The position numbers and the translations under genes were made by a program. Shown here one piece after another: positions 1 to 64,000 of a DNA stretch of 64,000 nucleotides. Source of the DNA: Adhaeretor mobilis (GTDB lineage: Bacteria; Planctomycetota; Planctomycetia; Pirellulales; Lacipirellulaceae); contig NZ_CP036263.1 in assembly GCF_007741515.1 (NCBI RefSeq), forward strand, positions 930,001 to 994,000. The letters are read 5' to 3'. Each line of letters starts with the position of its first letter. Positions within the stretch are counted from its first letter, which is position 1. The notes below the pieces were generated by a model, which saw only the letters and a program-made list of their open reading frames with translations, had not been told where the DNA came from and did not search any database.

Positions 1-1406
1 TCTGGTCATCGGACTCGCCCGATCGAGTGTTACTGTCGATATCTGAAAACAAGGAAGCGCGCAGGATTGTTGTCGGCGACAAGTCGGACGGAGATATCCG
101 GTGGCCCGCTCATTTGCCGGGTTCCGATGAGACGGAACCCGAGTTCTATCCAACCCTAGCCGTACTTCAGAAGAGCGACCCGACGGCTTTCAAGCTGTTT
201 TATCACCATGGCCGCAGCACGGCCCGTTGGATTGGCGACACGGCCAAGCTCATAGGCGATTTGTTCCTGCGTATGCTGAAAATGGTCTCCGTGCCGCTGA
301 TCATCGCCTCGTTGCTCTCCGGCGTCACAGGTCTGGGGCACGCAGATCGACTAGGGAAGATGTTCGGACGCACGCTGTTGTACTACGTAACGACCAGCAT
401 GTTAGCCATCATGACCGGGCTGTTGATGGTGAATTTTGTCCGGCCTGGGGTGGGTAACTTAGGCCCGGTGGCGGCTAAGCCGCAGGCGGCGGTGGCTCAG
501 GAGGCGCAATCCCTCGGGGAAGTGCTCTACGAGCAACTGCTAAACATGATTCCCACCAACCCGTTCGCATCGGCCGCCAATGGGGACTTTCTCTCGATCA
601 TTGCTTTCACGATTTTCTTCGGTGTTTGCACAATTCTCGTGGGCGGGACTGCAGCCGATCGTATCAACGAGTTTGTCGAAGCCCTCTTCGCAGTCATGAT
701 GAAGCTCACCACGCTCATCATCAACCTCGCACCAATCGGCGTGTTCTTTCTCATGCTGGCTGTCACGGCCACCCAGGGCGTGGGCATTTTCGGCACGCTT
801 GGCTGGTACATGCTGGCTGTGGCGCTCGCGCTGGGAGTTCACGCACTCATCACCTTGCCACTGATCTTGCGATTGGTAGCCAAGCGTAGCCCTTGGAAGT
901 ACGCCCAAGCAATGAGCCCCGCGCTGCTCACTGCGTTTAGCTCCGCAAGTAGCAATGGCACTTTACCGCTCACGCTTACCTGTGTGGAAGAACGTGCGAA
1001 GGTGAGCAATCGTGTCGGCTCGTTCGTGCTACCCCTGGGCGCGACCGTGAACATGGACGGCACGGCGCTGTACGAAGTGGTCGCTGTGCTGTTCATTGCC
1101 CAATTCAACGGGCTCGATCTGAGTATGGCAGACCAACTAATCGTGGCATTCACCGCGCTGCTAGCGAGCATCGGAGCGGCTGGCATCCCGCACGCGGGCC
1201 TGGTCATGATGGCTATTATCCTCCAAGCCGTCGGCCTGCCGACTGAGGACCAAGCGCTCATCATCGCAGTTGATCGTGTGCTCGACATGGCCCGCACGGC
1301 GGTAAACGTGTGGAGCGATTCCTGCGGCTGTGCGGTGATTGCTCGGTTCGAGAGCGAAGGCGACGCAACTTCACAAGTGCCGATTGAGGGCGAGTTGAAT
1401 ATCTAG
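1..1406 (+). CDS. Dicarboxylate/amino acid:cation symporter (DAACS/SLC1 family), 5' end beyond window
   Basis: Secondary transporter expected to import glutamate, aspartate or C4-dicarboxylates with H+ or Na+ across the inner membrane. The family hallmarks are present: a Ser-rich re-entrant loop (AFSSASSNGTLPLTL), the TM7 motif NMDGTALYE, the second hairpin loop GAAGIPHAGLVMM and the TM8 segment DRVLDMARTAVNVWSDSCG. NVWSD replaces the more usual NVTGD. A GTG at 27 could start a 459-residue protein, but the frame stays open to base 1. The first residues are hydrophilic and the usual first membrane helix is missing, so the true start probably lies upstream and this copy is 5' truncated by the window. 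It converges with mutY. The exact substrate cannot be read from the sequence. Confidence 0.88.
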   Translation, partial: WSSDSPDRVLLSISENKEARRIVVGDKSDGDIRWPAHLPGSDETEPEFYPTLAVLQKSDPTAFKLFYHHGRSTARWIGDTAKLIGDLFLRMLKMVSVPLIIASLLSGVTGLGHADRLGKMFGRTLLYYVTTSMLAIMTGLLMVNFVRPGVGNLGPVAAKPQAAVAQEAQSLGEVLYEQLLNMIPTNPFASAANGDFLSIIAFTIFFGVCTILVGGTAADRINEFVEALFAVMMKLTTLIINLAPIGVFFLMLAVTATQGVGIFGTLGWYMLAVALALGVHALITLPLILRLVAKRSPWKYAQAMSPALLTAFSSASSNGTLPLTLTCVEERAKVSNRVGSFVLPLGATVNMDGTALYEVVAVLFIAQFNGLDLSMADQLIVAFTALLASIGAAGIPHAGLVMMAIILQAVGLPTEDQALIIAVDRVLDMARTAVNVWSDSCGCAVIARFESEGDATSQVPIEGELNI

Positions 1407-1408
1407 TT

Positions 1409-1431
1409 CGCCGCGTTGTGACTTCGCGGCG
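1409..1431. terminator. GC-rich hairpin between convergent genes
   Basis: Perfect 7-bp stem (CGCCGCG/CGCGGCG) with a 9-nt loop directly after the symporter stop codon. There is no T-run, so this is at best a non-canonical terminator. Confidence 0.35.
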
Positions 1432-1520
1432 TGACGCAGCGGGTAACACCGTGTTGTGACGGCTAAACCACAGGCGAGAGTGCAAAATGATTTGCTCAGG
1501 TCGCCGCCTGAAGTCGTCTG

Positions 1521-2606
1521 CTACGAACAAACCAGCTTCGCAATCTTCCGACCCGTGACGCTCAAGGGCAACTCAGCCAGTTCTTTCGCATCAATCCAGC
1601 GCACTGGTTTGGCTTTGCTCGAACGCACCCGCCCACTTTTGAACTCCGCATCGTAGCAGTCGAGTGTGATGCGAAAACGGGTCACGCCGTGCTTGAGTGT
1701 TTTCATGAGTTGCGCGTTGCCAATCACAATGCCAGTTTGGTCGGCTACCTTCGTGGCAAGTTCCTTGTGCACGAATAGTGGCCCCTCTGCATCGACCTCA
1801 AACCGCGGAAAGTCCCACAGACCGGCCCAGCGTTCGCCTTCGGCGCATTGACGTACGAGTAGTTGGTTCTTCTTGCGAACCACAACCGCCGCTTCGCGTA
1901 CATCGGTGAACTTCTGCTTTTTCTTCGATGCAGGTATCTCCGCTTGCAGGCCCAGGCGATTCGTCTCGCACACGGACTTCGCTGGGCATTCTGAACACAT
2001 CGGCATTGCCGGTTTGCATACCAGCGAGCCGAGCTCCATGAGCGCCTGATTGAAGCGGGCTACGTTTTTCTTCGGCAAGAGTTTCTCAGCCGTAGCCCAC
2101 AGCACTTTTTGGCCGGCAGACTTCGTGGGATCCTCGCGATAGCCGACAAGGCGTGCGAACAGGCGAATAGTGTTCGCCTCGAGAATGGGCGCCGGCTTAT
2201 CGAACGCGATCGAAACAATTGCCCCAGCGGTATAACGCCCGATCCCCGGCAATTTCATGAGCGTGTGCACATCACTGGGGAATTTGCCGCCATGCTCCTC
2301 GACGATTACCTTGGCTGCAGCGTGCAGCCCACGAGCGCGACGATAGTACCCCAGGCCTTCCCACAATAGCAGAACTTGCTGCTCGTCCGCTGCGGCCAAC
2401 TTGCGTACCGTGGGGAACGCTTTCATGAAACGCTGGAAATACGCCTTCACCGTCTCCACTTGGGTCTGCTGCAGCATGACCTCGCTGACCCACACGCGAT
2501 ACGGATCGCTAGAACGTCGCCAAGGCAAATCCCGCTCGTGCTTCGCATACCAGGCGAGTAGCTTGCGACGGAAGGTTTGCTTCCATTTCGGTTTCAGCTT
2601 AGTCAC
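1521..2606 (-). CDS. mutY: A/G-specific adenine DNA glycosylase MutY with Glu at the catalytic Asp position
   Basis: Base-excision repair glycosylase that removes adenine mispaired with 8-oxoguanine. The 361 residues follow the MutY layout. Residues 36-52 hold VWVSEVMLQQTQVET, with the conserved catalytic Glu42. The helix-hairpin-helix LPGIGRYTAGAI is at 119-130. The [4Fe-4S] ligands are Cys197, Cys204, Cys207 and Cys213 (C-x6-C-x2-C-x5-C), and a NUDIX-like 8-oxoG recognition domain starts near 235. The position equal to E. coli Asp138 (in ILDGNVKRV) reads ILEANTIRL here, so the catalytic Asp is Glu143. The start is GTG, with GAGAGG about 10 nt upstream at the edge of an intergenic hairpin. 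It lies downstream of pntB on the same strand. Family assignment is sure. Whether Glu143 supports normal activity is not known from sequence. Confidence 0.95.
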   Translation of the reverse strand: MTKLKPKWKQTFRRKLLAWYAKHERDLPWRRSSDPYRVWVSEVMLQQTQVETVKAYFQRFMKAFPTVRKLAAADEQQVLLLWEGLGYYRRARGLHAAAKVIVEEHGGKFPSDVHTLMKLPGIGRYTAGAIVSIAFDKPAPILEANTIRLFARLVGYREDPTKSAGQKVLWATAEKLLPKKNVARFNQALMELGSLVCKPAMPMCSECPAKSVCETNRLGLQAEIPASKKKQKFTDVREAAVVVRKKNQLLVRQCAEGERWAGLWDFPRFEVDAEGPLFVHKELATKVADQTGIVIGNAQLMKTLKHGVTRFRITLDCYDAEFKSGRVRSSKAKPVRWIDAKELAELPLSVTGRKIAKLVCS

Positions 2607-2616
2607 GGTGAGTGGC

Positions 2617-2684
2617 CTCTCGCGAAGGCGCTAAGGCGCAAAGACTTCATGTTCATTCTTTGCGCCTTAGCGCCTTTGCGAGAG
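2617..2684. repeat. Intergenic imperfect inverted repeat, arms of 8-nt AAG units (copy A)
   Basis: Two 27-nt arms (2617-2643 and 2658-2684) are inverted copies with a single mismatch, separated by 14 nt. Each arm is itself a run of about 8-nt units such as CGCTAAGG and CGCAAAG. It fills the gap between the pntB stop and the mutY start, so RNA from pntB would fold here. Three related elements lie at 4173, 12076 and 40706. Confidence 0.75.
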
Positions 2685-2685
2685 A

Positions 2686-4167
2686 TCAACCCTCTTTGAT
2701 TGCGGAAACTAGCTCGGTAAGTGCCTTCTTGCCATCGCCGAAGAGCATCAAGCAGTTATCGGCGGCGAACAGTGGGTTTGGAATGCCGGCGAAGCCAGGG
2801 CTCAAGCTGCGTTTGATGACGATCACTGTGCGGGCTTCGCTCACGTCGAGGATCGGCATGCCGGCGATGGGGCTGGTGGGGTCGGTATTCGCCACGGGGT
2901 TGACTACGTCATTCGCTCCAATGACGATTGCCACATCGCACTGGCTGAACGTGGGATTGATTTCGTCCATCTCCTTGAGCTGCTCGTACGGCACATCTGC
3001 TTCGGCCAGCAGCACATTCATGTGCCCTGGCATGCGACCTGCCACGGGGTGGATGGCGTACTCGACGGTAACGCCGTCCGCTTCCAGCAAGTTAGCCAAG
3101 TCACGCACGATATGCTGCGCCTGGGCGACCGCCAAGCCGTAGCCAGGCACAATCACGACGCGTTGCACGCCGTCGAGCAACATGGCCAACTCCTCCGGCG
3201 ACGTGCGTTTGATCTTACCCTCGTAAACCTCGTCAGCTGCCGGACCCTCAGCGGCAGGTCCCATTTTTGCAAACAGTACATTCGAGAGCGAGCGATTCAT
3301 TGCTTTGCACATGATGCTTGTGAGAATCAGCCCCGAAGCGCCAACCAAGGAGCCGGCAATGATCAGTACGTTGTTTGAGATCACGAAACCGGCAGCAGCT
3401 GCTGCCAAGCCGGAGTAACTGTTCAGCAGGGCTATAACAACAGGCATGTCCGCTCCGCCAATGGGCAAGGTCAACAGAACGCCCAACAAGAGAGCCAGCA
3501 GTACTAATGGAAAGTATTCCCAGCCGGAGTTGTCGACCATCATAAAAACTAGCAACAAGCCAACGCACAGCAGTACGAGGTTGGTGATTTGCAGTCCATC
3601 AAAGCTCCACGGCTTCTTGAACTGCGGCAGCTCTTGCAGCTTGCCGGCAGCGACCATCGAGCCACTGAAGGTCACCGCGCCGATGAGTCCTGCAATTCCT
3701 GCCGCGAAGCCGGCGACCACGCCATCGGTCTCTGGTGAAGGGCCCTTGAGAACTTCTGCTCCAGCAACAAGTACTGATGCGATGCCACCGAAAGCATTAA
3801 ATAGAGCCACCAGCTGGGGCATCTGTGTCATCTGTACACGCTTGGCAAGCACCATACCGCCGGCACTGCCCACGATGATGCCCGACAGAACCACCGGTAG
3901 CGAAACGCCTTGCTGAAGTAGCGTCACCAGCACGGCAAGAAACATGCCCACGGCACCCAGCAAGTTTCCTCGCACAGCCGTGCGAGGGTGCGTCATGCCT
4001 TTGATGCCGAGGATGAACAACACAGCCGCCACCAGATAGCCAATCTGTGCGAGTTGCTCTCGCCCGGCCGAACCAACCACTTCCGTGGCTGCCTTTTCTA
4101 GCTCGGTTGTATTGGCTTTGGCGAAGAGTATGAAGTTTTCAAGCACGGCTAGTTGATTCTTGTTCAT
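2686..4167 (-). CDS. pntB: NAD(P)(+) transhydrogenase, subunit beta
   Basis: Membrane and NADP(H)-binding subunit of proton-translocating transhydrogenase, which moves hydride from NADH to NADP+ using the proton gradient. The 493 residues contain a run of about nine hydrophobic helices (from residue ~40) and then a C-terminal NADP-binding dIII domain. Typical dIII motifs are VIVPGYGLAVAQAQH, GRMPGHMNVLLAEADVPY, IGANDVVNPVA and VIKRSLSPGFAGIPN. The first ~35 residues before the first helix are longer than in enterobacterial PntB. It is the last gene of the pntAA-pntAB-pntB operon, with a 135-bp gap before it that contains a hairpin element. Confidence 0.97.
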   Translation of the reverse strand: MNKNQLAVLENFILFAKANTTELEKAATEVVGSAGREQLAQIGYLVAAVLFILGIKGMTHPRTAVRGNLLGAVGMFLAVLVTLLQQGVSLPVVLSGIIVGSAGGMVLAKRVQMTQMPQLVALFNAFGGIASVLVAGAEVLKGPSPETDGVVAGFAAGIAGLIGAVTFSGSMVAAGKLQELPQFKKPWSFDGLQITNLVLLCVGLLLVFMMVDNSGWEYFPLVLLALLLGVLLTLPIGGADMPVVIALLNSYSGLAAAAAGFVISNNVLIIAGSLVGASGLILTSIMCKAMNRSLSNVLFAKMGPAAEGPAADEVYEGKIKRTSPEELAMLLDGVQRVVIVPGYGLAVAQAQHIVRDLANLLEADGVTVEYAIHPVAGRMPGHMNVLLAEADVPYEQLKEMDEINPTFSQCDVAIVIGANDVVNPVANTDPTSPIAGMPILDVSEARTVIVIKRSLSPGFAGIPNPLFAADNCLMLFGDGKKALTELVSAIKEG

Positions 4168-4172
4168 TAGTT

Positions 4173-4299
4173 TTGACGCAGAGTCGCAGAGGGCGCGAGG
4201 ACTTGCGAAGATTGAAATTCGATTTCAGTGCAGCAGTGAAACATTTCCTGGATCCTTGAGTCTCCGCGATTCCTAGAGTTCTTTGCGTCTTAGCGTCAA
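4173..4299. repeat. Intergenic inverted repeat, degenerate (copy B)
   Basis: Arms 4173-4191 and 4281-4299 (TTGACGCNNAGNCGCNNAG type) pair at 15 of 19 positions around an 89-nt loop. The element occupies the gap between pntAB and pntB and shows the same 8-nt AAG/GAG periodicity as copy A. Confidence 0.5.
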
Positions 4300-4302
4300 T
4301 AT

Positions 4303-4569
4303 CTACTTCTTCTTGAACATCGCCAGCATGCGATGGGTTACCAGGAAACCGCCGACGACGTTGAACGTGGCGAACACAATTGCCAGGAAACCGAGTATGC
4401 TGCCAAACGTGCTGCCGCCGGCCAAGATGGCACCGACCAGCGTGATGCCGCTAATGGCATTCGAACCACTCATTAGCGGCGTGTGCAAGGTTGGCGGCAC
4501 CTTGGTAATGACTTCAAAGCCAATGAAGATGGCCAGTACAAAGATGGTCAATGCGGTGATGAGTGTCAT
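4303..4569 (-). CDS. pntAB: NAD(P) transhydrogenase, subunit alpha part 2 (membrane)
   Basis: Small 88-residue membrane subunit with three hydrophobic helices, matching the C-terminal dII part of fused PntA. Recognisable stretches are FEVITKVPPTLHTPLMSGSN and the closing FNVVGGFLVTHRMLAMFKKK. The alpha chain is therefore split in two, as in Rhodospirillum-type enzymes, unlike the fused E. coli PntA. Its ATG overlaps the stop of pntAA by 4 nt (ATGA), which suggests translational coupling. Confidence 0.96.
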   Translation of the reverse strand: MTLITALTIFVLAIFIGFEVITKVPPTLHTPLMSGSNAISGITLVGAILAGGSTFGSILGFLAIVFATFNVVGGFLVTHRMLAMFKKK

Positions 4570-5795
4570 TGGTTACTTCCACTGGCGATGTGTTCCGCAG
4601 GCGCTTCAGCCGCGGGCTTGGTCAACGGTTCCATCCCGAGCATGTCACGCAGGCGGTCGTTCTGAACCTGGCCGTCTTTGGCGGCGAGCGTGTCGCGGAT
4701 GACTTCGTCTTTGAGATCGATATCGAGTTGCCCCTCTTTAATCAGCAAGGCGAGTAACGTGGCGACGTTCTTGGCGTACATTTGACTGGCGTGCTGCGGC
4801 GCATCGCTGGGCAGATTCGTGGGCCCGCAGATCGTGACGCCGTGCTTCACGACCGTTTGGTCGGCCTCGGTGAGTTCGCAGTTCCCGCCCCGTTCCGCCG
4901 CAAGATCGACAATCACCGAGCCGGGTGCCATGCGTTGCACGGCATCTTCGGTGATCAAAAGCGGCGAGGGCCGCCCGGGGATGGCTGCGGTAGTAATGCA
5001 CACGTCGCACTCGGCGGCGATATCGGCTAGCTGCTCGCGCTGCTTGACTTGTTGTTCTTCGGTAAGCGCCTTCGCGTAGCCGCCTTTGTCTTCGGTGTCG
5101 CCCGTGTCAAGATTGAGCTCGACGAACTTCGCGCCGAGCGACTCGATCTGTTCCTTCACCACGGGCCGCACGTCGTAAGCTTGCGCGACTGCGCCTAACC
5201 GCTTTGCAGTAGCAATCGCCTGTAGTCCCGCGACTCCCGCACCGAGAACAAAAACCTTGGCTGGGGTGAGCGTGCCCGCGGCCGTCATGAGCATCGGGAA
5301 CAGTTTGGGTAAATGATTAGCCGCTACGATCACTGCTTTGTATCCGGCAATCGTAGCCATCGAGGAGAGCACATCCATGCTTTGGGCACGCGTGATTCGC
5401 GGGATCAGTTCCAATGCGAACAGTGTGACATTCTTCTCGGCCAGTTCCTTAATGGAACCCGCCGCTCCCAAGGGGTCGGCAGTGCCGATGAGCACTTGGT
5501 CGCGCTTGAACGAATCGAGATCGCTGCGGCCCGCTTCTTGATTTGCTCCCAACGTGCGGACTTGCAAGAGTACGTCGGCTTTTTCCAGTAGCGATTTGCG
5601 ATCGTCCCAGACTTCTACACCACGCTCGCGGTACATGTCGTCGGTAAATCCAGCCGCTTCGCCGGCACCAGTTTCCACGAGAATCTCTACTGGCTGCGTA
5701 TCGGTGCCAAGCTTCTGTATCTGAGGAACAACTGCCGGGACGAGCGCAACGCGCCGTTCGCCAGGGAAGGTCTCACGCAAAACGGCAATCTTCAT
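4566..5795 (-). CDS. pntAA: NAD(P) transhydrogenase, subunit alpha part 1 (NAD-binding)
   Basis: Cytoplasmic NAD(H)-binding dI subunit, 409 residues, of the alanine dehydrogenase/PntA fold. It starts MKIAVLRETFPGERRVALVP, as typical members do. It has the Rossmann motif VFVLGAGVAGLQAIATAKRLGA followed by AYDVRP, the loop LNLDTGDTEDKGGYAK, and ITTAAIPGRPSPLLIT. The last ~30 residues are a charged linker. It is first in the operon pntAA-pntAB-pntB, which supplies NADPH at the expense of proton motive force. Confidence 0.97.
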   Translation of the reverse strand: MKIAVLRETFPGERRVALVPAVVPQIQKLGTDTQPVEILVETGAGEAAGFTDDMYRERGVEVWDDRKSLLEKADVLLQVRTLGANQEAGRSDLDSFKRDQVLIGTADPLGAAGSIKELAEKNVTLFALELIPRITRAQSMDVLSSMATIAGYKAVIVAANHLPKLFPMLMTAAGTLTPAKVFVLGAGVAGLQAIATAKRLGAVAQAYDVRPVVKEQIESLGAKFVELNLDTGDTEDKGGYAKALTEEQQVKQREQLADIAAECDVCITTAAIPGRPSPLLITEDAVQRMAPGSVIVDLAAERGGNCELTEADQTVVKHGVTICGPTNLPSDAPQHASQMYAKNVATLLALLIKEGQLDIDLKDEVIRDTLAAKDGQVQNDRLRDMLGMEPLTKPAAEAPAEHIASGSNQ

Positions 5796-5888
5796 AGTTG
5801 GCTCGCGGGGGCAGCTCTAGCGGTGTCGAGAGCTGTGATTGTGCCACAAATCGGGACGAGAAAACAGTGCCCGATTGCGGCTTAGCGC

Positions 5889-8087
5889 CTACTCTTCCAG
5901 CGGGAAGGAATCGTCCGCGACGATGGTCTGCGGCGAATCTCCCGTGTAGTCGCGTAGCGACTCCCGCGGATTTGCGGCCACGACTCCCACCACGCCAATG
6001 AAATCGCCTGTGGTGAAACGCAATCGAGGCATGAGGACCGGCAGGATAATGCTCTCGTCCTCCCAGGAGACTTTCACCAAGTACTCGTCCAAAGCACCAA
6101 TGGCTCGGACATTGACCACGGTTCCGGCAAACAAAATCCCGTAATTTGGGCGTTGGTCAAACTCAGCCCAGCGAGCGGCGATTTGAGAAACCTCGTCACG
6201 CTCGTACTTGTCGCTGGCCGCGTGACGTAACAGGTCTTTGCCGGACGCGAGATTGGCAAGAAAGTCGGCGCGTTCCGTACTAGGGCCTGACAACTCCGAG
6301 GCATCGGCCAGCGCTACCGCCTGAGCAAGGCGGGCCAATGTCTTGTAGGCGTTACCTTTGCGGGCGATGGAACTGCGGTCGGAAAGGTCGCCTGTGAGCA
6401 ACTCCGGCACCGCAGCGCGGGCCTCTTCGACCGCTGTATGAAGTTCGTCCGCAGTGACCACGCGAGGATTCACCAGTAGCTTGACCATGTCACCAGCCAA
6501 CGGCACGACCGAGGCCCTTGGCTGGGAAGCTTCAGAGACTTGGTCTGTTTTAGCACTCGGCTCAGATTCTGGTAACTCAACTGGGGAAGATGCCGAAGCC
6601 GGCGCAACGCTACGGTCCTCTGGGGATTCACCAGCGTTCGGAGCTTCAACCGGTGGAATCGGCTTCGCTTGGGCGAGCATCTCCTCCGCTAGTTTTTCAG
6701 CTTGTGATTTCTCCACGTCAGTCACTCGCAGCGAATCGGGTAACACAGCCGCGGGTGCCCAACTGGCCAGTTGCAAAAAGTCGCCCTTGGGACCCAAGAG
6801 CCAAGGCAAGCCATACCCGGCCGCCAAGCAAGTGAGCAGTACGCCGCCACCGATGCTGGAGAGAGTCTTCAAGCCGCCGCGTTGTGATGCAGCGCTAATT
6901 TGCAGGTCGAGATAATCCTCCTGAGCGGAGTCTTGTGTCGGTTGAAGGTGGCTCGATTCGACAGTGTCTTGCAGCAGCTCGTCTTGTATAAGCGATTCCT
7001 TCGGCGGTACCTGTGGTTCGCTAGCAGAAAAATTTGTGGCAGTGAAATCGTGCGAATCGTATTTTGGGCTCGCTACTGGCTCCGTTTCTGGTTTCACCGC
7101 CGGCAACTCGCGCTGCAGCGAACGGACGGTATGGTCCAGTGATTGATCAAAGTCTGGGGAGGAGCCTTCGAGCGCGTCCGCAACGGGCTCGGGCAATGAA
7201 TCTGTCTTGGGCAGTTCGATTCGCTTCTCAAAAAGCGAAGAGGGTTCTGGCTTGTTGGCAGTGTCATTAGTCGTTTGAGACTCGATCGCCTGTTCGGTGG
7301 AACTGTCCAGCTGCACTGCTTCCGTTGGAGATGAATCAGCAATTGACTCAGCGTCATCGTCAACAGGCGGCTTACGGAACTCGGCTAGCATATCCTCGAG
7401 CGAGCGTTTGGCGCCGTCTACCTTTTCGGTCGCTTTCTGTGCAGACTCTTCGACTTTTTCGGTCAACTCATTCACGGCGTCAGTGGCCTTGTCGACTTGT
7501 TCCCACTCATGCTGAACAAACTCCTCTGGCTCGTCGATAACACCAGAGTTATTAGAGGTAACCGCCTCTTCGGTCTCGGCAGGCTTATCTGAACTCGCCT
7601 TTCCCAATGCCGTACCATCGAGGAACGCCCCTAAGGTCAACTTCTCTTGCGCCGGTTCATCGCTCGCAGTTTCTGGGGTTGGCGGCTCTGAGGTGGATAG
7701 CTCTGTGGGAGCAGTTTCCTTGATCGTCGACTTGAGTTGTTCTAGTTGCTCGTCAGCATTTGTTTGTGTCTCGTCCGCATTTGCTGTGGCATCTCTTGTC
7801 AGCTCGCTGCGGAGTTGGTCCCAGGGGTCTGCCGACGGTGCGGCAGTCGGAGAGGGCGTGATATTTTCAGCGGCCGTTTCCTGTGCAGCGGTGGGCAGTT
7901 CGCTTGAGGGGAGTCCTATCGAGGGCTTGGGATCAATCACCTGTGCTTCTGGCAGTGCCTGAAGCGGCGCTTCGCTGACGGCAAACTCTGCGCCGCACAC
8001 CGGGCAGCGGATGCTACTCTCAGCGAACGCACCGAAGGGGATTTGCAAAGTGGAAGTACAGCGAGGGCAAGCAGCGATCGACGACAT
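5889..8087 (-). CDS. Large zinc-ribbon, acidic, single-membrane-span protein of unknown function
   Basis: Not assigned to a known function. The 732 residues begin with a two-CxxC zinc ribbon (CPRC near residue 8 and CPVC near 28) like those at the N-terminus of many planctomycete proteins. A ~370-residue low-complexity region rich in Glu, Ser, Thr and Pro follows. One hydrophobic segment near 415-435 (TLSSIGGGVLLTCLAAGYGL) is followed by a Pro/Ala linker. The last ~200 residues form a compact domain with helices, then beta-rich sequence (ILFAGTVVNVRAIG...), perhaps an OB-like fold. The probable topology is cytoplasmic ribbon and extracytoplasmic C-terminal domain. It is monocistronic, downstream of the M32 gene by ~190 bp in which nothing else is seen. 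Confidence 0.75.
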   Translation of the reverse strand: MSSIAACPRCTSTLQIPFGAFAESSIRCPVCGAEFAVSEAPLQALPEAQVIDPKPSIGLPSSELPTAAQETAAENITPSPTAAPSADPWDQLRSELTRDATANADETQTNADEQLEQLKSTIKETAPTELSTSEPPTPETASDEPAQEKLTLGAFLDGTALGKASSDKPAETEEAVTSNNSGVIDEPEEFVQHEWEQVDKATDAVNELTEKVEESAQKATEKVDGAKRSLEDMLAEFRKPPVDDDAESIADSSPTEAVQLDSSTEQAIESQTTNDTANKPEPSSLFEKRIELPKTDSLPEPVADALEGSSPDFDQSLDHTVRSLQRELPAVKPETEPVASPKYDSHDFTATNFSASEPQVPPKESLIQDELLQDTVESSHLQPTQDSAQEDYLDLQISAASQRGGLKTLSSIGGGVLLTCLAAGYGLPWLLGPKGDFLQLASWAPAAVLPDSLRVTDVEKSQAEKLAEEMLAQAKPIPPVEAPNAGESPEDRSVAPASASSPVELPESEPSAKTDQVSEASQPRASVVPLAGDMVKLLVNPRVVTADELHTAVEEARAAVPELLTGDLSDRSSIARKGNAYKTLARLAQAVALADASELSGPSTERADFLANLASGKDLLRHAASDKYERDEVSQIAARWAEFDQRPNYGILFAGTVVNVRAIGALDEYLVKVSWEDESIILPVLMPRLRFTTGDFIGVVGVVAANPRESLRDYTGDSPQTIVADDSFPLEE

Positions 8088-8280
8088 CAGACGCGTAACT
8101 CCAAGGGTTCAACTGACGCTACGAGAGCGACAGTCGGCTAGATGGGCGAGCTAACAGTTTACCAGTCTTAAGGCCGCTTGTCGGCTTGGCGACGTTTTTC
8201 TCGAAGTTTCCAAGCTCTGCTAGCTCCACTAGTATGGTGGACTTTGCCGACTGGGCCATATCTCACGGGCTAGTACGTGT

Positions 8281-9807
8281 TTACAGTCGGTACAGTTCGC
8301 CGTACTTCGACCTCAGTTGCGACAAGAGTGGCTCGTGGGAAAGCGGCTCGCCCGTAACTCGTTCGACCAATTCGGCCGGTGAATAACGCTGCCCCGGCTG
8401 GTGGATGTGCTCACGTAGCCACCCCAGCAGGCCGCCAAATTCCCCCTCAGCGAACGCCGCCTGTAAATCGCCCAAATCCTGTTCCGCTTTCGCGTAAAAT
8501 TGTGCCGCGTATAGATTGCCGAGCGCGTAAGTCGGGAAATATCCGACGAGCCCAGCACCCCAGTGGACATCTTGCATGACACCCTCTGCATTCGAGGGGG
8601 GCGTCAGACCGAGATACTCTTGGTACTTCGCGTTCCAAGCCTCAGGAAGATCGGCGATCGAGAGCCGCTCTTCGAGTAGTGCTTGCTCAATTTCAAACCG
8701 GATGAAGATATGCAAGTTGTACGTGACCTCATCCGCATCCACACGAATCAACGACGGTCGAACGCAATTGAGCGCCGCGTAGAATGCCTCCGGCGAACTA
8801 TTCTTTAGTACTGTAGGGAAGTGTTCCTGGGTGACCGGGAAAAAGTGCTTCCAGAAGCCGCGACTAAATGCGACTTGGTTTTCCCACATGCGAGACTGCG
8901 ATTCGTGAATACCCAAAGAAACCGAAGTACCAGTAGGCAAGCCGTGCTGCTCGCGTACCAAGCCTTGCTCGTATAAGGCATGGCCTACTTCGTGAATGGT
9001 ACTGAACAGTGCGTTCTCGAAATTGTCGATACTGTAACGTGTGCAAATGCGAACATCACCAGCGCCGGGGGTGCAACAAAAAGGATGTACCGTGGTGTCG
9101 AGACGCCCTGCATTGAAATCGTAGCCGATCTGTTCCGCTACGTGCCGTCCCAGCTTTTCCTGCTGGGTGATCTCGTAGTCTTGCTCAAGTACCGAACGAT
9201 CAGGCTGATGGTTGCTGCCGATGATCTCTTGGACAAGTGGCACGATTTCTTCTCGTAGCGCGCCCAGCACGCTGGCCACGTTCGCTGTCGACTCGCCCGG
9301 CTCGTAGTCGTCGAGCAACGGATCGTAGGGCGTGGCGTTGAATCCCAACGCAGCAGCTTCTTGGCGTTTCAATTCAAAGGTTTTCTCTAGTAGCGGCGCA
9401 AAGGATGCGAAATCGTCGTTCTTGCGAGCTTCCGCCCACGTTTGTTGAGCGAGCACGCTGGTGCGGGAAAGTTCCTCGACGAGCTTTTGAGGGAGCTTGG
9501 TTTTCTTCTCGTAATCGCGAGCCAACAGGCGAATATTGGTGCCGAATTCGCTATGCGGATCAGCCGCCAGCGGGCTGTCTTCCAGTTCGGCCAACCACTC
9601 GCCCAATCGTGAATCGGTATGCCGTTTGTGCAAAATCCCTGCTACCAATGCTACTTGTTCCGCACGATAGGGCCCGGCAGCCGGCGGCATTTTGGTGCAT
9701 TCGTCCCACTGCAACAGTTCCTCTACTCCAGAGAGCATGGCGGTTTGCTGAACATAATCGCACAGCGATTGATAGGTTTTCTGAAGCTTCTGGGCGTTGG
9801 CACTCAT
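8281..9807 (-). CDS. M32 family metal carboxypeptidase
   Basis: Zinc carboxypeptidase of the thermostable carboxypeptidase 1 family (M32), probably cytosolic, releasing C-terminal residues from peptides. The active-site helix HEVGHALYEQG supplies the two His ligands. About 30 residues later comes GIHESQSRMWENQ, the third family signature, and a family-typical GDVRICTRY lies just before HExxH. At 508 residues from the chosen start it matches the usual length of ~500. I chose the ATG at 9807 (MSANAQKLQKTY). The frame is open to 9909, but those 34 residues are atypical and would overlap the divergent bshB1 promoter region. Confidence 0.93.
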   Translation of the reverse strand: MSANAQKLQKTYQSLCDYVQQTAMLSGVEELLQWDECTKMPPAAGPYRAEQVALVAGILHKRHTDSRLGEWLAELEDSPLAADPHSEFGTNIRLLARDYEKKTKLPQKLVEELSRTSVLAQQTWAEARKNDDFASFAPLLEKTFELKRQEAAALGFNATPYDPLLDDYEPGESTANVASVLGALREEIVPLVQEIIGSNHQPDRSVLEQDYEITQQEKLGRHVAEQIGYDFNAGRLDTTVHPFCCTPGAGDVRICTRYSIDNFENALFSTIHEVGHALYEQGLVREQHGLPTGTSVSLGIHESQSRMWENQVAFSRGFWKHFFPVTQEHFPTVLKNSSPEAFYAALNCVRPSLIRVDADEVTYNLHIFIRFEIEQALLEERLSIADLPEAWNAKYQEYLGLTPPSNAEGVMQDVHWGAGLVGYFPTYALGNLYAAQFYAKAEQDLGDLQAAFAEGEFGGLLGWLREHIHQPGQRYSPAELVERVTGEPLSHEPLLSQLRSKYGELYRL

Positions 9808-9917
9808 GGCGTTCTCAGCATGACGAATGTTGGCGAATTGCGTTGACTTTGGATCGAAGCTAAGCGAAATTGCACACCGAAACAACCGTTTGCTCAACTG
9901 AACACCCAAACCGCTCT

Positions 9918-10619
9918 ATGCCTAATCTTCCCAAGCTGGATATTCTGGTCATTGCCCCGCACCCCGATGATGCCGAACTGGGCATGGGTGGAGCGATCCT
10001 CAAGTTCAAGGCCCAGGACAAGAAGGTCGGCGTGTTGGACCTCACCTCTGGCGAGCCCACGCCGCACGGCTCCCTGGGGCTGCGCGCTGCGGAAACGGCC
10101 AAAGCCACAGACATTCTGGGTCTTGATTGGCGCGAGAATCTCGGACTGCCGAATCGCAGTTTACAGGCGACGCTCGAAGCACGCGAAAAACTAGCCGGCG
10201 TAATCCGCCAGCAGCGACCGCGATGGTTGTTTGCGCCATATTGGGTCGATGCACATCCCGATCACACGGCAGCTACCGAGCTGGTCGATGCGGCACGGTT
10301 TTGGGCGAAGCTCAGCAAGACCGACATGCCGGCCGAGCCGTTTCATCCAGAGCGGATTTACAATTACTACTGCGTCCACTTGAAGATGAACCCGCAGCCG
10401 GCATTCATCTTGGACATCAGCGACGAGTGGGAGCAGAAGCTCGCGGCCATCGCTGCCTATGAAAGTCAATTCATCACCGGTCGCCCCACAAATCCATCAT
10501 TCCTCGATCAACTGCGCGACGAGGCGGCCTACTGGGGCAAGTCGATTGGCACGAAGTATGGGGAACCGTTCGCGTGTCGCGAGCCTCTGGGGCTAAGCTC
10601 CATGAGCGAGTTGGTGTGA
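9918..10619 (+). CDS. bshB1: LmbE/PIG-L family deacetylase, BshB1 type (bacillithiol pathway)
   Basis: Zinc deacetylase expected to convert N-acetylglucosaminyl-malate to glucosaminyl-malate in bacillithiol synthesis. The metal motif APHPDDAELGMGG sits near the N-terminus. HPDHTAATELV in the middle and the BshB1-like stretch FILDISDEWEQKLAAIAAYESQF follow. At 233 residues it is the normal length. The ATG at 9918 is preferred over an in-frame upstream start at 9870, because it places the first beta strand directly at the N-terminus. It is divergent from the M32 gene. No bshA or bshC is in this window, so the pathway role rests on subfamily resemblance; another LmbE substrate is possible. Confidence 0.83.
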   Translation: MPNLPKLDILVIAPHPDDAELGMGGAILKFKAQDKKVGVLDLTSGEPTPHGSLGLRAAETAKATDILGLDWRENLGLPNRSLQATLEAREKLAGVIRQQRPRWLFAPYWVDAHPDHTAATELVDAARFWAKLSKTDMPAEPFHPERIYNYYCVHLKMNPQPAFILDISDEWEQKLAAIAAYESQFITGRPTNPSFLDQLRDEAAYWGKSIGTKYGEPFACREPLGLSSMSELV

Positions 10620-10633
10620 AATGGGGTAAGGTT

Positions 10634-10662
10634 GTTAGCCGTCGACCTTGGTCGCCGCGGAG
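10634..10662 (+). repeat. 29-nt intergenic repeat, copy 1 (imperfect palindrome)
   Basis: GTTAGCCGTCGACC, a TT centre and GGTCGCCGC form a near-palindrome between bshB1 and the release-factor-like gene. A 24/29 match occurs at 20067-20095 on the same strand. Both are intergenic. Confidence 0.55.
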
Positions 10663-10733
10663 TATTTTCGCATGCAACGTAAAATCACTGAGCAAGCTCG
10701 GCGGCTAAGTCGGTGTTCTGAAAGTCGTCGTTA

Positions 10734-11243
10734 ATGCACGCAGCTTGCCAACCCATCGACCACCTTCTTAAGGATTGCACGATCCAGCGCACACGCGGTT
10801 CGGGCCCCGGCGGACAGCATCGCAATAAGGTGGAAACAGCCATTGTGGTGACGCACACGCTAACAGGTGTCCGCGGCGAAGCGTCGGAACGGCGCAGCCA
10901 GGCAGACAATCGCAAGATGGCGATCTTTCGGCTGCGTTTGAAGCTGGCAGTGGAAGTTCGCACACCGCAGCAGGCTGGGATTTCCGAGTATGGCCCCTCG
11001 GAATTGTGGCAGTCTCGTCGCCAAGGTAGTCGGATTGCTGTGAACGATCAGCACGACGATTTCCCATCGCTGTTGGCCGAAGCGCTCAACTCGCTGGCCA
11101 ACGCAAACTGGCAACCTGCTGAAGCTGCAGAGTTCCTGGGCGTCTCTTCGTCGCAGCTCGTGAAACTCTGCAAGCAGCATGCCCCTGCGCTAACTCAAGT
11201 GAATCGTCAACGCGAAGCTCTAGGGTTTGATCGCTTGCGTTGA
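10734..11243 (+). CDS. Stand-alone RF-1 domain (GGQ) peptide chain release factor-like protein
   Basis: 169-residue protein with the peptidyl-tRNA hydrolysis domain of class I release factors but no codon-recognition domains. GSGPGGQHRNKVETA places the catalytic GGQ at residues 26-28. The basic stretch ASERRSQADNRKMAIFRLR follows, as in RF1/ArfB-type domains. The last ~70 residues contain a predicted helix-turn-helix-like segment (WQPAEAAEFLGVSSSQLVKL) instead of the Lys/Arg tail of ArfB. By family it may rescue stalled ribosomes, but the different C-terminus makes this an inference. Confidence 0.88.
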   Translation: MHAACQPIDHLLKDCTIQRTRGSGPGGQHRNKVETAIVVTHTLTGVRGEASERRSQADNRKMAIFRLRLKLAVEVRTPQQAGISEYGPSELWQSRRQGSRIAVNDQHDDFPSLLAEALNSLANANWQPAEAAEFLGVSSSQLVKLCKQHAPALTQVNRQREALGFDRLR

Positions 11244-11348
11244 AATGAATGTCTCACGATACAAACAATACGACGGGTCGCAACGCAATGCTTTGCGAAC
11301 TAGAATGAACGCACGCGAGTCACTCCCTATCCTTTGTGAAAGCCAACG

Positions 11349-12059
11349 ATGTATGCCGTGTTATTTGATATCGATGGAACGCTCATACTCACCGGCGGCT
11401 CGGGACAGGTGGCCTTTTCTCGCACGTTTGCAGAGGATTTCGGGCTAGCAGAGATCTCACGTGATGTGCCCTTCGCTGGCCGCAGCGATCGGGCGATTGC
11501 ACTCGATTTGATGCAGCACGGCGGTATTGAACCTTCAGATGCGAACTGGCGTAAGTTCCAAACCGGCTATCTGAGTCGGCTGCCAAGCACACTTGAAGAG
11601 CTCAACGGTCGCGTGCTGCCAGGTGTTTTCGAGTTGCTTGATCGCCTTACCGACATTCCTGACGTGGCCCTTGGGCTGCTCACGGGCAATATGCAGCGCG
11701 GCGCGCAGGAGAAACTCACTTACTATAACCTGTGGGATCGCTTTGCCTTCGGTGGCTATGGCGACACTGCGACCGACCGCGCTCACATCGCCGCCCAAGC
11801 AGCGGCACAAGCTACGCAGCATTCCCAGGAAAATGGCAAAGGGCAACTGTGTGGCACGATGGTTCTCGGCGACACCATACACGATGTGCGTTGCGGAAAA
11901 TCGATCGGCGCATTGACCGTTGCCATTCCAACCGGCAACGCGGACGCTGCTGAACTTCGCACCTCAGAGCCTGATCTACTGATCGACGATCTCACCCAGA
12001 CCGACCCACTATTGCAAGCGATCACCGCCGCCTTGAACGAATTCCGCGCTACTGCCTAG
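11349..12059 (+). CDS. HAD-superfamily hydrolase (phosphatase)
   Basis: Haloacid dehalogenase-like hydrolase of 236 residues. Motif I is FDIDGTL at residues 6-12 with the nucleophile and acid Asp pair. Motif II is LLTGN, and motif IV is VLGDTIHDVRCGKS. The helical cap between motifs I and II resembles phosphoglycolate phosphatase-like members. It probably dephosphorylates a small metabolite in the cytosol. The substrate is not evident. Confidence 0.9.
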   Translation: MYAVLFDIDGTLILTGGSGQVAFSRTFAEDFGLAEISRDVPFAGRSDRAIALDLMQHGGIEPSDANWRKFQTGYLSRLPSTLEELNGRVLPGVFELLDRLTDIPDVALGLLTGNMQRGAQEKLTYYNLWDRFAFGGYGDTATDRAHIAAQAAAQATQHSQENGKGQLCGTMVLGDTIHDVRCGKSIGALTVAIPTGNADAAELRTSEPDLLIDDLTQTDPLLQAITAALNEFRATA

Positions 12060-12075
12060 CTGATACTTTCAAAGA

Positions 12076-12156
12076 TTAGCCACAAAGGCCCCGAAGACTG
12101 CGACCTTGAAGAGTTCATTCTTTTCACCTTAGTGCGCTTTGTGCCTTGTGTGGTAA
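12076..12156. repeat. Intergenic inverted repeat (copy C)
   Basis: Left arm TTAGCCACAAAGGCCCCGAAG and right arm CTTTGTGCCTTGTGTGGTAA are imperfect inverted partners between the HAD gene and the cyclase gene. The right arm resembles the arm of copy D at 40766-40791. Confidence 0.5.
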
Positions 12157-12225
12157 ACACAATAACCGTTGTTGCGATTCTCTGCTTTGCGGATGAGTCT
12201 GAAGCCAACCTGAAAGCCAACCCAC

Positions 12226-13806
12226 TTGGAAGCTGAAGCAACTAATTCTCCGACCACAAACTTGCGCCAGTGGAGCTTTGCCCAGCGGCACGGATTGCTT
12301 CTCGTCGCAATTTCGCCGGTGGTGGCGAACCTCATCGGTAGCGTGTTTAACATTTGGTACAACAAGGAGCAGATCCGCCCCGAGCTCTCCCCCGCCCAGG
12401 TCGAGCGCTTTCAAGCATGTTGGCAGGTATTCAACCTCGTCATCTACCCGCTTGCCGTTGCCTGCTGGGTGGCACCAATTCTTTGGCTGCGTGGCGTGCA
12501 TCGAAAGCTGCTAGCGGGTAAGGAAACCGACCCCGAGCTATTAGTGCGTGCCCAACGCACCGTAGTGAACTTGCCGTGGTGGATCCTCGCGGTCGCCGGC
12601 GTGAGCTGGCTTGTGTGCATTCCAGTCTTTCCAGCAGCCTTAGCGAGCCTGCCGGAGCCGCTTTCACGAACCGTTGTTTGGCACCTAGTCATTTCGTTTT
12701 TCTCCGGCGGTATGATTGCCGTAACGCACAGTTTTTTTGCCGTAGAACTCGTGAGTATGAGCTCGCTGTATCCCGTGCTCTTCCGACGGCAAAACCCAGC
12801 CGAAGTTCCTGGAGCGACTCCTATGACCATGACCACGCGCGGGCTCATGTGGGCCCTCTCGGCCGTTGTCAGCCCCATCGTTACGCTCGTCCTACTACTT
12901 ATCACCCCGCAAGCCACTACGGAAACGCCCTACTTCGGAGTCGCGGTTGGCGGGGTAGCGATTCTATTCGGGTTGGCGACCGTGTGGATGATCAAAGACC
13001 TAGTCAACTTGCCCTTGAAGCGGCTAGAGAAGGCTGCCATCCGAATCTCCAAGGGCGATCTTGACACACGGATCAACCTCAGACGCGCTGACGAGTTCGG
13101 CACCGTGATTGCAAGTTTCAACGACATGGTCCAGGGGCTACGCGAGCGCGAACGCATCCAACAAACCTTTGGTCGCCACGTGGGACAAGCGGCTGCGGAG
13201 CAGATCCTCTCTCAAGGCGATGGTCTGAGCGGTGCTGAGCAAATGATTTCCGTCATGTTCGTAGACGTGCGAAACTTTACCGAACATTCATCCAAGCATT
13301 CGCCCGAGGAAGTGGTCGAGGCGTTGAACCTTTTCTTCACTATGGGAGTCGAAACTGTCGAGTTGCACGGCGGTATGGTCAACAAGTTTCTCGGCGATGG
13401 CTTCATGGCGTTGTTCGGTATCGGCAGCGTCACTGAAGGAGACACAAGCGGCGCGGAGCAAGCCGTTAAGGCTGGTTGTGCATTACTAGAGTGTGTTGCC
13501 GGCTCGTGCGATGAGCTCGCAGCAGCCGGCTGGCCTGGACTGGCAATCGGCGTGGGCATCAACACGGGGCCAGCGGTCGTGGGAAGCATCGGCTCGCCGC
13601 AGCGACAGGAGTACACTGCCATTGGCGATACGGTGAACGTGGCAGCACGGGTCGAGTCGCTTACCAAGCAAGTTGGCAGGTCGCTACTCGTGACCGAAGC
13701 CACGCGAAAGCAATTGCCAGAAGAGCTACCGCTGGAACTCTTGCCCCCACAAAAAGTGAAAGGCAAAGGAGAGGCGCTTCGAATCTACGCGCTTCGCAAC
13801 GTATGA
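12226..13806 (+). CDS. Membrane class III adenylate cyclase with HAMP domain
   Basis: Integral-membrane nucleotide cyclase making cAMP as a second messenger. Six hydrophobic segments span residues ~23-255, a HAMP linker lies at ~256-308 and a class III catalytic domain at ~338-526. Metal ligands are Asp347 (VMFVDVRNFT) and Asp391 (NKFLGDGF). Lys387 and Thr464 (QEYTAIGDTVN) occupy the base-recognition positions in an adenine-type pair, and Asn471 and Arg475 are the transition-state residues, so all catalytic residues are present. No ATG lies near the N-terminus. An in-frame stop at 12211 leaves TTG 12226 as the first candidate start, with a weak ribosome site. The signal sensed by the membrane part is unknown. 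Confidence 0.92.
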   Translation: MEAEATNSPTTNLRQWSFAQRHGLLLVAISPVVANLIGSVFNIWYNKEQIRPELSPAQVERFQACWQVFNLVIYPLAVACWVAPILWLRGVHRKLLAGKETDPELLVRAQRTVVNLPWWILAVAGVSWLVCIPVFPAALASLPEPLSRTVVWHLVISFFSGGMIAVTHSFFAVELVSMSSLYPVLFRRQNPAEVPGATPMTMTTRGLMWALSAVVSPIVTLVLLLITPQATTETPYFGVAVGGVAILFGLATVWMIKDLVNLPLKRLEKAAIRISKGDLDTRINLRRADEFGTVIASFNDMVQGLRERERIQQTFGRHVGQAAAEQILSQGDGLSGAEQMISVMFVDVRNFTEHSSKHSPEEVVEALNLFFTMGVETVELHGGMVNKFLGDGFMALFGIGSVTEGDTSGAEQAVKAGCALLECVAGSCDELAAAGWPGLAIGVGINTGPAVVGSIGSPQRQEYTAIGDTVNVAARVESLTKQVGRSLLVTEATRKQLPEELPLELLPPQKVKGKGEALRIYALRNV

Positions 13807-14006
13807 GCACTCGCACGAAGTAGCAAGAAGTTCCCTACTTGCAAAAACTACGTGTCGCCAGGGGCACTTCGGTCGCCCACGCTTGCGGCACGCTTTGAGG
13901 TTAAACCGAATTGCCTTTGAGGTTCGTGGAGAACGTTCCTCGCACATTTCACCGCGCTGCTTGCACCGTGATGTTGTTGTTTCGCTACAGTAAACTCAGA
14001 AATGTT

Positions 14007-15581
14007 CTAATCAAACGGTTTCCAGCGAGTTGCACTAGGAGCCGAGCTGGGTTTTGATTCCGTCGGAGATTCGCGCAACGGATTCACAATCGTCGTTGAC
14101 GTAGAGTTTGCCATCGGCTTGCCGGGTGACCAGCGAGCGATACGACGATCCTTCGTCGAAGCATATCCGCCCGGTTCGGGATTGGTTCTCGCGGCTTTCG
14201 AGTTACGCCATTGCGAGGTGGAAGTTTCACCGTTGTCGATCGGTTCGCTCGCGAATGCCTGCACGACATTTCCATCATACTGGATTCCCTCGTACTGACC
14301 TTCGACATCAGTGGGAACTTCATGCTCCGCAAGTTCAAACAACTGATTGTCTTGCGCGGCGAATTCCTGTCGAGATGCTCCGTCGTCTGCGAAAAGTTCG
14401 GATTCCACTTCGGCAAGGGTAGCCAGTTCGGGCTGTCTAAATGGCAACTTCGTGAGAAGTTTGCTGCCATCTTCGCGGACTAATCGAACCCACAGTTCTA
14501 GTGGTTCGGAGGGAAGCTGGCCGCGAGAGATCGGCAACTCCAAATGCAAGCCGTCTCCCAGCGAAGTCGATTGCCAAGCGGCAGCGGCCTCGTCTGCGGT
14601 GAAGTCCCAGCGTTGGAATCGCTGTTGCTCGCCCGAGGGTGAGTTCTCAGCCGCGGTGAGTACCATCACAGATAGCTCACCTACCGCATCGACTGGCTCG
14701 TTCACGTCGGTTAGCGCTTCGACCACTACGAGCAGCCCTTCTGCGTTGGCTTCGAGTTCCTCTCCCGGTCCCCGCAACAAACGGCGAACTTTCAGATGAT
14801 CAGCTACCAGCCGTTGCGGTTCTTCTTGGTTATCCATGGGGGACTGGTATTGCTCAGTTCTCTCAGCGTCAGCCCGGACAACAAATTGAGCTCGCTCAGT
14901 CTCTGGCTCGCCGGTTTCTCCGTCCAGTGTCTCCTCTGCCGACGCATAGTTTGCCGGATCAGGGATCAGCAGCCGATTGCCTCCACCCCGAGTAGTAGTG
15001 GCAACTCTTTGTGAGCGAGTCGCCTGTGTAGACGAGGTGGGCTCAATCTCGAAGTCGGGCACTTCCATCTCTTCCGGAATGATCGGCTGAGGTTCGATGG
15101 GCTCGGGCTCGATCGAACCACGTTCAATGGGCTCTGGCGTCGGGATCGCCTCTTCCGGTACAGACTCCGCTGGTGTTGGCTCTGGCAAATCATTGTCGTC
15201 GATGTGCATCGGCGTATCGTCAGCCAATTCCGGCTCGGCGAGTGGCGGTCGCGATCCTTTGGTTGGAGTCGGACTGTCACTTGGAGTTGATTGGCTGGAG
15301 AAAGCAGGATCACTCGTAAATGCCGGCGCCGACGACGCTGCATGTTGAGGATTATTGCAGCGGCAATCACGAAGTTTTTCGGAATACTCCAGTAGGTAAT
15401 CTTCGAGTTCGTAGATGTAATCTTCTTGCTCACGCGAATGGCGCTCGAGAACGTCCACTTGCGCATTGTCCACGCTTCGGCACCCGCTTGCCGACAATGA
15501 CAAAGCGCCAATGGAGAGGGCTCCAACGCAGGCAATGGCTTGCTGGAACAGGGTTTGCCGAGGGAGTTTCGATTGATTCAT
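14007..15581 (-). CDS. Predicted lipoprotein with coiled coil and Pro/Glu-rich linker, function unknown
   Basis: A start at ATG 15581 gives a clean lipoprotein signal: MNQSKLPRQ, a hydrophobic core, and lipobox LSASGC around residue 33. The frame extends to 15683 but those residues look non-coding. After the Cys comes a short coiled coil (LERHSREQEDYIYELEDYL...). A long Pro/Glu/Thr-rich spacer with PEPIEPEPIEPQPI-like repeats leads to a folded region of ~120 residues (LRRLLRGPGEELEANAEGLLVVVEAL...) that looks beta-rich. The C-terminus is Ser/Arg-rich. It is probably anchored to a membrane, spanning the wide envelope space. It lies downstream of clpP but behind a terminator, so it is likely separately transcribed. 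Confidence 0.75.
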   Translation of the reverse strand: MNQSKLPRQTLFQQAIACVGALSIGALSLSASGCRSVDNAQVDVLERHSREQEDYIYELEDYLLEYSEKLRDCRCNNPQHAASSAPAFTSDPAFSSQSTPSDSPTPTKGSRPPLAEPELADDTPMHIDDNDLPEPTPAESVPEEAIPTPEPIERGSIEPEPIEPQPIIPEEMEVPDFEIEPTSSTQATRSQRVATTTRGGGNRLLIPDPANYASAEETLDGETGEPETERAQFVVRADAERTEQYQSPMDNQEEPQRLVADHLKVRRLLRGPGEELEANAEGLLVVVEALTDVNEPVDAVGELSVMVLTAAENSPSGEQQRFQRWDFTADEAAAAWQSTSLGDGLHLELPISRGQLPSEPLELWVRLVREDGSKLLTKLPFRQPELATLAEVESELFADDGASRQEFAAQDNQLFELAEHEVPTDVEGQYEGIQYDGNVVQAFASEPIDNGETSTSQWRNSKAARTNPEPGGYASTKDRRIARWSPGKPMANSTSTTIVNPLRESPTESKPSSAPSATRWKPFD

Positions 15582-15653
15582 AACGCTATTTCTCACGGAA
15601 TACTTACCAGGTGCGCAGGGCTCCCTGCATTTACCATTCGTTTTTCCATGGGG

Positions 15654-15700
15654 AGAAATAGAAAATGCCCCGATACGCGTCAATCGCGATCAGGGCATTT
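15654..15700 (-). terminator. Rho-independent terminator after the tig-clpP-clpP cluster
   Basis: AAATGCCC.GAT and ATC.GGGCATTT pair around an inner CGCG/CGCG helix (15662-15700). On the minus strand the stem is followed by TTTTCTATTT, a typical U-rich tail. Confidence 0.75.
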
Positions 15701-15758
15701 GTCGTTCGGGTTCAAGTGCTAGCTGCCGCCTGCGGCTTAGCAGCGCTGTCAAGCGGCA

Positions 15759-16346
15759 TCAGGCTTCCATGTGCTCAACCACCTTATCAATGATCCGATA
15801 CTCGAGCGCTTCTTCAGAAGACATGAAGTGATCGCGGTCCGTGTCGGCCTCAATTTGCTCCATGGTTTGGCCGGTGTGCTCCATAATAATCCGGTTGAGC
15901 TTTTCTTTAGTCTTCTTGTACTCAGTCGCGTGAATCATGATGTCTTCAGCCGTGCCCTGCATACCAGCAGAGGGTTGGTGAATCATGATGCGTGAGTTCG
16001 GCAACGCGTGCCGTTTACCGGCGGCTCCGGCTGCTAGCAGTACGGCCCCCATCGAGGCGGCCTGCCCCAGGCAGTACGTGGCAACGTCGCAAGTGACGAA
16101 TTGCATAGTGTCATAGATCGCCATGCCAGCGGTCACACTGCCGCCGGGCGAATTGATGTACAGGTGGATGTCCGCTTTCGGGTCGTCCGACTGTAGGAAC
16201 AGCAGTTGGGCAACCAGGCTGTTGGCCACATCGTCGTTTACGCCAGAACCCATCAGGATGATGCGATCCTTGAGCAACCGGCTGTAAATGTCCATCGCCC
16301 GCTCTTCGCGGCCGGACTTTTCAATAACGTAAGGAATCAGATTCAT
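15759..16346 (-). CDS. clpP: ATP-dependent Clp protease proteolytic subunit (paralogue 2)
   Basis: Serine peptidase S14 subunit that forms tetradecameric chambers with a Clp ATPase. The catalytic triad is intact: Ser in [11 protein letters not shown], His in IMIHQPSAG and Asp in [28 protein letters not shown] is the family oligomer/handle motif. The ATG at 16346 ([16 protein letters not shown]) gives 195 residues and matches typical processed ClpP. An upstream TTG at 16352 is possible. It is 75 bp downstream of a second clpP, and both follow tig, so the genes are likely cotranscribed. It is closer to standard ClpP than its neighbour. Confidence 0.97.
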
Positions 16347-16421
16347 AACCAAATCAATCCATTGAGTCTGTTGTATTGCAAATGAAGGGTCGCGCCAGTG
16401 AGCGACCGATGGTTTTGTCGC

Positions 16422-17093
16422 TTAGTCGTCTTCTTCGCTAGGAGCTCCCGGCGGCTTCGTGAGAATGTCGTCCACGATCCCAAAATCGACCGCTTCTTGA
16501 GCAGTCAGATAGTGGTCGCGATCGCAGGCCGCTTGAATCTCATCAGCCGTCTTGCCGGTGTGTCCGGCTAGAATTTCGTTGAGCGCTTGCCGCGTCTTGA
16601 GGATCTCGTTCGCCTGAATCTCGATGTCTGAGACTTGCCCACCCACGCCGCCATGAGGCTGGTGAATCATGACTTTAGAGTTCTTAAGGGCGAATCGCTT
16701 GCCCTTTTCGCCACCGGCAAGCAGCACCGATCCGCCGCTGGCTGCGAGACCAACACAATAGGTCGATACCGGTGGGGAGATCATCTGCATGGTGTCGTAA
16801 ATCGCCAAGGTCGATGTGACACTACCGCCGGGTGAGTTGATGTAGAAGTGGATGTCCTTGCGGCGGTTTTCGCTCTGCAAGTACAGCAGTTTCATGACCA
16901 GTTCGTTGGCATTGCCATCGTAGATCTCGCCCTGGAGGAAGATCACGCGATTCTCCAGCAGCAAATCGCCAAGCGTCATCTGACGTTGGCGCTGCATGTC
17001 TCGCGAAGCTGCGGCAAGCTGAAGGTCCCGGTGGGGAAGATAGTCCTGGGGAGCGGCATCGGGAGTGCCAGAGAGGCCTTGATAGTCCATCAT
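16422..17093 (-). CDS. clpP: ATP-dependent Clp protease proteolytic subunit (paralogue 1)
   Basis: Second ClpP, 223 residues, with a ~40-residue N-terminal extension before the common core and an acidic C-terminal tail (APSEEDD). The catalytic Ser lies in an altered context (GLAASGGSVLLAG instead of GQAASMGA). The His (MIHQPHGG) and Asp (ACDRDHYLT) are present, so it should be active. Two adjacent divergent clpP genes suggest hetero-oligomeric or specialised proteases. The start chosen is ATG 17093; TTG 17099 and ATG 17090 are alternatives. Confidence 0.96.
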   Translation of the reverse strand: MMDYQGLSGTPDAAPQDYLPHRDLQLAAASRDMQRQRQMTLGDLLLENRVIFLQGEIYDGNANELVMKLLYLQSENRRKDIHFYINSPGGSVTSTLAIYDTMQMISPPVSTYCVGLAASGGSVLLAGGEKGKRFALKNSKVMIHQPHGGVGGQVSDIEIQANEILKTRQALNEILAGHTGKTADEIQAACDRDHYLTAQEAVDFGIVDDILTKPPGAPSEEDD

Positions 17094-17236
17094 TCTCAAT
17101 CCTTTGTTTTTTGCTTAGCGGCACAAGCCAACTTACTTGATGCCGAATAATTCCTGGGCCGAATGTCTTGTGGCCTAATGGTTTTATGGACACAGCGTTT
17201 CGTCAACACGGTGCGACGGAGTCGAATGAGCGTCGA

Positions 17237-18715
17237 TTAGGCCTCAGCCTCACCCTGCTCTTCGTCTTCTCCGGTCGCATCAGGGATGCTCGCGACGCCT
17301 TCGCCACCGCCGGCAGCCATATGGATTGCCTCAGTATCGTCCTTGGCGGGCTCGAAGGGCTCGTCCGTGAACTTAGCTTCTTCTTGAACCTTCTCCAGCA
17401 CTTTGCGTTCGACAATCTGGTTCTGCAGTACGTCCATGAGACCGCGTTTTTCAATCTGGGCACGCACGCGACGGGGCGATTCGCCGCTTTGCATGGCGAT
17501 CAGGAAGATTTCCTTGTCAAAATCACCCTGCTCCGCCTCGATATTCTCCTCTTCAGCAATTCGCTCCAGAATGAAGTGCTCCTTGAGGGCACCGGCTGTG
17601 GATTTGGCACTGTTCTGGCGGAGCATGTTCTCGCGAGCGCGAATCTCTGCCTCGCCGAAACCGGCACGGCGAAGTTCCATGGTGGCTCGTTCGACTTCGC
17701 GAACCGACTGGCGTTTGAGCAGCGCTGGCGGTAGTTCCCAATCAGCCTGCTTAGTGAGTTCTGCGGTGATTTGGGCTCGCGACCTTTGCTGTTGCTCGTA
17801 CTCCAGTTGGCGCTCAAGGTTCGCTCGGATCGCTTCAACGAATTTCTCTTCCGACTCGAAGTTGCCGATTTCGGCGAGGAAATCCTCTGTGAGCTCAGGC
17901 AGTTTGATCTTCTTAACTTCGAGGACCGTAAATTCGAGCTCGACTTCTTTGCTGCGAAGCGCTTCGTTAGGAGCGTCGCCGCCGAGGGTGACTTTAGCGG
18001 TTTTCTTGTCGCCTTCTTTGGCACCGGTCATCAACTTGTCAAAGCCTTCAAGCTTTGTGTCGCGGAAGCTCAGTGTGGGCAGCACGCGAACCACGCGATC
18101 TTCCACCTTCGCAACTTGTTCACCATCGTGACGGGCAACGATGTCGAGCGTAACGTGGTCCCCTTCGCTAGCCGGCCCATCGTGCGGGGCCAGCTTGCCA
18201 TAGCGAGCGAGCATCTGCACTTTTTGGCGTTCGATGTCTTCGTCGGTGAATTCACGCATCGGCCTGACAATTTTCAGGCCCTTCCACTTCGGCAGGTCGA
18301 ATTCGGGGCGCACCTCGATGTCGAACTCGAAGGTCATTGGCCCTTCGTCGGGTACCTCTACGGCATCGAGATTCAACTCGGGCTCGCTAATAGCCGTGAA
18401 CTCTTGTTCTTCGCTGATCTGGCCGAGGCTGTCCATCAGCAGCGAGCCCTTGATCTGATCACCCACTTCGGTTTTGAAGCGGTTCTCCACAAGCTTGCGC
18501 GGAGCGCGGCCGATACGAAAGCCGGGCACCGAGGCGCTGGCCATCATCTCGCCATAGGCATCGTCGAGATAGCGATCGATATCCTCGCGCGAGATAGTCA
18601 CAGTGACGTGACGTTCGCACGCACTCGGGCTAGTGACCTCGACTTCGAGGTTCAACTTTTCAGGAGCCTCTTCGACCGCGACGGCATCTTCAGCGGTGGC
18701 TTCGTCTGTACTCAT
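17237..18715 (-). CDS. tig: Trigger factor, ribosome-associated chaperone/peptidyl-prolyl isomerase
   Basis: 492-residue trigger factor. The N-terminal ribosome-docking signature GFRIGRAPRKLVENRF (canonical GFRxGxxP) lies near residue 62. The FKBP-like PPIase region follows at ~170-260, with a reduced aromatic pocket. A long helical chaperone domain with LERQLEYEQQQRSRAQI follows. Both ends carry acidic extensions (EDAVAVEEAPEK at the start, GEDEEQGEAEA at the end), so it is longer than the ~430-residue E. coli protein. It lies upstream of the two clpP genes, the widespread tig-clpP arrangement, with a 143-bp gap. Confidence 0.96.
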   Translation of the reverse strand: MSTDEATAEDAVAVEEAPEKLNLEVEVTSPSACERHVTVTISREDIDRYLDDAYGEMMASASVPGFRIGRAPRKLVENRFKTEVGDQIKGSLLMDSLGQISEEQEFTAISEPELNLDAVEVPDEGPMTFEFDIEVRPEFDLPKWKGLKIVRPMREFTDEDIERQKVQMLARYGKLAPHDGPASEGDHVTLDIVARHDGEQVAKVEDRVVRVLPTLSFRDTKLEGFDKLMTGAKEGDKKTAKVTLGGDAPNEALRSKEVELEFTVLEVKKIKLPELTEDFLAEIGNFESEEKFVEAIRANLERQLEYEQQQRSRAQITAELTKQADWELPPALLKRQSVREVERATMELRRAGFGEAEIRARENMLRQNSAKSTAGALKEHFILERIAEEENIEAEQGDFDKEIFLIAMQSGESPRRVRAQIEKRGLMDVLQNQIVERKVLEKVQEEAKFTDEPFEPAKDDTEAIHMAAGGGEGVASIPDATGEDEEQGEAEA

Positions 18716-18983
18716 GGCAGATTCTTTGTCTCTGTAGTATTGGTTTGAATTTTCACGCGGCGGTGACGGGTCCAGGCAAAGAGAGGTCGGTTAGTCTGGC
18801 TTGCGTAGGCCTTAATTGCCTACTTCCCAAGCTGCCCGCCCCTCAACAGACCATCCTTGAACTGCCCACCCCTAAAATTTTAGAGCCCAACACCCTCTGA
18901 CAAGAAAGCGTGGGCCCCTGGCACGACTCTTACTAGTTCTCAATCGGGAGGCGATGTCCATTTTACGAAATCACCAAACTGAG

Positions 18984-19055
18984 AGCGGGTGATGGGGATC
19001 GAACCCACGACAATCACGTTGGCAACGTGATGCTCTACCACTGAGCTACACCCGC
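18984..19055 (-). tRNA. tRNA-Gly (anticodon GCC)
   Basis: A 72-nt cloverleaf on the minus strand. The acceptor GCGGGTG pairs with CACCCGC. The D arm is GCTCAGTGGTAGAGC, the anticodon stem TCACG/CGTGA holds loop TTGCCAA (anticodon GCC), and the T arm is GTGGGTTCGATCCCCAT. The CCA end is not encoded. Confidence 0.97.
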
Positions 19056-19307
19056 AGCATCTCATCCCCGCCTAGCTCTGGCGAGCCCCGACGGTCCCCG
19101 AATTATATGTAGCCCCCCTGCCCATGCAAGGGGGAAGCAGTGCCAGAGAGGAAGGCGGAGGGCGGAAACCCCCAGGGAAGCTCTGCACAGGGATTCAGTC
19201 CCCGGATCGACCGAAAGTCTACGCTGGAAATCCCAGCCCTTAACGCCCGTCCTTGCTGCCCACGATCCACCCGCTTGCCGATTTCGCCGTCTGTGACGTC
19301 CCACAGC

Positions 19308-19964
19308 CTAGAATAAAAACATCTCGCCCATTGCTTGAGCCACTTCTTGAGGGCTAGCAAGCAGTCGTGCCATACATACGGCTACCAGAGCCGTCGCAAT
19401 GAGAAATAGCCCCAGTGACCGAGGGTTGGGTCTCACGGGCAGTTCGTCGAGTTGGTTGTGCATTTCTGCAGAGAGCGCTCGCCAGCCTTCCAGTTTTTGT
19501 CTTGCGCCGCTGGAAACGATCGACACGTGGCGCATCAGGTCGAAACTCTCCAGGTGTGCTTGCACACCGAGTGTAGGTAGCGCCAGGCTATCGCCAGCCC
19601 AGCGAGCTTGCGGGTCGACCTTGCGAGCTGCTTCGGAGAGTACCGGTCGCAGTTCGTCTATGCTCGCGTTATAGACCACCATCCTCGGTCTGGTGAGCAG
19701 GACCGCCAGCCATACCCAAAGCCAGTAAAACAGCAGTAGGAACAACCAAACGTAACGGCCGAATTCAATACGTGTGGCTTCAGGTCGGAACAGTTCTATC
19801 GGCCCGATAAGCACCAATCCAGAGAGTGCCGCACCGAGCGCCGCCAAATCGCACCCGCCGGTAGTCAAGAAAGGTCGTCGTCGCGCATTGACCACGCCAA
19901 TCAGCAGGCAATACACCGCGATCGGCAGCAAAGCGATGGCAAGACGTAGCGGGTCGGGGATCAT
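19308..19964 (-). CDS. Four-helix membrane protein of unknown function
   Basis: 218 residues. Hydrophobic helices lie at about 6-26, 40-58, 70-92 and 183-202, and a ~90-residue soluble loop sits between the third and fourth helices (TRPRMVVYNASIDELRPVLSEAAR...). This loop looks like a small alpha/beta domain. No family is recognised. It is oriented like the following 20115-21616 pair but separated by ~150 bp containing a 29-nt repeat. Confidence 0.7.
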   Translation of the reverse strand: MIPDPLRLAIALLPIAVYCLLIGVVNARRRPFLTTGGCDLAALGAALSGLVLIGPIELFRPEATRIEFGRYVWLFLLLFYWLWVWLAVLLTRPRMVVYNASIDELRPVLSEAARKVDPQARWAGDSLALPTLGVQAHLESFDLMRHVSIVSSGARQKLEGWRALSAEMHNQLDELPVRPNPRSLGLFLIATALVAVCMARLLASPQEVAQAMGEMFLF

Positions 19965-20066
19965 AATGAGCAGGTCATATAGTGGAAGCTCAGCGAAAAA
20001 GCAGTGCTCTATGGTAAGTAGTCCACTGCAAGAATGCCATTGGCTTGCACCGCCTTAAGGGGATCT

Positions 20067-20095
20067 GTTAGCCGTCAGCCTTGGCCGCCGTGAAG
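20067..20095 (+). repeat. 29-nt intergenic repeat, copy 2
   Basis: Matches the element at 10634-10662 at 24 of 29 positions on the same strand (GTTAGCCGTC..CCTTGG.CGCCG...AG). It is also intergenic. Confidence 0.55.
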
Positions 20096-20114
20096 TTTGA
20101 ACCTTGGGTGAGGC

Positions 20115-20531
20115 TCAGTCCTCACTCACCTGCTTGTCCAAGTGCTCTTTCAGCGAATCAGCCAGCTCATCGATCCGCTTTTCATGCTCCCGTTGCCGGT
20201 TAGCCATCATGTCAGCGAATCCGAGGTAGAAAATCAACCCGGTAGCTACGACCATACAGGCCGAGTAGATCGCAATCGGCCAGGGGCGGCGGGGGATTTG
20301 CTCGAACATGACCATTGCCAGGCCCACGACCCCAATCAGCGCGCTCCCCTGACTCCGTCGATTGAGCTGCCGAGCGTGGAATTCTTCCCGCTGCGGCCCT
20401 GCATCGCGCCAGGCTTGCCAGTGAGCTGCCAGCAAACCGGCCGAGAGGGCGAGCAGTCCATAGCCAAAGAGAGTGGCACCGCTGATGGCAAGTAGCGGGA
20501 GACCCAGCAGCGTTATCGTGAGGAGACTCAT
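20115..20531 (-). CDS. Small membrane protein, unknown function
   Basis: 138 residues from ATG 20531. There are four hydrophobic segments in two pairs, then a charged C-terminal helix (ANRQREHEKRIDELADSLKE) likely to form a coiled coil in the cytoplasm. The start was chosen because it overlaps the upstream peptidase stop by 4 nt (ATGA). The frame continues upstream inside that gene but this would be a shadow. Translational coupling suggests a link with the M28 protein. No family is recognised. Confidence 0.72.
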   Translation of the reverse strand: MSLLTITLLGLPLLAISGATLFGYGLLALSAGLLAAHWQAWRDAGPQREEFHARQLNRRSQGSALIGVVGLAMVMFEQIPRRPWPIAIYSACMVVATGLIFYLGFADMMANRQREHEKRIDELADSLKEHLDKQVSED

Positions 20532-21616
20532 GGCCGTAGCTTGCTCCGCAGCCATTCTTGTAGCACCCAGCCCACTTTGCCGAGCGATTCGGCTGAGCAA
20601 TTCTCCGGCACGTCGGCCGTGGTGTGCCAGTAGCCGTTGCGAGCGTTGGGATACTCAAAGTCGATAATGTCGATTACCGGAATCTCCGCGATCTTGTTCA
20701 GCGGCACATGATCGTCTAGCACCGGCGGGCGGCCTACCTTGTGTATGAATTCGCGCACACGAAGCTGCTTGGCAACGCCCCAAATCTCTTGCACGATCGG
20801 TCGTGTGGCTGCCCAAGTACTGCTGTGCATTTCCTGAGCGATCCCCAGCTTCTTGTCGGCAACCATATCGACCAGCACGCCAAAAGCGTAGCGATAGGAA
20901 GGCGGGTGATCGCGATACTGCTGCGCAAAGTATGTGCTCCCGTAGAAATACTCATCGATGCGTTCGTCATAGATGTATTCCTCGCCATCGAAAAATACGA
21001 AGTCGATGCCCAAGGTAGTCTGCGTTGGCAGGCGTCGTCCCAGTTCCATGAGCAATGCGACGCCGCTCGCCCCATCATTGGCCCCTAAGAAAACGCCATT
21101 CTGTCGTTGCCACGGATCGGGGTCGCGATCAGGTAGCGGGCGCGTATCGTAGTGGGCGCACAGCAAGACTCGCTGTTGTGCTTCTGGATGGAACTGTACG
21201 ATCAGGTTTGCCATCGGCTGCGGCAGCCCAGTTGCCGGATTTCGCCCGGCTCGCAGCTCTTGCAGTGAAACTTTCGCACCGAGTTGCGTGAAGTGCTGGG
21301 TGAGCATTTCCTGCTGAGCAGTCATCCCAGGTGAATCACTGGTACGTGAGCCCAGCTTGCAGATTGCTAGCAGGTGCTCGTAAGCAGCCTGGCCGTCGAA
21401 GCGTTGCTCTTTCGGCAAAGGTTTTCCGATCTTGAGTGTCGGCCTTCGCTGAGCAGCGATTGCTTTTGTGGGCGTGCTCGGATCGCCAATCGGTGGCGGG
21501 TTGTATTGCCCAAACGGGAAAAAGTAGCATGCTGCCACTGCTAGCAGCACGGCCAGCGCCGTTCCGAATATTGTGACGGTCTTAGATTGCGGCGGATTCA
21601 TTGCAGAGGCGCTCAT
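20528..21616 (-). CDS. M28 family zinc hydrolase, glutaminyl-peptide cyclotransferase-like
   Basis: 362-residue membrane-anchored or secreted zinc enzyme. A signal-anchor helix lies at residues ~13-34. Metal and catalytic positions follow the M28/glutaminyl cyclase pattern: HYDTRP (His155), GANDGASG (Asp181), FFDGEE (~209-213), VLDDHVPL and [13 protein letters not shown]. The order and spacing resemble animal glutaminyl cyclases more than classical aminopeptidases. It would therefore form N-terminal pyroglutamate on exported proteins, or act as an aminopeptidase. Activity cannot be decided from sequence. Confidence 0.87.
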
Positions 21617-21843
21617 CCCTCGATTGTAGCCGCTCGCGGCTTAGCTGCCATCGCCTGAGAAGTCAGTACCCTGGGATCATGACTCCAAGCTCACACGCGT
21701 TTCAGCTAAGTCACAAGCGGCCATGTCCTTACCTATTCTGCCTTGCTGGCGAGCCCGGGCCCTACTACTATCCGCCGTCCGAGCGATTCCCGCTTGATAC
21801 CCACCGTACACTCAGGGCACCATTTTCGCGCAAGGATACTCCG

Positions 21844-22497
21844 ATGCCTGAACAAGCCAGCTTCAGTTTACCCAGTTCTAGCTCACCCAGTCCAAGTGAT
21901 TCCGTTTCCTTCGTTTCAGCCGTGCTCGATCTGCATCGCGATACGGTTGCCGGTTGGCACGAACGCGAGCCAGATAACCCCTACGAAGGCCTACTGGCCA
22001 CCATATGCCACCAGCATCAGTTCAACTTTCTGTTGTGGCACGAGGAAGACGTTGCACGCAGTCACGATGTTACCGATGCGCGTATCGCCATGGTGAAGCG
22101 TGCCATCGATGGCTACAACCAGAACCGCAACGACTGGATCGAGCGCATCGACGAGGCAATTATCGAGTCGCTTGGCGAGGCAGGCGTGTCGCCACAAAAC
22201 GACGCTGGATTGAATACCGAAACCCCTGGCAGCGCCATCGACCGGCTTTCGATCATGTCGCTGCGAATCTTCCACTTGGAAGAACAACTTGACCGCGACG
22301 ACGTGGACCAAGCGCATCGCGAAAAGGTCACCGAGCGAATCGATCGCTGCCGCTTGCAACTGGCCGATCTCTCGAATTCCTTGTCAGAATTGTTGGCTGA
22401 TCTCTTCGCCGGTGAAAAGCTACTGAAAGTGTATCGCCAGATGAAAATGTACAACGATGCCACTTTGAATCCGTATCTTTATAATAAGGCGGCGTAG
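21844..22497 (+). CDS. DUF4254 domain protein
   Basis: 217 residues from ATG 21844. The in-frame stretch upstream to 21601 overlaps the divergent M28 gene and looks non-coding. A Ser/Pro-rich leader is followed by helical sequence with the DUF4254-type signatures [13 protein letters not shown] and [24 protein letters not shown]4254 has no known function but often lies beside glycosyltransferases and lipopolysaccharide genes. Here it precedes a GT4 gene at the head of the polysaccharide cluster, which supports a role in glycan synthesis. Confidence 0.82.
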
Positions 22498-22618
22498 CGC
22501 AAGGCAACAATTTAGTCACCCAGTTCGTCGGCATCGCCCCGTTGCCGTGAGGTCAAGCTCGCGCGGAATCGTGACGACGCAGGCTAATACAACAATCTCT
22601 ACTCCACGCGAAATTCTC

Positions 22619-23752
22619 ATGCCCACGACCACCAAGAGTACAACACGCCGGCAGCGGCTTTCTACGAGTTCGAAGAAGCCTATTACTCGTCGTGTGCTGC
22701 AAGTGATTACCCCATCGCACATGTCAGGTGCTGAGATGCAGCTCGCGCGGCTCACCAAGCAAATGACCGCGCGGGGGCACGTGATGCCGGTGCTAGTGAA
22801 GCACGGCTCACCAGCTATCCCTGAGATGCGCCATCAGGAGCTCGATGTCGACGTCGCCCGTATCGGCGGCAAAGTGAACATCGCGGCGCCGGCATTGATT
22901 GCTCGTGCAGCAAAACGCCACAACGCGGATATCGTGCAATCGACACTTTCCTCGGCCAGTTGGTGGTGCGGCTGGATGGAATCATTCGGCGGCCCCAAGT
23001 CGATTGGCCACGTGCAGGGTTTTACGTCCGCCAATTGGCACTCGCGGCAGACGCATCTGCTGTGCGTGTCTAACGCGATAAAACAGCACATGGTGGATCA
23101 GGGAATCGAGGAAGAAAAAATCACGGTGCTCTTAAATGCATTGGGGCAAGAGGAGTTCCTCCCCACACGCGATTCGCTGGACGTACGCCAAGAATTTGGC
23201 GCTGATGCGTCTACACCGGTTGTTGGCACGTTCGGGCATCTGTCCGTGAAGAAGGGTTATCGCGAATTATTCGACGCGATTCCCCGCATCTTGCACCTAT
23301 TTCCCACGACCCAGTTTTGGGTCATGGGCACAGGAAAGCTACACGATGAATTGGAGCAAAAGGCCTCAGCAGAGGGGTTTCTCAAGAACGTACGTTTCAA
23401 TGGTTTTCGTCGTGACACGGCCGACCTGATGAACGCAATCGACGTGATGGCCTTGCCCTCGCATCGCGAGCCGTGCGCACTGGTTTACATCGAGGCAGCC
23501 CTCAGCGCCCGTCCTATCGTCGGCTGCAAAGCGGGCGGGGCTCCTGAATCGATCGCCGACGGCGAAACAGGCCTGCTGGTTCCCGTGGGCGATGGCCCGG
23601 CCGTTGCAGAGGCGATTATTACACTGCTAGACAATCGCGACTTTGCCCGTCGCATGGGTGAAGCTGGTCGCCAGCGTGCCCAGGAGGTGTTCTCCTGGCG
23701 TCGTTTCACAGAAACGCTCGAAGGTGTATATGAGCGTGTGCTTGATAGCTAG
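22619..23752 (+). CDS. GT4-type glycosyltransferase
   Basis: Retaining GT-B glycosyltransferase of about 377 residues. The N-terminal donor-independent domain has VLQVITPSHMSGAEMQLARL. The C-terminal nucleotide-sugar domain has VVGTFGHLSVKKGYRELFDA and the E-x7-E region ALVYIEAALSARPIVGC followed by GGAPESIADGETGLLVP. It uses a nucleotide sugar at the cytoplasmic face. I prefer ATG 22619; a GTG at 22547 would add 24 Ser/Thr-rich residues. No ribosome site decides between them. Confidence 0.92.
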   Translation: MPTTTKSTTRRQRLSTSSKKPITRRVLQVITPSHMSGAEMQLARLTKQMTARGHVMPVLVKHGSPAIPEMRHQELDVDVARIGGKVNIAAPALIARAAKRHNADIVQSTLSSASWWCGWMESFGGPKSIGHVQGFTSANWHSRQTHLLCVSNAIKQHMVDQGIEEEKITVLLNALGQEEFLPTRDSLDVRQEFGADASTPVVGTFGHLSVKKGYRELFDAIPRILHLFPTTQFWVMGTGKLHDELEQKASAEGFLKNVRFNGFRRDTADLMNAIDVMALPSHREPCALVYIEAALSARPIVGCKAGGAPESIADGETGLLVPVGDGPAVAEAIITLLDNRDFARRMGEAGRQRAQEVFSWRRFTETLEGVYERVLDS

Positions 23753-23778
23753 ATCGCTCAAATAGTAGCGACACGGTG

Positions 23779-24852
23779 CTAACCACAATGCTGCAACGTT
23801 CGTTGCGAGAGCAACTCTTCAGTTGCCGCGAATACATCGTCAACCGAAATCGCCCGCATCGCGGTATTCTCAGCACTCCGTCGCTCTTTAGCTGAGCCAT
23901 CCTGATAGTAAGCCTGTACGCGACGGTTCTTTGCGCCGTACGCGCCACACCATTCGGCTCGGCTGGTTCCATGCACGCTAACCGCCGGCGTGTCGTGCGC
24001 GACGGCCAAGTGCATGGGCCCGGTGTCGCTACCAACGAATAGCCGCGCTCTTCGCAGCAGGGCGCCAAGTTCCCTTAGGGATGTCGCGGGAGCCATGACA
24101 GCAGTGCCCGCACTCGTGCCCACTATCGTGTCGGCCATCGCTTGCTCTTTGCCTCCACCCCACACAGCCAATGATCGTAGTCCGAACGCCTGGTGGATTC
24201 TTTGGGCCAAGTCCCCATATCGCTCCGCAGGCCAGAGCTTCGAATCCCAACCGGCGCCCGGATTGAGTGCCACGAAATTCTGATCCTCAAGCTGCAACTG
24301 TTGGAGCGCTTCGCTAGCGAACTGGCCATCGGCCTCGCGTTCGGACAGGCCGAAGCGAACATCGGGTTGAGGGATACCTAAGGGGGCGAGAATGCCGAGA
24401 TAGTGATCGACTACATGGCTCGCCTGCACCACGGTTAGCTCGTTGTTGAACCAACCGCTCAATTCACGAGCACTTGCCCCGCCGGCACCCAGACGGCGCT
24501 TGGCACCACTGAGCTTCGCGATGACGGCGCTTTTTGTGAGGCATTGCAAATCGACCGTTGTGTCGAATTGCAGTGCCCGCAACTCTCGTCGGACTTTGCG
24601 GATAGAGCGGAGCGATTTCCACCACCGTCGAGGCACGCGAATCAGATGGTCGATTGCCGAATGCCCTTCCAGGAGGTCCCCGCCGCCCCCTTCGACTACC
24701 CAGCCAAGCGTGGCGTTGGGAAAGGCATCTCGCAAGGCACAGGCCACCGGCGTTCCGTGGATCACATCGCCCACAGCCGTGAGGCGAACAATGAGAATCC
24801 TGGGGCGGTCATCGCTTGATTTAGAGCGTGACGCTGTCTCTGAAAGCGACAT
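23779..24852 (-). CDS. GT9 family glycosyltransferase (heptosyltransferase-like)
   Basis: Inverting GT-B transferase of the ADP-heptose:LPS heptosyltransferase family. The N-terminus has ILIVRLTAVGDVIHGTPVA, the usual RxxxxGD..L/H..P motif. The C-terminal half has LNPGAGWDSKLWPAERYGDLA and FVGSDTGPMHLAVAHDTPA. From ATG 24852 it is 357 residues. It is the only minus-strand gene inside an otherwise plus-strand polysaccharide cluster, convergent with the GT4 gene before it. It probably adds a heptose or similar sugar to a lipid-linked acceptor. Confidence 0.92.
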   Translation of the reverse strand: MSLSETASRSKSSDDRPRILIVRLTAVGDVIHGTPVACALRDAFPNATLGWVVEGGGGDLLEGHSAIDHLIRVPRRWWKSLRSIRKVRRELRALQFDTTVDLQCLTKSAVIAKLSGAKRRLGAGGASARELSGWFNNELTVVQASHVVDHYLGILAPLGIPQPDVRFGLSEREADGQFASEALQQLQLEDQNFVALNPGAGWDSKLWPAERYGDLAQRIHQAFGLRSLAVWGGGKEQAMADTIVGTSAGTAVMAPATSLRELGALLRRARLFVGSDTGPMHLAVAHDTPAVSVHGTSRAEWCGAYGAKNRRVQAYYQDGSAKERRSAENTAMRAISVDDVFAATEELLSQRTLQHCG

Positions 24853-25080
24853 GGGCGCTGCTTTCTGCAGTCGTAGTTCGATATTCCGATGAAGCGACCA
24901 CGATAGCAACTAGTAAAAAATCAGGCAATCGGAGAGCCGCTAGCGCCTTAGTCGCGACCCACAATGCGAGCCCTGATTTGCAAACCCAAATTCTGCTAAC
25001 AATGATAGCACTGCACCTTTCTCACTCGTGATCTCACTCTCATGCTCTTAACCTCTTCCCCCTAACTCTCTCCCCTCGCC

Positions 25081-26220
25081 ATGCATCAAGTTGCCGTATT
25101 CATAGGAACTCGCCCCGAAGCAATCAAGATGGCCCCTGTCGTGGCTACCTTGAATGCAGCGGAAGGAATTCAGCCCGTAGTGGTCAATGCCGGTCAGCAT
25201 CGCGAAATGATTCGCCAGGTAATCGAACTATTCGGCATTCCCGTCGATGTCGATCTCGACGTGATGGTAAAGGATCAAACGCTCGCCGGCTTAACTTCGC
25301 GACTTGTCACTCGCATAGATGAAACCCTGTCCGAGATCAAACCTGATCTAGTGCTCGTGCAAGGCGATACAACTACGGTGCTCTGCGCGGCCTTGGCTAG
25401 CTTCTACAACAAGATCCCGATCGGCCATGTGGAAGCCGGCCTGCGTACAGGCAACATGCAGTCGCCATTCCCGGAAGAAGCCAACCGCCGACTGGTGAGC
25501 CCGCTGGCCGATCTGCATTTTGCCCCAACAGATACGGCCCGCGATGCGCTACTCGCCGAGCGCATTCCGGCCGAGCGCATTCTGGTCACCGGCAACACAG
25601 TCATCGACGCGTTACTCATGGAAGTAGCGAGGCAGGAGCAGCCCGAAGTTGCTGATTCGTTAGCGGCAGAACTCGCAGAAATTGTTGGCGAATCACTCAT
25701 CGGGCGCGAGATGATTCTCATCACCGGGCACCGACGCGAGAACATTGGCGAAGGATTCTTACAAATCTGCCACGCGATTCGCGAGCTTGCCACGCGGAGG
25801 CCCGACGCGCTGCTCGTGTACCCAGTTCATCTGAACCCACGCGTAAAGGACGTGGTTCACAAGCAACTTGCCGATCTAGCGAACGTGCGGCTAATCGCCC
25901 CGCAACCTTATACGCAGTTCGTGGCGCTCGCCCGGGCAAGTCGCCTGATACTCACCGACTCTGGCGGCGTTCAGGAGGAAGCTCCCAGCTTGGGCAAGCC
26001 GGTGCTCGTCATGCGCGACACGACCGAACGCCCCGAAGGCGTAGAAGCCGGGGCTGTCCGGCTTGTCGGACCCAATGCAGATCGCATCGTGAGCGAAGCG
26101 ATGACATTACTCACCGACGAGGCCACCCATCAAGCCATGGCTCGAACCGCCAATCCCTACGGCGATGGCCAAGCGGCTGAGCGCATTGTGCAGCGGGTGC
26201 GTGAATTCTTGCAATCATGA
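25081..26220 (+). CDS. wecB: UDP-N-acetylglucosamine 2-epimerase (non-hydrolysing)
   Basis: 379-residue epimerase interconverting UDP-GlcNAc and UDP-ManNAc for surface glycan synthesis. It begins VAVFIGTRPEAIKMAPVV. Further hallmarks are VLVQGDTTTVL, HVEAGLRTGN, PFPEEANRRLV, ILITGHRRENIGEGF and LTDSGGVQEEAPSLGKPVLVMRDTTERPE. All conserved family residues appear present. The gene is followed by ~500 bp without a supported gene. Confidence 0.96.
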   Translation: MHQVAVFIGTRPEAIKMAPVVATLNAAEGIQPVVVNAGQHREMIRQVIELFGIPVDVDLDVMVKDQTLAGLTSRLVTRIDETLSEIKPDLVLVQGDTTTVLCAALASFYNKIPIGHVEAGLRTGNMQSPFPEEANRRLVSPLADLHFAPTDTARDALLAERIPAERILVTGNTVIDALLMEVARQEQPEVADSLAAELAEIVGESLIGREMILITGHRRENIGEGFLQICHAIRELATRRPDALLVYPVHLNPRVKDVVHKQLADLANVRLIAPQPYTQFVALARASRLILTDSGGVQEEAPSLGKPVLVMRDTTERPEGVEAGAVRLVGPNADRIVSEAMTLLTDEATHQAMARTANPYGDGQAAERIVQRVREFLQS

Positions 26221-26723
26221 GCTGCTCAACTCTGTTCTCTTTGTTGCCTCCTGTTCAAAAAAGGAGATGCCTTTTCTGCCCCTTTATCTGGATTCTCTGT
26301 CCCTGGCTTCAGCTCTAAAGTCCCTGTAACCCTTACAAACCTGCTTGCAGCCCTTGCTGCGCTTGCACAACGCGTAATCCCGCAAAAGGTTGCGAATTGT
26401 CATCACGGACGAGTCCGCATACCATTTGATTGACAGCACCCCGGCTTTTGCTACCGTGATGATGGGGTAGAGGATATCGCAGAGAGGCGTTCCTGTTTTC
26501 GCGTTAAACCCTTGTGTTACCAAGGTTTACCGCGGGATATGCGGAGTCATCGGCGGTCTCAATCGCCGGGGGAACATCCGTTCCAGACGCCGGCAGCAAT
26601 CCTCTCACGTCGCAAATGGTCCGCTAGTTGCTCAGAGTGAGAAGTGTAACCGTGTTGATTTGTCGCGTCCCATGCGGCAGGCGGTTAGGAAGCGGAATTT
26701 GAGAAGCTAGGAACCGAGAACTC
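26221..26723. other. 503-bp gap between wecB and the wecA-like gene
   Basis: No convincing gene. A 79-codon minus-strand frame (26284-26523) lacks recognisable features and is probably chance or a decayed gene. A weak A/T-rich stem (AAAAGG/CCTTTT near 26259-26275) follows wecB. The last ~100 bp presumably carry the promoter of the next gene, whose ATG has AGGA 11 nt upstream. Confidence 0.4.
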
Positions 26724-28244
26724 ATGAAGCAACTTCTTGCAATCGCCTGTGCTGGAGTCATTGTCAGTTATTTGATGACAATGTTAGTACGCTGGGCTGC
26801 ACGCAAGTGGGGCTTTGTCGATAGTCCCGACGGTCATCATAAGTACCACGAGGGACACGTCGCCCTGGGGGGCGGGCTGGCCGTCTATCTTTCGGTCATC
26901 GTGACCTTGGTCGGTGCGTTCCTCTTCATCCCTGAGATTCGCGAGTACGCATCAAGCACCATGGGCTCGCTGGCACTGGCTGGCGGGTGGATGGTCATGC
27001 TGGGACTATACGACGACCGTTACGGCATGCCGGGCAAATACAAGTTGCTGGGGCAAATTTTGGGCGTACTCATGCTCATTACCTCTGGTCTGTTGATCCC
27101 GGAGTTCGTCGCATTTGGCTGGCGAGTGAAACTAGGCGTGTTGGCCGTTCCGTTCACCATGTTTTGGTTACTCGGCGCGATTAATTCGCTTAATTTGCTC
27201 GACGGCATCGACGGCTTGGCTTCCACGATCGGCATCATCCTTTGTATTGCGATTGCCACTATGGCAACCACCGTATCCAATCCCCTCCGAATGGACGTGG
27301 CGTTGATCGCGGTTGCAGTAGCAGCTGGCTTGATCGGATTTCTAAAATACAACTTCCCGCCCGCGACGATGTTCCTCGGCGATGCGGGCAGCATGCTTAT
27401 CGGATTGGTTGTAGGCACGCTTTCGATCGAAGGAGCGATGAAGGGCACAGCGACAGTTGCCATGGCCGCCCCAATCGCACTTTGGGCGCTGCCCATGTTT
27501 GATTCCATGGCAGCCATTGTGCGGCGGAAAATGACCGGTCGCAGTATCTATGCCACCGATCGTGGTCATTTGCACCATCGACTAATGAGTCGATTCGGCA
27601 CGAATAAAAAAGTGCTTGCTGTGGTCTCCGTTTGCTGCGGTGTTACTTGTGTTGGCGCAGTATTGAGCATGCTCATGCACAGCGATCTGCTCGCACTAGC
27701 AGGCGTTGCTATTGTTGTTTGCATTTTGATCCTCACTCAGGCGTTCGGCCATGTGGAATTCTTGATGCTCGCTACCCGCGCGAAATCCCTCGGTTATAAG
27801 CTGCTGACACCCGTGCGAATGAATAGTGCCCAGAGCGAGTCGTTTCGACTGCAAGGCACACGCGAATGGAACTTGCTGTGGGAATCAGTTACCGAATTCG
27901 CAGAAAAGATGCAGTTGGTTGAAGCGCGTCTTGACATTAACTTAGCAGCGGTGCAAGAAGGCTATCATGCCACTTGGCGCAGACCCACTAATTCCGAACG
28001 CCGCGAGCAGTGGCGTACTGAACTTCCTTTGTTTTCGGCTGGTCACTCGGTAGGCAAGTTTACGGTGGTGGGCGAAAGAAAAGAGGGCGATTCCTATTGC
28101 CGGACGATCGAACGTCTCGCAGAAATGCTGGAACCGCTGGAAAAAGAGATCACTTGCTTGCTAGAATCCCACATCCAGACAGCCGTGACCCCAGAGGTTG
28201 CGCTCGCCGTCGCGGGGTCGAGTTCGGCCGTCGGAGACGGCTAA
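26724..28244 (+). CDS. wecA: WecA/TagO-like undecaprenyl-phosphate sugar-1-phosphate transferase with C-terminal extension
   Basis: Polytopic MraY/WecA-family enzyme that loads the first sugar phosphate (typically GlcNAc-1-P) on undecaprenyl phosphate. Active-site motifs are GLYDDRYGMPGKYK, NSLNLLDGIDGLAS, FPPATMFLGDAGSMLIG and the cytoplasmic His motif DRGHLHHRLMSRFG. About eleven hydrophobic helices lie in residues 1-345. Residues ~350-506 form a soluble extension absent from standard WecA (from SLGYKLLTPVRMNSAQSESFR). The extension has no recognised fold and may be regulatory. Its place beside wecB and glycosyltransferases fits initiation of surface polysaccharide synthesis. Confidence 0.92.
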   Translation: MKQLLAIACAGVIVSYLMTMLVRWAARKWGFVDSPDGHHKYHEGHVALGGGLAVYLSVIVTLVGAFLFIPEIREYASSTMGSLALAGGWMVMLGLYDDRYGMPGKYKLLGQILGVLMLITSGLLIPEFVAFGWRVKLGVLAVPFTMFWLLGAINSLNLLDGIDGLASTIGIILCIAIATMATTVSNPLRMDVALIAVAVAAGLIGFLKYNFPPATMFLGDAGSMLIGLVVGTLSIEGAMKGTATVAMAAPIALWALPMFDSMAAIVRRKMTGRSIYATDRGHLHHRLMSRFGTNKKVLAVVSVCCGVTCVGAVLSMLMHSDLLALAGVAIVVCILILTQAFGHVEFLMLATRAKSLGYKLLTPVRMNSAQSESFRLQGTREWNLLWESVTEFAEKMQLVEARLDINLAAVQEGYHATWRRPTNSERREQWRTELPLFSAGHSVGKFTVVGERKEGDSYCRTIERLAEMLEPLEKEITCLLESHIQTAVTPEVALAVAGSSSAVGDG

Positions 28245-28445
28245 TGCGAAGTCTAGGAGTTGTGAATTCTACGAGATAAAAGGCTGAATGCTTTCGGGCG
28301 ACCGGACCTTTTACTGCACGACAGACGCCACAAGCCAGACTGCAGTTGAGCTTCATTGCCTTGCTCCTGGTCTCCAGTCGGTGCGACGCTGAATCATTAG
28401 ACGAGAGACTGTCGTGAGCAACGGCCCTACTTATTGAAATATTCT

Positions 28446-29696
28446 ATGGAACCGTTCTCCGAACCCCGTCGACCCCTACGTTGTCTGCACTATCTCCCCG
28501 CAGTGGATGAGGAGCTGGGAGGAGTTGTTCGCGCAGTACTCGACGTCGTGTCCGCACTGGCCGAGGGTGGTCACGAGATTACGCTCCTGACGCATGATGC
28601 GAAGGACTGCCCGGAAAGTTGGAGCGATGCAACCCAAGGATCAACAGAAAGTGCCAGCCTGCCACAAGTCGTACCATTGGGTCCGTTGTCCGGTCCGTTG
28701 CAGCGTGCCAGCGCAAGTGATCTGCAAATAATTAGCGAGCACGTTCGAGCGAGCGACGTGGTTCACCTCCACACGCCCTGGACACCTAGCAATTTGCAAT
28801 TGGGAAAGATGGCTACCCAGCTGAACAAGCCCTATGTGCTCACACTCCACGGAATGCTAGACGACTGGTGCTTTGCCAGGCGGAAATGGAAAAAGGCAAT
28901 GTACCTTCGCATGGGAGGCACCCGCTTGCTCGAGCAGGCTGCCGTGATTCATTGCACGGCACAGGAAGAGCAACGACAGTCCCAAAAGCACGCACCTGCT
29001 GCGCGGTGGGGCGTCGTGCCCTGTTTGGTCGACACGTCGCAGTACCAATCGCTGCCGGGAGAAGCCGACGCCCGAGCGAATTTCCCCCAGCTCAGCGAAC
29101 CAGGTTACAACCTGTTGTTCTTGAGTCGTATCGACGTGAAAAAAGGTGTGGAACGGCTCATCGACGCCGCTGCTTCCCTGACAGCAGACTTCCCCGATCT
29201 CAAAGTATGGATTGCGGGCCCCGGCGAGCCGGGTTATCTAGAACAATTGAAACAACGAGCACATCGGCTTGGAATTTCAGGAAATATCCACTTCGTGGGA
29301 ATGGTTCGCGACCAACTGAAGTTATCCTTGTATCAAGCGGCAGACGTGTTTGTCCTGCCCACCAGCCAAGAGAATTTTGGTCTGGTGTCCGTCGAAGCGA
29401 TGCTCTGCAACACACCCGTCATGACCACCTTCGGGGTCGACATTTGGAAGGAACTGGAAGGGGGTGGTGCCGTGATCACGGAAATCAACGCCGGGTCTGT
29501 TGCCGACTCGCTGCGAACTCTTTTGAAGAATGCCAGTGACGAAACTATCGATAACAATCAGCAATCTAGCCTTTTAAGCCGCGGGCAGCGAGGTCGCCAG
29601 CATGTTCTGGAGTGGCTCGATCCGAGGAGCGTCGTCAATCAAATGTTGGAACTTTACGAGCAGGCAATTCGATTCAAGTCCTCGGGAGCTAGTTAG
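28446..29696 (+). CDS. GT4-type glycosyltransferase
   Basis: 416 residues from ATG 28446; a TTG at 28434 is in frame. The N-terminal domain has LPAVDEELGGVVRAVLDVVS and HLHTPWTPSNLQLGKMA. The C-terminal domain has LLFLSRIDVKKGVERLIDAA, VWIAGPGEPGYLEQLK and the E-x7-E region FGLVSVEAMLCNTPVMTT. It is followed immediately by a sulfotransferase whose GTG overlaps this stop codon (TAGTG), so the two are translationally coupled and probably act on the same glycan. Confidence 0.93.
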   Translation: MEPFSEPRRPLRCLHYLPAVDEELGGVVRAVLDVVSALAEGGHEITLLTHDAKDCPESWSDATQGSTESASLPQVVPLGPLSGPLQRASASDLQIISEHVRASDVVHLHTPWTPSNLQLGKMATQLNKPYVLTLHGMLDDWCFARRKWKKAMYLRMGGTRLLEQAAVIHCTAQEEQRQSQKHAPAARWGVVPCLVDTSQYQSLPGEADARANFPQLSEPGYNLLFLSRIDVKKGVERLIDAAASLTADFPDLKVWIAGPGEPGYLEQLKQRAHRLGISGNIHFVGMVRDQLKLSLYQAADVFVLPTSQENFGLVSVEAMLCNTPVMTTFGVDIWKELEGGGAVITEINAGSVADSLRTLLKNASDETIDNNQQSSLLSRGQRGRQHVLEWLDPRSVVNQMLELYEQAIRFKSSGAS

Positions 29697-30580
29697 TGGA
29701 GTCTGACGATCAACTGCTGACCAGGCCGATCGTAGTTGTCGGCGCACCCCGTTCTGGCACGACCCGTTTAGGCCAGCTCATCGCGGCGCATCCCTCCTTG
29801 CACGAAGTAGAAGAGCCACGGCTCACCTGGCGCTACGGGAACGACAGTAAATCGGATGCATTGCGTCCCGAGGATGCACGACCGGAGGTGATTGCACATA
29901 TTCGCAAAAGTTTTGCGGAGCAGATTCGCAAATCGGGCAAGACGCGATTGCTGGAGAAAACGCCAAGTAATTCCCTTCGTTTAGGCTTTGTCCTGCGCGT
30001 GCTGCCTGACGCGAAGCTCGTTCACATCACCAGAAATGGTATCGATTCGTCGCTATCGATCCGCAGTTTTTGGCAGAATGCTTCGCAGGGCACCCAGCAT
30101 GTCATGCCAGGTAAATGGAAGGCGCGACTAAGAGAAATCAAGCTGCGCCAAATCCCCTACTATGCCATGGAAGTCTTGCGGCGCTTAGCCCCCAGGCCTC
30201 TAACGAAGGTGGTCGGCAAGAATCTCTGGGGACCTCGACTTCCAGGACTGCGCGGCATGGTGGAAGAACTCGACTTACTAGAGGTCGCCGCCCAGCAGTG
30301 GAGGGCCTGCGTCGAGGCGGCCCGCGCTGATGGCCTTCAATTTGCCAAGGAGAGCTATAACGAGATCAAGCTGGAGGAGCTCAGCCTGGAGACGTTCTGT
30401 AGGGTGCTCGGATTCCTCGAACTTGAAGACGAGCATGCGGTGATCGAAAACTTCCAAAAAGTTATCGACCCCAAACTCGCCACAGCCCGGCGATCGGCAG
30501 CTACCGCGGAGGATTTGGTTCTGCTTCGAAAATGGATCGAGCCGACGATGCAGTGGCTCGATTACGACTGGCCTCGCTAG
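29696..30580 (+). CDS. PAPS-dependent sulfotransferase
   Basis: 294-residue sulfotransferase transferring sulfate from PAPS. The 5'-phosphosulfate loop VVVGAPRSGTTRLGQLI is at residues 13-29. A 3'-phosphate binding region is LVHITRNGIDSSLSIRSFW near 110-130, with the conserved Arg and Ser. The GTG start overlaps the previous stop by one base. Its position inside a glycosyltransferase run points to a polysaccharide or glycolipid acceptor. Confidence 0.9.
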   Translation: MESDDQLLTRPIVVVGAPRSGTTRLGQLIAAHPSLHEVEEPRLTWRYGNDSKSDALRPEDARPEVIAHIRKSFAEQIRKSGKTRLLEKTPSNSLRLGFVLRVLPDAKLVHITRNGIDSSLSIRSFWQNASQGTQHVMPGKWKARLREIKLRQIPYYAMEVLRRLAPRPLTKVVGKNLWGPRLPGLRGMVEELDLLEVAAQQWRACVEAARADGLQFAKESYNEIKLEELSLETFCRVLGFLELEDEHAVIENFQKVIDPKLATARRSAATAEDLVLLRKWIEPTMQWLDYDWPR

Positions 30581-30622
30581 TTCGCTTGTCAATGACTTTG
30601 TCAGCTTGCAGTGCACTAAACT

Positions 30623-31825
30623 ATGACTATGCAGACGAATATCGACGATTCTACCGCTGGCGAGGAAGAGGCCAGAATATCGACGCGCGTCGTTATGCAG
30701 CAGCCGTCTCTTGCGAAGTACCGGGTGCCCGTCTTTCGCGAATTGGCAGGGCGCGATGGAATTGATTTCGAGCTGCTCTATGGCGACCTCGATGGAATCC
30801 CCAACGTAGCAGCAGAAGGGTTTCGTTCGGAGCTCGTCCCTCTCGGACAGTACCGAGTGTTGGGCACGGAACTGCTTTGGCATACCGCGCAGGGTAGCGC
30901 TGTCAGTCGAAAGCGGGCTGATGTTGCGATTCTTGTCTGGAATGTGCGCTACTTGAGTCTAGTGCCGGCGCTGCTCAAGGCAAAATTTTCCGGTGTGAAA
31001 ACTATCCTGTGGGGGCATGCCTACTCTAAGCAAGAATCGCCAGTGAGGAAGTTCATTCGCCAGCGGGTTGCGCAATTGGCCGATGCCCTCCTGTTCTACA
31101 ATCAGCAAGCGGCCACCCAGTTTCGCTCCGAAGGCTGGCCCGAAGAGCGGATGTTCGTTGCGCTAAATAGTCTCGATCAAGCGCCCATCATAAAAGCGAA
31201 GGCCCACTGGGCTGCGCAACCCGAGCAGCTCGAAGAATTTAGGCTGCAACACGGCCTCGCTGAAGGTCCCGTCCTACTGTACGTCTCGCGTTTCGATCCC
31301 GCAAACCGAGCCGACCTGCTCATTGCTGCGACCGCTCAATTGCAGAAAGAGTTTCCTAGCCTACGGGTTGTCCTGATCGGAAAGGAGAATGAAGAACGCC
31401 GCCGACTTGAGGAATTAGTTCGTCAAGCCGGTTTGGAGCAGCACGTTCAGTTCCCTGGAGCGATCTATGACGAACAGTTAGTTGCCCCTTGGTTCCTGTC
31501 GGCCGATGCTTTCTGCTACCCTGCTAATATCGGGCTCAGTCTGTTGCACGCTATGGGATATGGACTTCCTGTGGTCACCGGCGACGATATCGCCAGTCAC
31601 AACCCGGAGATTGAAGCCCTGCAGGATGGTGTCAACGGGTTGCTGTTTCAACACGGCAGCGTAGATTCACTCACGGATTCATTGAGTCGCATTTTTTCAG
31701 AGCCGGAACTTCGTCACAGCATGTCCATCAATGCTGAAAAGACCATTGCAGAGAAATTTAACTTGGAAACGATGGTCGATGGCATGGCTGCTGCTGTGCG
31801 GTATTGTCGATCGTTAGCGGACTGA
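30623..31825 (+). CDS. GT4-type glycosyltransferase
   Basis: 400 residues, GT-B fold. The N-terminal domain starts after ~20 disordered residues with VVMQQPSLAKYRVPVFREL, then KTILWGHAYSKQES. The C-terminal domain has LLYVSRFDPANRADLLIAA, VVLIGKENEERRRLEELV and GLSLLHAMGYGLPVVTGDD. The usual Glu of the E-x7-E motif is replaced by Leu/His-rich GLSLLHAM, as in some GT4 members. It may be one of the later transferases of the cluster. Confidence 0.9.
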   Translation: MTMQTNIDDSTAGEEEARISTRVVMQQPSLAKYRVPVFRELAGRDGIDFELLYGDLDGIPNVAAEGFRSELVPLGQYRVLGTELLWHTAQGSAVSRKRADVAILVWNVRYLSLVPALLKAKFSGVKTILWGHAYSKQESPVRKFIRQRVAQLADALLFYNQQAATQFRSEGWPEERMFVALNSLDQAPIIKAKAHWAAQPEQLEEFRLQHGLAEGPVLLYVSRFDPANRADLLIAATAQLQKEFPSLRVVLIGKENEERRRLEELVRQAGLEQHVQFPGAIYDEQLVAPWFLSADAFCYPANIGLSLLHAMGYGLPVVTGDDIASHNPEIEALQDGVNGLLFQHGSVDSLTDSLSRIFSEPELRHSMSINAEKTIAEKFNLETMVDGMAAAVRYCRSLAD

Positions 31826-31888
31826 CTCCTTGCTGGACGGTTCGAAACGCTTCCACTCCTCCCAAAGCAGTCGGAGTCCTCAAAGCAG

Positions 31889-32836
31889 ATGTTGCCGCAA
31901 TTCGTAGTCATCGGTGCTCAAAAGGCGGGCTCAACGTTCCTACTCGAGTGCCTGGAAGAGCACCCAGAGATTTTTATGCCGCCCTACGAGGTGGCTTTTT
32001 TCGATGGCGAGCTTTACGATCCAGCCAACCTGGGGAAATTCGAACGGCACTTTCAATCCGCCCAGCCAGGACAGCTGATCGGGATGAAGCGACCCAACTT
32101 GCTCGGCTTAGCGGATTGCCCGGAGAGGTTGCATCGACATTTCCCGGATGCCAAGCTGATTGCCATCTTGAGACATCCCATCGATCGCGCCGTGTCTGCT
32201 TATTTTCACTATATGAAGACAGGCTTCCTGCCAATTGTCCCCGTGGAGACCGGCTTGGCGAAGATTCTTGCAGGGGAGTACGACCAGTACCCACGCGCCG
32301 CAGAAGTGCTGACATTCGGACTCTATGCCAAACACCTAGCAGCTTACGATCAGTGCTTTCAACCTGAACAGATGCAAGTCATTCTTCTCGACGAAGTGAA
32401 ACGCGACGCTCAGGGTGTGCTTTCTAGGCTCTATGAGTTCCTCCACGTGCGGAGCGATTTTCAGCCGACTTCTCAGCGCAGGCGGCCCATGGCAGCGAGC
32501 TATTCGCTCACTCGCCTGAAACTTTGGGAGAGTGTTGACCGCTGGCTTCGAGTCAGCCTGCATGGTGGTTCATTTTTTGAACGCCGCTCTGGCCTGCTCG
32601 CCAAGCTGGCCTATCGGACGAACGTCCTGATCGATCGGACCCTCTGGGCGAAGCTATTTCCGGCTAAGGCCCCCCAATTGTCTAGCGAATTGCGGGAAAA
32701 GCTTAAAGACTACTATCGAGCGGATGTCCGGCGACTTGAAAAACGACTAGGGACAAAAATACCGGCCTGGGACGATTCTAACGATTATGAAAAGCCTCTT
32801 GGAACCGACGCCAGTGCTGAAAGCTCAATTAACTAG
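31889..32836 (+). CDS. Sulfotransferase (heparan-type N/O-sulfotransferase-like)
   Basis: 315-residue sulfotransferase of a second subtype. The PAPS loop FVVIGAQKAGSTFLLECLEE is at residues 5-24, and the AQKAGST form is typical of heparan sulfate NST/3-OST-like enzymes. The acidic MPPYEVAFFDGELY, conserved in that group, and IAILRHPIDRAVSAYFHYM for the 3'-phosphate follow. With the enzyme at 29696 it makes two distinct sulfotransferases in one cluster, predicting a glycan sulfated at more than one position. Confidence 0.91.
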   Translation: MLPQFVVIGAQKAGSTFLLECLEEHPEIFMPPYEVAFFDGELYDPANLGKFERHFQSAQPGQLIGMKRPNLLGLADCPERLHRHFPDAKLIAILRHPIDRAVSAYFHYMKTGFLPIVPVETGLAKILAGEYDQYPRAAEVLTFGLYAKHLAAYDQCFQPEQMQVILLDEVKRDAQGVLSRLYEFLHVRSDFQPTSQRRRPMAASYSLTRLKLWESVDRWLRVSLHGGSFFERRSGLLAKLAYRTNVLIDRTLWAKLFPAKAPQLSSELREKLKDYYRADVRRLEKRLGTKIPAWDDSNDYEKPLGTDASAESSIN

Positions 32837-32841
32837 GCTAT

Positions 32842-32863
32842 AATCTAGGGGTTAGCCTAGATT
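32842..32863. other. Intergenic hairpin upstream of the polymerase gene
   Basis: Perfect 8-bp stem AATCTAGG/CCTAGATT with a 6-nt loop, just after the sulfotransferase stop. No T-run follows. It could slow transcription or stabilise an mRNA end. Confidence 0.4.
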
Positions 32864-32958
32864 CTGCCTGTTGCTAGCAACCCGCAGGATGCTCCGCTCT
32901 GAAATTTACTAAACCAAATGGTTGTCGTTGAACGCGACAAGAATCGAGTAGGTATACG

Positions 32959-34323
32959 ATGCCCCCTGAAAAATTACTTATTCTCTTCAGCTGGATACTC
33001 ATCGCAGTACTGGGGCTGGCGATTCTGGTTCCTTACATACGTCGTCGCAGCGACTTGATCACTGCGAAGAATATTTTCTTGTTGGGTTCGATCAACTTCG
33101 TCGGCATTGCTGGGTTGGTTTCAGGCTATTCTAGTGAGAAGTTCAAGATACTTGAGTATGAACGCTCCGATTACATGCTGTTCATGTGCGGTGCGATTGT
33201 TTTCTTTGTCACGATGTTTGCGTCCTACCATTTAATTAAGTTCCCCAAAAGACTTGCGGGAAAGTATTTTCGAAAGTGGCCAAGCGCCTCAGGCACGACC
33301 CTCTTCGTCATGCTAGGCATCGCGTTGCTCATGGGATTGGTTTCTGCATTCCCTCCGAACATTGTTGGCATTAGCTCAAGCATCGTACACATTGGCAACA
33401 AAGGAACCTCGTTCGCGATGGCGCTCGCTTTCGTAGCATGGTATCGGCAGAAAAAAAACCCGATCCTGATTGCTGGCCTGCTGGCTGTGTTGCTGTTCTC
33501 CATGCTTCTGGCTATTCGTGGCGGTGGCGGTCGACGCAGCTTTGTTGCAGTTCTGGCCGCAATCCCCATTTGCTTGTACTGGCTTAGCCTGCGATACCGA
33601 AAACCGAAACTCACTCTAAGCGTGATTGCAGGGATTGGCGTCCTAGGTTTCCTAGCGCTGTCCGCCTACACGGTGGTTCGTCACTTCGACCGCCGTGGTG
33701 ATAAGACCGAGCGTACGTTTGCGTCTTCGTTCGAAGCGATCAAGTTGATTCCGTCCAAGCTGTTCAACTCCGACGTCGATGCCATGCTGGGGCAGAATGC
33801 TGTGCAGGTCTCCCTGACTGCAATTCACCTCTATCGTGATGCTTACCGACCTGAGCCCTTTCACACCGTCTATTTTGTCCTTTCCAACCCCATTCCGCGC
33901 GCTCTCTGGGAGAATAAGCCTGTAGGACTTGGCTATTCATTGCCCAAGAAAACCACGGCAAGGACCAGGGCAACCTGGGGTCCCGGCATTGTAGGGCATG
34001 GATTTCACGAAGGCGGACTTCACATGCTGGTATTCTATGGGTTGCTAGTCGGCGTAAGTCTAAGGTTCTTCGACGAATTGCTCGTTCGGCAGGCTGGCAA
34101 TCCTTATATTTTGGGTATGCTTACGGCCATGAGTGGCCATCTCATTGGCTGGACGCGAGGTGACATTGGTACCTTCACACTGCAGATCATATTGTCTGCC
34201 ATTGCCGGATTGCTTATCGCCTTCGTAGGTCGGCTGATCACCGGTACAGGTCTAGAGTACCCACGAGCCAACTGGCAACTAGCCGCTCCACGTCGACGGC
34301 GCTCGGTCTCGTTAGATGTCTAG
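32959..34323 (+). CDS. Wzy-like oligosaccharide repeat-unit polymerase (polytopic membrane protein)
   Basis: 454 residues with about ten to twelve hydrophobic helices and one larger extracytoplasmic loop (~residues 240-320, FDRRGDKTERTFASSFEAIKL onward). That loop contains YFVLSNPIPRALWENKPVG, similar to the NPIPR...P loop motif of O-antigen polymerase-like (WzyE/EpsG-type) proteins. It would join undecaprenyl-linked repeat units at the periplasmic face. The call rests on topology, the loop motif and cluster context. No flippase (Wzx) or ABC exporter gene is in this window. Confidence 0.75.
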   Translation: MPPEKLLILFSWILIAVLGLAILVPYIRRRSDLITAKNIFLLGSINFVGIAGLVSGYSSEKFKILEYERSDYMLFMCGAIVFFVTMFASYHLIKFPKRLAGKYFRKWPSASGTTLFVMLGIALLMGLVSAFPPNIVGISSSIVHIGNKGTSFAMALAFVAWYRQKKNPILIAGLLAVLLFSMLLAIRGGGGRRSFVAVLAAIPICLYWLSLRYRKPKLTLSVIAGIGVLGFLALSAYTVVRHFDRRGDKTERTFASSFEAIKLIPSKLFNSDVDAMLGQNAVQVSLTAIHLYRDAYRPEPFHTVYFVLSNPIPRALWENKPVGLGYSLPKKTTARTRATWGPGIVGHGFHEGGLHMLVFYGLLVGVSLRFFDELLVRQAGNPYILGMLTAMSGHLIGWTRGDIGTFTLQIILSAIAGLLIAFVGRLITGTGLEYPRANWQLAAPRRRRSVSLDV

Positions 34324-34335
34324 GTCGTAAAGCGG

Positions 34336-35145
34336 GTGTATGCCGTGGCTAAACTGGCTTTGATCTCAGGAGGCAGGGGCACTCTAGGCGCTGCCTTCGC
34401 AAAGCAATTGCTTAGTCTTGGAGAGTGGCGAGTTGTACTCGCTGACAACGACCCCCCTAAGGCTCAAGCAATGCTCGCGCGACTCGATGTCCGATCGGGC
34501 CAAGGCTGCGAAGTTCGTGCTCTGAACGTCTCCCGCATTGAGGAGTGGTCCGAGCTGATTCGATTGCTACAACGCGAAAACCCGAAGATCGATCTCTTGG
34601 TTAACAGCGCAGGAGTCGCTTCCGGCGGAGAAGTTCACGAAGTCCCGCCAGAGGAATTTCAGCGAGTCATGCAGATCAACTACTTCGGCACGCTCTATGG
34701 TTGCCAAGCCGTCGTGCCTTGGATGAAGAGCTCCGGCAGCGGACACATCGTAAATGTGGCGTCTATTACGGGTTTCTTGTCCCCGCCAGCCACGGCGGCA
34801 TATGCCAGTTCCAAAGCAGCCGTCATTGCTCTGAGTGAATCGCTTTACGCCGAATTGCGGCCACACGGAATCGGTGTTACGGTAAGCGTGCCGGGGTTCT
34901 TTCCTTCTCCATTGGTCGAGCGGGGTACTTTCTCTGAAGAGTCGCTCCGGCAGGAGGCTCAGAGCTATGCCGATCGCGCAACTCTTACCGCAGACGAGGT
35001 GGCTGAAGCAACGCTTCGAGCCGTAGATCGCAAGCAGCTTTACGCAGTTTCAGGTAGTCGCGCCCGTTGGTACTGGCGACTCAAGCGCCTCGCCCCACAG
35101 TGGCTGGCAAACAGGTTGAGCAAAAAACTTAGCTCCATAAACTAA
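34336..35145 (+). CDS. Short-chain dehydrogenase/reductase
   Basis: 269-residue SDR. The cofactor motif SGGRGTLGAAF (TGxxxGxG variant) is near the N-terminus. NSAGVAS follows, and the catalytic Ser (NVASITGFLS) and YxxxK (YASSKAAVIAL) are present. The extended C-terminus ends in a basic, hydrophobic helix (RWYWRLKRLAPQWLANRL) that could bind the membrane. The start is GTG, with a second in-frame GTG three codons later. It is 12 bp after the polymerase, so probably cotranscribed. The substrate is unknown. Confidence 0.88.
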   Translation: MYAVAKLALISGGRGTLGAAFAKQLLSLGEWRVVLADNDPPKAQAMLARLDVRSGQGCEVRALNVSRIEEWSELIRLLQRENPKIDLLVNSAGVASGGEVHEVPPEEFQRVMQINYFGTLYGCQAVVPWMKSSGSGHIVNVASITGFLSPPATAAYASSKAAVIALSESLYAELRPHGIGVTVSVPGFFPSPLVERGTFSEESLRQEAQSYADRATLTADEVAEATLRAVDRKQLYAVSGSRARWYWRLKRLAPQWLANRLSKKLSSIN

Positions 35146-35236
35146 TAGGGCTCGGTAAGTTAACAGGATTCAATGGCCCGAGTACTAATGCATCTCGGCT
35201 CAGATCAACCCTCACTCCTACTCCCCAATTCCCACC

Positions 35237-35812
35237 ATGCTCCACTTGCAATCTGAAACTGATGCCCGCTGGTTTGACCAGGTTGATGCACATCTCGACG
35301 AAGTGCTAATCGATCACGCCCACTGTGAGAAAAAGGCAGCCGGCACGGCGCTGAACCTTATCTTCCACTACGTGGAAAATCGTGATCTGTGCAGGGAGAT
35401 GACGGAGATCGTCAACGAAGAGCTAGAGCACTTTCACATGGTGCTCGACCTACTGGAGAAACGTGGAATCGCTTTTCGTCGGCTCAAGCCCAGCCAGTAC
35501 GGCCGCAAGCTCAACGATCTCGTCAGCAAGCAAGAGCCACAGCGGGCGGTAGATCGGTTGCTGGTAGCCGGCTTGATTGAAGCACGCAGCTGCGAGCGCT
35601 TCCACGCGCTTGCTCAGCATGTAGAAGATGCCGAGCTGTCGGAATTCTACGCCAGCCTGTTCGAATCGGAAGCACGACATCATTCGACTTACACCCGGCT
35701 AGCCAAACACTTCGCATCCGAGGAGCAGGTCATGTCGCGTCTCGACGAACTAGCGGCACTCGAAGCCCAGGTCATCGCAATAGGCGAACCGCTGGCGCGC
35801 ATGCACAGCTAA
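35237..35812 (+). CDS. miaE: tRNA-(ms2io6A37)-hydroxylase MiaE
   Basis: Di-iron monooxygenase that hydroxylates ms2i6A at position 37 of tRNAs. It is 191 residues of ferritin-like helices. The metal ligand positions are visible as IDHAHCEKKAA, EIVNEELEHFHMV, GLIEARSCERF and SLFESEARHHSTY, giving the E..ExxH pattern twice. The C-terminus reads GEPLARMHS. A degraded copy of exactly this 3' end lies 1.1 kb downstream at 36844-36913. Confidence 0.94.
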   Translation: MLHLQSETDARWFDQVDAHLDEVLIDHAHCEKKAAGTALNLIFHYVENRDLCREMTEIVNEELEHFHMVLDLLEKRGIAFRRLKPSQYGRKLNDLVSKQEPQRAVDRLLVAGLIEARSCERFHALAQHVEDAELSEFYASLFESEARHHSTYTRLAKHFASEEQVMSRLDELAALEAQVIAIGEPLARMHS

Positions 35813-35863
35813 GGAGCGTGTGACTCGGCTGTGAGCACACTTCGACCCGCTTCTCCTTACGCT

Positions 35864-36706
35864 TTACGATTTTTTTTCAAGCCGGCCGATCAGAGTCGCT
35901 AGACGGTCAGGTCGTTGCATGAACTTTCTCTTTGCCAGGAGGGGTGGCTTTAGCAACTTGAGAGGGCCGCGGAAGTAACTATAGGCCCCCGTCCCCTCGA
36001 TGAACGAACACTTCGGTGGAAGAAACCCGTGTTGTTCGGCGCAAGCTGCCACTTGCTGCGGAGAGTTAAAGAGAAACTGTAGGGGGTAATGATACTCTTC
36101 GACCTGTTGTTTTCCGCGAACCAGTCTGAGCACCACCTCATCTATGCGTAGCCGATGCATGGCCCAACTCATCCAGGGCACGAAGCTGCGCGCATTGGGG
36201 GTCGCAAACAGATAGACTCCGCCAGGCTTCAAGCAACGCTCCAAGGCCGTCAAGAAAGCCGCCGGCTTCTCGACATGTTCCATAACCATGCTTGAGTAGG
36301 CTACGTCGAACTGATTCTCAGGAAGCTGTGCGGTTTCCATGAGCGCGTGCTGGAAATTATCGAATAGTCCTTCCACGGGGTGGATCGCATCGTCAGGCTC
36401 GATCCCCCAGTACGCTCCGCCTTGCTCGACTCCCAGGTGTTCCCGAACTGCCCACTGGAAATCGACATCTCTACCGATGCCACATCCACAGCCGACATCC
36501 AGGACTTGACTGCCTTCGGGGTTGGCTCGGCGCTGCATTTCCTCGACGATTAAGTTGCTCAGCACGCGGCCATACGACGAGACGTTTAAGAAGTTGTACC
36601 CCGCTTGCAATTGGCTGAACCCAATCGCATCATGCGCCGCCCTTGGCTCAAGGACGCCCTTGGGAGCTGGCTGTGTAGGATTGTTGTCATCGGAACTAGT
36701 CATCAT
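35864..36706 (-). CDS. Class I SAM-dependent methyltransferase
   Basis: 280-residue Rossmann-fold methyltransferase. Motif I is VLDVGCGCGIGRD, an acidic motif II region is YWGIEPDDAIHP, and motif IV/post I is FDVAYSSMVMEHVEKPAAFL, followed by LKPGGVYLFATPN. It resembles UbiE/Methyltransf_11-type enzymes acting on small molecules or glycans. It is placed, in reverse orientation, between miaE and a miaE relic, so the locus may have been inserted. The acceptor is not evident. Confidence 0.86.
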   Translation of the reverse strand: MMTSSDDNNPTQPAPKGVLEPRAAHDAIGFSQLQAGYNFLNVSSYGRVLSNLIVEEMQRRANPEGSQVLDVGCGCGIGRDVDFQWAVREHLGVEQGGAYWGIEPDDAIHPVEGLFDNFQHALMETAQLPENQFDVAYSSMVMEHVEKPAAFLTALERCLKPGGVYLFATPNARSFVPWMSWAMHRLRIDEVVLRLVRGKQQVEEYHYPLQFLFNSPQQVAACAEQHGFLPPKCSFIEGTGAYSYFRGPLKLLKPPLLAKRKFMQRPDRLATLIGRLEKKS

Positions 36707-37026
36707 TCATCGAATATAACGAGTGCGGGCAATTCAAGATACCGGCTGTGGCCCGAGGGGTGCAGCGACTACCATCCCATACCGCCCCTATGTCGCGAGA
36801 CCGGACTCAGGGAGGCAACTGCTTTCGAGATCCAAACGCATTGCTAGCCTCTCGCAGCCCATTACTCTTCGATCATCGCCGTAGGCGAGCCCCTAGCACG
36901 CATGCACAGTTAACACGCACTTCTGCTGTTTTATCGTGGCATTTCTTCACAGCGCAAAAACAGAGGGAGAGCCCAGCACGCTGGGATCCCCCCTACTGAT
37001 TTCGTTCCAATAAACTATTGGTATGT
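36707..37026. other. 320-bp gap between the methyltransferase and a membrane protein gene
   Basis: Contains the miaE relic (36844-36913). Its left part is presumably the methyltransferase promoter. No other gene is seen. Confidence 0.5.
36844..36913 (+). pseudogene. Relic of a second miaE 3' end
   Basis: Bases 36872-36913 read IIAVGEPLARMHS-stop, while intact miaE ends VIAIGEPLARMHS-stop. The 42 nt match at 34 positions, and 6 of the 8 differences are at third codon positions, which indicates divergence while still translated. Weaker similarity (CTAGC...CTCG.AGCCCA) reaches back to 36844, with a small insertion. The rest of the gene is missing. Confidence 0.7.
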
Positions 37027-37602
37027 TTAGGCGTCTTCTTCGTCGTTATCGACGGGAACGGGGGTTTCGGTGGTCTCGACGACCGTCTTTGGTGCCGTAC
37101 CGCGAGCCAGCTCGTACGCTAGAAAGATGCCACCAGCCATCGAGATGAATGGCCACATCGAATCTTTGTTTAGCGACTTGGGGGCACCGATGTTGCCGGT
37201 TTGTGCCGTGCCGCTGTCACGTTTTTGGGCGACTACCTCTTCAACGGGTTCTTCTGCCGCCGCTTCGGTGGTTTCCTCTTCGGTGTCGTTCTTTGCCGGG
37301 GCGGATGCTGCTTTGGCGGGCTGCGCGGCACTAGCGGCCTTGCTGGTCATCACTTCTTGTGCAATCACGTCACTTCCATAAATTGCACCAGCTGCAATTA
37401 AGCCAGCGATCGCGCCGCGTGCGTAACTTGCAGTTTTAGGAGGAGCACTGTCGGTCTTCATGACGCCTAGGCCTACGAGGATTCCCGTGATAATCGGAAA
37501 CCAAATCGCCTGGCTCTCCATGCCGACTCGAATGCCAAGGTAAATGCCTATAGCTATAGCTGCACCAACGATTGCACCCACAAGGGTTCGCCCTAAATTC
37601 AT
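37027..37602 (-). CDS. Membrane protein with Ala/Glu-rich loop, unknown function
   Basis: 191 residues. Three hydrophobic helices lie near the N-terminus (VGAIVGAAIAIGIYLGIRV, WFPIITGILVGLGVM and GAIAGLIAAGAIYG). A ~60-residue acidic, Ala-rich linker follows (KNDTEEETTEAAAEEPVEEVV), then one more short helix (WPFISMAGGIFLAYELARG) and an acidic tail. No family is recognised. It is divergent from leuB. Confidence 0.72.
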   Translation of the reverse strand: MNLGRTLVGAIVGAAIAIGIYLGIRVGMESQAIWFPIITGILVGLGVMKTDSAPPKTASYARGAIAGLIAAGAIYGSDVIAQEVMTSKAASAAQPAKAASAPAKNDTEEETTEAAAEEPVEEVVAQKRDSGTAQTGNIGAPKSLNKDSMWPFISMAGGIFLAYELARGTAPKTVVETTETPVPVDNDEEDA

Positions 37603-37830
37603 CGCTGCGTCCTTCGGGAGATTGCTCCCAGTTGAAGAAATTCAGTTGAAGAAATTCAGATTAGATTCAGATTGCCGCAATCGGCGTGCTCGTGTCCTGC
37701 TTTTTGGTCCCTTCAGTCTACACAGGCAGCGTCCGCTCGGTCAATCAGTTCACGGGCTCGTCCGGGGCTTTGTAACGGGTTACAATTGCCATTACGTCTC
37801 CCAATCCTCAATCTTGCCCATCAATTACCA

Positions 37831-38910
37831 ATGAAAATAGCAGTCATCGCCGGCGACGGCATCGGACCTGAAGTGGTCGGCGCCAGCCTAGAAGTTCTCA
37901 AAACAGTTGCCGCAGCCAACAATTTGAGCTACACAACTACCGATTTCCCTTTCTCAGCCAAGCATTTTCTCGACTCGGGTCATATTCTCGACGATGCGGA
38001 TGTCGCGAAGCTCAAGGAATTCGACGCAATCCTGCTAGGTGCTGTCGGGGGGCTGCCCAACGACCCTCGTCTCGCCGGTGGGGTCATCGAAAAGGGGATC
38101 CTACTCAAGCTGCGGTTTGATCTCGACCAGTACATCAACCTTCGCCCAGTGACGCTCTATCCGGGCATCGATACCCCACTGAAGGACAAGACCAGCGAAC
38201 ATATCAACTTCGTTTGTGTGCGCGAGAATACCGAGGACCTCTATTGCGGCCTAGGCGGCATCGTTCGCAAAGGCACGCCCCAGGAGGTCGCCAATCAAAC
38301 GATGGTGGCCACACGTTTCGGCGCGGAGCGATGCATTCGCTACGCCTTCGAACTGGCTCGCACGCGCTCTCGCAAGCATCTAACCCTAGTACACAAGACC
38401 AACGTACTCAATTTCGCCGGCGACACGTGGCATCGCGCTTTCGAGGAAGTAGCCGAGGAGTACTCCGATATCGAAACTGGCTACCACCATGTGGATGCGT
38501 GTTGCATGTTTATGGTTGCCCAACCGGAGGTGTACGACACAATCGTAGTGCCCAACATGTTCGGTGACATCATCACCGATCTAGGTGCAGCCATCGCCGG
38601 TGGTATGGGGATCGCCAGTAGCGGCAACCTGAACCCCGGTGGCACCGCACCAAGCATGTTCGAACCGGTCCACGGTAGCGCGCCCGATATCGCTGGTCAG
38701 AATCTCGCAAACCCTATCGCCACGATCGATTCACTCGGTTTGTTGCTGCGAGAAACGGGCCGCATCAAAGGCAATGCTGCGGCAGTCAAATGTGGCGAAC
38801 AGATCGGTGCCGCCGTTAAAAAGGTCACGCCGAAATTCGCAGGGAAGAGTCTGGACCGTAGTGGTTTTGGAACCGACGAAATTGGGCGCATGGTGAGCGA
38901 CGCGCTGTAG
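37831..38910 (+). CDS. leuB: 3-isopropylmalate dehydrogenase (isocitrate/isopropylmalate dehydrogenase family)
   Basis: NAD-dependent beta-decarboxylating dehydrogenase of leucine synthesis, 359 residues from ATG 37831. It starts IAVIAGDGIGPEVVGASLEVL. The substrate-binding Arg region is LKLRFDLDQYINLRPVTLYPG, followed by VRENTEDLYCG, LVHKTNVLNFAGDTWHRAF and the metal site MFGDIITDLGAA. The cofactor loop EPVHGSAPDIAGQNLANPIA is also present. NRP and EPVHGSAPDIAG fit LeuB of the actinobacterial type, but related tartrate or isocitrate dehydrogenases are hard to exclude. The frame is open to 37672, but the family start is at 37831. Confidence 0.88.
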   Translation: MKIAVIAGDGIGPEVVGASLEVLKTVAAANNLSYTTTDFPFSAKHFLDSGHILDDADVAKLKEFDAILLGAVGGLPNDPRLAGGVIEKGILLKLRFDLDQYINLRPVTLYPGIDTPLKDKTSEHINFVCVRENTEDLYCGLGGIVRKGTPQEVANQTMVATRFGAERCIRYAFELARTRSRKHLTLVHKTNVLNFAGDTWHRAFEEVAEEYSDIETGYHHVDACCMFMVAQPEVYDTIVVPNMFGDIITDLGAAIAGGMGIASSGNLNPGGTAPSMFEPVHGSAPDIAGQNLANPIATIDSLGLLLRETGRIKGNAAAVKCGEQIGAAVKKVTPKFAGKSLDRSGFGTDEIGRMVSDAL

Positions 38911-39001
38911 GGTTCGCTATGCGGACCATGAAGCACCTTGACGCCATCAGTTTTTGCATGTGTGAACTGCTTCAGTAGACTCCCCAGAGAAGGAACTTCC
39001 G

Positions 39002-40678
39002 CTGACTGTCTCACCAACCATCGGTAAAGTCGCTTGCTTGCCGCAATTTCTGTACGAGCGCTGCGCGCAGAGCGATGAGCCTGCCCTCACGACTATCGCC
39101 AAGGGCAAGCTTCACAGCTACAGTTGGCAGCAAGTGGCCGAGGACGTGTTGCGATGGACTGCGGCGCTCACAGAACTTGGATTCGGGCGCGGCCAGCGGG
39201 TGGCCTTGATCGGGTCGAACTCCTACCATTGGATTTTGGCCGATCTGTCGTTACAGCTTTGTGGAGCGGTCAGTGTGCCATTGCATACTTCGCTTTCGAT
39301 CGAGCAGATTGTGGGGCGCATTGAACACGCGCAAGTTAGTTTGATCCTAGCCGACTCGCCCCGCGTCACGTCGGAGATTGGCGAAGAAACGAGTATCGAG
39401 AACTTCACTTTTGAGGAGATGCACACGAGAGCAGGGCAGGGCACGGTCGACACGAGCCATGTTTCGCAATGGATTGAGCATTCCGATCGCGAAGCCTTAA
39501 CCACGATTCTCTATACGTCTGGCACTTCGGGTGAGCCGCGCGGCGTTATGCTTTCCCACCAGAATCTGGTGAGCAATGCGGTCGCAGTGAGCGACGCGGT
39601 TGCCTCAGCTGAGTTGGAGACGCGGCTAGCGTTCTTGCCGTTCTCACATATTTATGCTCGTACGTGCGATCTCGGCAGCTGGTTGTATCGCGGCACGCAC
39701 CTCGTGCTAGCCGAATCGCGTGACACGATTCTCCGCGACTGCCTACTCGTCAAACCGACGACGCTCAATGGCGTTCCCTACTTCTATCAGAAGGTCGCCG
39801 ATGGATTGCGTGTACCGAGCACCTCTGGCACGCCTGGCCGTAGTGCTACGCACAGCCGGGGTTCGCATCTCGATCAAAAATTGCCTCCTGAGCAAGACTT
39901 AAGAGCGGTTTTCGGTGGTAGCATCCGGCGACTCAGCTGTGGCGGCGCTGGCGTAGCCCCTGAGATTGAGCAGTTCTTCAGTGATCGCGGCCTGCCGATT
40001 CACTCGGGTTACGGACTCACTGAAGCCTCGCCTGTGATTACCGCCACACCAAGCGATGGATACGTGCCCGGTACCGTTGGTCGCCCGATCCCTGGAGTCG
40101 AGGTCCGCTTGGCCGACGATGGCGAGATTCTTGTTCGCTCGCCCGGCGTCATGATGGGCTACTGGCAGGATAAGGCTGCCACGAGCGAAGCGATCCAAGA
40201 CGGCTGGCTCCACACTGGCGATCTGGGGCAATGGCGCGACGAGAACCTGCGCATCAGTGGTCGCAAGAAGGAGATTATCGTCCTTACCACGGGAAAAAAG
40301 ATCGCTCCCACGAGCATCGAGCAGAGGCTGACCGGCTCGCCAGTCATAGAACAAGCGTGCGTGTTTGGCACCGGCCAGAAGTACGTTACGGCAATCATTG
40401 TTCCCAATCCGGATCGGCTCAAGGAAGAAATTCGCCGCCAGCGCCTGTGGGTGTGGTCAAAGCACCGCGCAGTCACTCACCCAAAGATACACGCTTGGTT
40501 CCGTGAGGAAATCGAACGCTGCCTCACTAGCGTCGCCCATCACGAAAAGATCGCTCGCTTTGCAATTATCCCGCGAGGCTTCTCCCAAGAGTTGGGCGAA
40601 ATGACACCCAAGTTGAGCCTGCGTAGGCAGACCATCGAGGAGAATTTCCAAAAAGAGATTGAAGCAATGTATAAATAA
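39002..40678 (+). CDS. AMP-forming long-chain acyl-CoA synthetase (ANL superfamily)
   Basis: Adenylate-forming ligase activating a fatty or other carboxylic acid to its CoA thioester. The P-loop is TTILYTSGTSGEPRGVMLSH, followed by LPFSHIYART, GYGLTEASPVITATPSDG (the YGxTE motif), WLHTGDLGQW and the hinge ISGRKKEIIVLTTGKKIAP. The first ATG/GTG/TTG-type start is TTG 39038 (MPQFLYERC). A CTG at 39002 in the same frame is preceded by AGAAGGA with 7-nt spacing and would add 12 residues. I list the longer form for this reason. An in-frame stop lies near 38961. Confidence 0.9.
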   Translation: MTVSPTIGKVACLPQFLYERCAQSDEPALTTIAKGKLHSYSWQQVAEDVLRWTAALTELGFGRGQRVALIGSNSYHWILADLSLQLCGAVSVPLHTSLSIEQIVGRIEHAQVSLILADSPRVTSEIGEETSIENFTFEEMHTRAGQGTVDTSHVSQWIEHSDREALTTILYTSGTSGEPRGVMLSHQNLVSNAVAVSDAVASAELETRLAFLPFSHIYARTCDLGSWLYRGTHLVLAESRDTILRDCLLVKPTTLNGVPYFYQKVADGLRVPSTSGTPGRSATHSRGSHLDQKLPPEQDLRAVFGGSIRRLSCGGAGVAPEIEQFFSDRGLPIHSGYGLTEASPVITATPSDGYVPGTVGRPIPGVEVRLADDGEILVRSPGVMMGYWQDKAATSEAIQDGWLHTGDLGQWRDENLRISGRKKEIIVLTTGKKIAPTSIEQRLTGSPVIEQACVFGTGQKYVTAIIVPNPDRLKEEIRRQRLWVWSKHRAVTHPKIHAWFREEIERCLTSVAHHEKIARFAIIPRGFSQELGEMTPKLSLRRQTIEENFQKEIEAMYK

Positions 40679-40705
40679 AATCTGCCTACACACTTCAAAG
40701 AATAA

Positions 40706-40791
40706 CCACAAAGAACACAAAGAGCACGAAGATACTTAGGCTTAGTGAGTTTGTGAACCAACTAACTTTGTGTCCTTTGTGCTCTTTGTGG
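40706..40791. repeat. Intergenic inverted repeat of 9-nt AAAGA units (copy D)
   Basis: Left arm 40706-40731 consists of CCACAAAGA, ACACAAAGA and GCACGAAG. Right arm 40766-40791 is its inverted copy at 22 of 26 positions. It separates the acyl-CoA synthetase and hydroxyacid dehydrogenase genes and resembles copies A-C. Confidence 0.7.
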
Positions 40792-40813
40792 CTAACTAAT
40801 TAACGGATGAACC

Positions 40814-41779
40814 ATGTCAAAAACCAAAGCACTCTACACCGATTACCCTTGGGCCGACGCCGATATCGAGCGTGAGCGTCTGGCCGAACTCGACTGCGAA
40901 CTCATCATCTCGCCCGACAATCACGAGGAAACGCTCATCGAGCTAGCGCCCGGTTGCCATGTGATTCTCACGTGTTGGGCCCCCGTGACGGAGCGAGTTA
41001 TCGAAGCGGCCGCAGATTGCAGGCACATTGCTCGCACAGGCATTGGGCTCGATAACATCGACGTCGCCGCTGCGTCTGCGCGGGGCATTCTTGTCACGAA
41101 CGTGCCCGATTACTGCAATCTCGAAGTGGCTGAGCAAACCATCGGTTCGATCTTCACGCTTGCGCGGTACCTGCACGGCTATCACCTCGCTACCAAGTCG
41201 GGCGAGTACAATCTAGTGAAGGGGCTGCCCGTCACGCGTGTTGAAGGCAAGACGCTAGGCGTGGTTGGGCTGGGGCGGATTGGTTCGCTCGTAGCTCAGA
41301 AGGCGTTGGCGCTCGGTATGAAAGTGGTAGGAACGAACCGTTCGCAGCAGTGTCCCGTGGGAGTCCAATGGCTGCCCTTGGAGGAACTGCTTTCTGTTAG
41401 CGATTACGTATCGTTGCACACACCGCTGACAGACGACACGCAGCATCTTATCGATGAATCGGCGTTAGCTCAGATGAAACCGACGGCGGCACTGATTAAC
41501 ACCTCGCGCGGTGGGCTGATCGATCATACTGCGCTGGCCAGCGCGTTGGACGAAAACCGGCTTGCTGGGGCAGCGCTTGACGTGCAAGATCCCGAGCCGC
41601 CCAATCTGGCCGAGCCCCCCTGGAATCATCCACGGGTGATCGTAACGCCGCATATCGCCTTTCTTTCGCCTGAGTCTGTTCGAGAACTCCGTACTCGAGT
41701 TGCCCAGCAGATGGCCGACTTCCTCAATGGCAAGCAGCCGGAGAACATCGTGAACCCCGAGGTGCTATCGACTGACTGA
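40814..41779 (+). CDS. D-2-hydroxyacid dehydrogenase (C-terminal-binding-protein-like)
   Basis: 321-residue NAD-dependent dehydrogenase of the phosphoglycerate/formate dehydrogenase fold. The Rossmann motif is LGVVGLGRIGSLVAQKAL. Catalytic residues are Arg in INTSRGGLIDH, Glu in LDVQDPEPPN and His in VTPHIAFLSPES. ARTGIGLDNIDVAAA and NVPDYCNLEVAEQ are as in the CtBP-like subgroup (C-terminal binding protein family of bacteria). It lacks the ACT/ASB domains of SerA. The substrate is unknown. Confidence 0.9.
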   Translation: MSKTKALYTDYPWADADIERERLAELDCELIISPDNHEETLIELAPGCHVILTCWAPVTERVIEAAADCRHIARTGIGLDNIDVAAASARGILVTNVPDYCNLEVAEQTIGSIFTLARYLHGYHLATKSGEYNLVKGLPVTRVEGKTLGVVGLGRIGSLVAQKALALGMKVVGTNRSQQCPVGVQWLPLEELLSVSDYVSLHTPLTDDTQHLIDESALAQMKPTAALINTSRGGLIDHTALASALDENRLAGAALDVQDPEPPNLAEPPWNHPRVIVTPHIAFLSPESVRELRTRVAQQMADFLNGKQPENIVNPEVLSTD

Positions 41780-41991
41780 GCTGATCGCCAATACCTGAGC
41801 TGCACGGTGACTACTGCCTCGCCGCGGCTGATCGCGATAATCGTTACCAACCGAACTGTTCCCCGGGTTGCTTTGACTAGCTCTTGATAGTGACCTACAT
41901 ATTGTTGGACTACTCTTCTCTACAGTATGGGTTCATCCAACTTAGGCTGCCGCAACGCGGTGCCAAGAAGCTGGCTGGACGTGGCAGAGGC

Positions 41992-43623
41992 ATGGAAGAC
42001 ACTCAGGACAACCCGAACCTCAGCAGCGAGCGATCAGCTTCTATCGCTGCCAAACTGCGCGCCATTCGCGAGCAAACCGACCGCGGTTTGCAGGACTACG
42101 CGCGTCAGCTGGAAGAAGTTGATCAAGAAGTCAATCGACGCGTCGAAGAATTCATCGCCAGCTACGAAGCCAAGGCTTCAGAGGATGCCAAATCAAAGGA
42201 GGATAGCGCTGCCCAACTCGCAGCGGCAACTGCTGAGTACGAAGCCAAGTTGGCGGAATTCGAATGCAGCATTGCCACGTTGCAGGAGAGCTTCGATGCT
42301 CAGCTGGCAATTCGAAACGAGCAGGCAGAGCTAGACGCAAAAACCATCGAGACGCTCCAGTCGGAGATAGAAGCTCGCCAAGAGGGAGAGCGTACTGAGT
42401 CCACGACGACTGCCGAGCTTGAACAACGTATTAAGAAACTCGATCAGCAACTTCTATTACAACGCGAACAGTATGAAGCACTTGCAGGTGCCGCGTGTGA
42501 AACGTGTGAGCAGACGAGCCAGACGTTGGCAGAGGCAGAAAGCTCACTCATAGAGCTGCGCGCAGAGAGAGACACGCTGCAGACAGAGAACGAGACACTA
42601 CTCGACCTCGTCGAAGCTCTCGAGGCGAAAGAGTTAGAACTCAACGGAGATCTTGGTAGCTCTGAAGCAAAGCGAGAAAAACTGGTCGAGTCGCTAGAGA
42701 CTGCGAAGTCGCAAGTCGCCGAATTGCGGGAAGCAGCTCATTCATTGGACGAACTGGAGCCTCTGCAGCAGAAGTTCGATCTAGCTCTCGCGGACGTGCA
42801 GAAGATCAAACGAGAGAACGCCGACTTGCGTGAGGAACTGGCGCTGCGGCCTGAGGTTAACGATCAAGAGTCAGCCGATCTGATTGCAGCCCGCAGTGAG
42901 TGCGACCGTTTGGTGGAACGCATAGCACAACTAGAACAGCAAACCGGCCCGATAGGGGGGGATGACCTACAAGAAGAACTGGTCGAGCTACAACAACGCT
43001 TCGAACGCTCCGTCGAAGATGTACGGCAATACAAACAAGAATCAGCTGATTTGCGTGAAGAGCTCAACCAGCTGCGCATCACCTCGCCGCAGGTCGAAGC
43101 TGAAGCAGCCGCTGCTGGTGGATTCGACTGGCAAGCTCAGAAGGCTCGACTCATCGCCCAACTCGACGAAGAAGCGGCCGAATCGGAACCAACCGAAGCG
43201 CGTCGTGCCGAGCGAGCATCCCTGCAGGGAACGATTCGTATGACGGACGAAGTCATTGCAGAAAAGGATCGCGAAATTGCGGAGCTGGTTGAGAAGTTGA
43301 AACAGGGTGGCGTCGATATGGCGCTATCCGCCGTGAAGAAAGAAATTCTCGACAGTAACGAATTAGTCCAAGAAGAAGTCGAGCGGCTTAAAAAACTGCA
43401 GGGAGAGTGGGAGGACAAAGTTCGCAAGTCGGAACTCGAGTTTTCCGTGGAACGCGCAAAACTCGCTCGCGAGCGTTCGAAAATGGAAAACCAGATCTCG
43501 AACATCTCTAGTGAGGTTGCTGACAAACCAAGCCAAACAGAAGGCGATTCAGAAGTGCAGCCCAAACGCCGCTGGCTGGCCGCCTTGGGGCTGCGTGAAG
43601 ATGGGGATTCGGGCGAGGACTGA
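41992..43623 (+). CDS. Long coiled-coil protein, unknown function
   Basis: 543 residues from ATG 41992 (MEDTQDNPNLSSERS). The frame extends to 41884, but the extra 36 residues look unlike the rest. Almost the entire protein is predicted alpha-helical coiled coil with heptads of Leu/Ile among Glu, Gln, Lys and Arg, starting at AAKLRAIREQTDRGLQDYAR. A short Cys pair (GAACETCEQTSQTL) interrupts near residue 170, and a basic Trp-containing tail (PKRRWLAALGLRED) ends the chain. There is no signal or membrane segment, so it is probably cytoplasmic and structural. No homologue family is recognised. Confidence 0.8.
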   Translation: MEDTQDNPNLSSERSASIAAKLRAIREQTDRGLQDYARQLEEVDQEVNRRVEEFIASYEAKASEDAKSKEDSAAQLAAATAEYEAKLAEFECSIATLQESFDAQLAIRNEQAELDAKTIETLQSEIEARQEGERTESTTTAELEQRIKKLDQQLLLQREQYEALAGAACETCEQTSQTLAEAESSLIELRAERDTLQTENETLLDLVEALEAKELELNGDLGSSEAKREKLVESLETAKSQVAELREAAHSLDELEPLQQKFDLALADVQKIKRENADLREELALRPEVNDQESADLIAARSECDRLVERIAQLEQQTGPIGGDDLQEELVELQQRFERSVEDVRQYKQESADLREELNQLRITSPQVEAEAAAAGGFDWQAQKARLIAQLDEEAAESEPTEARRAERASLQGTIRMTDEVIAEKDREIAELVEKLKQGGVDMALSAVKKEILDSNELVQEEVERLKKLQGEWEDKVRKSELEFSVERAKLARERSKMENQISNISSEVADKPSQTEGDSEVQPKRRWLAALGLREDGDSGED

Positions 43624-43687
43624 CCCAAAAACACTAGCCTCGGGTGCAGCCATCCATCTTTCAAAAAGCGACGCTCGTGTGTGCGGT

Positions 43688-44242
43688 TCACTTCACCGCT
43701 TCGCCGTCGAGCGCATAGATTGCCAGGTGAGACCCGTTCACAGGGTCCATGAACTCCTGGAAGCGGAAAGTCCCTTCCACGGCAATGGGCCGCGTGGAGA
43801 ACTTGGCCGTCTTGCCGTCCTTCATGGTCACCAGAATGCAATCGAATAATGCCGCTCCGGGCCCAAAGCAACACTCCAAGTTGTCTCGCATCAGCACGAA
43901 CTCCGTGAGGCCCTCACTGCGAGGCGTCGGCAGCATGTAGCCGCGAATCCGAATTCGCCCACCAAACAGTGCTTCAATCTCCGGAGTGAACAGCGAGCGC
44001 TTGAATGGGTCGGTCTTCTCCATTTCAAATTTAATATCGTCGAACGTTTTATCCTGAATGCGAGTTGAGCGGGCTACTTGAGATTTCGGTTTGGCTTTGT
44101 CTAACTCACTAACGGGAGATTCATCTTCTGCGGTAGCCTCTGTCGTAGAGTATGAAGGCTGCTCGCCAGAAGAGTCGCTACAGCCAGCAAGCATTGGCGA
44201 AGCGATAAGAAGCATCCAGAGTGTAGTCCGCAGGTGCGTCAT
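43688..44242 (-). CDS. DUF3299-like lipoprotein
   Basis: 184 residues. The signal peptide ends in lipobox MLAGC (Cys near 20). An acidic linker leads to a DUF3299-type domain: IRIRGYMLPTPRSEGLTEFV, then the LMRDNLECCFGPG motif with adjacent Cys, then a second half ending in GTFRFQEFMDPVNGSHLAIY. Its start overlaps the stop of the preceding DUF3299-like gene by 4 nt. It is the last gene of an ABC-transporter operon (48862 to 43688). In Pseudomonas aeruginosa and Vibrio, DUF3299 proteins accompany a zinc-starvation ABC operon, so a metal role is plausible but inferred. Confidence 0.83.
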   Translation of the reverse strand: MTHLRTTLWMLLIASPMLAGCSDSSGEQPSYSTTEATAEDESPVSELDKAKPKSQVARSTRIQDKTFDDIKFEMEKTDPFKRSLFTPEIEALFGGRIRIRGYMLPTPRSEGLTEFVLMRDNLECCFGPGAALFDCILVTMKDGKTAKFSTRPIAVEGTFRFQEFMDPVNGSHLAIYALDGEAVK

Positions 44243-44952
44243 TCTACGTGCTCAGCTTCAATGGAAAATACGGGGTAGCCGGGCCCACGCGTAGAGTTAT
44301 GTGGCAGCACATGTAGTGTGCCGTGTACGCGGAACATGCCACGCGAATATTCCACGCCCTTTTTGTCTTTCACATTGACCGCCAACTGGTCGTAGTATTT
44401 TACCTTGCTCGCGTCGCCGTAGCAGCACTCGTTATTGTCTCGCACCAAGAGAAACTCCTTCACTCCTTTGGAAACAGCAATCGAGTCGGGCCGCATGAAT
44501 CCCTTGATAAAAACCGGCTTGCCGTCGAGTTCTTCGATGTCATCTGGCACGGGATCGCCCAGATTCAGTTCATTTTGATCAGGGGCAAACTCGTAAAAGG
44601 AGGTCCTCTCGTAGCCTTCGCGTACTTCGGTGACGTGGACATAACTAGCGTAGCCCAATCCTCCGGCAAGGCTGATGACTCCTAGAATAATGCCAAGCAT
44701 GGCAATGCCTCGCCCACTCAGTGCCTCTGGTTGAGATCGGATGCGAAACCAAGAACGTAATCCAACCGCCAGTGCCAAGATTGGCAACGGAGTAATCTTT
44801 AAGGCAGAGTCAAAAGAATTGCTTCCAGCTAGGAAAATAAGCGTGGACAGTGCTCCCAAAATGCCAGCCGCTACCGCGCCGGTGCTCAACGCACGGTAGT
44901 CGAACTCATCGCGTTCGAACGAAGTGTCGGGAATGGACTCAATCGTGGACAT
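44239..44952 (-). CDS. Membrane-anchored DUF3299-like protein with two N-terminal helices
   Basis: 237 residues. The two helices at ~25-45 and ~75-105 (FLAGSNSFDSALKITPLPIL and GIAMLGIILGVISLAGGLGY) look DUF4190-like. The extracytoplasmic domain that follows parallels the next gene, with KPVFIKGFMRPDSIAVSKG, FLLVRDNNECCYGDASKV and FRVHGTLHVLPH. The shared ECC motif suggests a common ligand. Tandem arrangement with overlap indicates a functional pair, one tethered by helices and one by lipid. Confidence 0.8.
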   Translation of the reverse strand: MSTIESIPDTSFERDEFDYRALSTGAVAAGILGALSTLIFLAGSNSFDSALKITPLPILALAVGLRSWFRIRSQPEALSGRGIAMLGIILGVISLAGGLGYASYVHVTEVREGYERTSFYEFAPDQNELNLGDPVPDDIEELDGKPVFIKGFMRPDSIAVSKGVKEFLLVRDNNECCYGDASKVKYYDQLAVNVKDKKGVEYSRGMFRVHGTLHVLPHNSTRGPGYPVFSIEAEHVE

Positions 44953-44985
44953 GATTCTTGTTTTCAGGATTCTCGGTGACAGATT

Positions 44986-46614
44986 CTAAGCTTGGTTTTC
45001 TGGGCGGGGACTTCTCGGGTCGGAGCCTCGCAGCAACACGGCAAAGATCCCAAACATCACGAGCCCTGCCAGCACTGCCACACCAATCATGGCTAAGCGA
45101 CTGGGCACAGACACGGGGGCTAGCTCTGCGTCGGGTACGACCATGTCCGCGCCAGCTGTCGTCTTGTTCGGATTGACGCTCAGCGACGTACCGGCATCTA
45201 CCCCGGGCCCTGTTTCTACGGCTTGATCGACTGTCGTGTTCAACTTTGCGGTCGAAGTCGTGTCAGCGGCAGAATCCGTCGCTGTGTCGTCAGTGACTTC
45301 AGCGTCGATTTCCTCATCGGCTGGGCGGTTTTTGGCGCGGCTCAGTGAGCCTAGTGCGCTGGAATGCAGGGGCAGCATGATACGGCGCATGGTATCGGGA
45401 TCGAGCTCTTTGAACTCTTCGATGGCTGCTCGTGCTCGCTTGCCAACCTCTCCCGGTTGCTCTGCGGCGACTACTAAGTACGAACCGACAGGCATGCGGA
45501 TGAAGGCATTCTCATCCGACTCACGAAACATGCTGACAAGGCGATCCATAATCTCCCAATCTTCCCAGCGCGTGAGGTCTGTGACCACTTGGTCCGCAAA
45601 CTTGGGGTGATCCAGTGCAAGCCGCATGGTTTCCAGTAACTTCTCGCGCGGCAGTACGTCGGTCTCTTCGCCGTGGAAACGCAATGCCATCACCGCCATG
45701 TGGAGGTGCGTGTAGGACACATTCTGATTGCTGAAGAACCGTTCGTTCACCAGTTCCAATCCAGCAGGCCCTTTGAGCTTCAGATAGCAAGCGATCAACG
45801 CATCGAGGCATTCCTTCCGCCGGCGATCTTCAGCTCGCACCAAAGTATCAAGCATGCCTGCACCGACGGACGATCCCACTGACAGTGCGGCAATTGTCGA
45901 GCCGACGCCCGGCTTGATATCCTGGTAATCGAAGTTCAGCAGCTTCTCCAGCATTGCCACATCTTCGGGGCCGCCGCACACGCCGAGCATCGTTAGGTAT
46001 AACCGGCGGCTGGAAGGGCCTACGTCCGGTGAATTGATCCAGTCCAATAGACGCGAGCGATCCATGCTGCCGGAGAAAGCGACAATTGTTTCGTAAGGCG
46101 CTCGCGCAAATTCGTCGTAGGCATCTTGAGCGAGGAGCGGATCTTCATGCTCGAAGTAGTTTTGGAAAAAATCCAGCCGCTCAGGGCCTTCCTCGGGCAC
46201 AGACTCCAACTTCTTCACATACTTCACTGCCGCTTCGGACAATGGCAGCGGTGTGCCCCATTCCACTTGTGCGCCGGTAATCGGCTCGTCCTCACCCAGC
46301 GGCAGACTGAAACTGGTGATCATGAATCGCTTCTCGGGTGCCGCTTCGCCAAAGTACACAAGCTTCACGCGATCCCCTGCAGCGGCCGATGTGCCACGCA
46401 GCGATTCCTCCACAGCAAACACGGCAAAATCATCTTCGCCTGAAGACAGCTCGCCGACCTCTAGTTCTGGCATCGGGGTCTCTAGCCGGGCAATGACGGC
46501 GGCATCTGCCTCGTCTAATTCCTCGCTAAGCGTCTGCATCGGGGTCGTGCAGAAAGGGCACGCCCACGCGATTGATGGCAGCAGCATTAGGGTAATGGCT
46601 AGAAATGATCGCAT
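44986..46614 (-). CDS. Secreted CPFC-motif protein with HEAT-like helices and C-terminal membrane anchor
   Basis: 542 residues with a signal peptide ending AWACPFC. A CPFC motif follows the cleavage site immediately and recalls thioredoxin-like or metal-binding CxxC. A beta-rich region at ~30-125 (AVIARLETPMPELEVGEL...) precedes ~270 residues of repeated helices of HEAT/armadillo character. An acidic Thr-rich linker and a C-terminal transmembrane helix (LAMIGVAVLAGLVMFGIFAV) close the chain. It is third in the ABC operon, between the permease and the DUF3299 pair. The function is not known. Confidence 0.78.
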   Translation of the reverse strand: MRSFLAITLMLLPSIAWACPFCTTPMQTLSEELDEADAAVIARLETPMPELEVGELSSGEDDFAVFAVEESLRGTSAAAGDRVKLVYFGEAAPEKRFMITSFSLPLGEDEPITGAQVEWGTPLPLSEAAVKYVKKLESVPEEGPERLDFFQNYFEHEDPLLAQDAYDEFARAPYETIVAFSGSMDRSRLLDWINSPDVGPSSRRLYLTMLGVCGGPEDVAMLEKLLNFDYQDIKPGVGSTIAALSVGSSVGAGMLDTLVRAEDRRRKECLDALIACYLKLKGPAGLELVNERFFSNQNVSYTHLHMAVMALRFHGEETDVLPREKLLETMRLALDHPKFADQVVTDLTRWEDWEIMDRLVSMFRESDENAFIRMPVGSYLVVAAEQPGEVGKRARAAIEEFKELDPDTMRRIMLPLHSSALGSLSRAKNRPADEEIDAEVTDDTATDSAADTTSTAKLNTTVDQAVETGPGVDAGTSLSVNPNKTTAGADMVVPDAELAPVSVPSRLAMIGVAVLAGLVMFGIFAVLLRGSDPRSPRPENQA

Positions 46615-46688
46615 GACTCTACTCGCTGAAAAACTCTAGTTCGCTGATTGAAAACAGGATTCCACTCGCTCAATTCTACCAAAAGAGG

Positions 46689-48182
46689 CTATCGCCCGCC
46701 GCTGAGAGTTTTGGCTACATCGGTGCGATAGGCGGTCAAAGCGGGTAGAAAACCGACCAAAGCAGCGAAAACCAGCAGCCCCGGCACAAGTAGCCACTCT
46801 TCAGGGCTCGTCTGCCAGGGAGCCACCATAACGCCGGTGTAACGTTCCACAATGGGGCTCGCCACAGCCAGAATACCGTGTCCCAGTAGCATGCCCGCGA
46901 TACCGCCCAGCAGTGCCAGCAGCACGGACTCGAACAACACAATCAGCATTACTGCCGAGCGCTTCGCCCCCAGGGCACGCATGACGGCAATATCGTGACT
47001 GCGCTCGCTCATCGAATTGTAGATACTCACCAGAATGCTAATGCCGGCCACAACCACGATCATGATGGTCAGCACCAGCAGGATCATGCGCATGGGCGCG
47101 AGAAATCCATCGGCCAATTGCGCAACCACTCCGCGCGGCGCAACAACCTGCACCGTGCGATCGATACCCTTATTGATTTGCCGATCGATCTCACCCGCGT
47201 AGAAGGGGCTTTTGCAAAGGACTAGGATCGAAGTGACCTCGCGCTGCGCGCGAGGCAAAGGCTTTGTGCCATCGGCGGCCAGTGGTAACGGCTTCTCGGT
47301 GGTACTTGTAGCGGTTTTCGGGAGTTCATAACCCTCCGAAGGAGCAAATACTAGCTGGTCGTTGGAAGTACCGGTCGGCCCGAGTACGGCCAAAACGCTA
47401 CTGCGCGCTTCGCCTTCCGCTTTCGAGGGCAACTTGTCTCCCACATTCAGGCCACTCCCAGAGGCGACTTTCGACCCGAGCACCACGGGCCGCTGTACTG
47501 CCGTTTTTGCAGAGAGCGCGTGACCTTCCTGCAGGTAGAAACCTTCCATGTTGATGAACATGGCCCGGTCGTTGGCCGTGCCTGTGGGAGCGAGCACCCC
47601 GACGACGGTGAATTTGTCGTGATCCCCCTGGTCGCTACTAATGCCATGGGCCGGGCGGAATTTGTCGCCTACGCCGAGGCCTGTCTTATAGGCAGCAACA
47701 CTGCCCAAGACGGCCTCGTAATAGTTCTCTCGTTGGAAGTTCTCGCCTTCGGCAAATTCGTACTGCTTGTCTGCTGCGTAGGAAATTTTACTAAACATGT
47801 CAGGCGTGGTAGCCACAACACGCAGGCGAGTGCCGTCGTTTGCTTCGTAGCTATCGCCTAAGCAGATCGGGATCGCCGCTTCCGTGTAGGGGGCGTACTC
47901 GCCGCCATCGACGAACTTCTCGTAATAGCTATACGAAACTGGGTACAGCGGCGTGCCCAAATGGAACACCGTGCTGAGCACCACTTCAAACTTGCTGCCC
48001 TTCCCTCCCCCGACGATGACGTGATAGCCCTGCGCATCGTTGGTAAGCTGGTTCACCACCACTCCGTGAATGACCAGCACCAGAATCATCAGCGCTACGC
48101 CTAGCGCCATGGAAAAGGCTGTGAGCGTAGAGGCAAGAGCTCGCTGTTGGAGGTTTCGCCAGGCGATCTTCCAGAAACTCAT
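46689..48182 (-). CDS. ABC transporter permease, MacB/FtsX type
   Basis: 497-residue permease with the N-terminal helix and large periplasmic MacB_PCD-like domain (~40-350). Three FtsX helices follow at ~370-490, with SIYNSMSERSHDIAVMRALGAKRSAVM, the usual coupling-helix signature. Its start overlaps the ATPase stop by 4 nt. These transporters work by mechanotransmission or by lipoprotein/small-molecule extrusion rather than classic import. The context with DUF3299 proteins suggests work on an envelope metal or metalloprotein. Confidence 0.9.
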   Translation of the reverse strand: MSFWKIAWRNLQQRALASTLTAFSMALGVALMILVLVIHGVVVNQLTNDAQGYHVIVGGGKGSKFEVVLSTVFHLGTPLYPVSYSYYEKFVDGGEYAPYTEAAIPICLGDSYEANDGTRLRVVATTPDMFSKISYAADKQYEFAEGENFQRENYYEAVLGSVAAYKTGLGVGDKFRPAHGISSDQGDHDKFTVVGVLAPTGTANDRAMFINMEGFYLQEGHALSAKTAVQRPVVLGSKVASGSGLNVGDKLPSKAEGEARSSVLAVLGPTGTSNDQLVFAPSEGYELPKTATSTTEKPLPLAADGTKPLPRAQREVTSILVLCKSPFYAGEIDRQINKGIDRTVQVVAPRGVVAQLADGFLAPMRMILLVLTIMIVVVAGISILVSIYNSMSERSHDIAVMRALGAKRSAVMLIVLFESVLLALLGGIAGMLLGHGILAVASPIVERYTGVMVAPWQTSPEEWLLVPGLLVFAALVGFLPALTAYRTDVAKTLSGGR

Positions 48183-48862
48183 GCGACCACCCCACTGCTT
48201 TTTGAAACACGATTGATCGCTTCGAGTTCTTCGACACGTTCGAATTGGTCAGCCACCTCAGGTGTGTGCGTTACTAGTAGCAAGGCGACTTCCTCCTGCT
48301 GGCACGATTCACGTAGCAAATCGACCACCTGTTGCTGATGGGCAGGATCGATGTTGGCCGTCGGTTCGTCGGCCAAGAGCAAGACGGGTCGATTGACCAG
48401 CGCCCGCGCGACGGCTACGCGTTGTTGTTCACCCACTGAAAGTGAACTCGGCTTGTGCGTGAGCCGATGATTCAGCCCCACTTGCTCTAGCAAAGTGGCA
48501 GCACGCTGGGGGTCGGCCTTCTGCTTGGTGAAGGTCATCCCCAGCAGCACGTTTTCTAATGCGGTGAATGCTGGTAGCAAATTGAAGGTTTGGAAGACGA
48601 AGCCAATGTGCTGGGCGCGAAAGCGATCGCGTGTTGCCTCAGGCAGGCCCACCAAGTCGCGCCCATTGATCTCGATGCGTCCTGAATCGACCGTCGTCAG
48701 CCCGGCGATACAATTCAGCAACGTGGTCTTCCCGCCGCCGCTCCGTCCGCGCAGGACGACCTGCTCGCCGCGATCCACAGCCAGGCGGGGGACATCTAAA
48801 ATATCCAGCCGGCTGCCGTCGGGTTCGGCGTAGGACTTGCGGACGTCTTCAAGTAGGAGCAT
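48179..48862 (-). CDS. ABC transporter ATP-binding protein, LolD/MacB type
   Basis: ATPase of 227 residues from ATG 48862 (MLLLEDVRKSYAEPDGSRL). The frame is open to 48907. Walker A is LRGRSGGGKTTLLNCIAG, the Q-loop is FVFQTFNLLPAFTA, the signature is SSLSVGEQQRVAVARAL, Walker B is LLLADEPTANID and the switch is VTHTP. The signature SVGEQQR departs from SGGQQQR. It is first in the five-gene operon ending at 43688. Confidence 0.92.
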   Translation of the reverse strand: MLLLEDVRKSYAEPDGSRLDILDVPRLAVDRGEQVVLRGRSGGGKTTLLNCIAGLTTVDSGRIEINGRDLVGLPEATRDRFRAQHIGFVFQTFNLLPAFTALENVLLGMTFTKQKADPQRAATLLEQVGLNHRLTHKPSSLSVGEQQRVAVARALVNRPVLLLADEPTANIDPAHQQQVVDLLRESCQQEEVALLLVTHTPEVADQFERVEELEAINRVSKSSGVVA

Positions 48863-48970
48863 CGGTGGAAATATAGGGTTGGGAGCCACTGCTGGCTTGC
48901 CCAGCACTGTTTTAGCAAGCTAGGTATGATAGCGGGACGGGCAGAGGGGCAACAGGCGAGCCATGCAAGA

Positions 48971-49002
48971 AGAATAGGACGCGTTCATCTGCGTCCTATT
49001 CT
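48971..49002. other. Perfect 12-bp hairpin
   Basis: AGAATAGGACGC and GCGTCCTATTCT flank an 8-nt loop. CAAGA/TCTTG outside could extend the stem past a GAAT bulge. It lies ~110 bp upstream of the ABC ATPase start, in its leader or promoter region on the minus strand. Confidence 0.6.
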
Positions 49003-49322
49003 GAATTCTTGGAACTTACTCTGGGGGCAAACCTTACAATTCTACGCACACCTTCTTACAAAGTTCGCATGTGGCCAGATTCCTCCGGTGAATAGGCCAA
49101 ATGTCGTAAGTCCAATGAGGGAAGGAGGTTTTGCTAATCGGCCACCCCTGCGAGGCTCCTTTGGCACCCGATTCGCATTAGTTCTCAGCAACGATCAAAA
49201 CGAGAGCCGCCTGCCCTGCCCGTCCGAGCAAGGTACCCCAACAAGGCATAATCGCTCTGCCAGCCGTCACGGCAACTGATCAATTCACCATCGCCTCCCC
49301 GCGATGGTTCGCCCCCCGCGAA

Positions 49323-49365
49323 GAGGGCCGACGAGGAACCCGCACCTCGCCGGCCCTCTTTTTTT
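49323..49365 (+). terminator. Strong plus-strand rho-independent terminator with no gene before it
   Basis: Stem GAGGGCCG.CGAGG / CCTCG.CGGCCCTC with loop AACCCGCA is followed by seven T. All neighbouring genes are on the minus strand, so this should end an unannotated plus-strand RNA. Confidence 0.8.
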
Positions 49366-49441
49366 GGCTAGTGTAAAATCTCGACCTCATAAGTAGGGTA
49401 GGCCTCGCCTCATGGTACGCCTCGCGAAGTTGCGGTGGGCA

Positions 49442-49481
49442 ATAAAAAAAAATAGCCTCCAAGGAAAGGCTCCTTGGAGGC
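49442..49481 (-). terminator. Rho-independent terminator of the histone-like gene
   Basis: Perfect 11-bp stem GCCTCCAAGGA/TCCTTGGAGGC, loop of 5. It is followed on the minus strand by TATTTTTTTTTATT. It lies 35 bp after the stop codon. Confidence 0.9.
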
Positions 49482-49515
49482 AGCAGGTACTGCATCAAGT
49501 TGTTACTCAGGAAGA

Positions 49516-49887
49516 CTAAGCCTGGAGTTTTTGCAGGGAGTCCACCAGCGACTTCGCTTCTTCGATGCTACCAACCTGTTGCACAAACTTTTGTGCGTGA
49601 AGTAGTCCGGAGAAGCTTACCCTGTCGTTGGTTGCCGCGCTGGCTGCCTTAGCCTTTGTAGCACGCGTTACCTTCGCTGGTTTCTTATTGCCCCCCTTCA
49701 TCTTGCTAATAACCGTACTCACTTGAGCAGGGGCAACTTTGATCCCCTTCTTGGCAAGTGCGCGACTAATATCGGTTGGTCCGACTTTCGGATTAGCCTT
49801 TGCGAACTCGCGGATGGCAGCGCTCTTGTTCACTTTCTTCTTTGCCGTAGTCTTTTTGGCAGCTTTCTTCGTGGCAGTTCTTGCCAT
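49516..49887 (-). CDS. Small Lys/Ala-rich DNA-binding-like protein (histone H1-like tail)
   Basis: 123 residues from ATG 49887, which is preceded by GAGGGG with ~8-nt spacing. The N-terminal tail MARTATKKAAKKTTAKKK is H1-like. The middle part (AAIREFAKANPKVGPTDISRALAKKGIKV) looks like a small helix-turn-helix domain. A second Lys/Ala-rich stretch and a short helical C-terminus follow. It is probably a nucleoid-associated protein. It is monocistronic with its own terminator and strong ribosome site, fitting an abundant protein. The fold assignment is inference. Confidence 0.82.
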   Translation of the reverse strand: MARTATKKAAKKTTAKKKVNKSAAIREFAKANPKVGPTDISRALAKKGIKVAPAQVSTVISKMKGGNKKPAKVTRATKAKAASAATNDRVSFSGLLHAQKFVQQVGSIEEAKSLVDSLQKLQA

Positions 49888-50129
49888 TACAAACCCCTCA
49901 ATCAATCAAAGTATATGGTACAGATGCATCAGAGTGATGCCTCTCTATATGATATAAGCATATTGTTGCTAGCTATACTTCGGCAAGAGGCATTACTCTT
50001 GAAATCGAATGTACTAAATACCGCCTCCGCAAATAGACAATCAATTATGGCGATTTATATACCGTTTACAAATCTTGCTATACTGCTGAGGAGATAATGT
50101 CTCATTAGACGCTCTTGAGGCCGCCCTGC

Positions 50130-50993
50130 ATGCGAAGCATATTTATCGACCGCGAGTCTCTTGTCGGCAAGTCGTTGCCCATGATACTGACTCTCTTGCC
50201 TTGGCTATTGGGAGTTGCCCCGTTTGTTGCCTATTCCCAGGCTGCGGCGGGCACGACGCAGGTGGCGTTGTTTACCGGCTTTCTTGCTGGTGCGAATGCC
50301 GGGATGGACAATCTGAACGCGACACTCGCGGCTTCGAATATACCGAACTACGACGGAATGGTTTTCGACTGGGATCGAAAGGAAGAAGCCTTTGATTGGA
50401 TCAACATGGCTACCGCTGGCCGGTCGACGCTCGTTATCGTTGGCCACAGTTTCGGTGGCAACAGTACCCTGCAACTAGCCAATAATTTCCTAAAAGATGT
50501 CGGAATCGATGTTGATTTAACGATCCAGGTCGACTCGGTGGAAAACTTTCACGGCGGCTGGAACAACTTGCTGCCCAGCAATGTCGATGTCGGTCACAAC
50601 TACTACCAGAATTCCACCGGCTTCTTTGAGCCTCAGGGAGAAGACTTTGTCCAAAGGGCAACGAATGTTAATGCTGAGGTATTGTTCAGCGACACTTCGA
50701 TAACCCATACGTCCTTGGATAACGATCTACGCTTGTATGATGAGATTGAGCTGAGGATATTGGATAACATGAATTCAACGAGCGGAGACTTCAACTTCGA
50801 TGACAACGTCGACGGCTTAGATTTTCTAAGCTGGCAGCGGAATCCTAGTATAGGATTATTAAGCGATTGGGAGGAGAACTACGGCCTAGCATCGCCGCTG
50901 GTGGTTAATACTGCGACGGTGCCAGAGCCTGCGATCTTCGCGCTCGCGCTGACCGCAAGTAGCCTCATGCTAAGCAGACGGTATACTGCTTGA
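50130..50993 (+). CDS. Secreted alpha/beta-hydrolase-like protein with dockerin and PEP-CTERM anchor
   Basis: 287 residues from ATG 50130; ATG 50181 is an alternative that gives a shorter signal peptide. A signal sequence (MILTLLPWLLGVAPFVAYSQA) is followed by a lipase-like nucleophile elbow, VIVGHSFGGNST. SITHTSLDN could provide the His. Near the end is a planctomycete dockerin repeat (GDFNFDDNVDGLDFLSWQR), and the terminus VPEPAIFALALTASSLMLSRR is a PEP-CTERM sorting signal. It is probably exported and anchored for a surface role. Esterase activity is inferred from the elbow only; no clear third catalytic acid was located. Confidence 0.85.
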   Translation: MRSIFIDRESLVGKSLPMILTLLPWLLGVAPFVAYSQAAAGTTQVALFTGFLAGANAGMDNLNATLAASNIPNYDGMVFDWDRKEEAFDWINMATAGRSTLVIVGHSFGGNSTLQLANNFLKDVGIDVDLTIQVDSVENFHGGWNNLLPSNVDVGHNYYQNSTGFFEPQGEDFVQRATNVNAEVLFSDTSITHTSLDNDLRLYDEIELRILDNMNSTSGDFNFDDNVDGLDFLSWQRNPSIGLLSDWEENYGLASPLVVNTATVPEPAIFALALTASSLMLSRRYTA

Positions 50994-51389
50994 GTACCAT
51001 GCGGCCTGCGTTGAACTCAGCATTAGGGCACGCATCTTGTTCTATCGGCCCTACTCTCGCGTGTTCGTCCTGTTGCTTTGCACTTAAGTGCTGCATCCTG
51101 CCCACGCACAACATCCTCCGGGCATCGGCCTGGGTGACAGTCGTCCATGCCCCAGCACGATAGGTTGGGATCACCCGTGGGAAGTGAATACCCACTCGAC
51201 AGGAGTTAACAATATCTCTCAATTTCTCAGCTACTATCAGATTTAGCACAGGCTCTGTCCAGGCCGTGTAGTTATAATTGGGCGGCGGATGTGATGGCAT
51301 ATCTGCGTGCTTCGTAAGCCGTACAGTTCGCTCTTACTCGGTTGAGACGGCGAATCAGACAGGCACCGTGAGGTGCGGAGAGGGGCAGC
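50994..51389. other. 396-bp gap between two PEP-CTERM genes
   Basis: No supported gene. A 111-codon minus frame (50965-51300) overlaps the end of the previous gene and has no recognisable motif. The last 30 bp contain GAGAGG before the GTG of the next gene. Confidence 0.4.
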
Positions 51390-54300
51390 GTGAATCTACA
51401 GAAATATCTCCATCGTAATGAAATCCGTGCGCAAGGGCTGTTGGCACTGCCCACGCTTGTCTTATTACGCGCTCTGGCAGGGGACGGAACACCCGGCCGG
51501 CACTGGGCAGGTACCCTGTGCCGCGTTGCCGCTCTTTGTGCGGCGATGACGATGCTCGGCACCGGCACGCCCGCCTCCGCAGACAACTACACCTGGGACG
51601 GCGAGTTCAACAACACCTGGGACTTCACCGACGGCGGCTTCATCTTCTATAGCAACTGGGATACCGAGGGCTTCCAGAGCCCAGACCTGCCCGGCAGCGG
51701 GGACAACGTCTTCTTCTCACACGACAACGACGGCAACACCGACATCGACCTCAACGGCAGCCGGTCGGTCAACGACATCACTTTTGGGTCTGACCAATAC
51801 AGTCTCGCCAACGGCACGCTCACGGGAAACAGACTGTTCATCAACGACAACCTGACCCTCCAGAGCGATGCCACGTTGACGATCAACGGGCCCAGTTCGC
51901 TGGGGTCGGGCAGGACGCTGAGAATCCACGGCCAGTACAACGCCAACGGCGGCATCACGCTTGCCGACTTCACGGTCTTGAACGTCACCGAACAGGCCGG
52001 CCCGGCGCGCAGCTTCACCCTCGGCTCCGGCAGCATGCTCACCGCCTTCGACCAGACCCAGCTCAACTTCACCGGCGACTACGAGGTCGACAACAACGCG
52101 ACGTTCGACCTCAACAGCGGCTCGGACTGGACCCTCACCGAGCGCTTGAATATCGGGAACGGCTCGAACGGCACCGTCGACCTCAACGGCCTGGGCACGA
52201 CCCTCGTCGCCGGTGGCGCGGCCCCGTCCGCCCTGGGACTCTCCGGCGCGACCGGCACCCTCACGCTGACTAGCGACGCCACCGCCACCTTCAACGCCGG
52301 CCTCGACATCGGCTCGGCCGCCAACCCCGGCGCGGGCGTCGTCACCCTCACCTCCGGATCCAGCTCGACCGTCACCGGCGAGTTGACCCTCGGCATGGGC
52401 ACCTCAACCGGCACCCTCACCGTCAGCGGCGACTCCGCCGTCGACGCCAACGGCGCAACCCGCATCGGCCCCGGCGGCACCCTCAACATCAACACCACCA
52501 ACGGCATCACCCCACTGCCCGCCGGCGGCGGGGTCTACCACGCCAACGGCGACGTCTTCATCGACGACGGCATCCTCAACAGCATCGAAACCCCCGCCGG
52601 CAACAGCCGATTCAACCTCGCCCCCGGCAATAACCTCACCGCCTTCAATAGCGCCCGGGTCAGACTCACCGGCGACTACACCGTCACGAACGGCTCGGTC
52701 GTCACCTTCTCCACCAGTGCCGTCGGTCAGATCACCGGCGACCTGGACATCGGCGCCGCCGTCGACTCGGGCCAAGTGACCATCTCCGGCGGCCAACTCA
52801 CAATCACCGACAGCTCGACGATCCTGCCAACCGGCACCCTCGAAATCAACTCCGGTGGAACCTATAGCGCCAACGGCGGCCTGGACAACAGCCAGGGTGG
52901 CACCCTCACCTTCACCGACGGCAACCTTAACATCACCGGCGGGGCCTACTTGCCCGACCTCAGCGAAAACTACATCCTCGATGGCGCGTCGCCGGCGGAC
53001 CTGCCCCACCTCACGCTCGGGGCCGGGGCCTCGGCAAACTTCTCAACTGCGATATTTGTCGGTGATGAAGAGAGCGGCCGCATCACGGTGTCGGGCGGAG
53101 CCGATGTCGTAGCCGCCAACGGCAGCGTACTCGGCTCAGCTACCGGTTCTTCGGGTACGGCCACGGTCACCGGCCCGGGATCGACCTGGAATAGCCCAGC
53201 CGATTTTTTTATTGGCCTTGGTGGCACCGGCACGCTCAACATCGAGGATGGCGGCGTGGTCGATAGCACGCAAGGCACCATCGGCCGAGCCGATGGTTCG
53301 ACAGGTACCGCCACGGTCACCGGCCAGGGCTCGGCTTGGTTCAATGCCGGCATCTTGCAAATCGGCCGATTCGAAAACTCCAACGGTACGCTCAACATCG
53401 TGGCCGGCGGCGCCGTCACCAATACCGAGGGTATCCTCGGAGGAGAAATCAACGCGTCCGGCACCGCCACCGTCACCGGCGGGAACTCGACCTGGGTCAA
53501 CTCGGACCTGCTCGATATCGGCTTCAACGGCACCGGCACACTCATCATCGAAGCCGGCGGCAAGGTCACCAACACCTCAGGCACCCTCGGCCTAAACAGC
53601 ACGGGGATTGGCACCGCCACCATCACCGGCACAGGCTCGCGATGGGAAAACTCGGGCACGCTCGATGTTGGCCGCACGGGCACCGGCACGCTCAACATCG
53701 AGGCCGGCGGCGTGGTCACCAATACCACCGGCAACCTCGGCCGAAACAGCTCGGGGATCGGCACCGCCACCGTCAACGGCGTGGGCTCGGCCTGGGTCAA
53801 CACCCACAGCCTCAACGTCGGACTCGCCGGCACCGGCTCGCTGACCACCAGCAACGAGGGCGCGGTCTTCATCGGCGACGCCGCGCAGGCCGGCGGCACG
53901 GGCGGCTCCATCACCATTAGCGACACCAGCGCGGACCCGGCCTTCGGCGGCCTGCTGGTCGTACAGAACAGTGGCACCCTGAGCCAAAGCCAGCCCTTCA
54001 CCCGAACCATCATCGGCGATCAAGCCAACGAGTTCGGCACCGCCACGGTCACCGGCGCGGGATCGACCTGGACCAATAACAACAACAGCGGCTACTTCAT
54101 TGTTGGGAATTCCGGCACCGGCGTCCTGAACATCGAAGATGGCGGCGTGGTGACCACGAGGGACGGCACCCTCGGCAGCGCAACAGGTGCGATGGGCACG
54201 GCCACCGTCACCGGCGCGGGATCGACCTGGAACAATACCGCGGGGTTCAATGTTGGAACGTCCGGCACCGGCATCCTGAACATCGATAACGGCGGCTCGG

Positions 54301-55013
54301 TGGTGAGCGAGAGGGCACACATCGGGAACTTTGTGAACGCGAACGGCACGGCCACCGTCACTGGCGCCGACTCCGCGTGGGACATCACGAACACTTTGAC
54401 TGTCGGTCAAATTGGCACCGGCACACTGAACGTCGAAGCGGGCGGTCACATCAGCGTCGGCGCTAGCTTTCGTTTGCAATCCTTTGGCGGCACCGCCTTC
54501 CTCAACTTCACCCTCGCCTCCACGGCCGACCCCCTGATCGATGTCGGCGAGGACGTAAACCTCGCCGGCACGCTCGGCGTCGATCTCGACCCGGGCTTGA
54601 CCCTTTCCGACGGCGACAGCTTCACCCTGATCGACATCGCCCGCACGCGCAGCGGCGTCTTCGGCAACGTCGCCGAGGGTGGCCTGCTGGGCAGTTTCAA
54701 CGGCGTCGACCTCTTCCTGACCTACACCGGCGGCGACGGCAACGATGTCGTCGCCTTTGCTGCGTTGCCAGGCGATTACGACGGAGACAGCGATGTGGAT
54801 GGGGCCGACTTTTTAACATGGCAACGCGAAGACGGAATGTCCGATGGGCTCACCGATTGGCAGGACCATTATGGAACTCAGCCACCACCCTCATCAGCGA
54901 GTGCTAGCCAAGTGCCCGAGCCGACCACTGTGGCTCTTACGCTGCTCGCATCTTGCTGCTTGCTGCTTGCTCGGTTGCCGTTCGTGCCGTCGGTGAGAAT
55001 GACCGCAGGCTAA
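51390..55013 (+). CDS. Large surface protein with T5SS/PEP-CTERM-associated repeats, dockerin and PEP-CTERM anchor
   Basis: 1207 residues. The start is GTG, with GAGAGG ~10 nt upstream and a long signal peptide ending near TGTPASA. The body is beta-helix-like. About eight repeats of ~47-50 residues with GTATVTGxGSxW...GTGTLNIEAGGxVTNTxGxLG fill residues ~587-1030 (53150-54470). They match the T5SS/PEP-CTERM-associated repeat family. Near the end are YDGDSDVDGADFLTWQRED (dockerin) and VPEPTTVALTLLASCCLLLA (PEP-CTERM). It is probably exported to the cell surface as an adhesin-like fibre or matrix protein. Codons end in G/C far more often than in the neighbours, which suggests acquisition or recombination. 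Confidence 0.9.
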   Translation: MNLQKYLHRNEIRAQGLLALPTLVLLRALAGDGTPGRHWAGTLCRVAALCAAMTMLGTGTPASADNYTWDGEFNNTWDFTDGGFIFYSNWDTEGFQSPDLPGSGDNVFFSHDNDGNTDIDLNGSRSVNDITFGSDQYSLANGTLTGNRLFINDNLTLQSDATLTINGPSSLGSGRTLRIHGQYNANGGITLADFTVLNVTEQAGPARSFTLGSGSMLTAFDQTQLNFTGDYEVDNNATFDLNSGSDWTLTERLNIGNGSNGTVDLNGLGTTLVAGGAAPSALGLSGATGTLTLTSDATATFNAGLDIGSAANPGAGVVTLTSGSSSTVTGELTLGMGTSTGTLTVSGDSAVDANGATRIGPGGTLNINTTNGITPLPAGGGVYHANGDVFIDDGILNSIETPAGNSRFNLAPGNNLTAFNSARVRLTGDYTVTNGSVVTFSTSAVGQITGDLDIGAAVDSGQVTISGGQLTITDSSTILPTGTLEINSGGTYSANGGLDNSQGGTLTFTDGNLNITGGAYLPDLSENYILDGASPADLPHLTLGAGASANFSTAIFVGDEESGRITVSGGADVVAANGSVLGSATGSSGTATVTGPGSTWNSPADFFIGLGGTGTLNIEDGGVVDSTQGTIGRADGSTGTATVTGQGSAWFNAGILQIGRFENSNGTLNIVAGGAVTNTEGILGGEINASGTATVTGGNSTWVNSDLLDIGFNGTGTLIIEAGGKVTNTSGTLGLNSTGIGTATITGTGSRWENSGTLDVGRTGTGTLNIEAGGVVTNTTGNLGRNSSGIGTATVNGVGSAWVNTHSLNVGLAGTGSLTTSNEGAVFIGDAAQAGGTGGSITISDTSADPAFGGLLVVQNSGTLSQSQPFTRTIIGDQANEFGTATVTGAGSTWTNNNNSGYFIVGNSGTGVLNIEDGGVVTTRDGTLGSATGAMGTATVTGAGSTWNNTAGFNVGTSGTGILNIDNGGSVVSERAHIGNFVNANGTATVTGADSAWDITNTLTVGQIGTGTLNVEAGGHISVGASFRLQSFGGTAFLNFTLASTADPLIDVGEDVNLAGTLGVDLDPGLTLSDGDSFTLIDIARTRSGVFGNVAEGGLLGSFNGVDLFLTYTGGDGNDVVAFAALPGDYDGDSDVDGADFLTWQREDGMSDGLTDWQDHYGTQPPPSSASASQVPEPTTVALTLLASCCLLLARLPFVPSVRMTAG
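53150..54470 (+). repeat. In-gene tandem repeats (about 8 copies of ~145 bp)
   Basis: Each unit encodes GTATVTGxGSxW then TGTLNIxxGGxV. The units begin near 53152, 53308, 53458, 53611, 53758, 54037, 54196 and 54346, and a longer spacer falls before the sixth. They may allow copy-number change by recombination. Confidence 0.8.
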
Positions 55014-55309
55014 AAACGGCTCTTCGGATCGGCGTGGAAAGGAGCCTTACGGCTGAAGCAGCTTAATCGGTAGTGACTCCTGGTACTCAATCTGTGAGAT
55101 CACAGTCGCGTCGGTGGTCGATTCGCTATCAGGTATGCCCGAGGTGGTAGCGAATGACTGTGAACTCGTCGCGCAACCAACTGCCAGCAGTCATGTCGCA
55201 GCCCAAATTGCCCGGGACTGTGTATTGATTTGCTTCCATGTCCCACTTATCGAGTTTGATGCGCTATCGTTCATCGATTTATTCTCTGATGCTGGCGTGC
55301 CATGAATGA

Positions 55310-56452
55310 TCAGGCGTGTCTCAGTGCCGAGACGATTTCAGTCCGTGAAGCGTGCCAGCCCGGAGCTAGTCCGGCGAGGATGCCAACGACAACCGCCACC
55401 AACACACCTTGAATGGCGAGTGTTAGCGAGGGCTCAAAGGCAATCGTCACCCCTTCGGCGGCGATCGACATGCCGGCCGAAGAGAGTAGCAGTACGCTAC
55501 CCGCTACCCCGAGGATACCGCCCAGCGTGCTCAGCAGTAGACTCTCGGTCAGTACCAAACCAAGAACAAGTAGCGGTCTAAGACCGAGGGTCTGCAGGAC
55601 GGCATGTTCCTTGATGCGATCTTGCACCGACATTACCGTTGTAGTGGCAACCAGCGATAGCACGAGCCCAACGCAGGCATAACCGAGCCAGTGGACAAAG
55701 CCAATCAGTTCGGCGAGGTCTGCTAAAGTATCGGCTTGAAACATTCCTTTGGTTCGCGTCGTGGTACCTACCGGTCCGTTTCTGAACTCTTGGTCGATTT
55801 GTTTGGCGATCGCGTCGGGATCGGCGCTGTCCGTGAGATGGACTTCTAATTGAGTTACCGTTCCGACATCGTTTGCGCCTCGTGCGCGCTGTAAGAAGTC
55901 GAGGTGTGTGTAGATGAGACTGTTCTCGGCAGCCGAAGTCGATCGAAAGACACCCTGCACGAGGACGGAGACATCACCAATGGTGAATTTATCTCCAACA
56001 CTCAAGTTGCGCCTTGCTGCCAAGTCCACACCGATGAGTGCTGCGTCGTCTTGGCTGGCAAACGAATTCCAATTGCCGGACTCTAGATTAACATCTCGCC
56101 ATGCCTTCATCTTTTCGGGCTCGATCCCTTGAAAGACAACCGCGTCGAGACTCGCTCGGCAATTGTTAGTAAACACCTTGATCGGAGCGACTGCTTGCAC
56201 TCCCGGCAGTTTCGCGATCGTGCTTTCGTAGTCCTGGGGCAAGCGACTGCTCTGCGGGCAGAAGCGGTTCTCTTGAAACACGATGAGCGTGCGTCCAGCG
56301 TCTTCGCCAGCGGTCAGGGCGAGCATTCCCTGCTGTACTCCACCGATGAAGCAGAACACCAGGAGCGCGACCGCGGTGCCGCTGACCGTCAATAGAGTGC
56401 GGGCACGATGACGCCACAGGCTTTTGAAGACATAAGGAATGAACTTGTGCAT
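55310..56452 (-). CDS. ABC transporter permease, MacB/FtsX type (last gene of metal operon)
   Basis: 380 residues. An N-terminal helix ([20 protein letters not shown]) is followed by a ~230-residue extracytoplasmic domain with MacB_PCD character. This domain carries a Cys pair region ([10 protein letters not shown] and FTNNCRAS) and ends in three helices with [21 protein letters not shown]. It is 2 bp after the ATPase and differs from the other permease of the same operon (58863-60047). One ATPase therefore probably serves a heterodimeric membrane part. Confidence 0.9.
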
Positions 56453-56454
56453 GA

Positions 56455-57180
56455 TTAAGCCGTATGCAGTTGTGCGGTTTGCCCTTTAACAAGGGACACG
56501 GGTTTGCCGTTTTCCAACAACCGGCCACGTTCCAAGCGAATTTTCCGCCTGGCTCGTGATCCGGCGTCGGCGTCGTGGGTGACCATGAGTAGTGTCATGC
56601 CCAGTTCCGTATTGATACGACTGAGTAGCGTGAGAATCTGTTCAGTCGTTTCGTCATCAAGGCTACCGGTCGGTTCGTCAGCGACTACCACCGTTGGGTT
56701 GGCGACGATGGCCCGAGCGATACCAACTCGCTGTTCCTGCCCACCGGACATTTGCCTGGGGTAGTGCGATGCGCGGGAAGTCAGGTCAACCGCCTCCATC
56801 GCGATCCCAACTCGTTTGCGACGCTCAGCCGAGGACATTGGCAGCAGCAGGAGCGGCAACTCGACATTCTCGTAGGCGGTGAGTACGGGAATTAGATTGT
56901 GTGTCTGGAACACGTAGCCAATATGACGGGCCCGCCAATCGGCGAGCTTGCCGCGTGAGAGCTTGGTAATATCGGTGTCCGCGACAACAATCTCGCCCGA
57001 GGTGGCTTGGTCGATGCCGGCAATCAAGTTGAGCAAGGTGCTTTTACCCGAGCCACTGGCGCCCATGAGCGAGACGTAGTCGCCTTGGTCCACAGTTAGG
57101 CTCACGCCATCCAGAGGTCGGATAGTTTCTTCACCGTTGGCATATTCTTTGACAACGTTATGCACTTCAACCAATGGCAT
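56455..57180 (-). CDS. ABC transporter ATP-binding protein, MacB/LolD type
   Basis: 241 residues from ATG 57180, chosen because AGAAGGA lies ~10 nt upstream. An upstream ATG at 57210 is in frame. Walker A is [18 protein letters not shown], the Q-loop is [14 protein letters not shown], the signature is [17 protein letters not shown], Walker B is [13 protein letters not shown] and the switch is VTHDAD. It serves the two permeases of this operon. Confidence 0.94.
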
Positions 57181-57233
57181 GGTATTGTTTTCCTTCTGCT
57201 GGCTAGTCATCGGCTAGCGACATGCGGAGTGGA

Positions 57234-58844
57234 CTAATTGCTGTTAAGGGAATTATTGCCGCCAGAAAGCGTGCTATCTTCGCCAGTGACTCGAATGCGA
57301 GTGCCCTGGACGATGGATTCGCGGCCAGCGACGATCAACTTGCCAGTAGGCGCGAGTCCACTGACAACTTCGACCAAACCGCCATCGGTAGTTCCTCTGG
57401 CAATGTCAACAGTTCTCAGCTGCGCCGTTCCCGCTGCCAGATCGGCAATCCATACCTGCGTGCTTTGCTCGCCGGAGATCACGAGTGATTGTGGGATGAA
57501 CATCCGCAGAGGCGACTCGCCCTGCTCGTCTTCTGCGGCAAGTGAGGGGGGAGCCAGAAATGTCACCTTGCCAAGCATCTCAGGCTTGATAACGTCGGGC
57601 GGATTATTCACTGCCACTTTCACTTGGAGCGTGTTCTTTTGAATATCGGCAAAGGTAGTGACGGAAATGACTTCGCCAGCTAGTGGTGTGCCAACCGCCG
57701 CCGTCTCAATCTGTGTCGGCTGACCTATCTGCACTTGGGGCACATCTTCCAGACGAACATCGACACGCACCTGGAGCATTGCCGGGTCGTAGAGACTGAC
57801 CACGGCGCTTGACCCCTGCTCGGAGTGAGGATTAATTCCCGAAAGTCTTTGCCCGGGGCGTGATTCGATGCTGAGAACGCATCCTTCGATGGGAGCGCGA
57901 ACAGTCATCCGTTCTAACCGCAGCTTAGCTGTTTCTACCGCCAGGCGCGTCTGATCGGCGCGGGCGGAGGCGACTGCAAGGCTTGCCTTGGAATCGGCTA
58001 GCGCCCGTTTCTCTTCGGTTAAGAGTTGGAGTCTAACGGCCAGCGCGTTTCTTTTTTCAGCGAGCGATTTTAGCTGCGTCTTCAGCGTTGGTTCTCGGGC
58101 TGTTAGTTGGTTGACTCCCGTCGATGCTGTCGCTAGTTCAGCCTCGGCTTCTCGCAGTACCCGCCCCGTGATGGCGCCGCCAGCCCCTTGTTTACGTCTC
58201 ACGTTTTCAGCAGCCAACTCTTGGCGTGTTCTTGATGCTTCGATCGCATAGGGCAGGTTGTCTAGCTCTCGTTGCACCTCGGAAAGTTTTGCCTCGGATT
58301 CAGCGAGCAAGGCTTGCAGATTAACCGGGTTGGCAAGGTTCGTCTTGGCGGCGATTAAGTTCCCCTCTGCTCGCTGCACTTCTGCTTGCTGCATCGCGTG
58401 CTGAGCTTGGGCATCGGCTAGTTCGAGCTTCGCATCAGCATCAATCAACAGAGCAATCGGCTCACCCTGCTCAACACGCTGACCTTCAATCACCAACAAA
58501 TCTTGAATCACTCCGGATGTTAGCGCTGAGGCAATCACGGGCGTGGGCCTTGGCTCGATCCAGCCGGCAGCTTGAAATAGTGGCATTCCTTCCTGCTTGA
58601 CTTCAGAGCGACTAACCACGACAGGCGTGATTGTGACCGATTGGGCCGGGAGGAAGCTGTCGCGCGCTGACCAGCCGAACAGACTGAGAAAACCAATCAA
58701 GATGCTCAGCGGCAAAACGTACTTGGTAAGCCAAGATCGCTTGACCTTCACCGCCGCCTTCTTCGGCTGGCTACGATCGACGGCCAACTGGCTGAGATCA
58801 AGTTGTGGGGATTGGCTGGTCATGGTTGTTGATGCCTTCCGCAT
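57234..58844 (-). CDS. HlyD/MacA-like periplasmic adaptor (membrane fusion protein)
   Basis: 536 residues. It has a cytoplasmic basic N-terminus, one transmembrane helix (YVLPLSILIGFLSLFGWSA) and a split lipoyl/barrel-sandwich domain (SGVIQDLLVIEGQRVEQGEP and VRAPIEGCVLSIESRPGQRL). A ~150-residue coiled-coil hairpin and beta-barrel domains follow. It would link the ABC permeases to the outer parts of the envelope. ATG 58844 has GGAG with 5-nt spacing. No outer-membrane TolC partner lies in the window. Confidence 0.91.
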   Translation of the reverse strand: MRKASTTMTSQSPQLDLSQLAVDRSQPKKAAVKVKRSWLTKYVLPLSILIGFLSLFGWSARDSFLPAQSVTITPVVVSRSEVKQEGMPLFQAAGWIEPRPTPVIASALTSGVIQDLLVIEGQRVEQGEPIALLIDADAKLELADAQAQHAMQQAEVQRAEGNLIAAKTNLANPVNLQALLAESEAKLSEVQRELDNLPYAIEASRTRQELAAENVRRKQGAGGAITGRVLREAEAELATASTGVNQLTAREPTLKTQLKSLAEKRNALAVRLQLLTEEKRALADSKASLAVASARADQTRLAVETAKLRLERMTVRAPIEGCVLSIESRPGQRLSGINPHSEQGSSAVVSLYDPAMLQVRVDVRLEDVPQVQIGQPTQIETAAVGTPLAGEVISVTTFADIQKNTLQVKVAVNNPPDVIKPEMLGKVTFLAPPSLAAEDEQGESPLRMFIPQSLVISGEQSTQVWIADLAAGTAQLRTVDIARGTTDGGLVEVVSGLAPTGKLIVAGRESIVQGTRIRVTGEDSTLSGGNNSLNSN

Positions 58845-58862
58845 CGCTTCTCCACTCGATTG

Positions 58863-60047
58863 CTAAATCGCTTTGATTGCTTCAACAATGGGTAGTCGCA
58901 TTGCTTTGATCGCTGGAGGCAACGCACCGACAACTCCTAGCAGCGCTGCCACGCCGCAAGCGACCGCAATGCCTACGCTATCTACCGAAAGCATGAAGGC
59001 ACCCATCGTAAACCGAACGGCGGTCCCGTCGACTAATAGGAGACCAATCAAACAGGCAACCAGAGCACCAGCACACGCTAACAAGGTTGCCTCTTGAACT
59101 AGCGTGAGCAGGATGGCACGGCGGCGAAACCCAAGTGCTTGAAGCGTCGCGAGCTCGCGTACTCGACCCACAACTGCCCCATACATAGTGTTAAGCCCCG
59201 CAAAGATTCCTGATCCGGCAACGAGTACGACCACTACCCAACCCAACATCCGGACCGGCTTGTAGTGTTTTTGCAATGCGGCGTAATAACCACTTTCCGA
59301 TACCGCTTTGAGTTCGAGATCAATACGCTCGCGGCAAAACAAATCCACATCCGCCACGCCTTCTGGCGAATCCATCGCGACGGCGAGCATGCTCAGGTCT
59401 TGCCGTTTCAAGGCGGTTTGCAAATCTGCCAGCGGCGCCCAAATCTCGGACTCAAACGCCGAGCCAGCTGCTACGAACGTCCCACTAATCGTCCAACTCT
59501 GTCCGTCAAAACTCACTTGCTGTCCAATAGCTAGGTCTTCTTCTTCCGCCCCAAGTTTTGAATGGGCCAAGCGACCAACGATCACCTCGCCACTCTGCGG
59601 CCAGGCGCCTTCCAGTAATTGCACTTTGTCTCGCACCAAGGGTGCTGCTGTCGTCACCCCACGCACCAAGCCCATACCCCCCTGACTCAAAGCATCTTCG
59701 CTCATTCCCGACGCAGTGATGCGGGTCGCTAGGTAAAGCTCCGGCGAAACATACTCAACGCCATGCCGACGACGCACGCCGTCCACACTGGCAGCCAGTA
59801 GCGAAGGACTCCTACCGGGGATCGACGAATTCTCAATGTCGGCACCCGAAGAAAGTGCGTACACGAGCACCACATTCGGATTGCCCGTGGCTGCGAGTGA
59901 TTTTTCGAGCCCGCGGATGAAACCGACCACGACGAGCACCAGTAGTACCACGATGGTCAGCCCGCCAAGCGTCAACACACTGCGAGACGGACGACGAAAC
60001 AAGTTTCGCACGCCGTAATCCCAAGGTAGTAGCTTTTGACCAAGCAT
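58863..60047 (-). CDS. ABC transporter permease, MacB/FtsX type
   Basis: 394 residues with a FtsX/MacB layout: a first helix (VLTLGGLTIVVLLVLVVVGF), a large external domain (~45-270) and three C-terminal helices. The coupling region is GAVVGRVRELATLQALGFRRRAIL. GGAGACTG precedes ATG 60047. It is the first permease of the operon and lies next to the adaptor by 18 bp. Confidence 0.9.
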   Translation of the reverse strand: MLGQKLLPWDYGVRNLFRRPSRSVLTLGGLTIVVLLVLVVVGFIRGLEKSLAATGNPNVVLVYALSSGADIENSSIPGRSPSLLAASVDGVRRRHGVEYVSPELYLATRITASGMSEDALSQGGMGLVRGVTTAAPLVRDKVQLLEGAWPQSGEVIVGRLAHSKLGAEEEDLAIGQQVSFDGQSWTISGTFVAAGSAFESEIWAPLADLQTALKRQDLSMLAVAMDSPEGVADVDLFCRERIDLELKAVSESGYYAALQKHYKPVRMLGWVVVVLVAGSGIFAGLNTMYGAVVGRVRELATLQALGFRRRAILLTLVQEATLLACAGALVACLIGLLLVDGTAVRFTMGAFMLSVDSVGIAVACGVAALLGVVGALPPAIKAMRLPIVEAIKAI

Positions 60048-60097
60048 CGTTACAGTCTCCAGGTAATGGGCTCCAGTAGCAAAAGCATGTCATGTGT

Positions 60098-60646
60098 CTA
60101 GTTGCGGACATAGACGCCCTTGGCGAGCATCACGAAGTTACCGGCCTCATCTTTTTGAGCAGTTCCCTGAACTACCACCAAGTCCGACTCTTTCAAACCG
60201 AGCAGTTCACGTGAGTCCACTGGCACGAGCTTTCCCTGGGCGTCGACAACTTTAACTAGGGTTGTGCATTTTTGTCGATCCGAGGCGCAGCAGTCGTCCA
60301 GGCATAACTCAGTCTCGCCCGAGCTCTCGCCATTGGCGACGACTGCCATCGAAGCGTCGAGCAGCGTGAAGGCGGCGCGCCCATCAACCCACGGGCGGGC
60401 CGAACCGCCGATGCGTCCGATGAGCACAATGGGGGCACCATCGTCTGCGGACTCGCGAGCCGCAATGACGCCAACCGCACCATCAGGTTCATCTTCCAAT
60501 TGATAGAGACTGGCGTCCACATTCGTTGCTTGACTCGAAGCCACGCCGGGAGACTCAGTGGCGGAATTGCAGCCGACGGTGGCTGCTGCGCAAGACAAGG
60601 CTACTAGGAATGTGGAGTAGAGCGTTCTTGAGGATATTGTTTTCAT
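60098..60646 (-). CDS. Cys-containing lipoprotein of unknown function
   Basis: 182 residues. The lipoprotein signal ends ATVGC (Cys near 26). The mature part is mostly beta. It carries an unusual cluster of Cys (LCLDDCCASDRQKC), suited to metal binding, and ends with VVVQGTAQKDEAGNFVMLAKGVYVR, which looks OB-like. ATG 60646 overlaps the HMA gene stop by 4 nt and has AAGGAA upstream. The context places it in metal handling. No family is recognised. Confidence 0.78.
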   Translation of the reverse strand: MKTISSRTLYSTFLVALSCAAATVGCNSATESPGVASSQATNVDASLYQLEDEPDGAVGVIAARESADDGAPIVLIGRIGGSARPWVDGRAAFTLLDASMAVVANGESSGETELCLDDCCASDRQKCTTLVKVVDAQGKLVPVDSRELLGLKESDLVVVQGTAQKDEAGNFVMLAKGVYVRN

Positions 60647-61341
60647 CTCTGAATTCCTTGTGTACGGGGTTGTAAGGCCTGTTGATGGGTCTTCGGGGCT
60701 GCCTTGGTTGCGTACTTGATTTTCAGTTCTCCATGACCGCCGAAGATGGCAATCGGTCGTTCCTTGGCTTTGGCCACGGCATCGACCAGGGACCAGGGCG
60801 AGAGTTGTACTTTGGGGTGCGACTCAACAAACAGAGTCTCTTTCTCCATATCGACGCTAACCTTGGTAACGCCTTTGAGCGTATAGATTTGTGTGACGAT
60901 CTTCTTTGCACACCCTTGGCAGTGCAGATTGTCGATCACAATCGTCTGAGCTGTAGCGGCATGCGATGACTGATCGATCGGCTCGACTTTAGGGCGAACC
61001 AACGTGTAGGTCGCCTCTGCGGTTACTAGTTTTGTCGGAGTTCCTTTGCCTTGCTCGACGGCGTGCCAAAGTTGGCCGAGCACCGCGGGACTTGGTGCGG
61101 GAAGAGAAACGGTTAGTGTGCGTGACTTGAGGTCGACGCCTACTTCCTTGACGCCGCGCATGGTGTACAGCTGGCTCGACACATTACGGGCACAGCCAGC
61201 ACAACACATCGCTTCGTCGACAATCTGCACTTGGCGAATTGGCAATTGCGGCCTGGCAGCAAAAGCAGGTGCTTGAACTGATACGCCGTAAACGGCGATC
61301 ATCGCAATCAATTGGCCTACTTGGTAGCACTTCTGGTGCAT
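60643..61341 (-). CDS. Secreted protein with two heavy-metal-associated (HMA) domains
   Basis: 232 residues from ATG 61341, supported by AAGGAGA 5-6 nt upstream. It has a signal peptide (LIAMIAVYGVSVQAPAFAA), then two ferredoxin-like HMA domains: AMCCAGCARNVSSQLYTMRG and HCQGCAKKIVTQIYTLKG. Both keep the CxxC pair, so soft metals such as Cu(I) or Zn(II)/Cd(II) are likely ligands. Unlike CopZ or P-type ATPase domains it is exported, making it an extracytoplasmic metallochaperone or sensor. It lies upstream of ABC transporter genes, not beside a P-type ATPase. Confidence 0.9.
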   Translation of the reverse strand: MHQKCYQVGQLIAMIAVYGVSVQAPAFAARPQLPIRQVQIVDEAMCCAGCARNVSSQLYTMRGVKEVGVDLKSRTLTVSLPAPSPAVLGQLWHAVEQGKGTPTKLVTAEATYTLVRPKVEPIDQSSHAATAQTIVIDNLHCQGCAKKIVTQIYTLKGVTKVSVDMEKETLFVESHPKVQLSPWSLVDAVAKAKERPIAIFGGHGELKIKYATKAAPKTHQQALQPRTQGIQR

Positions 61342-61529
61342 GATCTTCTCCTTTGTGGATCTAAATCGGCTAGCAGTGGTCGCTCGCAACGCACAGACGC
61401 GCAGTAAGAGCTACTAGCAGAGCGGGGAGGGCGGAACGATTCCACTCGTGGTCCTGGCAACCAAGTCTCAAAAGACGGGCCAAGAAAGTGCAAAGATGCG
61501 CCGCAAGCAGAAAGCTTGCCGCTAAGAAA

Positions 61530-62015
61530 TCAAATCAGAAAGCGGCAGAGCACGGCACAGCGCTCCGGCGAAGTTGTTGCAATCGAACGAAGTTCGTCAT
61601 CGCCATAATACGCCATCACCTCGAGGTCGCTGAGAATGGAAGTCGCACATGGAATCGACAGCAGATTCACCAGCAAGGCTTCGCTTGACTCAGCCAAGTC
61701 CCTAGGCAATTCCAGCGGTTGTGGTGCTTGGTGGCACCAGCAACCAGCAGGGCAAGGGCAAGGGCAAGTGCCATCTTCGTCAGCGCTTCCGGCTTCATCT
61801 CGGCCAGACTTGGCAGCCATCGACCCGCAGGTGTGCGAGCAACCAGCTGCCTTGCATCCATTTGCTCCGTGATGAAGACAGGAATGATCTGTCGACGCAT
61901 TCACACATCCGCCGAGTTTGCAAATCAGATGGGTGTGTTCCACGCCAGCAAACAAGGCAAGCATCACTCCTAGTAGAGCAATACCTCGTTTCAAGTTGTG
62001 GTAACGACGAAACAC
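61530..62015 (-). CDS. Secreted Cys/His-rich protein, first gene of metal operon
   Basis: 161 residues. The N-terminal signal helix (GIALLGVMLALFAGVEHTH) precedes a region with many Cys and His (LICKLGGC, HSCLHHG, CSHTCG and PCPCPAGCWCHQ). About 14 Cys lie in the whole chain. The C-terminal ~60 residues are acidic and less Cys-rich. The GTG start has AGGAGA ~10 nt upstream. The sequence suits metal binding or buffering. A 188-bp gap separates it from the HMA gene, so it could also have its own transcript. No family is recognised. Confidence 0.72.
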   Translation of the reverse strand: MFRRYHNLKRGIALLGVMLALFAGVEHTHLICKLGGCVNASTDHSCLHHGANGCKAAGCSHTCGSMAAKSGRDEAGSADEDGTCPCPCPAGCWCHQAPQPLELPRDLAESSEALLVNLLSIPCATSILSDLEVMAYYGDDELRSIATTSPERCAVLCRFLI

Positions 62016-62431
62016 GCTGATCTTGTCTCCTAGAGCGGACGGAAGATTCTCACGAATCTATCTAATCCATCGGTTCGGCACATCCCTTAAGTTTAGACGG
62101 TTCGGGCACTCTGAACAAACGGGCATTGTGAACAACCCTAGTTTCCGACTAGGCGCTTCGATCAGTTGGCCGGCCGGTCATGCAATCGCAGCAATCTGGT
62201 GGCCATAACTAACGCTGAGGTAGAGACTTAGCACATTCATCACAGTTGCCATCGAAGTTGGTTGCAGGGGGCCCAAGGCTTAAGTCGACGCTATCCCCCC
62301 CTCCGATGGGAGTCGGGTAATTCGCTGCCAGTTCCCGCTTCAGGAGCGCTGCCTAGATTGCTGGAATTGCTTTGACCAGGGCTTTAAGCCAAAGGTGCGC
62401 CGACTCTAACCGCACCGAAAAGAAGACCTGC
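62016..62431. other. 416-bp gap upstream of metal operon and after the permease gene
   Basis: No supported gene. It is expected to hold the metal-operon promoter. Direct repeats at 62071-62081 and 62098-62109 are noted separately. Confidence 0.5.
62071..62109. promoter_or_regulatory. Direct repeats upstream of metal operon, possible operator
   Basis: CGGTTCGGCAC (62071-62081) and CGGTTCGGGCAC (62098-62109) repeat with 27-bp start-to-start spacing, 56-94 bp upstream of the GTG at 62015. A roughly 2.5-turn spacing suits cooperative regulator binding. No regulator gene lies nearby. Confidence 0.35.
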
Positions 62432-63736
62432 TCAGCTTGAAGAGTAACGCCTCACCACGAGGTACAGCCCTATCCCCGACAGCAAAGTAACCGCCGTTGC
62501 GATTGCTTCATGCGGACGGTGATAGGCAGCCAACCCAGCCAGTATCAAGGTTGAACTGACATAGATTCCCGGCGCAAGAAGACCCACTGTTGGCCTTAAC
62601 TCGCCATGAGACTTATTGGATGAAATGAACAGTGTCGAAACGGTAAGAGCCGCAAACAGCGAGAGTGTGAGTCCTAAGTAGGAAAGCAGGGATTGCAGTC
62701 CGGCAAAGTAAATCACGACCAAAACACTGATCCCTTGCAGAAGTACCGCATTGGTCGGGGGCGAAGTTTTGGTCGCCAGTTGGCGAGGCAGAAAGCCATC
62801 GGCGGCCATCTTCGCATAAACCCGCGGCCCTGCTACCAGTGCCGAAGAAACGCTGCTGGCTAATCCCAGGCAGATCATTGCCCGCGTAAGCCACGCGAAC
62901 CATTCTCCGGCCAACGCCTGAGCGGTGATGGCAGCAACATCGCTTTTACCAGCGATGGCCTGTACTCCCGGCGCAAACAGAAACGCCGTGTTCAGCAGTA
63001 GATAGAAAACCGTTACCACGGCGGTCCCGTAAATCATTGCTCTGGCAATCGTTGTCGATCCGCCCCGCGCTTCCTCTGCGACATACACAGCAGCATTGAA
63101 ACCGCTGTAACTTAAAGAGATCCACATCACCGAGCTAGCGAAGTTCAGTAGGATGTTGGTCGGCGGCGAATCCAACGGCTCGACGAGCGCTGCTCCCTGC
63201 CAATTTCCAACTAGGGAGTAAGCAACCAACAAGAAAGCGGCCATAAGCACTAACTTGATTCCCACCAAGAGGTTCTGACCCATTGCTCCTGATTTGGTGT
63301 GGAAGGCGTGGAATACCGTAGCCACCAGCACAAGTAGCATGGCGAGAGACTTGGCGGGAAGCCAGGCAGGACGACTGTCAGTAGGCCAGGCATAGAGATC
63401 GAAGGTCATGGCTGCGAAGGCAGCAGCTCCGGTAAAACCTGCCAGCAGAGAAACCCAGCCCCCCAGGAAGCCAGCAGCTGGATGAAGAAAGCGAGAGAGA
63501 AATACATATTCCCCGCCACTCTCGGCCAAACGCTGGGCGAGTTTGCCATAACTGAGCGCACCGCACAAAGCGATTGCACCTCCCACTCCCCAGGCCGCCA
63601 TAACGAGCCACGGCGAGCGAAGATCCGCCACCGAAAATCCACTGGTTGTAAAAACCCCAGCACCAATCATGCTGGCTACCACCAGGGCGGTCAGTGACAG
63701 AATGCCCAAGGGCCTCTTCGCTTCTCCGTGACTCAT
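62432..63736 (-). CDS. APC family amino acid permease
   Basis: 434-residue transporter with about twelve hydrophobic helices. Helix 1 carries [18 protein letters not shown], the unwound GxG region of APC transporters. Helix 6 is [19 protein letters not shown], typical of YfnA/amino acid/polyamine members. It exchanges or imports amino acids. Its ATG overlaps the stop of the upstream methyltransferase by 4 nt, so they are coupled. The substrate is not evident. Confidence 0.92.
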
Positions 63737-64000
63737 GGTTTGCGAAAGCGCAAGAAGTAGTTCTCTTCAAGCTCCTCGAATAGAGCTTCCTCGACGAACT
63801 CGAAGCCTGCCTGCTCGATCTCTCGGCGAAATGTGCCCTTTCCCGCCCTCACATGACCGAGAGTCCATTCGCGTGAAACTCCCGGAATGCGTTCGAAATC
63901 AATCACCACAAGCTGTCCGCCGTGCTTGAGCGCGCGCTGGATCGATGCCAACGAGGCCTGCGGATTTTCGAAGTGATGGTAAGTGTCACAAATGAATGCC
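63733..64000 (-). CDS. SAM-dependent methyltransferase, C-terminal part only
   Basis: The frame is open to the window edge, so the N-terminal part with motif I is missing. The visible part begins [20 protein letters not shown], then [15 protein letters not shown], and ends [15 protein letters not shown]. The motif [10 protein letters not shown] and the GGxLVVIDF strand are typical of Methyltransf_11/25-type enzymes in a small-molecule subgroup. It is coupled to the APC permease by a 4-nt overlap. Confidence 0.85.

Follow-up and report, generated by a model that had tools for sequence, protein, structure and literature searches.

Several trans-acting small RNAs of Proteobacteria depend on sigma-54, namely Qrr (activated by LuxO), CrcZ (CbrB), GlmY/GlmZ (GlrR) and NrsZ (NtrC). 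Small RNAs with C-rich loops are represented by RoxS/RsaE of Firmicutes and by the CCUCC-motif sRNAs of Alphaproteobacteria. No trans-acting sRNA of Planctomycetes was found described in the literature searched, including the available text of PMC9029176. Here we analysed a stretch of 64,000 nucleotides of Adhaeretor mobilis (contig NZ_CP036263.1, positions 930,001 to 994,000), referred to in full as the window. We put the probability at roughly 0.7 that its plus strand carries, at 49188-49365, a single-copy gene for a non-coding RNA of about 178 nt, which would be driven by sigma-54, controlled by an activator and able to pair with mRNAs through C-rich loops.

A preliminary description of this DNA, made from the letters alone, had proposed a plus-strand small RNA within 48863-49366, ending at a textbook rho-independent terminator with an interrupted 14-bp stem and 7 T. 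Reading of the sequence confirmed this terminator at 49322-49365. Its arms, AGAGGGCCG-a-CGAGG and CCTCG-c-CGGCCCTCT, enclose the loop AACCCGCA (49337-49344) and form a stem of 14 pairs (9+5), interrupted once, over 49322-49359; a run of seven T comes next, at 49359-49365. The general terminator scan did not list it, because the stem is interrupted. Terminator-like sites in the scanned region numbered 7, against 3.8 expected in shuffles, and it is conservation in relatives that places the 49322-49365 terminator above chance. A second, opposed terminator had been described about 77 bp further on; the scan indeed placed one on the minus strand at 49455-49481, its A-run lying about 77 bp past the plus-strand T-run, as the terminator of the convergent gene 49516-49890. 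The proposed RNA was thus supported, as a prediction, in its strand and its end, and its extent was narrowed to about 49188-49365, the preceding part (48863-49187) being promoter region and repeats.

The surrounding genes had been described as all lying on the minus strand. This holds locally, with an ABC-transporter ATPase (48179-48862, Pfam ABC_tran), which we take to be LolD/MacB-like, and its adjoining FtsX/MacB-type permease (46689-48182, Pfam FtsX and MacB_PCD) on the left and 49516-49890 on the right, all on the minus strand; it fails beyond, where plus-strand genes begin at 50115. The 49516-49890 gene encodes a small basic Lys/Ala-rich protein with a sub-threshold Pfam DUF7445 match, perhaps histone-like, and four other loci (L058, L059, L060 and L081) have a relative of it on the RNA strand, about 0.8-1.5 kb downstream of the RNA. 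The plus-strand frames 50115-50993 and 51390-55013, read by eye, have PEP-CTERM-like product ends (VPEP...), and the product of the latter is long and repetitive.

A sigma-54 promoter, TTTGGCACCCGATTCGCA, is predicted on the plus strand at 49160-49177, with GG at 49163-49164 and GC at 49175-49176 separated by 10 bases. It is the sole zero-mismatch match to the sigma-54 consensus in the window and also its top score. From sigma-54 geometry, transcription would start at 49188, 12 nt past the C of the -12 element. Two hairpins had been assigned to the RNA region, and both exist. The one at 49287-49308 falls within the predicted transcript, whereas the strong hairpin GAATAGGACGC...GCGTCCTATTC at 48971-49002 lies 5' of the predicted promoter and so outside the RNA. 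A resembling sequence, GCGTTCGTCCGCGTCCTATTC, is present upstream of the promoter in genus mate L056, and the 48971-49002 hairpin is perhaps another dispersed repeat. One dispersed repeat, GGGTTGGGAGCCACTGCTGGCTTGCCCAGCACTG at 48876-48912, has a palindromic core, two further copies in the same genome and many copies in relatives (blastn, about 88-97% identity over 25-40 bp); these matches were set aside as unrelated to the RNA.

Comparison of 48863-49480 by blastn with 59 relatives, the own genome counted, gave matches confined to the terminator, apart from the dispersed repeat and one short match elsewhere. A covariance model (R1) was built from the C-rich stretch and terminator only, the promoter being excluded from the model. 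Within the family, R1 matched 34 of 43 genomes in 46 rows, comprising 33 homologous loci, 7 antisense rows on these loci and 6 others (L065, L082 and L209-L212). The match in the 34th genome (G008) is without promoter and was judged false, which leaves a homologue in 33 of the 43 family genomes, the own genome included. All 33 carry [TC]GGC-N9-GC 70-205 bp upstream (30 TGGC, 3 CGGC). On the RNA strand, 30 of the 33 loci have a promoter score of at least 15. The same score is reached at 2 of the 33 when the opposite strand is read, in 1.5% of dinucleotide shuffles and at none of 13 other R1 matches; four more control matches scored 10.5-14. Since the weights of the score were set after the family had been seen, these strand, shuffle and control comparisons carry more weight than the score itself. 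In the 18 family loci of a second model, R2, CGGTANAAGAG (TGG in one) begins 12-13 nt past the promoter GC, at about +1 to +3, and most genera sampled have the RNA start CGGUAGAAGAGA at the predicted +1, the window's own genus being without it.

Upstream of the promoter, the paired direct repeat TTACAA-N16-TTACAA (49034-49039 and 49056-49061, plus strand) provides putative enhancer sites. TTACAAN15-17TTACAA has a single exact occurrence in the genome (6.0 Mb), at 49034-49061. At 27 of the 33 family loci a similar pair (at most one mismatch per half, 20-24 bp apart) is found no more than 200 bp upstream of the promoter, compared with 1 of 33 for the other strand and 1.5% of mononucleotide shuffles, and it is likely to be bound by a sigma-54 activator. 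In aligned loci, the conserved blocks upstream of the terminator are a TTACAA pair with 20-23 bp between its halves, TTTGGC-N9-GC and the C-rich stretch before the stem. The conservation looked for in related genomes was thus obtained: 33 of the 43 family genomes hold a homologous unit closed by a terminator, with a promoter and, in 27 of them, activator-type sites.

The unit is probably not confined to the family. When R2, a model that itself included two loci of family f22 in another order, was run against 397 genomes of the class, it found 21 genomes, 9 in the family and 12 in one genus of f22. A pattern scan of named genomes gave two matches, in Prevotella/Bacteroidaceae MAGs, which are most likely due to chance. 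Of the 24 R1 rows outside the family, 17 were examined; six, all from f22, have the promoter (L070, L073, L075, L076, L079 and L080, at -142 to -151), and the remaining 11, without promoter, were treated as false. According to open-frame reading, the f22 units sit elsewhere, the ABC gene not adjoining: L070 and L075 have rnc next to the unit, and L070, L075 and L076 have a transglutaminase-like gene near it. The 13-mer GAGACAATCCCAC is common to two of the six f22 loci (L070 and L075), where the shuffle maxima were 12 and 11 (50 shuffles each), and just 8 bases are common in the other four. The case for homology of the f22 loci is therefore made chiefly by the position of the promoter, the start of the RNA and the loop of the terminator, and the evidence that these six are homologues of the RNA unit is moderate, making it likely.

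The predicted RNA contains the hairpin ACCAUCGC-[CUCCCC]-GCGAUGGU at 49287-49308, whose C-rich loop (49295-49300) has a predicted unpaired probability above 0.8, and the hairpin UCGC-[CCCCC]-GCGA at 49309-49321, with its loop at 49313-49317. Its C-rich loops are CUCCCC, CCCCC and ACCCGCA, as compared to UCCCACC, CUCCCC and UCCCGCA in relatives; the window version keeps the C-rich loops and not the 5' motif. In the window's genus, L048 and its mate L056 lack both CGGUAGAAGAGA and UCCCACC, and share no run longer than 7 bases in the RNA body, so the predicted RNA body is diverged in this genus. In the best-sampled genus, single folds give a purine-rich 5' end, a long stem-loop, then a C-run and a terminator with UCCCG in its loop; many also show a GAGAC...GUCUC hairpin, or an open stretch, with UCCCACC between the long stem-loop and the C-run. 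The closing arms of this long stem-loop differ by species yet pair in 11 of 12 sequences (for example CGATCGG/CCGATCG, GCGACGAA/TTCGTCGT and GTGGTCGGC/GCCGATCAC), L057 fitting poorly; this is a comparison sequence by sequence and not a formal covariation test. RNAalifold on MAFFT alignments recovered essentially the terminator alone, missing the variable stem because it is misaligned. In alignment A1 the terminator is paired in 95.6% of cells, but its covariation was not clearly beyond shuffles. Folding was more stable than in shuffles (z of -3.42 for 48863-49367 and -2.17 for 49050-49367), which is partly owing to the terminator.

An RNA of this kind could also titrate a protein, in the manner of a CsrA sponge, instead of pairing with mRNAs. 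The f22 versions show GGAGG or GGAGA in a short hairpin, and csrA is among the genes with sigma-54 promoters in a planctomycete, as reported in the part of PMC12316311 available. A sponge would be expected to expose many GGA in loops, however, and 49188-49366 (179 nt) has a single GGA while the conserved motifs are C-rich. We regard titration as improbable, though it fares best among the alternatives to an mRNA-pairing RNA.

Scarcely behind it stands the proposal that these elements are simply the promoter region of the divergent ABC-transporter operon, with no separate trans-acting RNA. At 13 of 13 inspected terminator-match loci an ABC-transporter ATPase gene runs away on one side, many of them having a folC-like gene on the other (from reading of translations), and an ABC-transporter gene lies within 1.5 kb at 31 of the 33 family loci. 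The sigma-54 site and the terminator, however, both face away from the ABC gene, and no ABC gene was found near the unit in L044, L050 and the six f22 loci. The ABC gene also persists in genomes without the unit. Eleven genomes were searched for the ABC gene and the sequence upstream of it was read in the nine positive ones. Five loci (L135, L139, L140, L141 and L142) keep the ABC gene and have no TTACAA pair or promoter-terminator unit alongside, L139 and L141 showing isolated weak GG-N10-GC matches; two (L134 and L137) are known RNA carriers, and L136 and L138 end too early to judge. Promoter, TTACAA sites and terminator are lost together while the ABC gene stays, that is, as a unit. We consider the operon explanation improbable too.

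A conserved promoter and terminator would equally be shown by a sigma-54-driven mRNA that encodes a very small protein and ends at the terminator, and frames do occur inside the transcript in L070 (46 codons, TTG start) and L062 (31 codons, GTG start). The preliminary description had seen no protein-like frame, and this was borne out: no conserved reading frame was present among 14 transcripts inspected, 8 of which, including both of the window's genus, have no frame of at least 12 codons, while the frames of the others differ in place and sequence. Transcript lengths also differ by non-multiples of three. A small-protein mRNA is a slightly poorer explanation than the operon. A divergent housekeeping RNA (6S, SRP, tmRNA or RNase P), which size range and single copy would allow, is the least credible, as no Rfam family reached its gathering score and several relatives have lost the unit, which is hardly expected of such an RNA. 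The comparison with known RNA models that had been suggested covered the window region and 15 homologous loci, and no family, Qrr, CrcZ, GlmY, 6S, SRP, tmRNA and others included, scored above its gathering threshold; permissive matches (E up to 10) were weak and implausible, belonged to unrelated families and were rejected.

For a sigma-54-driven RNA the machinery is at hand, as the genome encodes rpoN and 16 strong sigma-54 activator proteins. We compared the presence of these activators in two RNA carriers (G018 and G072) and two non-carriers (G029 and G013), five genomes in all, one of them 93% complete. L088 is the sole one of the 16 with reciprocal best matches in G018 and G072 (61% and 49% identity, respectively) and none in G029 and G013, where there are paralogue-level matches only (314 and 308 bits). 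It has receiver (REC), AAA+ and Fis-type domains and an adjoining Hpt gene, and its relative in G018 adjoins a PAS hybrid kinase with Hpt. L088 is thus a candidate for the activator of the RNA, a lead to be read in the light of few genomes. Sigma-54-like sites (L206, 10317-10334 and 14815-14832) also lie shortly upstream of CsbD-like and DUF892 genes (Pfam), roughly 2 and 6 kb away from L088; they were discounted, being no stronger than other matches in that stretch.

We infer the following sequence of events. Sigma-54 RNA polymerase would sit at 49160-49177, silent until an activator arrives. An NtrC-type activator, for which the response regulator L088 (REC-AAA-Fis) is the best candidate, would bind the TTACAA pair, which precedes the start by about 127-154 bp, and its phosphorylation would permit transcription, the RNA ending at the intrinsic terminator. 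With an Hpt gene next to L088, synthesis of the RNA would respond to a phosphorelay signal. The most likely partners of the C-rich loops would be G-rich stretches close to the ribosome-binding sites of several mRNAs. Of 46 window genes, just 10 have a Shine-Dalgarno-like motif in front (background 6.6%), which makes an anti-Shine-Dalgarno reading less convincing, and Pfam did not find Hfq (PF17209) in the own genome (about 92% complete), while finding it in 5 of 14 control genomes. Taken together, these leave pairing at ribosome-binding sites plausible and unproven.

According to the available part of PMC12316311, stress-related genes (MscS, UspA, chaperones) and csrA have more than their share of the sigma-54 promoters predicted in Planctomycetia, which suggests a stress role for the RNA. 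A wider and rather speculative proposal is that it is an old planctomycete riboregulator, controlled by sigma-54 and a phosphorelay, which retunes or shuts off many mRNAs through at least three C-rich loops without Hfq; it might be the RNA arm of the sigma-54 stress response, its private activator gained and lost along with it. The words sRNA and small RNA are absent from the main text of that survey, suggesting that sigma-54 regulon surveys centred on protein genes, as this one is in its available part, miss RNA members.

With its own predicted sigma-54 promoter, and retained by the majority of the relatives searched and probably by a single group further away, the RNA looks like an undescribed regulatory family. 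Together, the conserved RNA, its promoter, its activator sites and the single candidate activator give Planctomycetes an sRNA circuit open to testing, and this in an organism in which Hfq was not found. The locus has the features of sigma-54-dependent sRNAs, as predicted from sequence: a GG-N10-GC promoter, upstream sites, rpoN and NtrC-type activators in the genome, a non-coding transcript and an intrinsic terminator. Like Qrr, CrcZ, GlmY/GlmZ and NrsZ, it would be a stand-alone intergenic RNA with a -24/-12 promoter, upstream activator sites, an intrinsic terminator and an NtrC-type activator, here a candidate. Unlike them, it belongs to another phylum, has no Rfam match and no Hfq detected by Pfam, and shows C-rich loops in place of Qrr or CrcZ motifs. 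With RoxS/RsaE and the CCUCC-motif sRNAs it appears to have in common a number of exposed C-runs that could pair with G-rich ribosome-binding sites, whereas its promoter class is another and no homology to them was found. By these features it is, as a predicted RNA, a new family of a known kind, the sigma-54-dependent sRNA.
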